DNA from: Actinomycetota bacterium | Lineage (GTDB): Bacteria > Actinomycetota > AC-67 | DNA length: 40,382 bases | Assembly: GCA_020201525.1 (NCBI GenBank) | Contig: JAIVGO010000102.1 | Location: 1 to 40,382, forward strand | Reading direction: 5' to 3' | Shown: one piece after another, positions 1 to 40,382 of the stretch | Layout: each line of letters starts with the position of its first letter | How positions within the stretch are numbered: the first letter of the stretch is position 1 | Program-made: the position numbers and the translations under genes | The notes under the pieces: generated by a model | Databases searched by the model: none | Told to the model about the DNA's origin: nothing | What the model saw: only the letters and a program-made list of their open reading frames with translations

Positions 1-14
1 CCCGTATCAAATCC

Positions 15-296
15 TCAGTGTGGCAGCCGGACGTTGTGCGGCGATCCTGCGGGCTTCAGCACAATCCGGTCGTGCGGCTCTTCGATGTCGATGAGGCCTT
101 CGACGCCGCTCTCGACGTAAATCTCGACGTCGCCGACCGCGACCCTCTGGTCATCCGGCTCGGGCTGCTCGACGAGCACCGCCTGAACGCCACTCCCGGC
201 GCGTGCGAGCCGGATCTGCGCCTGGGGATTGAGGCGCCGGGCGGCCGAATGCGCCTTTCCGATGATCTCGCGGGCCCAGTCGGTGAACTCGATCAC
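15..296 (-). CDS. IscA/HesB-like small protein
   Basis: Small protein of 93 residues that resembles the IscA/HesB (A-type iron-sulfur carrier) fold. It begins with MIEFTDWAREII, like the usual opening helix of that family, and ends with the GSPHNVRLPH tail. The cysteines that bind the cluster in true A-type carriers are absent: there is no Cys in the protein. It is therefore either a degenerate HesB-like protein or a convergent look-alike. I chose the GTG at 296 because it lies 6 bases after a TATCAT box and there is no Shine-Dalgarno site; a TTG at 329 would add 11 residues. It is divergent from the secreted protein at 422. The family call is moderate and the existence of the gene is fairly sure. 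Confidence 0.55.
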   Translation of the reverse strand: MIEFTDWAREIIGKAHSAARRLNPQAQIRLARAGSGVQAVLVEQPEPDDQRVAVGDVEIYVESGVEGLIDIEEPHDRIVLKPAGSPHNVRLPH

Positions 297-302
297 GACC
301 GA

Positions 303-308
303 ATGATA
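303..308 (-). promoter_or_regulatory. -10 box of a probable leaderless promoter
   Basis: On the minus strand TATCAT is followed by 6 bases and then the GTG at 296. The start point expected 6-7 bases after a -10 box falls on the start codon, so the mRNA would be leaderless. A weak TTGTCC lies 15 bases upstream. Confidence 0.4.
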
Positions 309-421
309 CGGCGTCGGGGAAACGGACAAAACGAAACCTGGTCCTTCGTGCGAAAAGGTATTTTTCCTCTCATCGGGAATGAATACTTGAAGGCAAGGCG
401 AGGCTTCCCAGGGAGATGTTC

Positions 422-1969
422 ATGCGCCGCATACTCATGTCGATTGCAGTCCTTGTCGCGCTCGCGAGCGTGTCCTTCGTACCGGCATTGGCGGGCCCCG
501 GCAGCGGGCCCGACGCGTCGATGCAAGCTCTACTCGACGGATGCCAGCGCAGCGATGCCCAGATCTTGACGCTTACGACCCCGGAGTGGGTGTACGTGAA
601 GAAGGCCGACATCCTCGCCGCGCGCGCAACGTCCCTCAATTCGCATCCGGAGCGACAGACCGCGACCGGGGTCGTGCGAGACATTCATCCGGCCGGCGAC
701 GACCTGTTCATCAACCACGACTTCAACGACGTAGACATCGACATCGCCCCCGACGATGCGTCAAAAGGTCTCGTCGAACGGTTCGGAAACTCATTGACGT
801 CGGAGTGGGAAGAAGCTCTGATACCGCCGTGGGCGTGGCCGCAGATCGGCGACACCGTCAAGGAAAGCGGATCGTGGATCTGGGATTGCGGTCACTGGCA
901 AGACCACAGCCCGTACAACTTGATGCCGTATGACCCGTACGAGACGGGACAGGATCTGTACTCACCCGGAGAAAGCTTCGGGGAGGGCACCGAGCTGCAT
1001 CCGCTCTACGAGATGGCGGTGACGCGCGAAGCGGCGGACGAGCTTGGCTCATACGGAGCGCGCCGCTTGAAGAGGCTCGACTCATGGATCAACGGCGACG
1101 GTGGATGGGCTGCCGCCGAGGAAGAGTGCACGTTGCTCGGCATCCCGCCGGCGGGAGGACACGGATGCCCCCGCCTACGCGACGTCGCCGGCGCGTATTC
1201 GTACGACATCACGCTGCCGCCGAAGCCGTCCCCGGGCTCCGTTCTCGTCATCAATCCGCCCGTCGTGCATTCCGCTGAATCGAACGTGAGCGTTTCTGAT
1301 CTCAGCGCGATCCCTGCCGCCGGAGACAAAGTTCATGTCTCTTTCACAATTCCGCCGGGCAATGGTCAGCGCTTCGGCGTCAGCGTCGAAGCGGGTTGGA
1401 GTGACGATTCGCCGGCGGTCGCTCATCACTTGACGATCGACGACGTGCACATCATTCATTCGCTCGACCGATCGTCGGACGACGACTCTGAACCGAGCTT
1501 GAACCCGGTCAACAACGGCCCGGAGCAAACGCAAGACCCTGCCGAGTGGGTCATGTTCGCATCCGTCAACGGCGAGTGGAAGCAGGTTCCGGGGCTCGCG
1601 CAAGTGAGTCACGGCGCGACCGTAACCGGCGTCGGTGGTGATCCCCTGGTGTCGTTCGACTTTTACACGATCCCCGGCGTCGCGCCGCGGTTCTTCGTCA
1701 GCGCGCGCGAGTGCGACATACCGCTCGTAGACTGTGCCTCCGACATTTTTCTGGGTACGCCGAGCGCCATTCCGTTCAGCGAGATCGGCTACAACGATCA
1801 CCCCGGGCGCATTCAGGATCCGTCGCTGTACCACCGCGGCCAGCCGCTGACTGCCAACGGCACGTACACCTTGTCCCCGAACACCAGCGGGGCGGGATAC
1901 ACGGTCGAAGACAAGCCGGACGACAAGTGCGACAGCAAGTGCTACGAAGTCACGGTCACGCTTTCCTAG
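422..1969 (+). CDS. Secreted protein of unknown function
   Basis: A 515-residue exported protein. The N-terminus MRRILMSIAVLVALASV followed by SFVPALA is a clear Sec signal peptide with a probable cut after ALA. The ATG at 422 is preferred over the one at 416 because GGGAG at 411-415 lies 6 bases before it. The mature part is acidic, with an Asp-rich stretch near residues 95-108 (NHDFNDVDIDIAPDD), Trp-rich segments near 130-160 and scattered Cys that could form disulfides. The C-terminal half has beta-sheet-like patterns. I recognise no catalytic motif and no named family. It stands alone, divergent from the IscA-like gene and convergent with the phosphate transporter. Existence is sure and function is unknown. 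Confidence 0.8.
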   Translation: MRRILMSIAVLVALASVSFVPALAGPGSGPDASMQALLDGCQRSDAQILTLTTPEWVYVKKADILAARATSLNSHPERQTATGVVRDIHPAGDDLFINHDFNDVDIDIAPDDASKGLVERFGNSLTSEWEEALIPPWAWPQIGDTVKESGSWIWDCGHWQDHSPYNLMPYDPYETGQDLYSPGESFGEGTELHPLYEMAVTREAADELGSYGARRLKRLDSWINGDGGWAAAEEECTLLGIPPAGGHGCPRLRDVAGAYSYDITLPPKPSPGSVLVINPPVVHSAESNVSVSDLSAIPAAGDKVHVSFTIPPGNGQRFGVSVEAGWSDDSPAVAHHLTIDDVHIIHSLDRSSDDDSEPSLNPVNNGPEQTQDPAEWVMFASVNGEWKQVPGLAQVSHGATVTGVGGDPLVSFDFYTIPGVAPRFFVSARECDIPLVDCASDIFLGTPSAIPFSEIGYNDHPGRIQDPSLYHRGQPLTANGTYTLSPNTSGAGYTVEDKPDDKCDSKCYEVTVTLS

Positions 1970-2199
1970 GACGCTTTGCATTCGCGGTTCACAAGCCGCC
2001 CACCGACCGTCTGAAGCGAGGTCTCTCCTGGTGTCCCTCACAGGAGATTTCAGATCGGACACAACACGTGTCCAGATCGACTGGACGAAGTAGGTGTCGT
2101 CGCGCGCAGGGCGTGATCAGCATCGACACGACGTCCTTTCCTGCGAGACCCGGTCCAATGCGGCGGCGTCCGGCTCCCCGGTGAAGTTGGCACCACAAC
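1970..2199. other. 230-base convergent gap with stacked hairpins
   Basis: No gene is seen. Three inverted repeats lie in a row: TCTCCTG/CAGGAGA (2024-2030 and 2041-2047), GGACAC/GTGTCC (2057-2062 and 2068-2073) and TCCAG/CTGGA (2071-2075 and 2081-2085). They sit between the ends of two convergent genes and could act as a two-way terminator, though no strong T-run follows any of them. Confidence 0.35.
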
Positions 2200-3201
2200 C
2201 TACGTGAAGAGCACGGTCACCTTGTAGCTGATCGCCGCGATCAGCGCTGCTGCTGGAATGGTGATGATCCACGCCCACACGATCCGCCCCGCGACTCCCC
2301 AGCGAACCGCAGACAAGCGCCCGGTCGAACCGACACCGACGATCGCACCCGTGATCGTGTGCGTCGTCGACACCGGGATCCCGAAATGCGTCGCGAAGAA
2401 GAGCGAACCTGCGGCGGCGGTTTCCGCAGAGAAGCCGCCCGGTGGCTTCAGCTTCGTGATTCGCTGTCCGAGCGTCTTGACGATTCGCCAGCCGCCCGAC
2501 AGCGTTCCGGCCGCGATGGCCGCCTGCGCCGTCAGCACGATCCACAGCGGAATCGGCAGATCGCCCGAAGGTTTCACATGGAGGTAACCCGCGCCGACCA
2601 GAAGCGCACTGATGATGCCCATGGTCTTCTGCGCATCGTTGCCTCCGTGCCCCAAGCTGAATGCGGCGGCCGATAGCAGCTGCAACTTACGGAACCAGCC
2701 GTCGACGCGGCCGGGACTGGCTCTTCGAAACGCCCACAGCAAAATGAGCATGAACATGAACCCGAGAAGAAGACCGAACAGTGGCGAAACCACGATGAAC
2801 ACCGCGACTTTCTTGATGCTGTCGGCATTGATGACGTGCGACCCGGCCTTTGCCAATCCGGCGCCCGCAAACCCGCCGATCAGTGCGTGCGAGGAAGACG
2901 TCGGCAGGCCGAGCCACCACGTCATGAGGTTCCACGCGATCGCCCCGATGAGCCCGGCGAAGACGACGGCCTCACTCACGACGGCCGGATCGACGGTCTT
3001 TCCAACGGTGTTCGCCACGTGGGTCTTGAAAATCAGGAACGCCACGAAATTGAAGAACGCCGCCCAAACGACCGCGACGCGGGGCTTGAGTACGCGAGTC
3101 GAAACGATGGTTGCGATCGAATTTGCCGCGTCGTGAAAACCGTTCGTGTAGTCGAAGAAAACGGCGAGGCCGATGATGAAGATGACGGAGGCGAGTCTCA
3201 T
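2200..3201 (-). CDS. pit: PiT family inorganic phosphate permease
   Basis: A 333-residue membrane protein that imports inorganic phosphate (as metal-phosphate with H+ in bacterial PiT proteins). The two halves carry the family signatures: NGFHDAANS at about residues 20-28 and HGGNDAQKTMG at about 185-195. Hydrophobic segments cover most of the length, and GIPVSTTHTITGAIVG lies near 275-290. Length is near that of short PiT members. It follows the DUF47 gene by 36 bases on the same strand, the normal PiT-DUF47 order, so the two are very probably one operon. No good ribosome site is visible before the ATG at 3201, so translation may depend on the upstream gene. Confidence 0.93.
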   Translation of the reverse strand: MRLASVIFIIGLAVFFDYTNGFHDAANSIATIVSTRVLKPRVAVVWAAFFNFVAFLIFKTHVANTVGKTVDPAVVSEAVVFAGLIGAIAWNLMTWWLGLPTSSSHALIGGFAGAGLAKAGSHVINADSIKKVAVFIVVSPLFGLLLGFMFMLILLWAFRRASPGRVDGWFRKLQLLSAAAFSLGHGGNDAQKTMGIISALLVGAGYLHVKPSGDLPIPLWIVLTAQAAIAAGTLSGGWRIVKTLGQRITKLKPPGGFSAETAAAGSLFFATHFGIPVSTTHTITGAIVGVGSTGRLSAVRWGVAGRIVWAWIITIPAAALIAAISYKVTVLFT

Positions 3202-3237
3202 CGAGCGGCTGCCGTGCCGGTCTTCATGCCCGAAGAA

Positions 3238-3855
3238 TCACGCGTTCTTGAGGACGATCGACTCGAGGATATTTGCGACCTTTTCGCATGCGTCGATCGC
3301 ATCCTCGATCTGATCGTAAACCTCTTTGAGCTTGAGAACGTCCATCGCCTTGTACTTACCGGCAAACAAGTCGGCCACTGCTTGGCGGTATAGCCGGTCA
3401 CCCTCGTTTTCGATCTTGTTGACTTCGATCCAGTGCTGCTCGAGATTCTTGAACGACTGCAAATTTTGCACGCAGGCGAACAATCCGTCACACGCCCTCA
3501 CGAGCACGTCCGCTTGGGCTTTTGCGGTGTCGGTCGGCGCGGGGATCCCGTGGAGCACGAAGATATCGGCCGCGGCCTCGATGAAATCCATGACGTCGTC
3601 TATGCCCGTGGCCAACGCATGTATGTCTTCGCGATCCATGGGCGTGACGAAGGTCGTGTTGAGGGAGCGGATGATCTCGTGCGTGATGAAGTCGCCTTTG
3701 TGTTCTGCCTCGACTATTGCCTGGTGCGACGACTTCGGGTCTTTGTAATCGTCGAGCATCTCTTTGAGAAGCCGCGCTCCATCGACCATGTTCGTGGCCG
3801 CGCGAATGAACTGATCGAAGAACGCTTTCTCTCGCGGGATGAACTTCAGCCGCAC
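3238..3855 (-). CDS. DUF47 family PhoU-like phosphate transport regulator
   Basis: A 205-residue, largely helical protein of the DUF47 family (PhoU-like), which is usually encoded beside PiT permeases and thought to modulate them. The N-terminus RLKFIPREKAFFDQF and the internal TTFVTPMDREDIHAL are typical of the family. The start is GTG at 3855, with GAGGG about 8 bases upstream. It is the first gene of the pair and pit follows after 36 bases. It is probably cytoplasmic. The exact biochemical role of DUF47 proteins is not settled. Confidence 0.92.
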   Translation of the reverse strand: MRLKFIPREKAFFDQFIRAATNMVDGARLLKEMLDDYKDPKSSHQAIVEAEHKGDFITHEIIRSLNTTFVTPMDREDIHALATGIDDVMDFIEAAADIFVLHGIPAPTDTAKAQADVLVRACDGLFACVQNLQSFKNLEQHWIEVNKIENEGDRLYRQAVADLFAGKYKAMDVLKLKEVYDQIEDAIDACEKVANILESIVLKNA

Positions 3856-3928
3856 AGGTCGTTCCCTCTCCCGATGGGGTCCGCGCGGATTGTACCCGGG
3901 GACTGAGGGGAAGCAAATCGACGATTGT

Positions 3929-4789
3929 TCACAACCCCGCCGACAGTAGCGATCGCAAAACCGCGGCCATCTTTTCGGCCGATGCCGGCGCTTCGGCGAA
4001 ATAGAGCTGTGGCTCGATGACTTCGAGCTCCATCAATTGGGCGACGTTTTCATGAAGGATCACGTCCGCGCGCGCGTACAGCAACCGCTCGGGAATCCCT
4101 GCAAGCACACGCTCGGCAAGCTCGAGCTCGCGGGTATCCGGCTCGACCCGTTTCACGTCGAGAGTCGAGTAGTCGCCTCCGGCGAGCGCCGGCTGCTTTC
4201 GCAGCGCATGGGAGAAGGCGCCCCCGAAATAGACGAGCGAGCGCTCGCCGCGGGACTCGGTCTCGGCGATATATGGCTGCACCATCACATCCTCGCGAGG
4301 CAAGAGCATGTCGAGATGCGCTTGACCGGCAGCCGGATCGCCGGCGTCAACGCGCACAGTTCTGCGCGCACCGGCAGACACGGCCGGCTTCACGACGGCG
4401 TCCTGCCAGCCGTGAGATTCGAGAAGTGCGAGCAGGTCGACTGTCGTCCCTGCCTCGAGCCATTCCGTCGGCACCACGGCCACGCCGCTTCGCTCGATGT
4501 CGCGGAGATATCCCTTGTGCGAGTTCCACGCGAGGACGCGCGGCGGATTGAACACCGTGGTGACCGCCGATACCGCATCGATCCACGCGAGGAACTCCTC
4601 ACGGCGCAGCGTGTAGTCCCAGACCGAACGGATGACGATGGCATCGAACGCTGCCCAGTCCACACGGCGATCGTCCCACAGCGCGAACGAGGCATCGAAG
4701 CCGTCAGCGCGGAGGGCTTCAAGAAACGGGTGATCGCCCGGAAACAGGTCCGGCCAGTCGATGCTCGTTACGCATACAACCTTCGTCAC
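3929..4789 (-). CDS. ATP-grasp domain protein (RimK/DcsG-like)
   Basis: A 286-residue ATP-grasp enzyme, the fold that joins a carboxylate to an amine or thiol through an acyl phosphate. The N-terminal pre-ATP-grasp domain begins TKVVCVTSIDWPDLFPGD. The ATP-binding region includes DAVVKPAVSAGAR near residues 155-168 and MVQPYIAE near 195-202. The C-terminal end carries ADVILHE and LMELEVIEPQLYF, where the acidic metal ligands are expected. It resembles the uncharacterised relatives of DcsG of D-cycloserine synthesis. The start is GTG at 4789, with GGAGGG exactly 6 bases upstream; a longer open frame reaching 5104 runs antisense to the arsC-like gene and is rejected. Substrate is unknown. Confidence 0.82.
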   Translation of the reverse strand: MTKVVCVTSIDWPDLFPGDHPFLEALRADGFDASFALWDDRRVDWAAFDAIVIRSVWDYTLRREEFLAWIDAVSAVTTVFNPPRVLAWNSHKGYLRDIERSGVAVVPTEWLEAGTTVDLLALLESHGWQDAVVKPAVSAGARRTVRVDAGDPAAGQAHLDMLLPREDVMVQPYIAETESRGERSLVYFGGAFSHALRKQPALAGGDYSTLDVKRVEPDTRELELAERVLAGIPERLLYARADVILHENVAQLMELEVIEPQLYFAEAPASAEKMAAVLRSLLSAGL

Positions 4790-4826
4790 AACCGACCCTC
4801 CGGAACGGCGACAACTGAAACTTAGG

Positions 4827-4832
4827 CTTATA
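4827..4832 (-). promoter_or_regulatory. Possible -10 box for the ATP-grasp gene
   Basis: TATAAG on the minus strand, about 37 bases before the GTG at 4789 and upstream of its GGAGGG site. No clear -35 box. Next to it is a tandem TACCGGC repeat (4831-4844). Confidence 0.25.
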
Positions 4833-4864
4833 CCGGCTACCGGCTGTGCCGCGCAGGATTTAGA

Positions 4865-5221
4865 ATGCCCCGCATGCCGGTAAAGATGTACTTCAATCCA
4901 AGCTGTTCGAAGTGCCAGAACGTCCTCGGCATACTTCGCGACAACGATATCGAGCCCGAAATCGTGGAATATCTGAAAGAGCCGCCGTCCGAAGTAGAGC
5001 TTCGCGAGATCCTGCAGCTTCTCGGCATCGCCCCGCGACAGTTGCTGTGCACGGGCGAGCCTGCGTATAGGGAGCTCGGCCTCGCCGATCCTGCGCTCAC
5101 CCACAGCGAGCTGATCGGCGCGATCGTCGCAAACCCGTCACTGCTGCAACGTCCTATCGTGATTGCCGACGGCAAGGCCGTCATCGGCCGGCCGCCCGAA
5201 CAGGTGTTGTCGATTCTGTAA
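4865..5221 (+). CDS. ArsC family (glutaredoxin-type arsenate reductase-like) protein
   Basis: A 118-residue thioredoxin-fold protein of the ArsC/YffB family. The catalytic Cys of the family is in NPSCSKCQN, with Cys14 and a second Cys17 forming CxxC. Matching family positions are TGEPAYRELGL in the middle and RPIVIADGKAVIGRP near the end. At 118 residues it is shorter than E. coli ArsC (141) and nearer YffB. No arsenite pump or ars regulator is nearby, so arsenate may not be the natural substrate. The ATG at 4865 has AGGA six bases upstream; ATG 4874 is an alternative. Divergent from the ATP-grasp gene. Confidence 0.85.
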   Translation: MPRMPVKMYFNPSCSKCQNVLGILRDNDIEPEIVEYLKEPPSEVELREILQLLGIAPRQLLCTGEPAYRELGLADPALTHSELIGAIVANPSLLQRPIVIADGKAVIGRPPEQVLSIL

Positions 5222-5238
5222 GGGATTGGGGAGGAGCC

Positions 5239-6583
5239 ATGAAAAAGGTCGTCGCAGTATTCGTCGCAAGCTTGTTCATCACCTCAGCGGCCGGCGTCGG
5301 GTCGGCGTCGGCCTCGACCGTCGTGGGATCGACCGTGAACGTCACGAACGATGTATGGGCGAACAACGAGGAGTCGCTCGGAATGGATCCGACCGGGACA
5401 CTGCTCGCGGGGGCATGGAACGACTGGGAGCACAACGACGGCTGCGGCTTCTCTTACTCGACCGACGGCGGAGCGACGTGGGCACCGGAGTCCTTCGTCC
5501 GGGGAATCACGCTGTACACCAACGATCCCGACGTGCCGGGCACCGGTCGCTTCGCCGTTGGGGGCGATCCCTCCGTCATTTACAACCCGAAGTTCAGCAC
5601 CTTCGACATCGTGTGCCAAGCGTTCGGCACGAAGTCTGGCAACCAGGTTCAAATGCTCGCGACGACGTTCGATCCCGACGAAGCCGACCCGACTGCCGAC
5701 GTGAACGACAATTACGGCGCCGATGCGTGGACGACGCCGGTCGTCGTGCCGGCGGCGACGACGAATGGAGGCTTCAAGGGGAGTAACGGGAAATTCCCCG
5801 ACCACGAGTCGGTATTCGTCGACACGCTCGACGCCCCGGGACACCATTACGGCCGGCTGTTCGTGACGTGGGCTCAATTCAGCGGCGCCGGCAAATCGCC
5901 GATAGAGCTGTCGTACTCCGACGACAATGGCGCGACATGGAGCGGTCCCGAACGAGAAAAGCCTCGAAAAGAACTACGCGGCCGTTGCGCGGTCGACCGA
6001 CGGCGGATCGACGTGGAGCCAAACATACCGTGCGGCTCCCCTGCCCGGCGCGTGGAACGGGATTCCGAACAGCGACTATCGCGGATTTACCGACGTGTGG
6101 TCTACCGTTGATCAAGCGAGCGGCAAGCTCGTCATCGTCTTTGCCGACAACCGAAGTGGCCCCTCCAACATTTGGAGTGTGCACCAAACGACCGCGGGTG
6201 ATCTCGCGCATTGGTCGGAGGCTGCGCAAATCAAGGCGTCGCCGAACCAGCAATTCTTCCCGTGGATCTCTGCCGCCCCGAACGGACGCGTCGACGTGGT
6301 GTATTACGACCGGACGTGCGACTCCGGCGACAAGCTCAACTGCGTCACGCTCAGCTCGACGACCGACTCCGGCGCCTCGTGGTCGTCCGCATCTCTGCTC
6401 AATACGCCATTCGACGGTGACGTGTTCGAGACGTGCTTGGCTTTCGTACAGGAGCCCGACTGCGGCCGCCACTTCATGGGCGACTACATCGCCATTGCGT
6501 CGAACAACGCGAAGGCGCAGGTGCTGTACACGGGGAACGGCGAGCAGGCGCTGGACGTGTTCTCCGTGTCGGCTACGTTCTGA
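5239..6583 (+). pseudogene. Secreted sialidase/BNR-repeat protein, frameshifted
   Basis: The reading frame starts at ATG 5239 behind GGAGGAG, with a signal peptide (MKKVVAVFVASLFITSAAG then SASAS). It carries Asp-box/BNR motifs YSTDGGATW and YSDDNGATW. At about 5945-5960 the homology jumps from frame 1 to frame 2, which continues as ARSTDGGSTW and ends with TGA at 6581-6583 after VFSVSATF. Between the Asp boxes on either side of the jump only about 25 residues remain, fewer than the usual blade spacing, so a short stretch is probably missing as well. The product would be a secreted beta-propeller of the sialidase-like superfamily, not necessarily a true sialidase. It is either a pseudogene or an assembly error. 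Confidence 0.75.
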
Positions 6584-6590
6584 GGTTTCC

Positions 6591-7571
6591 GTGAAAGCAG
6601 TGCTCTGCAAGGAATACGGCCCGCCCGAAAGCCTCGTCGTCGAGGAGGTTCCTGACTTGGAGCCGACCGGCGATCAAGTCGTCGTCTCGGTCCAAGCGGC
6701 CGGCGTGAACTTTCCCGACGCGCTCATCATTCAAGGCAAATATCAATTCAAGCCGCCGATGCCGTTCGCGCCGGGCGGTGAAGTGTCCGGCATCGTCGCG
6801 AAGGTCGGCTCGAGCGTCGTCGGCGTGAATGAGGGCGACCGCGTGATCGCCCTCACCGGATGGGGCGGGTTCGCCGAGCAAGTCGCGATCGGCGCGGATC
6901 GGATCGTGCCGATGCCGGACTCCATGGACTTCCCGACCGCCGCAGCGCTTATGTTCACGTACGGCACCTCGCACTACGCGCTACGCGATCGTGCGCGTTT
7001 GAAAACCGGCGAGTCGCTGTTGGTGCTCGGCGCCGCCGGTGGCGTCGGTCTGGCGGCCGTCGAGATCGGCAAGGCCATCGGCGCACGCGTGATTGCAGCG
7101 GCGTCTTCGGCCGACAAGCTGCAAGTGTGCAGGGAACACGGTGCGGACGATCTCATCGACTACAAAGCGGAAGACTTGAAGGAGCGAGTAAAGGCGCTGA
7201 CCGGCGGCAACGGCGTGGACGTGATCTACGACCCGGTCGGCGGTGAGTATTCGGAACCGGCGCTTCGCACGATGGCGTGGGACGGCCGTTTCCTCGTCAT
7301 CGGATTTGCGGCCGGCGACATTCCGAAGATCCCGCTGAATTTGGCGCTACTGAAAAGCTGCTCCATCGTTGGGGTTTTTTGGGGAGCGTTCACCGCTCGC
7401 GAGCCGAAACGAAACCAGGAGCTTATTCAGGAGCTGCTCGGCTGGTATGCCGAAGGCACGATCAAGCCGCACATCTACAAGACATATCCGCTCGAAAAAG
7501 CAGCAGATGCGATCAACGACATCACTGATCGCAAGGTCAAGGGGAAGGTCGTTCTTCTTCCAGGCTCTTGA
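6591..7571 (+). CDS. NADPH:quinone oxidoreductase family (zinc-independent MDR)
   Basis: A 326-residue medium-chain dehydrogenase/reductase of the quinone oxidoreductase (zeta-crystallin) group, which reduces quinones or enones with NADPH. It starts MKAVLCKEYGPPESL, has the family segment AAGVNFPDALIIQGKYQ, and the nucleotide site LVLGAAGGVGLAAVEIGK near residues 140-157. DPVGGEYSEPALR is also typical. The Zn ligands of alcohol dehydrogenases are not evident. The GTG at 6591 has TGAGG just upstream, overlapping the stop codon of the broken sialidase-like gene, so the two were probably cotranscribed. Its stop codon touches that of the next gene on the other strand. Confidence 0.9.
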   Translation: MKAVLCKEYGPPESLVVEEVPDLEPTGDQVVVSVQAAGVNFPDALIIQGKYQFKPPMPFAPGGEVSGIVAKVGSSVVGVNEGDRVIALTGWGGFAEQVAIGADRIVPMPDSMDFPTAAALMFTYGTSHYALRDRARLKTGESLLVLGAAGGVGLAAVEIGKAIGARVIAAASSADKLQVCREHGADDLIDYKAEDLKERVKALTGGNGVDVIYDPVGGEYSEPALRTMAWDGRFLVIGFAAGDIPKIPLNLALLKSCSIVGVFWGAFTAREPKRNQELIQELLGWYAEGTIKPHIYKTYPLEKAADAINDITDRKVKGKVVLLPGS

Positions 7572-7994
7572 TCAGAACTCGTCGTCGGCGAAGTCCCACG
7601 TTCGTAGATCGCCCGGCTCGAGACGGATGACGATCTCCTCCCCGCTCGGCGTCGATGCGTACGCTTCGCCGCGTTCCTTTCCCAGATAGCGAATCGCAAT
7701 TCTGCGCAATACGTCGTGGGCGCCGTCTACGATGATCCGCGGCGTCGTTCGGATCTCGACCCCGCGATACGGCGGGTCGTTGTCGTAGAGAACCAGCGAC
7801 GCGCGAGGATCATTACGGATGTGCCGCGTTTTGACGTCGTCGGCGTTCGCGATCACGTTGAAGCCTCCGCCGGCCCATTCGTGCCAGACCGGTGACAGCA
7901 AGACCGACCCGTCACGGCGGTATGTGGCAAGCGTCGCCACGAATGGGCGCTTGACGAGATCGCCGAGGCCTTCGACTCCAAGATCCTTGCGCAC
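7572..7994 (-). CDS. PPOX-class (probably F420-dependent) oxidoreductase
   Basis: A 140-residue split-barrel flavin/F420-binding protein of the pyridoxamine-phosphate-oxidase-like class. The N-terminal part VKRPFVATLATYRRDGSVLLSPVWH is split below: FVATLATYRRDGS then LLSPVWHEW, which is the usual opening of actinobacterial F420-type members. VKTRHIRNDPRASLVLYD follows. Such proteins reduce varied substrates with F420H2, but the substrate cannot be read from sequence. The start is GTG at 7994, without a Shine-Dalgarno site, 7 bases after a TACAAT box. Its stop codon abuts that of the quinone oxidoreductase with no base between. Confidence 0.82.
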   Translation of the reverse strand: MRKDLGVEGLGDLVKRPFVATLATYRRDGSVLLSPVWHEWAGGGFNVIANADDVKTRHIRNDPRASLVLYDNDPPYRGVEIRTTPRIIVDGAHDVLRRIAIRYLGKERGEAYASTPSGEEIVIRLEPGDLRTWDFADDEF

Positions 7995-8001
7995 GAGGTA
8001 A

Positions 8002-8007
8002 ATTGTA
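8002..8007 (-). promoter_or_regulatory. -10 box (TACAAT) of a probable leaderless promoter
   Basis: TACAAT on the minus strand, then 7 bases, then the GTG start at 7994. No ribosome site is present. No convincing -35 box. Confidence 0.45.
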
Positions 8008-8035
8008 TCCGTTCGCTCAAGGACCCTCGTCCACG

Positions 8036-8041
8036 TACATT
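8036..8041 (+). promoter_or_regulatory. -10 box (TACATT) of a probable leaderless promoter
   Basis: TACATT followed by 6 bases and the GTG at 8048. It is back to back with the TACAAT box of the opposite gene, about 28 bases away, so the divergent pair shares a very short control region. Confidence 0.4.
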
Positions 8042-8047
8042 GGCGAC

Positions 8048-8839
8048 GTGAAACTCATGGGCACGGTCGCGATCGTCACCGGAGCAGCTTCGGGCATCGG
8101 GGAAGCCACGGCGCGCGAGTTCGCTCGCCGCGGTGCGATCGTCGTCGCCGTGGACAGAAACGCCGAGCGCCTGGCGGTCGTCGCGCAAGATCTCGTGGAC
8201 ACGTCGCCGACATCCTGTTTCGAGGTCATCGATGTGACATCCCGTACCGAGGTTGAAAAGGCCGTTGCTACCGTGACCCATACCTTCGGACGCGTCGACA
8301 TCGTCTTCAACAACGCCGGCATCCCCTTGCACAAGCATGTGATCGATACCACACCTGAGGAGATCGAAAAAGTATTCGCGGTGAACTTTTTCGGCGCGAT
8401 GTATTTCACGTCGGCCGTGCTTCCCGGAATGCTCGAGCGCAAGCGCGGCTCGATCATCAACGTCACCTCGGTCGCCGGCTACATCCCCAATCCGCGTGAG
8501 GCGGCCTACGGAGCAACGAAGGCGGCCTTGTCGATGTGGTCGCACGGGCTGCAGAACGAGCTCTACGGAACCGGCGTGCACGTCGGTGTCATCAGCCCAG
8601 GACCAACGGCAACGGAGATCTGGCGTACATTCGAGTCGCCGGCGTCGTATTCGGGAAAGCTCTATCCCCCGTCGGTGGTCGCCAGGGCTGCGGTGAAGAT
8701 GGTCGAGCGCAACATCGGGCACATGACCGCGCCCCGGCAGTACGGACTGCTCGGGGCGATGTATCCGATCTTCGGCCGTCAGATGCGCTGGGGGCTTCGC
8801 CGCTTCGATAAGGACGCGCAGAGCCGGCTCAAGAGATGA
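8048..8839 (+). CDS. SDR family oxidoreductase
   Basis: A 263-residue classical short-chain dehydrogenase. The cofactor motif TGAASGIG is at residues 11-18, NNAG at 88-91, and the catalytic Ser141, Tyr154 and Lys158 (YGATK) are in place. Asp36 after the second strand (VAVDRN) suggests NAD rather than NADP. The C-terminus is long and basic (MRWGLRRFDKDAQSRLKR), as in SDRs that associate with membranes or lipids. GTG 8048 is chosen because it follows a -10-like box by 6 bases; an in-frame ATG lies at 8057. It overlaps the SURF1 gene by 4 bases (ATGA), so the two are translationally coupled. Substrate unknown. Confidence 0.9.
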   Translation: MKLMGTVAIVTGAASGIGEATAREFARRGAIVVAVDRNAERLAVVAQDLVDTSPTSCFEVIDVTSRTEVEKAVATVTHTFGRVDIVFNNAGIPLHKHVIDTTPEEIEKVFAVNFFGAMYFTSAVLPGMLERKRGSIINVTSVAGYIPNPREAAYGATKAALSMWSHGLQNELYGTGVHVGVISPGPTATEIWRTFESPASYSGKLYPPSVVARAAVKMVERNIGHMTAPRQYGLLGAMYPIFGRQMRWGLRRFDKDAQSRLKR

Positions 8840-9618
8840 CGTCGTTCGCATTTGCGCGCACGCGCCGCTGGGTGCTCGGGCACATCACCGTTCTCGTTTT
8901 CGTATCGCTTTTCGTCGTCGCCGGACGATGGCAGCTGCACCGAATGCACGAGCGCCAAGCTTTCAATCGCGGCCTCGCGTCGCGTAGCGTGCAGCCCCCG
9001 GAGCCGCTGGACACGTTGATCGAACATGCGGAGTCCGGGGCCTACCGCCGGACGGAAGCGACGGGGACGTATCTGAGTAGTGAAGAAGTGCTCCTCGAAG
9101 GGCGATCACTGAACGGCCGCGCGGGACGCGACGTCTTGACACCGCTGCTCGTCAGGCCCGGTGTCGCGCTGATCGTGGACCGAGGCTGGATCCCGATTTC
9201 CGACACACCGATCGCCGAAGCCGCCGCGCCGGCCGGAACCGTACGCGTCACCGGGCTGCTGCTCCCGAGCGAGCGCGGCATCGGCGTCGCAGTCCCGCAA
9301 GGTACCGATCAGCCCGGCGTCTCGCATGTGGACCTGATGAAGCTCGGCACGCACATGCCGTTCACGTTGCTGCCGCTGTACTTACACATGCAGACGCAAA
9401 CGCCGTCGCAATTGGGCGACCTGCCGACACCGCGCGCAATCACAAAGCAGGATGCGGGGCAGAACCTGAACTACGCAGTGCAGTGGTTCATCTTCGCTGC
9501 AATCACACTCATCGGCTACGGCTTCTTCCTACGCCGCGGCGCGCGCGACGCCAAAAAGCACTTACCAGGATTCGAATCCGTAGCGGGGGTACGGGCCGAG
9601 GACGAGATACTCGAATAA
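8836..9618 (+). CDS. SURF1 family cytochrome oxidase biogenesis protein
   Basis: A 260-residue membrane protein of the SURF1 family, which helps assemble aa3-type cytochrome c oxidase, probably during haem a insertion. It has the family layout: a first transmembrane helix (about residues 12-32) ending in the conserved GRWQLHRM, a large outer domain with GTYLSSEEVLLEGRS and LIVDRGWIP, and a second helix near 215-235 preceded by NLNYAVQWF. No cox genes lie beside it. Its ATG overlaps the SDR stop (ATGA). The last 57 bases overlap the end of the convergent gene on the other strand. Confidence 0.92.
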   Translation: MTSFAFARTRRWVLGHITVLVFVSLFVVAGRWQLHRMHERQAFNRGLASRSVQPPEPLDTLIEHAESGAYRRTEATGTYLSSEEVLLEGRSLNGRAGRDVLTPLLVRPGVALIVDRGWIPISDTPIAEAAAPAGTVRVTGLLLPSERGIGVAVPQGTDQPGVSHVDLMKLGTHMPFTLLPLYLHMQTQTPSQLGDLPTPRAITKQDAGQNLNYAVQWFIFAAITLIGYGFFLRRGARDAKKHLPGFESVAGVRAEDEILE

Positions 9619-10647
9619 CCCGAAGCCGGTCGTACCGTCGGGCAGATCAAATCGCGCAACCGAATCCACCAAACCGTACATCGCGTCCTGGCCCGCCTGG
9701 GTGGTCAAGTCCCACGTCTTTCCTTGCACGACGAGCGCACCTTGGTACATCCCGTGCCGCCAATCGGCGTCGAACCCGTAGCCGGTTCCGATACCGACGT
9801 GCATGCGCAGCAGAGGCGTAACGCGTACCTCGAAGTCACCGAAGCGCAGCACAGCTCGCTCGATCTCCCGTGTGCCCTCGATGAACGTGAGCTCGTGCTC
9901 CGGTCGGCCGATCGGCGCCGGCTCGCCGCCGCCGGACGCGAACGAACGCACGAACGAAGCCTCTTCGAGAATGCGTTCGCCGTCGGGGCGCTCTTGCGTA
10001 ACGAAATACATCGCACGGTCGCCGGCGCGGAACGGCGCGTAGATCCAAAAGAATCCGGGCAGCATCTGCGTGCCGTGAATGCCCGGCGGCTCGGGCTCCC
10101 CGATTGGGCGCACGCCCCAGGAGCGGTCGCGCGATCCTTGCCACCGGTCGGGCGCGACCTCGTACGTGCGGCCTGCCGAATGCAGGACGCCCGACCACGA
10201 ACCCGTCTGCGCGAAGCGAGACGTGTCGATGACTACGCGGCCGAACGACCGATCGAGATGACGCGGTTCGAGATGCGCCGGATCGAATCCGTCCCACGTC
10301 AGATCGAAATCGAGACCCCATTCGTTCGCTTCCAAAACGAATCGAAGCCGCCGAAGCCCTTCGAGTACCTCGATGCGAAACGGTCCGACCGACAGATCTG
10401 CACGATCCCCCAGCTCCCGCGACGCGCGCACCACCGTATGCGAACGCCTGTCGTTGATCACCGCGAACGCGTCGGTCACGCCGAGGTTCGGGTACACGCC
10501 CATACCCATGACGAGAAAGAGATCGCCGTCCGGCGTGTGACAATTGAAGTAGAACCGGTCGTAGAAGTTGCGGTCGCTCGTGGCAACGTGGCGGATGGGC
10601 TCGGCAATCTGATGAACGGGAAGGTCGTCGAAAGGCGACAGCGACAC
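9562..10647 (-). CDS. Conserved protein of unknown function (possible AttH/CrtC-like lipocalin fold)
   Basis: A 361-residue soluble protein without signal peptide or membrane helix. It is rich in beta-strand patterns and aromatic residues, with RDRSWGVRPIG near residues 172-182 and FWIYAPFRAGDRAMYFV near 200-216. This layout recalls two-domain lipocalin-like proteins of the AttH/CrtC type, but I do not recognise it with certainty. The GTG at 10647 lies 3 bases after the stop codon of the kinase-like gene, with AGAAGG about 8 bases upstream. It is the last gene of the six-gene minus-strand run, so a role with that catabolic set is likely. Its end overlaps the SURF1 gene by 57 bases. Confidence 0.7.
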   Translation of the reverse strand: MSLSPFDDLPVHQIAEPIRHVATSDRNFYDRFYFNCHTPDGDLFLVMGMGVYPNLGVTDAFAVINDRRSHTVVRASRELGDRADLSVGPFRIEVLEGLRRLRFVLEANEWGLDFDLTWDGFDPAHLEPRHLDRSFGRVVIDTSRFAQTGSWSGVLHSAGRTYEVAPDRWQGSRDRSWGVRPIGEPEPPGIHGTQMLPGFFWIYAPFRAGDRAMYFVTQERPDGERILEEASFVRSFASGGGEPAPIGRPEHELTFIEGTREIERAVLRFGDFEVRVTPLLRMHVGIGTGYGFDADWRHGMYQGALVVQGKTWDLTTQAGQDAMYGLVDSVARFDLPDGTTGFGLFEYLVLGPYPRYGFESW

Positions 10648-10650
10648 GCG

Positions 10651-11709
10651 TCAGACCTTCTTTTCGTCCATGATGGCGGTCAGCAGGATCGTGCCGGTGT
10701 TTTGCGTGGCCATCAGCCGCGCGCCCTCGAGAATTCCGGTGTCTTCGAGGAGATCGAACACGCGGGTCAGGATCGCGGCGTAGTGCGCCGCGCCGAGCAG
10801 CTCCCACCATCCATACTCGGCCGCGCTTCTGTCCGTTCCCCTCTCCCACAGGGTGATGGTCTCCTCGTAGGACGGAAAGCCTTCCAGGCGCGGCGCGCCG
10901 CAGGATTCACTGTGATGCCGGTCGAGCAGCATGAACCACGCCAGATCACTCAGCGGATCGCCGATCGTCACCATTTCCCAATCGAGAATCGCACGGACGC
11001 TTCCGGCGTCGTCGAACAGGATGTTGCCGATGCGTGCGTCGCCCCAGCACAGCGCCGGCTCGACGTCGGAAGGCATCTTCGATTCGAGCAGATCGAATGC
11101 CCGTTCCACGAGCGGGTAGCTCCGTCCTTGCAGCACCCACGCGAGGTACTCACGGTCACGCTTCAGCTGATCGGCGGCGCTGATCACCGGCAGTTCCGAG
11201 AGCTTGCCACCGCGCCGGTCCGTGCGATGCACGGCGATCATCGCGTCGAGACCGTTGCGCCAGATGCGACCCCGAACGTCCGGCGTGACGGCGTGCAGCC
11301 ATCCGTCGACGTGATACGGCGGGTTGTCCGTCGGCGCCCGCCCGTCGACTCGCGTCATCACGAAGAAGCGAGCGCCGATCGCAGACGAGTCGGGCTCATA
11401 CCAGAGAATCTCGGGCACCGTTAGGCCCGCTTCATACAACGCGCGGATGACGTCCACTTGCGTCTCGAACACGGTGTCGGGAAAGACCTGATGACCGCTC
11501 GGCTCCAAGCGCACGGCGAGCCCTCGCGTGCGACGCTCACCGCCGTCGGTCCAGGCCGCGTCCACGAGAATCGTCTCGTTCGAAAATCCTGAATACGCGG
11601 GACCGCCGAGACCCGAAAGCGACACATCCGGGACGCCGAGCTTTCGCGCGAGCCACACCGCGAAGTCGCGGCGAAACAGGCCTTCGTCGCGCTGCGCTGC
11701 GATGGGCAC
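10651..11709 (-). CDS. Phosphotransferase family protein (APH/ACAD10-type kinase)
   Basis: A 352-residue kinase-fold protein of the aminoglycoside phosphotransferase superfamily, in the branch related to the N-terminal kinase part of ACAD10. The catalytic loop is CWGDARIGNILF, with Asp224 and Asn229, and the metal-binding Asp243 is in ILDWEM. The His usual before the catalytic GD is Trp here, as is common in this branch. In such operons these proteins often accompany acyl-CoA or hydroxyacid breakdown genes and may phosphorylate a hydroxylated intermediate; this is an inference, not an assay. It lies 5 bases after the aldehyde dehydrogenase gene and 3 before the next one. Confidence 0.88.
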   Translation of the reverse strand: MPIAAQRDEGLFRRDFAVWLARKLGVPDVSLSGLGGPAYSGFSNETILVDAAWTDGGERRTRGLAVRLEPSGHQVFPDTVFETQVDVIRALYEAGLTVPEILWYEPDSSAIGARFFVMTRVDGRAPTDNPPYHVDGWLHAVTPDVRGRIWRNGLDAMIAVHRTDRRGGKLSELPVISAADQLKRDREYLAWVLQGRSYPLVERAFDLLESKMPSDVEPALCWGDARIGNILFDDAGSVRAILDWEMVTIGDPLSDLAWFMLLDRHHSESCGAPRLEGFPSYEETITLWERGTDRSAAEYGWWELLGAAHYAAILTRVFDLLEDTGILEGARLMATQNTGTILLTAIMDEKKV

Positions 11710-11714
11710 GAAGC

Positions 11715-13160
11715 CTAACCGAGCTTCGGAATGATCGATTTGTACTCGAGGTACTGCTCGAGCCCTTCTTTGCCGAACTCGCGTCCGATGCCCGAGGACT
11801 TGTAACCACCGAACGGCGCGATGAAGTCCATCACGTACGTGTTCACGGCGTACGTTCCGGTCCGGACACGACGGGCGATTTCGACGGCATGATCCGTGTC
11901 GTTCGTCCAGACCGATCCTGCAAGGCCGTAATCGCTGTCGTTGGCGATTCGAACGGCGTCGTCCTCATCCTCATACGGAATCACCGTGATGACGGGCCCG
12001 AAGATCTCTTCGCGTGCGATACGCATGTCGTTGTTCGCGTTCGCGAAAACGGTCGGCTGAACGTACCAGCCCCTCTCGATGCCGCTCGGGCGGCCGTTAC
12101 CGCCGACCGTGACGCGCGCGCCTTCTTCTTGTCCGAGCGCGATGTACTTCTCCACGCGCTCTTGCTGGCGGCGCGCGACGAGCGGGCCGATTTCCGTCGC
12201 GGGATCCGCCGGATCGCCGACGTTCAGGCCGGACACCATCGACGAAATCGCATCGACGACTTCGTCGTAGCGATTGCGGCTTGCAAGGATGCGCGACTGC
12301 GCGACGCACGCCTGCCCGTTGTTCATAAGCGACGCGAGCTTCAGCCCCTCGGTCAGCACCCCGAGATCGGCGTCGTCGAGGACGATGCCGGCCGACTTGC
12401 CGCCGAGCTCCAAAGACACGCGCTTCAGCTGCTCGCCGCAAATGGCGCCGATCTTGCGGCCGACGGCCGTCGACCCCGTGAACGCGATCTTGTCGACGCC
12501 CGGATGACGAACGAGATACTCGCCGACGTCGCGTCCCGCGGGCACGATGCTGACGACGCCTTCGGGAATGCCCGCGGCTTCGATCATCTCCGCCATGAGC
12601 ATGCCGTCGAGCGGCGTTTCTTGCGCCGGCTTCAGAACGATCGTGCAGCCGGCAACGAGCGCGGGCGCGAGCTTGGACATCGCCGTGAACTGCGGCACGT
12701 TCCACGGAATGATTGCACCGACCACGCCGACCGGCTCGCGGCGCACGATGACGTCGCTGCCGAAGACGCCTTGCCGCGTTTCTTCCCACGGATACGTCGC
12801 GCCGATCTGCAGGAACGCATTGAGAATCATCCAGGGCGTCGGCGCTTGTGCGATGTTCGAAAACGTAATCGGCGATCCCATCTCTTCGGTGATGAGCGCC
12901 GCCATCTCCGGCATGCGCGACGAGTAGAGCGCAGAGAAATTCGTAAGGATCGCAAGCCGCTCGTCGGGCGACATGCGCGGCCAGGGTCCGTTGTCAAACG
13001 CATTGCGGGCCGCTTCAACGGCGCGGTCGATATCGGCCTCCGTCCCTTCCGGCACCGCCGCGATGACTTCTTCGGTGTGCGGCGACACGACCTCGATCAC
13101 TTGGGAGGTTGCCGGCGCAGTCCATCTGCCACCGATGAAAAGCTTGTCGTATGTGCGCAC
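11715..13160 (-). CDS. NAD(P)-dependent aldehyde dehydrogenase
   Basis: A 481-residue aldehyde dehydrogenase that would oxidise an aldehyde to an acid. The oxyanion Asn154 is in PWNVP, the general base Glu251 in ELGGKS and the nucleophile Cys285 in NGQAC. AFTGSTAVGRKIG marks the cofactor region. The C-terminal FGGYKSSGIGREFG is the usual signature of broad-substrate members. The start is GTG at 13160, preceded by AAAGGGG at about 6 bases; a longer reading to 13208 is less likely. It follows the MDMPI gene after 92 bases, the only sizeable gap in the run, so it may have its own promoter. Substrate unknown. Confidence 0.93.
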   Translation of the reverse strand: MRTYDKLFIGGRWTAPATSQVIEVVSPHTEEVIAAVPEGTEADIDRAVEAARNAFDNGPWPRMSPDERLAILTNFSALYSSRMPEMAALITEEMGSPITFSNIAQAPTPWMILNAFLQIGATYPWEETRQGVFGSDVIVRREPVGVVGAIIPWNVPQFTAMSKLAPALVAGCTIVLKPAQETPLDGMLMAEMIEAAGIPEGVVSIVPAGRDVGEYLVRHPGVDKIAFTGSTAVGRKIGAICGEQLKRVSLELGGKSAGIVLDDADLGVLTEGLKLASLMNNGQACVAQSRILASRNRYDEVVDAISSMVSGLNVGDPADPATEIGPLVARRQQERVEKYIALGQEEGARVTVGGNGRPSGIERGWYVQPTVFANANNDMRIAREEIFGPVITVIPYEDEDDAVRIANDSDYGLAGSVWTNDTDHAVEIARRVRTGTYAVNTYVMDFIAPFGGYKSSGIGREFGKEGLEQYLEYKSIIPKLG

Positions 13161-13252
13161 GGCGCACCCCTTTCGCAATGACAAACACCCTGTCGGATCT
13201 GCTAACACTCAATGTGCCAGGAAAGCGGCCTCCAGCACAAGCGAGAGCGGCT

Positions 13253-14020
13253 CTATAGCTCCGAATTCTCGACCCAACGGTCGAGCAGGCCGCGATCACC
13301 GTCGATCGTGATGTGGGGATCGCCCGGTTCCCTGCGCCCATAAAAGAACAGGAGCAAGTCACTCGGGGCCGCGTGGACCGTGGCGCCTGCCGGCGCGTCC
13401 TCGTCGTGATTCCAGGTAAAGCCCTCGGGCACCAAGCTCACCAGCCACGTCGCACCCTCACAGCGGAAGCGAAGCGCTTCGTTGTCGCCGCGAAGCTCCT
13501 TCACGTTCGGCCGGAAGTAGACGGCGTGCTTCAGATTGTCGAGGAACTCATCGATGCCGTCGATCGCCACCGCCGGATCGATGGACGGCTCACGGCCGAG
13601 GGTGAACAGCGCGTCGGCATGATGCACCGCGGTTTCGTGCAGTTGCCGTCGAGACCAAAATCGCACGTGCTTGTCCGATCCCCACGACCACATCGCGGCG
13701 TCAGCATCCGCGTTGCGCAAGTTCGCGACCAGCTCCTTGCCTCCCGAACGGATCCACTCCGGCAGCTCCGGCGGCGGCGGAACTTTCCAATTGATCTTCT
13801 CGCGTGCGAGGCGCTCTTGAGCAATTTCGGCGACCATCGCCCCCGCCCAGCGATGGACGCCGCCGAGGTGCTCGATCAAATCGGCCATCGTCCAATCCGG
13901 GCACGTCGGAACCTTTGCGTTCCAATCCGCACTCGCAATCGTGCCGGCGAGCGCTTCGATTTCCGTCCCGAGCCGGTCGCAATACCATTTGTGATCCGCC
14001 TGGTGACACGTGGCCGTCAT
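13253..14020 (-). CDS. Maleylpyruvate isomerase/mycothiol-type DinB-fold protein
   Basis: A 255-residue protein of the MDMPI_N/DinB-like superfamily, actinobacterial enzymes that include mycothiol-dependent maleylpyruvate isomerase and mycothiol transferases. Metal-binding His candidates are in LIEHLGGVHRW near residue 50 and ETAVHHADA near 140. VPTCPDWTMADLIEH is the typical N-terminal motif. The C-terminal part matches the second MDMPI domain, with LLLFFYGRREP near the end. The ATG at 14020 overlaps the stop of the LLM gene (ATGA), which fixes the start. Substrate unknown; the family alone does not prove mycothiol use. Confidence 0.85.
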   Translation of the reverse strand: MTATCHQADHKWYCDRLGTEIEALAGTIASADWNAKVPTCPDWTMADLIEHLGGVHRWAGAMVAEIAQERLAREKINWKVPPPPELPEWIRSGGKELVANLRNADADAAMWSWGSDKHVRFWSRRQLHETAVHHADALFTLGREPSIDPAVAIDGIDEFLDNLKHAVYFRPNVKELRGDNEALRFRCEGATWLVSLVPEGFTWNHDEDAPAGATVHAAPSDLLLFFYGRREPGDPHITIDGDRGLLDRWVENSEL

Positions 14021-14859
14021 GTTCCGAGAGTACCACCGGCCAGCGCACGCAGTGCATCGATCGCTTCGCGCGAGCGGGACCACGGCGACACGATCAAACG
14101 GTCAACACCCGCTTCAGCCCACCGGCGCACATCGCCGGGGCTCGGGTTCACCGCGCCGACAGAGATTTCGAACGCGAGATGCGAGCGGCCGGCATCAGCG
14201 CAGAGCTCGTGGAGCCGGGCGACGATCGGTCCGATCGACTCAACGTCCACATCCATGCCGACCCAGCCGTCTCCGGCACGTGCCGCACGACGTAAAGCCG
14301 CATCCGACATCCCACCGATAAGGACCGGTGGATGCGGCTTCTGCACCGGCTTCGGTTCGAAGGCAACCGCACCGAAATCCCAGAACTCGCCGTGATGCTC
14401 GATGACGTCCTCGGTCCAGAGTCGCTTGCAGACCTCGAGCGCTTCGTCGAGCCTGCGACCCCGCGAGGCAAAATCAAGCCCTGCCGCGCGCCACTCGGCT
14501 TCGAGCCACCCGGCGCCGACGCCGCAGATCGCACGCCCGCCGGATACGACGTCGAGCGTCTGTACGGCACGCGCGGCGACGAACGGATGCCGGAGCGCCA
14601 AGTTGTACACGTGCGTCGCAAGACGAATGCTGTGCGTCTTGCCGGCGAGAAACGACAAGTACGCAAACGCATCGAACACGGGCGTGCGTGGCGGCACCGG
14701 CGGATGGTCGTCGCCTCGGTGAGGTGAGCCCGCCATGGCGACCGGAAAGACCAAGTGCTCCGGCAGCCATACCGATTCGTACCCAAGCTTTTCGGCTTCG
14801 AGCGTAACATCGACGAAGAACGCAGGGTTCAGTCGCCCGAGTGCGACGCCGAGCTTCAC
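14017..14859 (-). CDS. LLM class F420-dependent oxidoreductase
   Basis: A 280-residue luciferase-like (TIM barrel) oxidoreductase of the group that uses coenzyme F420 in actinobacteria. It begins MKLGVALGRLNP, with AEKLGYESVWLPEH near residues 22-35, and carries DVVSGGRAICGVGAGWLEAE near 103-122, the usual cofactor-binding segment. HPPVLIGGMSDAALRRAAR follows. These enzymes reduce or oxidise alcohols, enones or similar compounds. GTG 14859 overlaps the stop of the upstream SDR (GTGA) and its own stop overlaps the MDMPI start (ATGA): a three-gene translationally coupled block. Confidence 0.92.
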   Translation of the reverse strand: MKLGVALGRLNPAFFVDVTLEAEKLGYESVWLPEHLVFPVAMAGSPHRGDDHPPVPPRTPVFDAFAYLSFLAGKTHSIRLATHVYNLALRHPFVAARAVQTLDVVSGGRAICGVGAGWLEAEWRAAGLDFASRGRRLDEALEVCKRLWTEDVIEHHGEFWDFGAVAFEPKPVQKPHPPVLIGGMSDAALRRAARAGDGWVGMDVDVESIGPIVARLHELCADAGRSHLAFEISVGAVNPSPGDVRRWAEAGVDRLIVSPWSRSREAIDALRALAGGTLGT

Positions 14860-15632
14860 GGCGAAAACGACTCGCCGTCTCGGCGCCAGCCGCCGGCCGC
14901 GAAGTTGCCGCCGTCGACATGAAGCGTCGTTCCGGTGACGAAGCGTGAAAGATCCGACGCGAGGAAAACGACGGCGCCGGCGACATCGTCGGGATGGCCA
15001 CGCACCGGGAGCGGCGTTCGCGGATCGCCGAGATCCCCGACGCCGGGCGTCGGGATGACATCCGGCGCAACGCAGTTCACGCGGATATTTTTGGAACCAA
15101 GCTCGAGTGCGAGCGATTTCGTGAGATTGTCGACGGCAGCCTTCATCGCCGCATAGATCGCATACCCCGGCGCCGCGCGATGCGCCTCAATCGACGTGAT
15201 GTTGATGATCGATCCGCCGGACGCCGACATGAGCGGCACGACTCCCCGGATGAAACGTGTGACGCTCGTGAAGTTCTCACGCACCAGCGCGTCCTGACCC
15301 TTCTCGTTCACGTCCATAAACGCGGCATGGAACCCACCGCCGGCGTTGTTCACCAAGACGTCTACACGGCCGAATTCACCGCCGACACGGTCACAGAACT
15401 CACCAACCGCGTCGCCGTCGCGAACATCGAGGACGGCGGACAGCGAGCGCCGCCCGGTGCCGTCGATCTCTTTCGCGACGATCGCCAGGTTGTCGCCATC
15501 GCGATCGCACAGCGCGACGTCTGCACCGAACCGCGCGAGCGCGAGCGCAACCGCCCTTCCGATGCCGGCGGCCGCGCCGGTCACGACTCCAATGCGCCCG
15601 GCGAGCAACGGAGTAGACGTGTCGAGAGCCAT
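14856..15632 (-). CDS. SDR family oxidoreductase
   Basis: A 258-residue classical short-chain dehydrogenase. It has TGAAAGIG at residues 18-25, NNAGGG near 95-100, and Ser147, Tyr160 and Lys164 as the catalytic set. The C-terminus has the typical FLASDLSRFVTGTTLHVDGG. ALCDRD after the second strand favours NAD. It is the first gene of the six-gene minus-strand run. I chose ATG 15632; a GTG at 15662 would add 10 residues and cannot be excluded, since neither has a good ribosome site. It ends in a 4-base overlap with the LLM gene. Confidence 0.9.
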   Translation of the reverse strand: MALDTSTPLLAGRIGVVTGAAAGIGRAVALALARFGADVALCDRDGDNLAIVAKEIDGTGRRSLSAVLDVRDGDAVGEFCDRVGGEFGRVDVLVNNAGGGFHAAFMDVNEKGQDALVRENFTSVTRFIRGVVPLMSASGGSIINITSIEAHRAAPGYAIYAAMKAAVDNLTKSLALELGSKNIRVNCVAPDVIPTPGVGDLGDPRTPLPVRGHPDDVAGAVVFLASDLSRFVTGTTLHVDGGNFAAGGWRRDGESFSP

Positions 15633-15749
15633 CGCGGCGGTACGGTACTGCTCCGCCCGCACCCTCGTCTACCACGGACAAACCAGGGAAGAAGGAACTC
15701 GCCGTGGCTCGTCGAATACTGTGCGATACCTCACTCGGGCAAGGGGCTC

Positions 15750-16748
15750 TTGAAGACACTCCTTCGTTCCATTCTGGTTGCGGCCGTGCTGATCGCGTCC
15801 GCCGCCATGCCGTCGGCAAGCCCGGCGCAGGGACTCACGCAGGAGAAGTGCGCAGGCACCGAAACGCTTGCACCCACCGTATGGAAGAGCGTCGGAGACG
15901 TGCTCGAGAATCTCTTGTTCGCCGATGGATCCATCTGGATCTCCGACTCGACGGCGGGCAAGATTCGCCGGTTCGACCACGCAGGGAACGAAGGCACCGG
16001 GCTTGCCGTCGCGAGTCCCGGCGGGCTCGCGGAAGCGCCGGACGGAACGATCTTCGGGGGTGCAGGCGACGGCTTGCCCAACGCGCTCACGCGCGCGCAT
16101 CTGTCGAAGGTCATTCGCTTTTCGCCGACGAATCCGGCCGGATATACGACCGTCGGCGAAGGCTTCAACATGGTGAACGGCCTCACGCTGTCACCGGGCG
16201 GCGACCTCTACTTCTCCAACGACGTCGATTACGGATTGATGATGATCCCAAGCGCCACCACAACGCCCGGGACGCCGGCCGAGCTGGCACACATCTGGGG
16301 AACGAACGGGCTCGTCATCGATCCTGCGGGTCAAAACCTGTACGCGAACATCACATTCGACCAACGGTCCCCCATCGAAAGGATTCCGCTCGCGGCGCCG
16401 GGTACGCACGCCACCGTAGCGCAGCTGAGCCTTGGTGTTGTTTCGCTGGAGCCGAATGTCTATGGAAGCCCCGACACCGACGCCCCGCTGCTCGGCGTGA
16501 AGGGGCTGGACGACATCACGCGGGACGCAGCCGGAAATCTCTACCCCGTGGCGAACGGCACCGGGGAACTGCTCCGGGTGAACCCGGCGACAGGCGCCGC
16601 GTGTCTCATCACGGGCGGCCTTCAGAACCCGTCGAGCGTGCGCATCGCACCGGAAGGCTCCGCGTTCTCCGATCTCAACCCGGCGACGCTCGACTTCTAT
16701 ATCACTGAGTTTTCCGGCAACGTCCGCATCGTGCGCTACGTACCGTAA
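15750..16748 (+). CDS. Secreted SMP-30/gluconolactonase-like beta-propeller
   Basis: A 332-residue exported protein with a probable TTG start at 15750 (AAGGGG at 15741-15746 is only 3 bases before it). The N-terminus MKTLLRSILVAAVLIAS then AAMPSASPAQG is a signal peptide. The rest has repeated propeller-blade patterns such as LLFADGSIWISDSTAGKIRR, GGLAEAPDGTIFGG, VNGLTLSPGGDLYFSND and LDDITRDAAGNLYPV, as in SMP-30/gluconolactonase/LRE or NHL-like proteins. The substrate, if it is an enzyme, is unknown. No in-frame ATG or GTG start lies upstream in a sensible position. It is followed by the SRPBCC gene after 53 bases. Confidence 0.75.
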   Translation: MKTLLRSILVAAVLIASAAMPSASPAQGLTQEKCAGTETLAPTVWKSVGDVLENLLFADGSIWISDSTAGKIRRFDHAGNEGTGLAVASPGGLAEAPDGTIFGGAGDGLPNALTRAHLSKVIRFSPTNPAGYTTVGEGFNMVNGLTLSPGGDLYFSNDVDYGLMMIPSATTTPGTPAELAHIWGTNGLVIDPAGQNLYANITFDQRSPIERIPLAAPGTHATVAQLSLGVVSLEPNVYGSPDTDAPLLGVKGLDDITRDAAGNLYPVANGTGELLRVNPATGAACLITGGLQNPSSVRIAPEGSAFSDLNPATLDFYITEFSGNVRIVRYVP

Positions 16749-16801
16749 CAGCCGCCCCGAGAGAGTACGCTGCGGGTGGGCGTCAACTGAGGGAGGGGTC
16801 A

Positions 16802-17227
16802 ATGAAGCGGATCACTGCGTCGACGACGGTGCGCGTCGAACCGCAAACAGCATTCGAGTATGTCGCCGACATCACCAAGCACGCGGAATGGGCCAATCCC
16901 AAGTCGGGTCTGCTGATCGAGCACGTGGGCGGTACCGGCGCCGGCGCGACGTATAAGTCCAGCCAGAAGTTCCTCGGCCGCGATGCCGGGGCCGCCATCA
17001 CCGTTACCACTTTCGAGCCGGGACAACGATTTGCTTTCGACGCCGTTGAGCACGGCAAGCGATTCGGGCACAGCTTCACGTTCGCGCCGGCAGACGGCGG
17101 AACCACCATCACGCGCGATATCGACGCGCCACTTCCTCCCGTGGTGTCGCTGTTCGCGGCGCCTGCCATACGGAAAGAAGCCCAAGCCGGCCTCGAGATG
17201 CTCCGAGAAAAGCTCGAGGCGAAGTAG
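16802..17227 (+). CDS. SRPBCC family protein
   Basis: A 141-residue START/Bet v1-like protein of the polyketide cyclase/dehydrase group. It begins MKRITASTTVRVEPQTAFEYVADI, split here as MKRITASTTVRVEP and QTAFEYVADITKHAEW, the usual opening of this family. The fold has a hydrophobic cavity that binds lipids or aromatic ligands. A good GAGGGAGGGG site precedes the ATG. The TAG stop touches the TAG stop of the molybdopterin gene on the other strand with no base between. Ligand unknown. Confidence 0.88.
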   Translation: MKRITASTTVRVEPQTAFEYVADITKHAEWANPKSGLLIEHVGGTGAGATYKSSQKFLGRDAGAAITVTTFEPGQRFAFDAVEHGKRFGHSFTFAPADGGTTITRDIDAPLPPVVSLFAAPAIRKEAQAGLEMLREKLEAK

Positions 17228-19432
17228 CTACACCGGTTCGACCGTCACCGGAATGCCGTTCAAGACGGCGTTGCCCGACAACGCGTCGATCAAGTCGGCC
17301 GGCGCGAGGACATTGCTGATCTCTCCTTTTTCCCCGCTCCAGCCATGCGGAATGCTGACGACCCCGGGCATCACCGCGTCGGTGATCTCGGCCACGACCC
17401 CGATCGATCCCGCAGACGATGTGACGCTGGCGAGCTCTCCATCTTTCACGCCGAACCGCTCGGCGTCGTGGGGATGAATGTGCATCGTGCACGTGTTGGT
17501 CCCGCCCGAGAGCATCGGCAACGTGTGCATCCAAGAGTTGTTCGAGCGCAACTGACGCCGCCCGACAAGAACCATGCCGCCGTTGCGGCGCCGCGTCATC
17601 GACGCGCGAAGCCTTTCGATGTCGGCGGCTATCGGCTCCGGCGCCAATTCGATCTTTCCGGTTGGCGTTCGCAAGACTTCCGGAATCCGCGGAACGAGCG
17701 GGCCGAGATCGATGCCGTGCGGATTCGCTTCGAGCACCGCGAGCGAGAGGCCGTCCGGCTTGCGGCCGAACGCTTCGCCGAACGGTCCGGTCCGCAGCAT
17801 GATGTCGATGAGCCGTTCGGGACCCGTGCGATCGGCGACTTCTTTCCACGCGAGGTCGGCGTCCGCGCCGAACGCCGGAGAAGATGGGTTGGTAAGCCCG
17901 CGCTGAAGCACGTCCCGCGCGACCATCTCATCGAATGCGGCGACGTCGGCGTGCGGACCTTGGCCGGCAACGATCGCGGCGAGCCGCAGGAGTATCTCCC
18001 ACTCCGGCATCGCGCCGTCGGCGAGCGGTACCGACGGCGGCGAATAGTTCGCGATGTTGCGGCACGATAAAAGATAGAAGGCGTAATCGTAATGACCGCG
18101 GCTGAGTGCGGACTCCGCCGGCAGGATCACGTCGGCATGACGCGTCGTCGGATTGATGTAGATGTCGACGGAAACCATGAAGTCCAAGCCGGCAAGGGCG
18201 AGGTCGAGACGCTCGGAGTCCGGCGTTGAGACGACGGGGTTCCCCGCGAGGGAGATGAAGCCACGGATCTGACCGTGGCCCGGCGTCAGAATCTCTTCGG
18301 CCAAGCACGCAACGGGCAGCTCGCTGAACACCTCCGCGAGCCCGCGGACGCGACTCCGGTGCCGCCCGATCTTCACGCCTCGGCCGATGCCCGGCTTGCC
18401 GTGTGTCGTCGGGCCCCCGGCCGCCGGGGTCGTGAACATCGCTCCGCCAACTCGGTCGAGATTGCCGGTCAACACATTGATCACGTCGACGAGCCACGAC
18501 GCAATCGTTCCGAACTCCTGCGTGCAGGTTCCGATGCGCCCGTACACGACGGCGCGGTTCGCCACGGCGATTTCACGTGCGAGCCGCTCGATGATGTCGT
18601 CCCCGATGCCGCATATTTCCGCAACGCGGGCCGGCGTGAATTCTTTCGCGAGCTCGCGCACTTCTTCAATGCCGTTCGTGTGCTCAAGGAGAGCACCGGG
18701 TTTCGTCAGGTCGTTTGCGAACAGGGAATTCACGATGCCGAACAAGAACTGTGCGTCGGTGCCGGGGACGATGAAGTGATGTTCGTCGGCTTCCTTCGCC
18801 GTTTGCGTGCGGCGCGGATCGATGACGACGAGCTTCCCTCCGCGGCGCCGCAACGAACGAATGCGCCCGGGGAGGTCGGGTGCCGTGAAAAGGCTGCCGT
18901 TGGATGCAAACGGGTTTGCCCCGAGCATCAACATGTAATCCGTCCGGTCGATGTCTGGAATCGGAATCGATATGCCGGTACCGAACATCAAGCCGGAGCT
19001 GAGCTGCTTCGGCATCTGATCGACGCTCGTGGCGGAGAAGAAATTCTTCGTGCTGAGCGCTTTGATCAGCACGCGGCCGTAGAGCGACCCGGCGAGGTTA
19101 TGCACGTTGGGGTTGCCGAGGTACAGGCCGACAGCGTCGCGGCCGTGCTGGTCGAGGATCGGCCGCAGCCCCGCATCGACGCGCTCGAACGCTTCGTCCC
19201 ACGTCGCCTCGCGGAATTCGTCGCCTTCACGAACAAGAGGGGTCCGAAGGATGTTGGGGTCGCTCTCGAGCTCGGTGAGCGCGACGCCCTTCGGGCAGAG
19301 GTACCCGTGACTGAACACGTCCTCTTTGTCACCGCGGACCCGTACAAGCTCGCGGCCCTCGATCGTGAGCTCGAGGCCGCAGGTTGCCTCGCACAGGGGG
19401 CAGGTACGGATGGCGGTTCGCTGCTCGGGCAT
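17228..19432 (-). CDS. Molybdopterin-dependent oxidoreductase, orphan
   Basis: A 734-residue enzyme of the DMSO reductase (MopB) superfamily, cytoplasmic since no Tat signal is present. Cys11, Cys14, Cys18 and Cys46 form the [4Fe-4S] site of the N-terminal domain. The molybdenum ligand region near residues 130-150 (FFSATSVDQMPKQLSS) has no Cys or selenocysteine, so the metal is probably held by Ser or Asp or differently. MLGANPFASNGSL, KLVVIDPRR and the C-terminal molydop-binding domain (NSWMHTLPMLSGG, then HIHPHDAERFG) follow. ATG 19432 has GGGAG 7 bases before it. No electron-transfer subunit or cofactor gene is adjacent. Substrate unknown. Confidence 0.9.
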   Translation of the reverse strand: MPEQRTAIRTCPLCEATCGLELTIEGRELVRVRGDKEDVFSHGYLCPKGVALTELESDPNILRTPLVREGDEFREATWDEAFERVDAGLRPILDQHGRDAVGLYLGNPNVHNLAGSLYGRVLIKALSTKNFFSATSVDQMPKQLSSGLMFGTGISIPIPDIDRTDYMLMLGANPFASNGSLFTAPDLPGRIRSLRRRGGKLVVIDPRRTQTAKEADEHHFIVPGTDAQFLFGIVNSLFANDLTKPGALLEHTNGIEEVRELAKEFTPARVAEICGIGDDIIERLAREIAVANRAVVYGRIGTCTQEFGTIASWLVDVINVLTGNLDRVGGAMFTTPAAGGPTTHGKPGIGRGVKIGRHRSRVRGLAEVFSELPVACLAEEILTPGHGQIRGFISLAGNPVVSTPDSERLDLALAGLDFMVSVDIYINPTTRHADVILPAESALSRGHYDYAFYLLSCRNIANYSPPSVPLADGAMPEWEILLRLAAIVAGQGPHADVAAFDEMVARDVLQRGLTNPSSPAFGADADLAWKEVADRTGPERLIDIMLRTGPFGEAFGRKPDGLSLAVLEANPHGIDLGPLVPRIPEVLRTPTGKIELAPEPIAADIERLRASMTRRRNGGMVLVGRRQLRSNNSWMHTLPMLSGGTNTCTMHIHPHDAERFGVKDGELASVTSSAGSIGVVAEITDAVMPGVVSIPHGWSGEKGEISNVLAPADLIDALSGNAVLNGIPVTVEPV

Positions 19433-19521
19433 CGTCGCTCCCTTCGCTCCAAGGCAACTCTACGTGGATGCCCGGCGATGATGCGATTCTGAGGCAGTTC
19501 GCATCGAACCTCATCTGCGGC

Positions 19522-19527
19522 GACAAT
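19522..19527 (+). promoter_or_regulatory. Possible -10 box of a leaderless promoter
   Basis: GACAAT, then 7 bases, then the ATG at 19535. Only a weak AGG could act as a ribosome site. Low certainty. Confidence 0.3.
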
Positions 19528-19534
19528 AGGCCTG

Positions 19535-20788
19535 ATGACCACACCAAAACTCGAAGGTATCCCCGTCGTCGACGAGACGCCCGTCGAGATTCCCGCCACC
19601 ACCAAGAGCTTCAGCGAGTTCGGCGTCAGCCCCGAGATAGTGAAGGCGCTTGCGATGCGCAATGTCGCGGGAACCTTCGCCATTCAATCCCTGGTTCTGC
19701 GAGATGCCATTGCAGGGCGGGACGTCCTGGCCCGGTCCCGGACGGGATCCGGCAAAACGCTTGCGTTCGCGGTACCGATCATCGAGCGTCTGAAGGACGG
19801 CGAAAAAAGGCCGTCGGCCCTCGTTCTCGTCCCGACTCGCGAGCTCGCATCCCAGGTAGCCGAGGAGTTTCGCGGGATTGCCGACGTGAAGCACTTGACC
19901 GTCGCGACGATCTACGGCGGTGTCGGCTTGAACGAGCAAGCGAAAAAGGGCGCCAAGGCCGCCGTCCTCATCGCGACGCCCGGTCGCCTGCTCGACCTCG
20001 TGCGGCGGAAAATGCTGAAGCTGGACAACGTGCGCATTTGCGTGCTCGACGAAGCCGACAGGATGCTCGACATGGGCTTCCTTCCCGACGTCCAGCGAAT
20101 CCTTGCGCTTCTTCCGCAAGAGCGACAGACAATGTTGTTCTCTGCGACCCTCGACGGCGAAGTGGGGAGACTGGCGCAACGATTCACCCACGACTCGGTT
20201 TTGCACGAGGTGCACGACGACCGGCCGACTGTTGCCGAAGCGAAGCACTTGTTCATATCCGTGAAAGCAGAAGGAAAGCTCAATGCACTCGTCCGGGAGC
20301 TGGCCGGTGAGCGAGGCTTGACACTCATTTTCGTGCGAACGAAAAGAGGCGCCGACCGGCTGGGGCGGCAACTTGCCGCCGAAGGTTTTCGAGCGCACGC
20401 GATGCACGGCGACATGACGCAATCGGCTCGCGAACGAACGCTGGCTCGTTTCGCTGCCGGCGGCGCCGATGTGCTCGTTGCGACCGACGTCGCGGCGCGC
20501 GGCCTCGACCTGGAACACATTACGCACGTGGTCAACTACGACCCGCCGGACGACGAGAAGTCGTACGTGCACCGCGTCGGCCGGACGGCCCGCGCCGGGC
20601 GCACCGGTACCGGCATCACGTTCGTGACCCCCGAACAGCGCGGCGACATGAGCCGCATCGCCAAACGACTGAAGCTCGACGCCGAGTTCTTGGAGTCGGG
20701 CATGAAGCTCGCCGCGCCGCAGAAGGTGTACTCGGGCGGTCGCGGCCCGAACCGCATGCTCGGGCGCCGGCCGCGCCGCAAATTCTAA
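19535..20788 (+). CDS. DEAD-box ATP-dependent RNA helicase
   Basis: A 417-residue helicase core with almost no extra domain. In order: FAIQ Q-motif near 48-51, Walker A SRTGSGKT (68-75), PTREL (100-104), TPGRLLD (148-154), DEAD (172-175), SAT, IFVRTKRGADRL, ATDVAARGLDLEH and HRVGRTARAGR. The C-terminus is short and basic (GRGPNRMLGRRPRRKF), probably for RNA contact. It would unwind RNA duplexes in the cytoplasm, for example in ribosome assembly or cold adaptation. Its stop overlaps the convergent cupredoxin stop by 4 bases (20785-20788). Confidence 0.95.
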   Translation: MTTPKLEGIPVVDETPVEIPATTKSFSEFGVSPEIVKALAMRNVAGTFAIQSLVLRDAIAGRDVLARSRTGSGKTLAFAVPIIERLKDGEKRPSALVLVPTRELASQVAEEFRGIADVKHLTVATIYGGVGLNEQAKKGAKAAVLIATPGRLLDLVRRKMLKLDNVRICVLDEADRMLDMGFLPDVQRILALLPQERQTMLFSATLDGEVGRLAQRFTHDSVLHEVHDDRPTVAEAKHLFISVKAEGKLNALVRELAGERGLTLIFVRTKRGADRLGRQLAAEGFRAHAMHGDMTQSARERTLARFAAGGADVLVATDVAARGLDLEHITHVVNYDPPDDEKSYVHRVGRTARAGRTGTGITFVTPEQRGDMSRIAKRLKLDAEFLESGMKLAAPQKVYSGGRGPNRMLGRRPRRKF

Positions 20789-21363
20789 TCAGGACGCAAC
20801 GCTCTTCGTACCCAAGATCCGGCCGCACCAAGTACCAGCGCGAATGCGAGCAACACCGCGACGTCGATCCCGGTCGACGGTAAGGCTTTGTGTTCGCCCA
20901 GAACGTGCGCCGGAGCAGCTTCGACCACGACGTCGCCTTCCATGTTCGTCAGCGGGTTGTTCTTCGCCGCTCCCCCATGGACGGTGCAGATGTAGTGGTA
21001 AGTCCCGGCCTTGGTAAACGTAAAACGGAACGGGAAGCCGTCCGCCCGGTGAACGCCCGAATCCCAGAGTGGATGGCCCCCTTCGGCGTCCGAAGACGTC
21101 GTGGAGTGTCCCGGGCAGCGGACCGGGACCGGATCGGGCAATTGGAAGTACGGCGATTCGCAGTTCGGCGCCGGGTCGTCGGCGGATTCCTGGTACTGCC
21201 ATTCGACCGTGTCGCCGACGGCGATCGTGACGTGGGCAGGGGCGAACGCAAATTCCTTCATTGCGACGACGGTCGTGGTGGCGGCAGTTGCCGGAGTCAG
21301 CGTCGAGCCTGCAATCGCGAGCAACGCCGCGAGGACCAGCCGGGCCTTCACGCGCTGAGTCAC
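20785..21363 (-). CDS. Cupredoxin-domain protein with LPxTG wall-sorting signal
   Basis: A secreted blue-copper-like protein of about 190 residues. A signal peptide (LVLAALLAIAGSTLTPATA) leads into MKEFAFAPAHVTIAVGDTVEW, the usual cupredoxin opening. Copper ligand candidates are the His of GGHPLWDSG, then Cys and His in YICTVHGG and Met in TNMEG. The C-terminus has LPSTG (20869-20883), a hydrophobic helix (VAVLLAFALVLGAAGSW) and RRALRP, exactly the layout of sortase substrates. It would be anchored to the cell wall with copper outside. The start is GTG at 21363 or GTG 21351; neither has a good ribosome site. No sortase gene is in the window. Confidence 0.85.
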   Translation of the reverse strand: MTQRVKARLVLAALLAIAGSTLTPATAATTTVVAMKEFAFAPAHVTIAVGDTVEWQYQESADDPAPNCESPYFQLPDPVPVRCPGHSTTSSDAEGGHPLWDSGVHRADGFPFRFTFTKAGTYHYICTVHGGAAKNNPLTNMEGDVVVEAAPAHVLGEHKALPSTGIDVAVLLAFALVLGAAGSWVRRALRPD

Positions 21364-21435
21364 AAAAGGAATACGCCTCGACGGGCGAGAGAGATTGCGA
21401 ATCCCGTAGATTACGAGCGGAGGCGACCCCATCTG

Positions 21436-22065
21436 ATGGATATTCGACGAGACTTCGGCAGTCCCCTTCACGAGTCGATGCGTACCAACATGGCTTCCTT
21501 TGAGCGTGTCGGCGTCGAGCCCGATGGCCTGCGCCATGCTGCCGTCGCCGTCACCATCATGCGGAACGAGAAAGACGAGGCCTGCTTTCTCATCACGAGA
21601 CGACCGGCGTCGATGCGTCGGCACGCCGGTCAGTGGGCGCTTCCCGGAGGCCGCCTCGACGCTGGAGAGACCCCGGTGATCGCCGCGATACGCGAGATAC
21701 GCGAAGAGGTCGGGCTTGCCGTACAAGAAACGGAGATCGTCGGAACGTTGGACGACTATCCCACGCGGTCCGGCTTTCTCATCACGCCGATCGTCGTGTG
21801 GAGTGAGGAGCCGGCCGAATTTGTCCTCGACCCGGCGGAGGTCGAGTCCGCGCATCTCGTGCCGCTTGTCGAGCTCGAGCGCGAAGAGGTGCCGCGGTTC
21901 ATCGACGGTGCCGATCCCGAGCGGCCGGTCATTCAAGTTCCGCTGTACGGACACTTTGTGCACGCGCCGACGGCTGCCATCCTCTATCAGTTTCGCGAGA
22001 TCGCGATGTACGGACGCCCGACGCGTGTCGCTCACTACGACCAGCCGCCGTTCGCATGGCAATGA
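21436..22065 (+). CDS. NUDIX hydrolase, CoA-pyrophosphatase-like
   Basis: A 209-residue NUDIX enzyme. The complete Nudix box runs from Gly72 to Leu94 (G-x5-E78-x7-R86-E87-I-x-E90-E91-V-G-L). Before it, FLITRRPASMRRHAGQWALP closely follows the extra motif of the CoA diphosphatase (NudL/UPF0035) group, so CoA or acyl-CoA cleavage is the best guess. The ATG at 21436 has GGAGG 12 bases upstream, a little far; an ATG at 21478 is an alternative. Its end overlaps the P450 gene by 10 bases, so both are made from one mRNA. Confidence 0.88.
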   Translation: MDIRRDFGSPLHESMRTNMASFERVGVEPDGLRHAAVAVTIMRNEKDEACFLITRRPASMRRHAGQWALPGGRLDAGETPVIAAIREIREEVGLAVQETEIVGTLDDYPTRSGFLITPIVVWSEEPAEFVLDPAEVESAHLVPLVELEREEVPRFIDGADPERPVIQVPLYGHFVHAPTAAILYQFREIAMYGRPTRVAHYDQPPFAWQ

Positions 22066-23288
22066 ACGTGGATCCGTTTTCTGGGTCGTCGCTGGAAGAT
22101 CCGTACCGGCTGTACGAGAGGCTCCGACACGACGCACCCGTGTACCAGCTGCCGGAAACCGGCATCTGGTTTGTGACGCGTCACGACGATCTGGTCGAAG
22201 CGGCGAGTAAGCCCGAGATCTTTTCGAGTCACATCTCCGCGATCGTGTACGCAGGAGCTGGGACGAACGCAGTCGTCGTGCCCGCCGATCCCGACGCCAT
22301 CGGCGCCGTGGACGTGCTCGCAACACAAGACCCGCCGGTGCACACCGCGCAGCGCAAGCTGCTCAACCGTGCATTCGTCGCGTCGCGTATGGCGCTTCTC
22401 GAGCCGCAGATCGTCGCGCTCCTCGATGAGAAAATCAGCCCTCCGCTTGCGCGCGGAACCGTCGAATGGATGGAAGAGATCGCGAATCCGCTTCCGGTCT
22501 CGATGATCGCCGGCCTCCTGGGATTACCCCAGAGCGATCTCGGACGGCTGAAGGCGTGGGCCGACGCGGGTATCGACCTGTTGTCGGGCGTATCGACAAT
22601 GGAGCGGATGGCCGACGCATGGCAAGAGATGATCGGGTTTCTTTCGTACTTGCGCGAGCGGCTCGCGACGCCGGCGCCCGAATCGATCACGGCGACCATC
22701 GCCGAGGCCGTTGCGCGCGGCGACTTGTCCGATCGCGAAGGCGTGTCGCTGCTGCTGCAGCTCGTCATTGCCGGCAGCGAGTCGACCGCCGGCTTGCTCG
22801 GCAGCGCCGCCCGCAGGCTTGCAGAAGACGAGGAGCTGCAAGATTCGCTCCGAAAGGACCCAGCACGGATTCCGGTCTTCCTCGAGGAGTCGGTTCGCCT
22901 CGAGTCGCCGTTCCGCGGGCATTTTCGGGTGACCACTCGGGAGACGGAACTCGGCGGCGTGAAGCTCCCGGAAGGTGCGCGCGTCATGCTGATGTGGGGT
23001 TCGGCCAACCGCGACGAGAAGGCGTTTGCGAACGCCGGCGCCGTCGATATGGAACGCGAGCACCCGTACGCTCACGTCGGTTTCGGATCCGGGATTCACT
23101 TTTGCATTGGAGCGCCGCTGGCACGGCTGGAAGCGAGGATCGTCGTTCAGGCGCTCCTAGAACGCACGACGACATTCCGGCTATCCCGTGGTGCGCCGTC
23201 GCCGCGCCACGTTCCGAGCGTCTTCGTGCGCCGCCTGACGCACTTGCACCTCGAGCTTATTTCGTCAGGTGACGCTTCAGTCGCTTGA
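22056..23288 (+). CDS. Cytochrome P450
   Basis: A 410-residue soluble bacterial P450. The oxygen-activating I-helix motif is AGSEST, the K-helix ExxR is EESVR, and the haem loop is FGSGIHFCIGAPLARLE with Cys350 as the haem ligand. TQDPPVHTAQRKLLNRAF is the typical C-helix region of class I enzymes. It needs a ferredoxin and a reductase, neither of which is in the window. ATG 22056 or ATG 22062 (which overlaps the NUDIX stop as ATGA) is the start. Its end overlaps the convergent arsR gene by 32 bases. Substrate unknown. Confidence 0.95.
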   Translation: MAMNVDPFSGSSLEDPYRLYERLRHDAPVYQLPETGIWFVTRHDDLVEAASKPEIFSSHISAIVYAGAGTNAVVVPADPDAIGAVDVLATQDPPVHTAQRKLLNRAFVASRMALLEPQIVALLDEKISPPLARGTVEWMEEIANPLPVSMIAGLLGLPQSDLGRLKAWADAGIDLLSGVSTMERMADAWQEMIGFLSYLRERLATPAPESITATIAEAVARGDLSDREGVSLLLQLVIAGSESTAGLLGSAARRLAEDEELQDSLRKDPARIPVFLEESVRLESPFRGHFRVTTRETELGGVKLPEGARVMLMWGSANRDEKAFANAGAVDMEREHPYAHVGFGSGIHFCIGAPLARLEARIVVQALLERTTTFRLSRGAPSPRHVPSVFVRRLTHLHLELISSGDASVA

Positions 23289-23574
23289 GGCGCGCATCCC
23301 ATTCCGATCCGGCCTCCGCCATCCACGCGACGGCTTCGCTCATCGGCTCCGGCGTCAAGTGAAACCGAACCTCTCGCCCGTCGCGTTCTCCCGCCACCAG
23401 ACCGGCATCGCCGAGGGTCGATAGATGCTTCGTGATGGCCTGTCGCGTTACCGGGATGTGCTCTGCGATCTCGGTCGCAGTCATCGCGCCGTTTTCGGTC
23501 AGCACGGTGACGACCTTGCGCCGCGTCTCGTCGCCGAGCGCGGAAAACACTGCGCCGATCTTCTCGTCCTTCAT
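23257..23574 (-). CDS. ArsR family transcriptional regulator
   Basis: A 105-residue winged-helix repressor. MKDEKIGAVFSALGDETRRK opens the fold, and the recognition helix region is VTRQAITKHLSTLGDAGLV near residues 42-60, then REVRFHL in the wing. It has no Cys at all, so it is not a thiol-type metal sensor; it belongs to the ArsR set cotranscribed with AHSA1/SRPBCC genes. ATG 23574 overlaps the SRPBCC stop (ATGA). It very probably binds the two GCAACC-N4-GGTTGC palindromes (23965-23980, 24008-24023) upstream of its own operon and of clpP. Confidence 0.92.
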   Translation of the reverse strand: MKDEKIGAVFSALGDETRRKVVTVLTENGAMTATEIAEHIPVTRQAITKHLSTLGDAGLVAGERDGREVRFHLTPEPMSEAVAWMAEAGSEWDARLKRLKRHLTK

Positions 23575-23951
23575 CTGGTGACTCCGATTGTCTCATGAAC
23601 GGCCGGCACATCCGTTCCGGTCTCTCGCACGGTGATCCTCGTTCCGTCGCGTTCTTCTTCGAGGTCTATCTCGACGCGGCTTCCGGGAACCCGCACCGGC
23701 CCTCGCGTCGTACGCACGAAAGGCATCCAGCGGAACGCGAGGCGACGGCCCGGAACCACTTCCTCGATTGTGACGCCTCGCACCGCTCCGTCCTCCCACG
23801 AAAATTCGATGTGCGAGCCGGGCTCGATCCGTTCGACGCGGGCGGTCGCGCCGAACCATTCCGACAGACCGTCCGGCTCGACGAGCGCCTGCCACGCGAC
23901 ATCGGAACCGACGTCCACGACGACGGACTTCTCGACGAAGGGCGGTTTCAC
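23571..23951 (-). CDS. SRPBCC/AHSA1 family protein
   Basis: A 126-residue START-like protein of the AHSA1 group. It starts MKPPFVEKSVVVDVGSDVAW and has the family DGLSEWFGATARVERIEPG and a following sheet-rich part (HIEFSWEDGAVRGVTIEE). The ligand is unknown, but the pairing with an ArsR repressor suggests that it binds or modifies a small hydrophobic compound that also releases the repressor. GTG 23951 lies exactly 6 bases after a perfect TATAAT box, so the mRNA is probably leaderless. Its stop overlaps the arsR start. Confidence 0.88.
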   Translation of the reverse strand: MKPPFVEKSVVVDVGSDVAWQALVEPDGLSEWFGATARVERIEPGSHIEFSWEDGAVRGVTIEEVVPGRRLAFRWMPFVRTTRGPVRVPGSRVEIDLEEERDGTRITVRETGTDVPAVHETIGVTR

Positions 23952-23957
23952 GGGGAC

Positions 23958-23963
23958 ATTATA
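23958..23963 (-). promoter_or_regulatory. TATAAT -10 box of the SRPBCC-arsR operon
   Basis: Consensus TATAAT on the minus strand, 6 bases before the GTG at 23951. TGGACG, 18 bases upstream, is a fair -35 box. The palindrome at 23965-23980 fills the spacer between the two boxes, so a bound repressor would block RNA polymerase. Confidence 0.65.
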
Positions 23964-23964
23964 T

Positions 23965-23980
23965 GCAACCGCTTGGTTGC
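23965..23980. promoter_or_regulatory. Operator 1, perfect palindrome GCAACC-N4-GGTTGC
   Basis: GCAACC, GCTT, GGTTGC. It lies between the -35 and -10 boxes of the SRPBCC-arsR promoter and overlaps the -35 region (TTGCGC, 23977-23982) of the candidate clpP promoter. Confidence 0.7.
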
Positions 23981-24005
23981 GCGTCCAGCTTTGACGAGCT
24001 AGCAT
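23977..24005 (+). promoter_or_regulatory. Candidate clpP promoter
   Basis: TTGCGC (23977-23982), 17-base spacer, TAGCAT (24000-24005). The predicted start near 24012 lies inside operator 2. Confidence 0.4.
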
Positions 24006-24007
24006 GA

Positions 24008-24023
24008 GCAACCCAATGGTTGC
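24008..24023. promoter_or_regulatory. Operator 2, perfect palindrome GCAACC-N4-GGTTGC
   Basis: GCAACC, CAAT, GGTTGC. Its centre is 43 bases from that of operator 1, about four helix turns, so two dimers would sit on the same face. It ends 5 bases before the AGGAGG ribosome site of clpP. Confidence 0.7.
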
Positions 24024-24040
24024 ACCTTAGGAGGCGAGCC

Positions 24041-24649
24041 ATGAGCGAAGTCATCCCTCTCGGGCCCGGCGCGCGCGCACCGGAACGCATCGAAGATACG
24101 GCTCTCACCGTGCTGTTTCGCCGGCGGACGGTGTTTCTGCGGGCGCCGATCATGGACAACGTCGCAGGAGACGTCGCCGCCCAGTTGCTCGCACTCGATC
24201 ACATTTCCGACGAGCCGATCACCCTCTATATCGATTCACCGGGAGGCGACATCAGCGGGCTCTTCACGATTCATGACACGATGCAAACGCTCCGGTCGAA
24301 GGTCAACACGCGATGTCTCGGCATGGCCGCGTCGGCGGCGGCCGTCATCCTCGCCGCCGGCACCGGCGTGCGATCGGCGACGCCGAATGCCCGCGTGATG
24401 CTGCACCAGCCGGCCGGCGGCATTGGGCGAGGAACGGCGAAAGACATCGAAATCGCCGCGAAAGAGTTCCTTTTTCTCAAGAGGCGGCTCGAAGAGATCC
24501 TCGCCGAGCGGACGGGACAGTCGATCGACAAGATCCGGGACGATACCGACCGCGACTTTTGGATGTCAGCGCAAGAGGCCCTCGAATACGGAGTCATCGA
24601 CGAGATCGCGACCCCGGAAACCACGACGCGATCGGCCTCTTCGAAATAG
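24041..24649 (+). CDS. clpP: ClpP family ATP-dependent protease subunit
   Basis: A 202-residue ClpP peptidase. The triad is complete and at the usual positions: Ser98 (GMAASAAAV), His122 (MLHQPAGG) and Asp172 (TDRDFWMSA). YIDSPGGDISG near 63-73 forms the oxyanion strand. AASAAAV instead of AASMGA marks it as a paralogue rather than the best-known housekeeping form. No clpX or second clpP is adjacent, so it may be an accessory ClpP. The ATG at 24041 has a perfect AGGAGG 6 bases upstream. The two palindromes in front suggest control by the ArsR encoded divergently. Confidence 0.93.
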   Translation: MSEVIPLGPGARAPERIEDTALTVLFRRRTVFLRAPIMDNVAGDVAAQLLALDHISDEPITLYIDSPGGDISGLFTIHDTMQTLRSKVNTRCLGMAASAAAVILAAGTGVRSATPNARVMLHQPAGGIGRGTAKDIEIAAKEFLFLKRRLEEILAERTGQSIDKIRDDTDRDFWMSAQEALEYGVIDEIATPETTTRSASSK

Positions 24650-24841
24650 CCCGCTACGCCACGCGGTCGGAAACACTCGCTGAACCCGGCGGGTTCCGCC
24701 ATCCCGTGATCGGGGAAGAGCAAGCGCTGCGGAAGCTCCTTGCGCACTCTGATCAGGACGGCTTCTGGAAAGAGCGATTTCCGACGGTGCTTATGATGTC
24801 GCCGCCGGAAGACGGCAGCACGGCGCACACCGCGTAGATCG
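24650..24841. other. 192-base gap between clpP and gltD
   Basis: No confident gene. On the plus strand one frame stays open from inside clpP to the stop ending at 24837 and reads like protein (LAEPGGFRHPVIGEEQAL, then KERFPTVLMM), but it has no start codon or ribosome site in the gap. It could be a remnant. No terminator with a T-run is seen. Confidence 0.3.
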
Positions 24842-26287
24842 CTACGGCCGCAGCGGCGCGGGGAGCAACGTTTCGCCCATGAGGTGGCGGTCGACGGCCG
24901 CCGCCGCCGAGCGGCCTTCCGCGATCGCCCACACGATGAGTGACTGACCGCGGCCCATGTCACCGGCGACGAACACGCCGGGAACGTTCGTCATCCAATT
25001 GTCGTCACGCTTCACATTGCCGCGCGCGTCGATCTCAACACCGAGCTGTTCCAGCAAGCCGTTGCGTTGCGGTCCCGCAAATCCCATCGCCAACAGAACG
25101 AGATCGGCTTTGAGATCGAATTCGGTGCCGGGAACCGGCTCGAAGCTCGGGCGCCCGTCGCGCATAACCATCTCGACCTCACGTCCGCGCAACGTGCGCA
25201 CGTTCTGGTCTTCGTCGCCGACGAAATCGTCGGTCGCGACGGAGAACACACGCTCGCCGCCCTCTTCGTGCGCAGCCGAGGTGCGGAAGATGAGCGGCCA
25301 CAGCGGCCACGGGTTGCCAAGCGCACGCTCCTCCGGCGGTCGCGGCATGATTTCGAGCTGATGAACGGACAGCGCTCCTTGGCGGTGCACGGTTCCCAAA
25401 CAGTCGGCGCCGGTGTCGCCGCCGCCGATGATGATCACGTTTTTGTCGTGCGCAGTGATCTCGGGCTCGGAGAGCGTGCCTTCCTGAACCTTGTTCGAGC
25501 TCGTCAAGTAGTCCATCGCGAAATGAATGCCCTTGAGGTCGCGTCCCGGCACCGGAAGATCGCGCGGAATCGTCGAGCCGCCGGCAAGGACGATCACATC
25601 GAATTCATTGCGAAGGTCGGACACGACGACGTTCTCACCGATGTTCGCGTTGCAACGAAACTCTGTCCCTTCGGCACGCATTTGGTCGAGCCGACGGTCG
25701 AGTATGCGCTTTTCCATCTTGAATTCCGGAATGCCGTACCGAAGCAACCCGCCCGGCCTTCCGGCGCGCTCGAATACGACGACGTCGTGTCCGGCACGGG
25801 TCAGCTGCTGCGCGGCGGCGAGGCCGGCCGGTCCCGACCCAACGACGGCGACTTTCTTACCGGTTTTCGTCGCCGGCGGCATCGGCGCGACCCAGCCTTC
25901 GGCGAAGGCGCGATCGATGATCGTGACCTCGATCGCCTTGATCGAGACCGGGGGCGCGTTGATGCCGAGAACGCACGCTCCTTCGCACGGCGCCGGACAC
26001 AGCCGTCCGGTGAACTCCGGGAAGTTGTTCGTCGCGTGCAAACGTTCGATCGCGTCGCGCCAGTCGTCGCGGTACGCGAGGTCGTTCCATTCGGGAATGA
26101 GATTGCCGAGCGGGCAGCCGCTATGACAGAAGGGAACACCGCAATCCATGCAGCGAGCCGCCTGCGTCTTGATGTTGACGAGGGGCAGCGGCTGGTAAAC
26201 CTCTTTCCAATCGGCAAGGCGTTCGTCGAGCGCGCGATAGTGGATCGATTCGCGCTCGTATTTGATGAAGCCGCCCTTCTCACCCAT
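24842..26287 (-). CDS. gltD: Glutamate synthase small (beta) subunit
   Basis: A 481-residue flavoprotein that passes electrons from NADPH to the large subunit. The N-terminal domain has two Cys clusters for [4Fe-4S] centres: C46, C49, C54, C58 and C97, C101, C105. The FAD site [11 protein letters not shown] is near 150-160 and the NADPH site [11 protein letters not shown] near 290. [16 protein letters not shown] near the end is also typical. The ATG at 26287 overlaps the gltB stop by 8 bases, so the subunits are translationally coupled. Length is near the family norm. Confidence 0.97.
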
Positions 26288-29200
26288 GCGCGGCCGCCAT
26301 CACTGCCTCTTCAACGGACTCGCCGCGTTCCTGCGCCATTCGCGTCGCTTCGAGCACGCGCTTGTAGTCCTTCGGCATGACTTTCACGAAGCTCTCGGCC
26401 GCCTTGTACCAGTCGGCGAGAATCACGTAGGCGACCCCGGATTGCGTGCTCGCGTAGTGCTTTTCGACCACGGCGTGCAAGAAACGTTCGTCCTCTTCGT
26501 TCAGAGGATCGAGGTCGACCATCTCGGTGTTGAGGTTCGCCGCAAACGTGCGGTCGGGATCGTAGATGTACGCAACGCCGCCCGACATTCCCGCGCCGAA
26601 GTTTCGCCCGGTCTTGCCGAGGATGACTGCGTGGCCACCGGTCATGTACTCGCATCCGTGGTCGCCGGTCCCTTCGACGACCGCCGTCGCGCCGGAGTTC
26701 CGAACGCAGAAGCGTTCGCCGACGACGCCTCGAATGAACGCTTCGCCGCCGGTGGCGCCGTACAGGATCACGTTGCCGGCGATGATGTTTTCGGACGCCC
26801 GGAACTTCGCCGTGCGATCAGGATGCACGATGACGCGACCACCCGACAAGCCTTTGGCCAAGTAGTCGTTCGCATCTCCTTCGAGCTGCAGCGTGATGCC
26901 GCGCGGGATGAACGCGCCGAACGACTGCCCGGCCGATCCGCGGAAGTGCAAACGGATTGTGTCGTCGGGCAATCCTTCGCTTCCCCACCGCTTCGAGATC
27001 TCGTAGCCGAGCATCGTGCCGACCGTACGGTTCACGTTTCGTATCGGCAGCTCGATCGACACCGGGGTGCCACTGTCCAAGGCGGGCCGGCAGAGCTCGA
27101 TGAGCTCGTTGTCCAGCGCCTTGTCGAGGCCGTGATCCTGCGTGCCGGCGTTGTGACGAATCACGTCGCCGCCGAGCTCCGGAACGTGCAAGATCGGCGT
27201 CAGGTCGATGCCGTCGGTCTTCCAATGTCGAATGGCTTTTTCGGTATCGATGAGCTCCGCGTGCCCGATCGCTTCGTCGAGCGTGCGGAAGCCGAGCGCT
27301 GCGAGATACTCACGCACCTCTTGTGCGACGAAGCGCATGAACGCCATGGCATGCTCGGGCTCACCGTCGAAGCGCTTGCGCAGTTCGGGGTTCTGCGTCG
27401 CGATGCCGACCGGGCACAAGTCGAGGTGACAAACGCGCATCATGATGCAACCGATCGCAACGAGCGGCGCCGTGGCGAAACCGAACTCGTCAGCGCCGAG
27501 CAGCGCACCGATGATGACGTCGCGACCCGTCTTGAGCTGCCCGTCGACCTGCACGACGATGCGGTCGCGCAAGCCGTTGAGCAACAGTGTTTGCTGTGTT
27601 TCGGCCAGCCCGAGTTCCCACGGGCCGCCCGCGTGCTTGATCGACGACAGCGGAGAAGCGCCCGTGCCGCCGTCGTGACCACTGATGAGCACGACATCGG
27701 ACTTCGCCTTGCAGACACCGGCCGCGACGGTTCCGACGCCGACCTCGGCGACGAGCTTGACGTGTACACGTGCCGTCGGGTTCGAGTTTTTCAGATCGTG
27801 AATGAGCTGCGCGATGTCCTCGATCGAATAAATATCGTGGTGGGGCGGCGGCGAAATGAGACCGACGCCCGGCGTTGCGAAACGCGTCTTCGCGATCCAC
27901 GGATAGACCTTCTTGCCGGGTAACTGTCCGCCTTCACCCGGCTTCGCGCCCTGTGCGATCTTGATCTGTAAGTCGTCCGCGTTCGCAAGGTACAGCGACG
28001 TGACACCGAATCGCGCGGATGCGACTTGGCGAATTCGGCTCTTGCGCAAATCGCCGAAAGCGTCGATGTCGTCGCGCTCGGCATCTTCGCCGCCTTCGCC
28101 GGAGTTCGAGCGGCCACCAAGCCGGTTCATCGCGATCGCGAGCGTTTCATGCGCCTCTTGCGAGATCGACCCGTACGACATTGCGCCGGTCGCGAAGCGC
28201 TTCACGATGTCCTCGATGGGCTCGACCTCTTCGATCGGCACCGGTGGACGCTGGTCCATGCGGAGCTTGAACAATCCGCGTAGCGTCGCGACGTTACGCG
28301 CCTGCTCGTCCACGGCCGCCGAGTATTTCTTGAACACGTCGTAGCTTTCGTCCCGGACCGCTTGGCGAAGCAGCGCAACGACTTCGGGGTTGAAAAGGTG
28401 GTATTCGCCCTCGCGGCGCCACTGGTAGTGACCGCCAACCTCGAGCCCGCGATGCGCACGCGCTTGCGACCGTTTGGGGTAGGCAATCGCGTGTCGCACT
28501 GCGACCTCGCGCGCGATCCCTTCCAAGTCGGCGCCGCCGAGACGGCTGACCGTCCCGGTGAAGTATTGATCGACGACCTCGTGCGACAAGCCGATCGCTT
28601 CGAAGACTTGCGCGCCCGTGTACGACGCGACGGTCGAGATGCCCATCTTCGACATCGTCTTCAGCACGCCTTTGCCGAGCCCCTTCACGTAGTTGTAGAT
28701 CGCCTTCTTCGGATCGATGCCCGTCAGGTCCCCGCGCGCGATCATGTCTTCGATCGTTTCGAACGCGAGGTAAGGGTTCACCGCCCCACCGCCGAAGCCG
28801 ACGATGCATGCGATGTGATGCACCTCGCGCGCGTCGCCGGTTTCGACGACGACGCCGACCTTCGTGCGAGTCTTCTCGCGAATCAAGTGATGGTGGACCG
28901 CCGCCGTCAGCAACAGCGATGGGATCGGCGCCATTTCTGCGTCGGAGTTCCGGTCGGACAGAATGATGATGCGCACGCCTTGGGTGATGGCGTAGCTGAT
29001 TTCCTGGCACGTCGCGTGCAGCGCGAGCGCGAGAGCCTTGCCACCGCCGGCGACCGGATACAAGCCGTAGAACGTCTGCGCTTTGAAGCCCGGCAGGTTG
29101 CCGTCCTCATCGATCGAGACTATCTTCGCGAGCTCGTCGTTGTCGATAACCGGATACGGCAGCATGACTTGCCGGCACGACGCCGGGCCCGGCTCGAGCA

Positions 29201-30812
29201 CATTCTGTTCAGGACCAAGCGTCGATCCCATCGCGGTAACCAATTCCTCGCGAATCGCATCGAGCGGTGGGTTCGTCACCTGCGCGAACAGCTGGCGGAA
29301 GTAGTCGAAGAGCATGCGTGGCCGCGACGAGAGCGCCGCGAGCGGTGCGTCGTTGCCCATCGAGCCGACCGGCTCACCCGCCTGGAGCGCCATCGGGGCG
29401 ATGAGAACACGGAGCTCTTCTTCGGTATATCCGAACGTTTGCTGGCGGCGCAGTACCGATTCGTGTGTCGGGATCGGACGCTCGCGCGGCGGCAAATCGC
29501 GAAGATGCATGGCGCCCGCGTGGAACCACTCTTCGTAGGGAAGCTCGGCCGCAAGCTCGTCTTTGATCTCGTCGTCGCCGATGATGCGGCCCTTCGACGT
29601 GTCGACGAGGAAGATCTTGCCCGGCTGCAAACGGCCCTTCTTCACCACTTTCGCGGGATCGATGTCGAGGACCCCGACCTCCGACGCCATCACGACGAAG
29701 TCCTGGTCGGTCACCCAGTAACGCGACGGACGCAAACCATTGCGATCGAGAACGGCGCCGATGACGGTTCCGTCGGTGAACGCGATCGACGCGGGACCAT
29801 CCCACGGCTCCATCAACGATGAGTGAAACTGATAGAACGCGCGCCGGTCGCGCTGCATCGTGCGGTGGTTCTCCCACGCTTCCGGAATCATCATCAGCAC
29901 GGCGTGCGGCAGCGAACGACCCGCCATATGCAGCAGCTCTAAGCACTCGTCGAAGGACGCGGAGTCGCTCGCGCCGGGCGTGATGACGGGGAACAGCCGC
30001 CTGATGTCGCCGGGCAAGTTGTCGCTTCGCATCAGCGCTTCGCGCGCGCGCATCCAGTTTCGGTTGCCCTGAAGCGTGTTGATCTCACCATTGTGCGCAA
30101 TCATTCGGTACGGGTGCGCGAGCGGCCAGGACGGGAATGTGTTCGTCGAAAAGCGCGAGTGCACGAGCGCGAGCGCAGTCTCGATTCGTTCGTCTTTGAT
30201 ATCGGGGAAGAAGTCCGGCAGCTGCGGGCATGTGAGCATACCTTTGTAGATGAATGTGCGCGCCGACAAGCTTGGGAAGTACACACCCGCTTCGTGCTCG
30301 ATGCGCTTGCGCAATACGTACACGAGGCGCTCGAGCTCCATGTTCTCTTTGCCGTTGCCGTCGATGAAGAGCTGACGGAAGACCGGCATTGCCTCTCGTG
30401 CTTGAACGCCGATCATCGAATCGTCATACGGCACGTCGCGCCATCCGATGACTTCGAGATCTTCCGCGAGCGCGAGTGCTTCGATCGCCGCGACCGCCTC
30501 GTCGCGGGCTTCATCGGCGCGCGGCAGGAAAGCCATCCCGGCCGCATAAGAGCCGGGGGGCGGAAGCTCGAATCCGGCGACCTCGCGGAAGAAACGGTCG
30601 GGCATCTGAATGAGCACGCCGGCCCCGTCGCCGGTGTTGTTTTCGGCGCCGGTCGCGCCGCGGTGCTCGAGGTTCAGCAGCGCAGTGATCGCGAGGCGCA
30701 GGATCTCGTAGCTCCGGCGGCCCTTCATGTCGACGACGAAGCCGACGCCGCACGCGTCCCGCTCGAATTGCGGGTCGTAGAGGCCTTGTTGTGGAGGTAT
30801 GCCGGTAGACAT
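26280..30812 (-). CDS. gltB: Glutamate synthase large (alpha) subunit
   Basis: A 1510-residue enzyme that makes two glutamates from glutamine and 2-oxoglutarate. The class II glutaminase domain begins at Cys21 (DACGVGF), which would become the N-terminus after loss of a 20-residue propeptide. The central and FMN synthase domains follow ([24 protein letters not shown]). The [3Fe-4S] Cys are in [15 protein letters not shown] near residues 1120-1135. The GXGXG beta-helix domain ends the protein ([14 protein letters not shown]). Length and order are those of bacterial GltB. The ATG at 30812 has a GGGGTGA-like site. It sits in front of gltD and precedes it on the mRNA. Confidence 0.97.
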
Positions 30813-31185
30813 GCGTCACCCCGTAGCGGAAGAAACTGGATAAGGAGACCGCCCCGGGCGACGCTGCCCTGGGACCATCAGGTTACAACGAGATTCCAGC
30901 GGATCCAAATGTTTTGTTCCAGAGGGTTGCCCAGGTCAGACGAGGTTTGACGGACTGTCGTGGGCAAGCCGTTCTCGTTTACTAAGCGGATCCGTCCGTC
31001 ATGCACGACGCCCGATGAGTCGGTCCTCATGAACCGCGCCCGGAGAGACATCATGCGCCCCACGAAATCTCACTTCAGACACGAACCAGGTCCGGATTGA
31101 AATATGGTGCGGAAGAGTAAGTGTCCGGCCGCTCGGGGCCTCCGTTTGGTGGTGCTCGGCTGAGAGCGCGCTAGCCTGTCGCTTC
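30813..31185. other. 373-base divergent region upstream of gltB
   Basis: Unusually long and less GC-rich than the genes around it. It holds a hairpin of 8 pairs with one mismatch (30852-30873), a 9-base direct repeat AGCGGATCC (30898-30906 and 30985-30993), and between these a 7-base inverted repeat TTGCCCA/TGGGCAA (30927-30933 and 30961-30967). A 61-codon minus-strand frame (30878-31063) has atypical codon use and no ribosome site; I do not call it a gene. Probably the control region of gltB. Confidence 0.4.
31172..31177 (+). promoter_or_regulatory. Possible -10 box (TAGCCT) for the GNAT-P450 pair
   Basis: TAGCCT, then 8 bases, then the GTG at 31186. There is no ribosome site, so a leaderless or nearly leaderless mRNA is likely. 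Confidence 0.3.
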
Positions 31186-31692
31186 GTGGAAATTCGCGAG
31201 GCGCATGATCACGAGTACGACGCGGCCGGCCATATTGCCGTCGAGGGATATCGCGATTTCTATCGCGACCGATTCGGCGACTACGAAGGCCGGCTGCGGG
31301 ACATCGCTGCGCGGGCCGCTGCGGCACATGTACTCGTCGCGATCGACAACGGCGAGGTGGTCGGCACCGTGACGTATGTCTCCGATCCACGATCGGACTT
31401 CGCGCAACACGCCGAGCCGCACGAGGCGTCGATTCGCATGCTTTCCGTTGCACCGGCCCACAAACGACGGGGAATCGGCAAAGCGTTGTCGGTCGCATGC
31501 ATCGAACGTGCGCGCGCGGAAGGAAAGCGCCGCATCGTGCTCCACGCCGACGAGATCATGCAAGCGTCACGTGCCCTCTACGAAAGTCTCGGCTTTCGCC
31601 GTGATCCGGCCCGCGACTTCGAGCCCGACGATGAAACCATGCTGTTGTGCTACGTGCTCGAGCTCCGAGGCGTGGATACGCTGTCGATGTGA
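31186..31692 (+). CDS. GNAT family N-acetyltransferase
   Basis: A 168-residue acetyl-CoA-dependent transferase. The acetyl-CoA motif A is MLSVAPAHKRRGIGKAL near residues 87-103, and ALYESLGFRRDP near the C-terminal end is the usual last part. The target molecule cannot be read. The GTG at 31186 has no ribosome site. Its stop overlaps the start of the P450 gene by 4 bases (GTGA), so the pair is translationally coupled. Confidence 0.88.
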   Translation: MEIREAHDHEYDAAGHIAVEGYRDFYRDRFGDYEGRLRDIAARAAAAHVLVAIDNGEVVGTVTYVSDPRSDFAQHAEPHEASIRMLSVAPAHKRRGIGKALSVACIERARAEGKRRIVLHADEIMQASRALYESLGFRRDPARDFEPDDETMLLCYVLELRGVDTLSM

Positions 31693-32843
31693 ACTTGCTC
31701 GATCGATCCTTTTACGCGCGCGATCCGTATCCGGCGCTCGCGGACTTGCGCACGAACGAACCCGTTTATCACGACTCCGAAACCGGCCTGTGGGCGCTGT
31801 TACGGTACGACGACATCGTTGCGGCCGAAAAGCGCACCGACGTGTTTTCCTCGGCGCACGGCAGCCGTCCGCTCAACGGGCCGCAGCCGTCGATGATCGA
31901 TTCGGACGATCCGCTGCATCACCGTCGGCGCTCCCTCGTCGACAAGGGCTTTCGGGCGCGCAATGTTCTGTCGGTCGAACCGCATGTGCGCGAGATAGCG
32001 AGGGAACTCATCGACTGCGTCGCTTCGCTCGGCGCGTGCGATCTCGTCGGCGACCTGGCGGCTTCTTTGCCGATGATCGTCATCGCAGAGATGCTCGGCG
32101 TCCGCAAGGAGGACCGAGCGCTGTTGCAGCACTGGTCGGACACGATGATCTCCGGGGCCGACGGCATCGCGAACGTGACGGAAGACGTCCTGCGGTCGTA
32201 CGCCGATTTCACGTCCTATATGGACGAGATCATCGAAGCTCGGCGGAAAGAGCCGCGGGACGACGTCATCAGCAAGCTGGTGCACGCAGAAATCGACGGA
32301 GAGCGGCTCAGTCACGAGGAGCTGATCGGTGAAGCACTTCTCATCTTGATCGGCGGCAATGAAACGACGCGGAGCGCGATTTCGGGCGGTCTTCTGGCGT
32401 TGATGCAGTTCCCCGATCAGCGGCGGCGCTTGGTGAATGACCCCTCTCTCCTACATTCAGCCGTCGAAGAAAGCCTTCGCTGGGTGACGCCCGTCATCAA
32501 CATGGCGCGCACAACGACGCAAGACATCGGAGTTCGAGGAACCAGCATCCCGATTGGCGACCAAGTTTTGCTGATGTACATCTCCGCGAATCGTGACGAG
32601 AGCATCTTCGACCGCGCCGATGACTTCGACATCACGCGCAACCCGAACCCGCACCTCGCGTTCGGCCAAGGCGTCCATCACTGCCTGGGGGCGGCGCTGG
32701 CGCGCCTCGAGACCGCGGTCATGTTCGAGGAGCTCTTGCGGCGGATCCCCGATATGGAACCGGCGAGCGACGACTTCCTGCAGACCCCGTCGTCGTTCGT
32801 TCGGGGGCTGCCGAGGTTGCCGGTGACGTTTTCCCCGCGTTAG
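31689..32843 (+). CDS. Cytochrome P450
   Basis: A 384-residue soluble P450 (GTG 31689). Its I-helix motif is LIGGNETTR, the ExxR is EESLRW, and the haem loop is FGQGVHHCLGAALARLE with Cys332. DSDDPLHHRRRSLVDKGF resembles the C-helix part of mycobacterial lipid and sterol P450s (CYP124/CYP142 area), which hints at lipid hydroxylation. No ferredoxin or reductase is in the window. It is coupled to the GNAT gene and convergent with the secreted lipase-like gene, with a 1-base gap. Confidence 0.95.
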   Translation: MNLLDRSFYARDPYPALADLRTNEPVYHDSETGLWALLRYDDIVAAEKRTDVFSSAHGSRPLNGPQPSMIDSDDPLHHRRRSLVDKGFRARNVLSVEPHVREIARELIDCVASLGACDLVGDLAASLPMIVIAEMLGVRKEDRALLQHWSDTMISGADGIANVTEDVLRSYADFTSYMDEIIEARRKEPRDDVISKLVHAEIDGERLSHEELIGEALLILIGGNETTRSAISGGLLALMQFPDQRRRLVNDPSLLHSAVEESLRWVTPVINMARTTTQDIGVRGTSIPIGDQVLLMYISANRDESIFDRADDFDITRNPNPHLAFGQGVHHCLGAALARLETAVMFEELLRRIPDMEPASDDFLQTPSSFVRGLPRLPVTFSPR

Positions 32844-32844
32844 G

Positions 32845-35091
32845 TCAGACGCACCAGTCGGAGCTTTGCGGTGTTCGAGGAATCGACCCCTGCGCACCGG
32901 GATAGCACGTCAAGTAGTAGCCGCCGTTCATCACGTCGTTGATGAGGCCCGTCAAATAGAACGCGCGCTTCTGGTCGCCGCCGCGCGGATCCTTGCGCGG
33001 ATCGCCGTGCGGGTCGCCGCCGGTCTCGAGCGGCGGCCTGTTCCAGTTCGGCGGCGTGTAGTTGCCGGAATCCCAGTAGACAAAGCCCGAGCCGCTCCAC
33101 GGCAGGATGTTGTTGTTGCCGTCGCGCGGGAAGGGTGTCAGGCCGAAGTACGGGGCGATCGCCCAATGACGGCCGGGCCTCAGCGCGCTGTCCATGACGC
33201 GCGCGCCGATCGTTCGCGCCTCGACCTCTGCGGCAAAGTTCGTCACTTGGAAGTCACCCAGAGCCGCATGCATCAGCACTTGATGAGCCGGCGTGTTGGG
33301 CAACGGGTCCGTCGTCATATGCGCGGCGTAGCCGTTCCCTTCGCCGCGATCCCACAGCATTTGCAGGAGGGCCATGACGACTTGCTGCTCTTTCTTGTCG
33401 GGAAAGCTCGTGTAGAGCGCCGACGAATACGACGGCAAGTAGTCCTCGGGATCATCCGACGGGCTCATCGGATCGATGTTCTCGTTGACGAGAGGGCCTT
33501 CCCAGTCGACGGAACGGTTGAGCAACGTCGAGTAGTTGATGCCGGGAACGCCGAGCGTCGCTCGTGTGAAGTCCACCGAAAGGGCGGTCAGCGCTCCTCC
33601 CATGATGCCGCCTTGGCTGTTGCCGTCGTAGAAGAGCTCGTCCGCCTTGTACAAGGGCTGACCGTTCAGCTTGAATGCGTCGCTCGCAATGAGGCCGTTC
33701 GGATGCTTGAGCGCCCGCCCGAGATACAGGAAGTTGAGGAAACCTTGCTGGCAGCGATCCATCATCGACGCCATATTCGATGGATCAACGAGCGTGGCGA
33801 CCGCGCCGGCGATGTCGTACTCCGACAACCCCATCCATTCAACGGCGCACGGCATGAGATTGCGCTCGCGGTCTCGCTGCGTCGAGCTTCCGGTCGCTTC
33901 TGTGCGCGAGCCGAGCAACCCATGTCCGTACAGGGTCGCGTGCGCCGCCCCGTCGTCGTAGCCGGTGGACGGCTTCGGAATCGTGCAGACGAATGGAACG
34001 TCGATGGTCGGGATAGCCGGGTTTTGCATCGGGAGCCCGTCGATGCCATAGAGAAACCGCTCGCCCGGAATCGCCTGCACCGGTACGCCTTCCACCGCGG
34101 CGAGCGGCTGCGGCGGGCCGTTCAAATAGTTCGGCACGCGAATCGTGCCGTCGACTTGGCGGAGCTTCGTGCTGTCGTTCGTGATGTCGGTGACCTTCGT
34201 GATCGAGAACGCCGGAGCGTCGCCTTGGATCATTCCGTCGTCCAGGATTGAGTCGCCCAGGTTCTTGAATGCGTCGTCACGAATTTTCAGCACACGCTCG
34301 GTGAGGCTGCGCCGCGACGCGACGGTGAAGTCCCACGCAAGGTACAGCTGCGATGCATCGAACGAGCTGCCTTCTGCCGCGGCAAGCTCGCCGATGACGC
34401 TCTTGATGTGACCGGCTTCGTCGAGCGGCGCCGGCGCTTCCGGAACGTCGTTGTCGCGGATCGCCGCGAAGACCGGGCCCGCAGGGATCGTCGCACCTGT
34501 TGCATTCTTGAGATTACGCAGCGCGACCAAGTAGCGGTGGCCTTCGGTGAAGTTGATCGCCGGCCGGACGATTAGCAAGCGCTCGTCGTCCTGCGTGCCG
34601 GCGTTGTTGTCGAGCTCGGACCAGAACGGCCACCGCTGTTGCGTCGTCGCGTCGATGATGAGGATGGGTGCATCCGCATTTGCATAGCGCTCGATGGCCG
34701 CGATGTGGTCGGCCGGGTCGTTGGCACCGCCGGTCGACAGCGCCGTCGTTCCCCACGTTTGGTGCAGGTCGAGCCCCGGCACGAACGTCAGGATCTCCGA
34801 GCCCGGCGAGAACCCGTCGTTCCGGTTCCATTCCGTCGGGTCGATGGGCTTTCCGGCGATGTTGCGCGGCATCTCGACCGGGAGGAAGTTGATGCGACGG
34901 CCGGAGTCCGTCGCGGCATCCGTCACGGTGAAACGGTCGTTCGGAAACGGCAAGAGGCAATGCGCGGTGTCCAAAGCGTCACACGGAGCCCGGACGGCGC
35001 TCGTGTCGCCGTGCGCCGGCGCGATCAACACCAGGCTTCCGAGAACGAGAACTGCTAAAAACGCGCGCAATAACCGATGAACTGGGATCAC
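32845..35091 (-). CDS. Large secreted lipase/esterase-like protein
   Basis: A 748-residue exported protein of alpha/beta-hydrolase type. The nucleophile elbow is GNSQGG with Ser492. Upstream are HATLYGHGLLGSR and an N-terminal CLLPFPNDRFTV, which recalls the Pla-1/VolA family of extracellular lipases. The Cys-rich C-terminus (TCYPGAQ, SSDWCV) may be held by disulfides. A signal peptide is clear: MIPVHRLLRAFLAVLVLGS then LVLIAPAHG. GTG 35091 is chosen because GAGG lies about 6 bases upstream. It likely splits esters outside the cell. Substrate not known. Confidence 0.75.
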   Translation of the reverse strand: MIPVHRLLRAFLAVLVLGSLVLIAPAHGDTSAVRAPCDALDTAHCLLPFPNDRFTVTDAATDSGRRINFLPVEMPRNIAGKPIDPTEWNRNDGFSPGSEILTFVPGLDLHQTWGTTALSTGGANDPADHIAAIERYANADAPILIIDATTQQRWPFWSELDNNAGTQDDERLLIVRPAINFTEGHRYLVALRNLKNATGATIPAGPVFAAIRDNDVPEAPAPLDEAGHIKSVIGELAAAEGSSFDASQLYLAWDFTVASRRSLTERVLKIRDDAFKNLGDSILDDGMIQGDAPAFSITKVTDITNDSTKLRQVDGTIRVPNYLNGPPQPLAAVEGVPVQAIPGERFLYGIDGLPMQNPAIPTIDVPFVCTIPKPSTGYDDGAAHATLYGHGLLGSRTEATGSSTQRDRERNLMPCAVEWMGLSEYDIAGAVATLVDPSNMASMMDRCQQGFLNFLYLGRALKHPNGLIASDAFKLNGQPLYKADELFYDGNSQGGIMGGALTALSVDFTRATLGVPGINYSTLLNRSVDWEGPLVNENIDPMSPSDDPEDYLPSYSSALYTSFPDKKEQQVVMALLQMLWDRGEGNGYAAHMTTDPLPNTPAHQVLMHAALGDFQVTNFAAEVEARTIGARVMDSALRPGRHWAIAPYFGLTPFPRDGNNNILPWSGSGFVYWDSGNYTPPNWNRPPLETGGDPHGDPRKDPRGGDQKRAFYLTGLINDVMNGGYYLTCYPGAQGSIPRTPQSSDWCV

Positions 35092-35377
35092 GGAGCACCT
35101 CGCCTTAGACAATTGGCCGTAGAAACCATTCGACGCGGCTGCTCGGGTTCCTTTTTGTCGTCTGAAAGCCCGACGAGGGAAGAAAATGCGGGCAAGGGGG
35201 AATCTTGATCATCGGCGCAGCCTCGAAGAATCGCATATGCATAACCCGCCATAGCCCGACCGACGCACTGAACGGACGTGTCTGTCTCACCGACTAACCT
35301 CGTCCTTTTGCAGCGTCTGTTTACCTTCGTCGCGGCAGGGCAAAGGAACATCCGCTACCCCAGCGAAAGGAGCGCAG
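35092..35377. other. 286-base divergent region upstream of the 57-residue protein
   Basis: No gene is recognised. It contains a possible GTTT-N15-GGGCAA promoter (35319-35343) and a weak TCGTC/GACGA hairpin. Minus-strand promoter elements for the lipase-like gene are not clear. Confidence 0.35.
35319..35343 (+). promoter_or_regulatory. Candidate sigma-B/F-type promoter
   Basis: GTTT (35319-35322), 15 bases, GGGCAA (35338-35343). This fits the actinobacterial alternative sigma (SigF/SigB) pattern GTTT-N14-16-GGGTAT. The ribosome site follows at about 35366, giving a normal short leader. Confidence 0.4.
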
Positions 35378-35551
35378 ATGTCGCCGGCTCGACAAAAAGC
35401 AGGTAAGCGTTACGTACGTCGCGATGCCAAGGGGCAATTCACGGAAGACCAAGTGGGCATCGGCAAGTCGCTCGCCGCCGATCGCCGCCAGAGCGCGAAA
35501 ACGGTCGCGAAGAAGGGTCAAGGCGACCGCGGGGATCAGCGGAAGAGCTAG
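35378..35551 (+). CDS. Small conserved basic protein, 57 residues
   Basis: Reads MSPARQKAGKRYVRRDAKGQ then FTEDQVGIGKSLAADRRQSA then KTVAKKGQGDRGDQRKS. It is very basic and has no Cys or membrane segment. The YVRRDAKGQFTE and VGIGKSLAADRR parts and the GQGDRGD tail match a small protein that I have seen in many bacteria without a known function. AAAGGAG precedes the ATG at a good distance, so it is real. It ends 13 bases before the convergent J-domain gene. Confidence 0.75.
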   Translation: MSPARQKAGKRYVRRDAKGQFTEDQVGIGKSLAADRRQSAKTVAKKGQGDRGDQRKS

Positions 35552-35564
35552 ACAGAAATCGAGT

Positions 35565-36110
35565 TTAGTCTTTCTTGCGGGGGACCAGCGGCGACTTTTC
35601 GCCGCGCCGCGCCGAATCGAGCCTTTGGGCGAACTCAGACGGCGGTTTCGACGCCGGCTTGGACTCTTCTTCGAGGACCTCCGGCTCTTGGGTCGTGTCC
35701 GGTCCGGCCGACTTACCGCGAATCATCGCTTCGATCTCGGCCTCGAGCGCCATGCGCTCGCGGGCCAGCCGCTCGGCCTCTTCCCAGCGGCGCCACCGCT
35801 CGCGGTCCCGCGCCTCCGCTGCTTGTCGTTCCTCCATTGCACGGCGGTAATGCTCGGCTCGCTCGTGCAACTCCTCTTTGCTAATGCCTTTCGGGGCCGC
35901 GATCCGCTCGACCTTCGTAACGTCGCGCAGGGCCTCATAGGCGACGGAAGCGTCCTTCATGCGTCGCTCTGCTTCCGAGCGCACGTCCTCGGGCATACCG
36001 ACAAATCGGTCCGGGTGATAAATGCGCGCGAGACGAAGGAATGCAGCGCGAATGGCCCGGCCGTCGTCGGTCGGTGCGATACCGAGGGTTTCGAACGCTT
36101 CTTCGAACAT
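35565..36110 (-). CDS. J-domain (DnaJ-like) protein
   Basis: A 181-residue protein with an N-terminal J domain (residues 2-60): AFETLGIAPTDDGRAIRAAF, then LARIYHPDRF with the HPD tripeptide that stimulates Hsp70 ATPase. A long charged helix follows (EELHERAEHYRRAMEERQ and neighbours, about residues 75-130), probably a coiled coil, and then a Pro/Ser/Lys-rich tail. It lacks the Gly/Phe and zinc domains of DnaJ, so it is a specialised co-chaperone. ATG 36110 has AGGGAG close upstream; a longer reading to 36248 is rejected because the J domain starts at once. Confidence 0.85.
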   Translation of the reverse strand: MFEEAFETLGIAPTDDGRAIRAAFLRLARIYHPDRFVGMPEDVRSEAERRMKDASVAYEALRDVTKVERIAAPKGISKEELHERAEHYRRAMEERQAAEARDRERWRRWEEAERLARERMALEAEIEAMIRGKSAGPDTTQEPEVLEEESKPASKPPSEFAQRLDSARRGEKSPLVPRKKD

Positions 36111-36231
36111 GCTCTCCCTGACTCTCGGCGCGTTTGCGCAGCGCTTGACCCTCATGATGGGCCATTTCCGGGACGCGTTCCAGTAGTGAAGAAATTGAGG
36201 ACGTTTGTCGCCCGTCAGGCGGGTCGCGGGT

Positions 36232-37257
36232 CTATCGCTCTGCGACAATCATCGTGGAACCCGTCGCAGTGGCGACCATTTTGCCGTCGGCGCCGAAGAC
36301 CTCGGCGCTTGCGACGGCAATCGTTCGCCCGCGGTGCAAAACGGTACCAATCGCCCGGAGCTCTCCGCCCGGGTTGACCGGACGCAGGAAGTTCACTTTC
36401 ACATCGACCGGACGATACGCGCTGCCCACCTCGAGCGTCGAGGTGACGGCGGTTGCGAGCGCCGCGTGCCCGAGCATCGCGATTGCGCCTCCTTGCACCG
36501 TCCGCAACGGGCTCGTGAGCCATTCGCTCGCAGGCATCGTGAAGGTTGCCGCGCCCTCTCGAACCTCTTGAAGGGTCATGCCGGTCAAATAGTGGATCGG
36601 GGGTGGCGGTAGCTCGCCGTCGACTTGGCGGCGCAAGATCTCGATGCCCGACATCCTCTTCCAGTCTTCCCAGGGAATCGCGCTTTTCGGCGCCGGCCGT
36701 TCATGGGGGTCGAGCGTGTCGTACGCGGGCGCGACGTAGGGTTGCATGTCGTCCGGAGGAGTCAGGCCCTCGATCGCAGGAAACACGTAACACGTCGAGG
36801 TGCCGTGCGCTACGGGACGCCCGTTGTCGTCTTCGATCCAGGCGCCGGACAAGGCAAGCGGCCGGCCGTCGTGCAACGACCCCCCGGTCGCTCGCAACGT
36901 TCCACCTGCCGGGCACGGCGCAAGAAACGTCATCGAGAGCTCCGCGGTGGTGTACGGCGTCGCAGGGGGTAAAGCGATTTGCACCCCGCAGCCGAGTGCC
37001 GCGTCGGCGAGCATCAAGAGCGTCCCGACGGAAACCTGGCCTTGCGACGACAGGAACCATTCAGATGCCGGCATCGTAAAAACGACGTGTTCCTTCGACG
37101 CCTCGGTCAGCCATAAGCCGATGAGATGCGACATCGGCGGCCGGGGCCCGAAACCCTCGACGCCCTTCTGCAAGCTCTCCACACCGGAAAAGCCGAGCAC
37201 ACGTGGATCCGGATAGTCCCCGCGAAAGGGCTCGCGCCAAATCTGCGCCGGCTCCAT
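36232..37257 (-). CDS. Tandem hotdog thioesterase (PaaI-like)
   Basis: A 341-residue protein of two hotdog domains. Each half has the same phrase, FTMPASEW, followed by a helix with a short turn (GTLLMLADAALGCGV in the first half, GGAIAMLGHAALATAV in the second). The halves must come from a duplication. The family splits acyl-CoA thioesters. It lies 7 bases after the dehydrogenase gene and shares its mRNA. No clear ribosome site precedes the ATG at 37257. Confidence 0.85.
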   Translation of the reverse strand: MEPAQIWREPFRGDYPDPRVLGFSGVESLQKGVEGFGPRPPMSHLIGLWLTEASKEHVVFTMPASEWFLSSQGQVSVGTLLMLADAALGCGVQIALPPATPYTTAELSMTFLAPCPAGGTLRATGGSLHDGRPLALSGAWIEDDNGRPVAHGTSTCYVFPAIEGLTPPDDMQPYVAPAYDTLDPHERPAPKSAIPWEDWKRMSGIEILRRQVDGELPPPPIHYLTGMTLQEVREGAATFTMPASEWLTSPLRTVQGGAIAMLGHAALATAVTSTLEVGSAYRPVDVKVNFLRPVNPGGELRAIGTVLHRGRTIAVASAEVFGADGKMVATATGSTMIVAER

Positions 37258-37264
37258 GACTGCG

Positions 37265-38128
37265 TTATGGCCCGTTTTCGCCGGCGAGCAAGATGTGTTG
37301 GAGGATTGCGGAGTAGTCGCGGTCGCCGAGACCGGCGTCGACGGCGTCGGCAAACCACGTCTGCGCGGCGCGGGCGAGGCGCACATCCGCACCGGCATCC
37401 GACGCGGCATCGAGGATGAGTCCGATGTCCTTCCGAGCGAGCGACATGTGGAACCGGACGGGAAATTCACCGGACTCAACCGGCGTGCGGCGACGCTGGG
37501 CCTGCGCGGCCAGCGGTGTCGAAGCGAGAACGTCGAAGACTGCACCGCTATCGAGGCCTAGATGCTTGCCGAGCTCAAGCGCCTCCCCGAGTATCCCCAA
37601 GGTGCCGAAGAGCGTCGAATTTGCGACGAGCTTCGCGGCCGAGCCGCTTCCCACCCCGCCGACGCGCACGGGTGATCCGAGCACGGACAGAAGCGGCGAC
37701 CACGTTTCGAACGATTGGGGCGTCGCACCGACAAAGACGCGAAGCGAACCTGATTCGGCTTCGGAAACGCTCCCGAGCACCGGAGAGTCGAGCAATTCCG
37801 TGCCGGACGCGAGCTTCGATTGCAACCGGGTAATGGCAGACGGCCCCACGGTCGACATCTGAATGATCGTCGTCGCGCCGTCGAGAACACCGTCGCCGTC
37901 TTCGGTGACGCTTTGAAGCGCAGCCGGATCCGAAACCATCGTGATTACCGCGCCGGCGCGACGCGCTGCATCAGCGGGGCTCGTCGCCGCGATCGCGCCT
38001 GCATCGACGAGCGGCTTCATCTTTTCCGCCGTCCGGTTCCACACCGTCACGTCGTATCCGGCGTCGAGCAAGCGCTGCGCGATAGGCCGCCCCATCAAGC
38101 CGGTTCCGATCACCGCTACCGAGGGCAT
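37265..38128 (-). CDS. NAD(P)-dependent beta-hydroxyacid dehydrogenase
   Basis: A 287-residue enzyme of the 3-hydroxyisobutyrate dehydrogenase/GLYR family. GTGLMGRPIAQRLL near residues 8-21 is the nucleotide site, STVGPS near 92-97 the substrate site, and Lys in AAKLVANS near 168 is the catalytic base. It oxidises a short hydroxyacid or reduces a semialdehyde. It is followed by the thioesterase after 7 bases. The ATG at 38128 is 5 bases after a GATAAT box and has no ribosome site. Confidence 0.93.
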   Translation of the reverse strand: MPSVAVIGTGLMGRPIAQRLLDAGYDVTVWNRTAEKMKPLVDAGAIAATSPADAARRAGAVITMVSDPAALQSVTEDGDGVLDGATTIIQMSTVGPSAITRLQSKLASGTELLDSPVLGSVSEAESGSLRVFVGATPQSFETWSPLLSVLGSPVRVGGVGSGSAAKLVANSTLFGTLGILGEALELGKHLGLDSGAVFDVLASTPLAAQAQRRRTPVESGEFPVRFHMSLARKDIGLILDAASDAGADVRLARAAQTWFADAVDAGLGDRDYSAILQHILLAGENGP

Positions 38129-38133
38129 GGGGC

Positions 38134-38139
38134 ATTATC
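38134..38139 (-). promoter_or_regulatory. -10 box (GATAAT) of a probable leaderless promoter
   Basis: GATAAT on the minus strand, 5 bases before the ATG at 38128, within a TG-extended context (GGTGATAAT). Confidence 0.4.
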
Positions 38140-38168
38140 ACCTGCCTCGGGACAATGACGACGTGGCG

Positions 38169-38934
38169 TTAGTGCGTGGACCAGGCCTGGAGAAACGCGA
38201 GCGTCATTTCTGCGGCGTTGTCGGCCGCGAGCTGCCGGTAGTAGAAGAACTGAAACGGAAAGCCCGGCAAGTGCAGCGGGTCGCCGAGCCCGTCGGACAG
38301 GGCGCGGAAAGCAATGAACGGAATCGTGTTGGCGTTGGCAACCTGGGCCACCGCTGCGGTTTCCATGTCCGTCCACAAGTATCTGCGGCGGATTCGTGAC
38401 CTCAACCGTCGTCGCGGCGCGGGGGTCGATACCGACGCACGCTGGATCACCCGTCGGGACCGCCGAGGCGAGCTGTACCGTGTCCTTGACCGACTTTGCC
38501 GTCGTCATCATCTCGGCATCGACGTTGACCCACGACGTGCCGTCCGTCCACCGCTTCGGAATCGTGACGTCGCCTATCGAGGACATGCCGCCGGACACAC
38601 CCGAAAAGACGATGCCGCTGATGCTCGAGATCGACCCGCACCGGAAATGATGGATGGCCGCCGTCGCCGTTTCGCGGGCGTTGACAAGGCCGATGCCGGT
38701 CAACCCAAGGACCACCTGGTTGCCCCGCAGGTCGCCGGCGTAGAAGGTGTGATTGTCAAATGTGACGACGTCGCCGATCCCGGGATTCTCCTCCGTCAGG
38801 AGCTTGTCGATCTCACCGGGAAATGCCGACAGCACGAGAAGCCGTGAGGTGCAGAGGTCGACGTCCGCGTGAGAGGCGACCGGGGCGCCGGCGAAAGCCA
38901 TCACGATCAGAAAGAGCGAGGCGAGTCGCTTCAT
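38169..38934 (-). pseudogene. Secreted MTA/SAH nucleosidase-like gene, disrupted
   Basis: Two reading frames join to one protein of the phosphorylase/nucleosidase superfamily. The first part starts MKRLASLFLIVMAFAG then APVASHA (signal peptide), and has the family LVLSAFPGEIDKLL and GIVFSGVSGGMSSIGDV. At about 38370-38385 the homology passes to another frame that reads [18 protein letters not shown], the conserved catalytic DMExAA motif, and ends with the TAA at 38169-38171. The stretch of about 30 residues that normally separates the NPP-type segment from DMExAA is missing. So there is both a shortening and a frameshift: a pseudogene or an assembly fault. Confidence 0.75.
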
Positions 38935-39008
38935 GGATCTGACTTCGCCTTCCTCCCCTCGCTTTCCTTCCCGGAGCGTGAATGGTTCGCCGGGCCCCGC
39001 GTGAACCA

Positions 39009-39440
39009 TCAGGCTTTTTGCCCGCCAGGGGGTGAGATGAACCCGAGCTGGACCATGTGACCGAGCATGTCGACGACGTGCCAGTGTTCGGCAAACTTGC
39101 CGTCCTGCACGCGGTAAATATCGATACCGGCTATCGAATACGAGCGCCCGGTCGCCGGCATCCCGGCGAATTCCCCAACGTTTGTTCCGTTGTTCGTCCA
39201 GCGGACGACAACCTTGTCGCCTTCGGCGATGATGTCTTCGAGGGTGAAGTGCGGGTCCATCCCCGTCTTCAGGGCGGTGAATCGATCCCGTGCGCCTTGT
39301 CTTCCGGTTCCCTGTCCGGGAAGTGGGTCGTGCTCGTCGTACTCTTCGACGAACATGTCGTCGATCGCGTCGAGATCCCCTTTGTTCAGGACCTCTTCGT
39401 ACAACCGGCGTGCGAGCTCTTTGTTCTGGGCTGTGGACAT
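39009..39440 (-). CDS. SnoaL-like/ester cyclase family protein
   Basis: A 143-residue NTF2-fold protein. It starts MSTAQNKELARRLYEEVLNK and has the typical GDLDAIDDMFVEEYDEHDPL, VVRWTNNGTNVGEFAG and HWHVVDMLG segments. His and Asp in EHDP and HWHVVD could line the pocket. In the family some members are cyclases, others hydrolases or carriers; the role here is unknown. GAGGAG is 6 bases before the ATG. It follows a close paralogue after 18 bases on the same strand. Confidence 0.85.
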   Translation of the reverse strand: MSTAQNKELARRLYEEVLNKGDLDAIDDMFVEEYDEHDPLPGQGTGRQGARDRFTALKTGMDPHFTLEDIIAEGDKVVVRWTNNGTNVGEFAGMPATGRSYSIAGIDIYRVQDGKFAEHWHVVDMLGHMVQLGFISPPGGQKA

Positions 39441-39458
39441 CGCGTTCTCCTCTCGTCG

Positions 39459-39881
39459 TTAGGCTGCAGGAAGCTGGACAATTCCGAGCTGCGCGAACAA
39501 GGCCAGGCGATCGACGAGATCCCAATGCGCCGCGAGCTTCCCATCACGCAGCCAGTACACCTCGATGCCTGCGATCCTGAACGAGTTCCCCGTCGATCCG
39601 AACCCGCGGTACGTTCCGATGTGCGTTCCCGAGTTCGTCCACCGAACGACGACCTGATCACCTTCACCGATCACGTCTTCGATCTCGACGTGGACGTCCA
39701 GTCCGTCGCGAAGGATCTCGGCACGTTGCCGCAGCCCTTCCACGCCGTCTCCTTGACCCGGGAGCGGGCTGTGCTCGACGAAGTTCCGAACCGCCAGTTC
39801 GGCGACCAGATCGAGGTCGCCCTCGTTCAGCACTTCCTCGATCAACCGCCGCACCACCTCTTTGTTGTGTTCGACCGACAT
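39459..39881 (-). CDS. SnoaL-like/ester cyclase family protein, paralogue
   Basis: A 140-residue NTF2-fold protein. It starts MSVEHNKEVVRRLIEEVLNE and shares with the next gene GDLD, SPLPGQGDGVEGLRQR, DVIGEGDQVVVRWTNSGT and LRDGKLAAHWDLVD. It is the first of the tandem pair. ATG 39881 has AAAGGAGG 5 bases upstream; ATG 39884 is too close. It is divergent from the HTH-ATPase regulator, with a 115-base shared upstream part. Role unknown. Confidence 0.85.
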   Translation of the reverse strand: MSVEHNKEVVRRLIEEVLNEGDLDLVAELAVRNFVEHSPLPGQGDGVEGLRQRAEILRDGLDVHVEIEDVIGEGDQVVVRWTNSGTHIGTYRGFGSTGNSFRIAGIEVYWLRDGKLAAHWDLVDRLALFAQLGIVQLPAA

Positions 39882-39951
39882 CATCTCCTCCTTTCGATCG
39901 CGCGAGCAAGGAAAGGATGCGTCCGCCACGGTTCGAACACCACGAAATCCA

Positions 39952-39973
39952 CTCACCGAGTCGCTCACCGAGT
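39952..39973. repeat. Direct repeat CTCACCGAGT x2, period 12
   Basis: CTCACCGAGT at 39952-39961 and 39964-39973, separated by CG. It lies between the divergent SnoaL-like and HTH-ATPase genes, near the -10-like TAGCAT at 39980-39985. It could be a binding site of the regulator. Confidence 0.45.
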
Positions 39974-39996
39974 TTGAAGTAGCATTCCGTCGACCT

Positions 39997-40382
39997 ATGG
40001 CGTCCGACGATCAGGCCTTCAGTTCCTTGCTCAAGCGACACCGGGCTGCGGCCGGCTTCACACAAGAAGAATTGGCCGAGCGCGCCGGCGTCAGCGCCCG
40101 AACGATCAGTGATGTGGAACGCGGCCTCCGCACCAGCATCTATCGCGATACGGCTATCCGGCTGGCGGACGCGCTCTCACTCGCCGGCGACGAGCGGGCA
40201 CGCTTCGAACGAGATGCGCGCCGCCGTCCCGATCTCACGGAAGCACTCCCCTTTAGGGTCCCTGCGCCACCCACGCGAATCATCGGCCGAGATCGCGAGA
40301 TCGACGCCGCCATCGGCGCGTTGCGTGCATCGGTCAGGCTGCTGACGCTCACCGGACCCGGCGGGATTGGAAAAACGCGGCT
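39997..40382 (+). CDS. XRE-HTH/NB-ARC-type ATPase transcriptional regulator, partial
   Basis: The window stops inside this gene; 128 full codons are visible. The HTH domain is at about residues 8-65: SSLLKRHRAAAGFTQEELAE, then RAGVSARTISDVERGLR. After a linker comes an ATPase domain with IIGRDREIDAAIGAL, then a Walker A loop TGPGGIGKTR. This is the start of the large actinobacterial regulators with an N-terminal HTH and an NB-ARC/AAA part, often followed by TPR repeats. ATG 39997 lies 11 bases after TAGCAT and has no ribosome site. It is divergent from the SnoaL-like pair. Confidence 0.85.
   Translation, partial: MASDDQAFSSLLKRHRAAAGFTQEELAERAGVSARTISDVERGLRTSIYRDTAIRLADALSLAGDERARFERDARRRPDLTEALPFRVPAPPTRIIGRDREIDAAIGALRASVRLLTLTGPGGIGKTR

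What the first reader, a model, noticed from the sequence alone, without database searches (positions are those of the whole stretch)
23965..24023. Twin GCAACC-N4-GGTTGC operators between an SRPBCC-arsR operon and clpP
Two perfect copies of a 16-base palindrome, 43 bases apart centre to centre (about four helix turns), lie in the divergent control region. One fills the spacer of a consensus TATAAT promoter for the SRPBCC-arsR operon and overlaps the possible clpP -35 box; the other lies on the predicted clpP start. I noticed no other copy in the window. A Cys-free ArsR repressor would thus control both its own operon and a ClpP protease, linking sensing of a hydrophobic ligand (via the SRPBCC protein) to proteolysis. 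The link to clpP is my inference.
Basis: partly seen in the sequence, partly recalled or inferred. Interest (0 to 1): 0.7.

Follow-up and report, generated by a model that had tools for sequence, protein, structure and literature searches.

The report
ArsR repressor twin operators controlling clpP
Two copies of a short mirror-image DNA word between a small repressor operon and a protease gene are very probably the repressor's binding sites; the same paired sites recur beside the same kind of repressor in many bacterial phyla, and in one large group of actinobacteria they are built into the promoter of an extra ClpP protease gene.

Summary
Two perfect GCAACC-N4-GGTTGC palindromes lie 43 bp apart in the 89-bp gap between SRPBCC-arsR and clpP, and nowhere else in the 3.7-Mb genome. 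So the twin word is very probably the operator of a widespread, apparently undescribed class of SRPBCC-linked ArsR autorepressors. Its recognition helix carries a near-invariant R-Q, and relatives with other residues there have other palindromes of the same layout.

In one ArsR clade (14 families, 28 genera in the window's phylum, probably Actinomycetota) a second, catalytically intact clpP lies divergently. There, 19 of 30 loci have TTG(op1)-N16-18-TANNNT pointing at clpP (0.55 expected by shuffling; 2 of 61 in loci without clpP): op1 supplies the clpP -35 box and op2 covers the start site. The window has exactly this (TTGCGC-N17-TAGCAT). The clpP in this slot comes from several ClpP lineages, while ArsR fits one clade, so the slot was refilled repeatedly. 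ArsR control of clpP is well supported by sequence, not by experiment. The hydrophobic-ligand idea is untested.

The parts
23965..23980 (.). Operator op1, GCAACC-GCTT-GGTTGC; its GGTTGC half supplies the TTG of the clpP -35 box
24008..24023 (.). Operator op2, GCAACC-CAAT-GGTTGC; covers the predicted clpP start site and, in most clpP-linked relatives, the SRPBCC start site as well
23977..23982 (+). clpP -35 box TTGCGC, overlapping op1
   Evidence: sequence; TTG-N16-18-TANNNT in 19/30 clpP-linked loci against 0.55 expected
24000..24005 (+). clpP -10 box TAGCAT, 17 bp from the -35 box
24029..24034 (+). Ribosome-binding site AGGAGG of clpP
   Evidence: sequence
24041..24649 (+). clpP paralogue, Ser-His-Asp triad intact, lacks the FDIYSRLL N-terminal motif
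23958..23963 (-). TATAAT -10 box of SRPBCC; would give a leaderless GTG mRNA; not conserved in relatives
23982..23987 (-). Weak -35 box TGGACG of SRPBCC, 18 bp from TATAAT
   Evidence: sequence
24024..24029 (-). Alternative SRPBCC -10 (TAAGGT) abutting op2, the position conserved in clpP-linked relatives
   Evidence: TANNNT abutting op2 in 21/37 clpP-linked and 1/69 other loci
23571..23951 (-). SRPBCC / AHSA1-like protein, GTG start; its end overlaps the arsR start (ATGA)
23257..23574 (-). ArsR-family repressor, 105 aa, no Cys, recognition helix TRQAITKH

Best explanation
The two palindromes are operators for the ArsR protein encoded next door. A dimer on each blocks both divergent promoters: op1 forms part of the clpP -35 box (and lies in the SRPBCC promoter or leader), and op2 covers the clpP start site and, in most relatives, the SRPBCC start site. 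The repressor thus shuts down its own SRPBCC-arsR operon and an accessory ClpP protease subunit together. An unknown signal, perhaps presented by or acting through the SRPBCC protein, releases it so that both are made. Shown here: the sites, their conservation, their link to this ArsR class, and the promoter geometry. Inferred: binding, repression, the signal, and what ClpP degrades.
For: Twin unique in the genome. 111 of 120 twin sites found without using annotation lie by SRPBCC and/or ArsR. ArsR homologues of at least 120 bits with enough upstream DNA have divergent clpP in 26 of 29 loci, nearly all with the twin sites. A clpP-directed TANNNT lies between the operators in 35/37 clpP-linked loci against 6.5 expected and 19/69 elsewhere (Fisher p 6e-12). 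TTG(op1)-N16-18-TANNNT occurs in 19/30 against 0.55 expected and in 2/61 loci without clpP. Recognition helix R-Q is near-invariant with GCAACC sites, and other residues there go with other palindromes. Linked ClpPs are not one clade (AU p 1e-61) while linked ArsRs fit one (AU p 0.56). Triad intact.
Against: No binding or expression data. The closest relative with clpP (G004, L006) has twin sites but no clear TANNNT at the 17-bp position. A few ArsRs of the same clade have palindromes but no clpP alongside (L163, L185, L188). The -10 scoring uses a generic sigma-70 consensus. No effector is known.
Confidence: 0.8

Rival explanations
1. The twin operators serve only SRPBCC-arsR autoregulation; clpP is a passive neighbour with its own independent control.
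For: In most phyla the same twin operators stand before SRPBCC-arsR or arsR with no clpP (81 and 21 loci). Some ArsRs of the same clade lack clpP.
Against: Clp-linked loci have a different layout: a clpP-directed -10 between the operators at 17-18 bp from the TTG of op1, absent elsewhere. The window gap is 89 bp, leaving no room for a clpP promoter clear of the operators. The slot holds ClpPs of several lineages yet keeps the layout.
Confidence: 0.14
2. The palindromes act as RNA hairpins (leader or terminator elements), not as protein-binding sites.
For: Each can form a 6-bp hairpin; op2 lies in the predicted clpP leader.
Against: Single-sided changes that break RNA pairing in the SRPBCC transcript (C..A, 13 of 37 at op1) outnumber those that keep a wobble pair (T..G, 2 of 37). 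The word covaries with the ArsR recognition helix and has one layout in loci with quite different transcript geometry.
Confidence: 0.02
3. Another DNA-binding protein of the cell, not the adjacent ArsR, reads the sites.
For: Binding was not tested.
Against: The sites follow this ArsR class across ten phyla, appear as a pair only at this locus in the genome, and their letters change with the ArsR recognition helix. The ArsR Rv2034 of M. tuberculosis binds a palindrome of similar layout with a 4-bp spacer (PMC3338718).
Confidence: 0.04

Closest known systems
Rv2034 of Mycobacterium tuberculosis (ArsR; operon Rv2034-Rv2035-Rv2036, Rv2035 with a polyketide_cyc2 domain), PMC3338718
   Same: ArsR autorepressor in an operon with a START/SRPBCC-type protein; binds inverted repeats separated by 4 bp near its start; second targets elsewhere (dosR, phoP).
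   Different: Operator letters CCGTAAGT-N4-ACTTACGG, not GCAACC-N4-GGTTGC; no twin sites reported in the passages read; arsR comes first in the operon; no clpP target reported there.
ArsR/SmtB metalloregulators (CmtR, NmtR and others)
   Same: Winged-helix ArsR fold; generic NCBIfam HTH_metalloreg passes its cut-off.
   Different: The window ArsR has no Cys, there is no conserved Cys in relatives, and no metal-transport gene alongside.
ClgR, CtsR, HspR and PopR control of clp genes (from general knowledge)
   Same: A dedicated DNA-binding protein controls a clp protease gene.
   Different: Those regulators belong to other protein families; no ArsR control of clpP was found in the library searched.
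ArsR-family structures 2OQG, 3F6O, 3F6V
   Same: Closest solved structures by sequence (2OQG E 2e-16).
   Different: Named only as possible or probable regulators; operator and function not given in the search result.

Membership tests
ArsR family of transcriptional repressors | ArsR-type winged-helix DNA-binding domain | tested here: met
   PF01022 35.8 bits (cut-off 22), NF033788 73.9 (cut-off 55)
ArsR family of transcriptional repressors | Palindromic operator at its own promoter, bound by the protein | tested here: inconclusive
   Operators present and conserved; binding itself not testable here
Metal-sensing ArsR/SmtB subgroup | Conserved Cys metal ligands | tested here: not met
   No Cys in the window protein and none conserved in A1
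SdpR autorepressor family (NF033789) | Score above the curated cut-off | tested here: not met
   64.2 bits, cut-off 100
ClpP protease | CLP_protease domain with Ser-His-Asp triad | tested here: met
   PF00574 212 bits; triad present in all linked copies with the position filled
Housekeeping ClpP equivalog (TIGR00493) | Score above equivalog cut-off | tested here: not met
   181.5 bits, cut-off 308.6; a higher-scoring ClpP is encoded elsewhere in the genome
AHSA1 / SRPBCC protein | AHSA1 domain above gathering score | tested here: met
   PF08327 49.1 bits, cut-off 22.1
Rv2034-type ArsR regulon | Operator CCGTAAGT-N4-ACTTACGG | tested here: not met
   Similar spacing, different letters

The most novel reading that the evidence does not exclude
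A broad, so far undescribed regulatory class: SRPBCC-linked ArsR repressors in ten phyla reading paired GCAACY-N4-RGTTGC operators. One actinobacterial clade rebuilt its control region so that an operator half-site doubles as the -35 box of an accessory clpP, and this slot has been refilled by different ClpP lineages. Together these would form a dedicated, inducible proteolysis module.
Probability: 0.6. Interest if true: 0.7.

Novelty: new variant of a known kind. Interest (0 to 1): 0.6.

Why it matters
It gives a widespread group of orphan ArsR repressors a predicted operator that can be searched in any genome. It also names a specific protease gene as a target in actinobacteria, where accessory ClpP subunits usually have no known inducer. 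Finding what releases this ArsR would show when these bacteria call on the second ClpP.

Tried and rejected
Metal sensing rejected for lack of Cys. RNA hairpin reading rejected. The idea that the linked clpPs are one inherited family was rejected by the AU test. The TATAAT promoter next to op1 as the general SRPBCC promoter was rejected because it is not conserved. Two flavobacterial loci (L073, L087) with clpP about 650 bp away were set aside as not adjacent. ArsR loci that first seemed to lack the twin (L191, L195, L197, L198, L201, L203) proved to have it with a 3-bp spacer. One Pfam call failed on a wrong frame. Literature searches found nothing on SRPBCC-ArsR-clpP; subscription journals are mostly missing from that library.

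Full report
What is there. A relaxed twin pattern finds only this place. They sit in the 89-bp gap between the GTG start of an SRPBCC/AHSA1 protein (minus strand, 23951) and the ATG of clpP (24041). SRPBCC and arsR overlap by 4 bp, so they are very probably one operon. The ArsR is a small winged-helix protein without cysteine.

What the palindromes are. Of 120 stretches, 82 lie beside both ArsR and SRPBCC, 19 beside ArsR only, 10 beside SRPBCC only and 9 beside neither; several of the 9 look like local repeats or are cut by contig ends. The 111 come from Actinomycetota, Bacteroidota, Pseudomonadota, Acidobacteriota, Bacillota and five further phyla. The paired word is therefore very probably the operator of this ArsR class. 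The recognition helix of twin-site ArsRs is [TS]RQ[AG]xxKH, with R-Q in all but one of 141 proteins. More distant ArsRs pulled in by the same profile, with R-P, R-F-G or L-T there, have GTAACC-N4-GGTTAC, GTGACC-N4-GGTCAC or TGAACC-N4-GGTTCA before their genes. These last are few and should be read as a hint of a recognition code. Six SRPBCC-linked ArsRs that seemed to lack the site have it with a 3-bp spacer.

The link to clpP. With an ArsR profile from clpP-linked loci, 397 genomes of the phylum were searched. Among hits of at least 120 bits with enough upstream sequence, 26 of 29 have clpP divergent from SRPBCC-arsR. Linked loci cover 14 family and 28 genus codes; all named clpP-linked loci from the blind scan are Actinomycetota, several of them Thermoleophilia, which is why I take the window to be actinobacterial. 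Nearly all have the twin sites, 24-53 bp apart and most often 41-43.

Promoter geometry separates clpP-linked from other loci. In deduplicated GC-rich sets, a TANNNT box reading toward clpP lies between the operators in 35 of 37 clpP-linked loci (shuffle expectation 6.5), but in 19 of 69 others (expectation 16.7) (Fisher p 6e-12). For operators at least 33 bp apart, the sequence TTG (from op1) - 16 to 18 bp - TANNNT occurs in 19 of 30 clpP-linked loci against 0.55 expected, most at exactly 17 bp, and in 2 of 61 others against 1.5. So one half of op1 serves as the clpP -35 box, and transcription should start in op2. The window has TTGCGC-N17-TAGCAT. In the SRPBCC direction, a TANNNT abuts op2 in 21 of 37 clpP-linked loci and in 1 of 69 others: both start sites then fall within op2, where one repressor dimer would block both. 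The window's own TATAAT beside op1, which would give a leaderless mRNA, is an extra not seen in relatives.

ClpP itself. The genome has a higher-scoring, canonical-looking ClpP elsewhere (286 bits) and this one (212 bits). In all 15 other genomes checked in which ClpP was found, a clpP beyond the linked copy is present. Catalytic Ser, His and Asp are present in all linked copies with the position filled. The window's copy and L006 lack the usual FDIYSRLL segment. The linked ClpPs are not one clade (lnL lower by 239 when forced, AU p 1e-61), while the linked ArsRs are compatible with one clade (AU p 0.56). The simplest reading is that clpP was replaced or converted several times at a slot whose control region stayed. 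Gene conversion between paralogues would also produce this pattern, but still requires the slot to be kept.

Mechanism, with status. Shown by sequence: operators, their association with this ArsR class, and the built-in clpP promoter. Inferred: ArsR binding and repression of both directions. Unknown: the inducing signal, whether SRPBCC feeds back on ArsR, and the ClpP substrates. AHSA1 is named after an Hsp90 co-chaperone, so a proteostasis link is tempting, but most bacterial SRPBCC proteins of this type have no known ligand or partner (general knowledge).

Comparison. The nearest described regulator found is Rv2034, an ArsR autorepressor in an operon with an SRPBCC-type protein, whose operator has inverted repeats 4 bp apart but different letters (PMC3338718). 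I found no paper on SRPBCC-ArsR control of clpP. The finding is a new variant of a known kind: an autoregulatory ArsR with a divergent target gene, where the target (an accessory ClpP) and the twin operator are new as far as this library shows.

Noticed in passing
L210, L218, L224, L205, L212 upstream regions: Distant ArsRs with other recognition-helix residues carry GTAACC, GTGACC, TGAACC or GACACC palindromes with the same N4 layout: a possible ArsR recognition code.
   Followed up: partly
L191, L195, L197, L198, L201, L203: SRPBCC-arsR operons with twin GCAACY-N3-RGTTGC (3-bp spacer) instead of N4.
   Followed up: partly
L037, L042, L048, L101, L103 and similar: The SRPBCC-proximal operator has a spacer that makes a Shine-Dalgarno sequence (GCAACC-AGGAGG-TTGC), so operator and ribosome-binding site are one.
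   Followed up: no
L040, L044, L053, L062, L107, L112, L130: Loci, mostly Bacteroidota, with arsR directly behind twin operators spaced exactly 26 bp and no SRPBCC between.
   Followed up: no
L183 and L255 (G118): Two divergent ClpP genes in tandem next to the ArsR locus.
   Followed up: no
G002 (same family as the window): No ClpP match at E 1e-30 in a 94% complete genome; missing from the assembly or truly absent.
   Followed up: no
L052, L131, L147, L092: Near-identical twin GCAACC-type palindromes with no ArsR found nearby, apparently local repeats.
   Followed up: no
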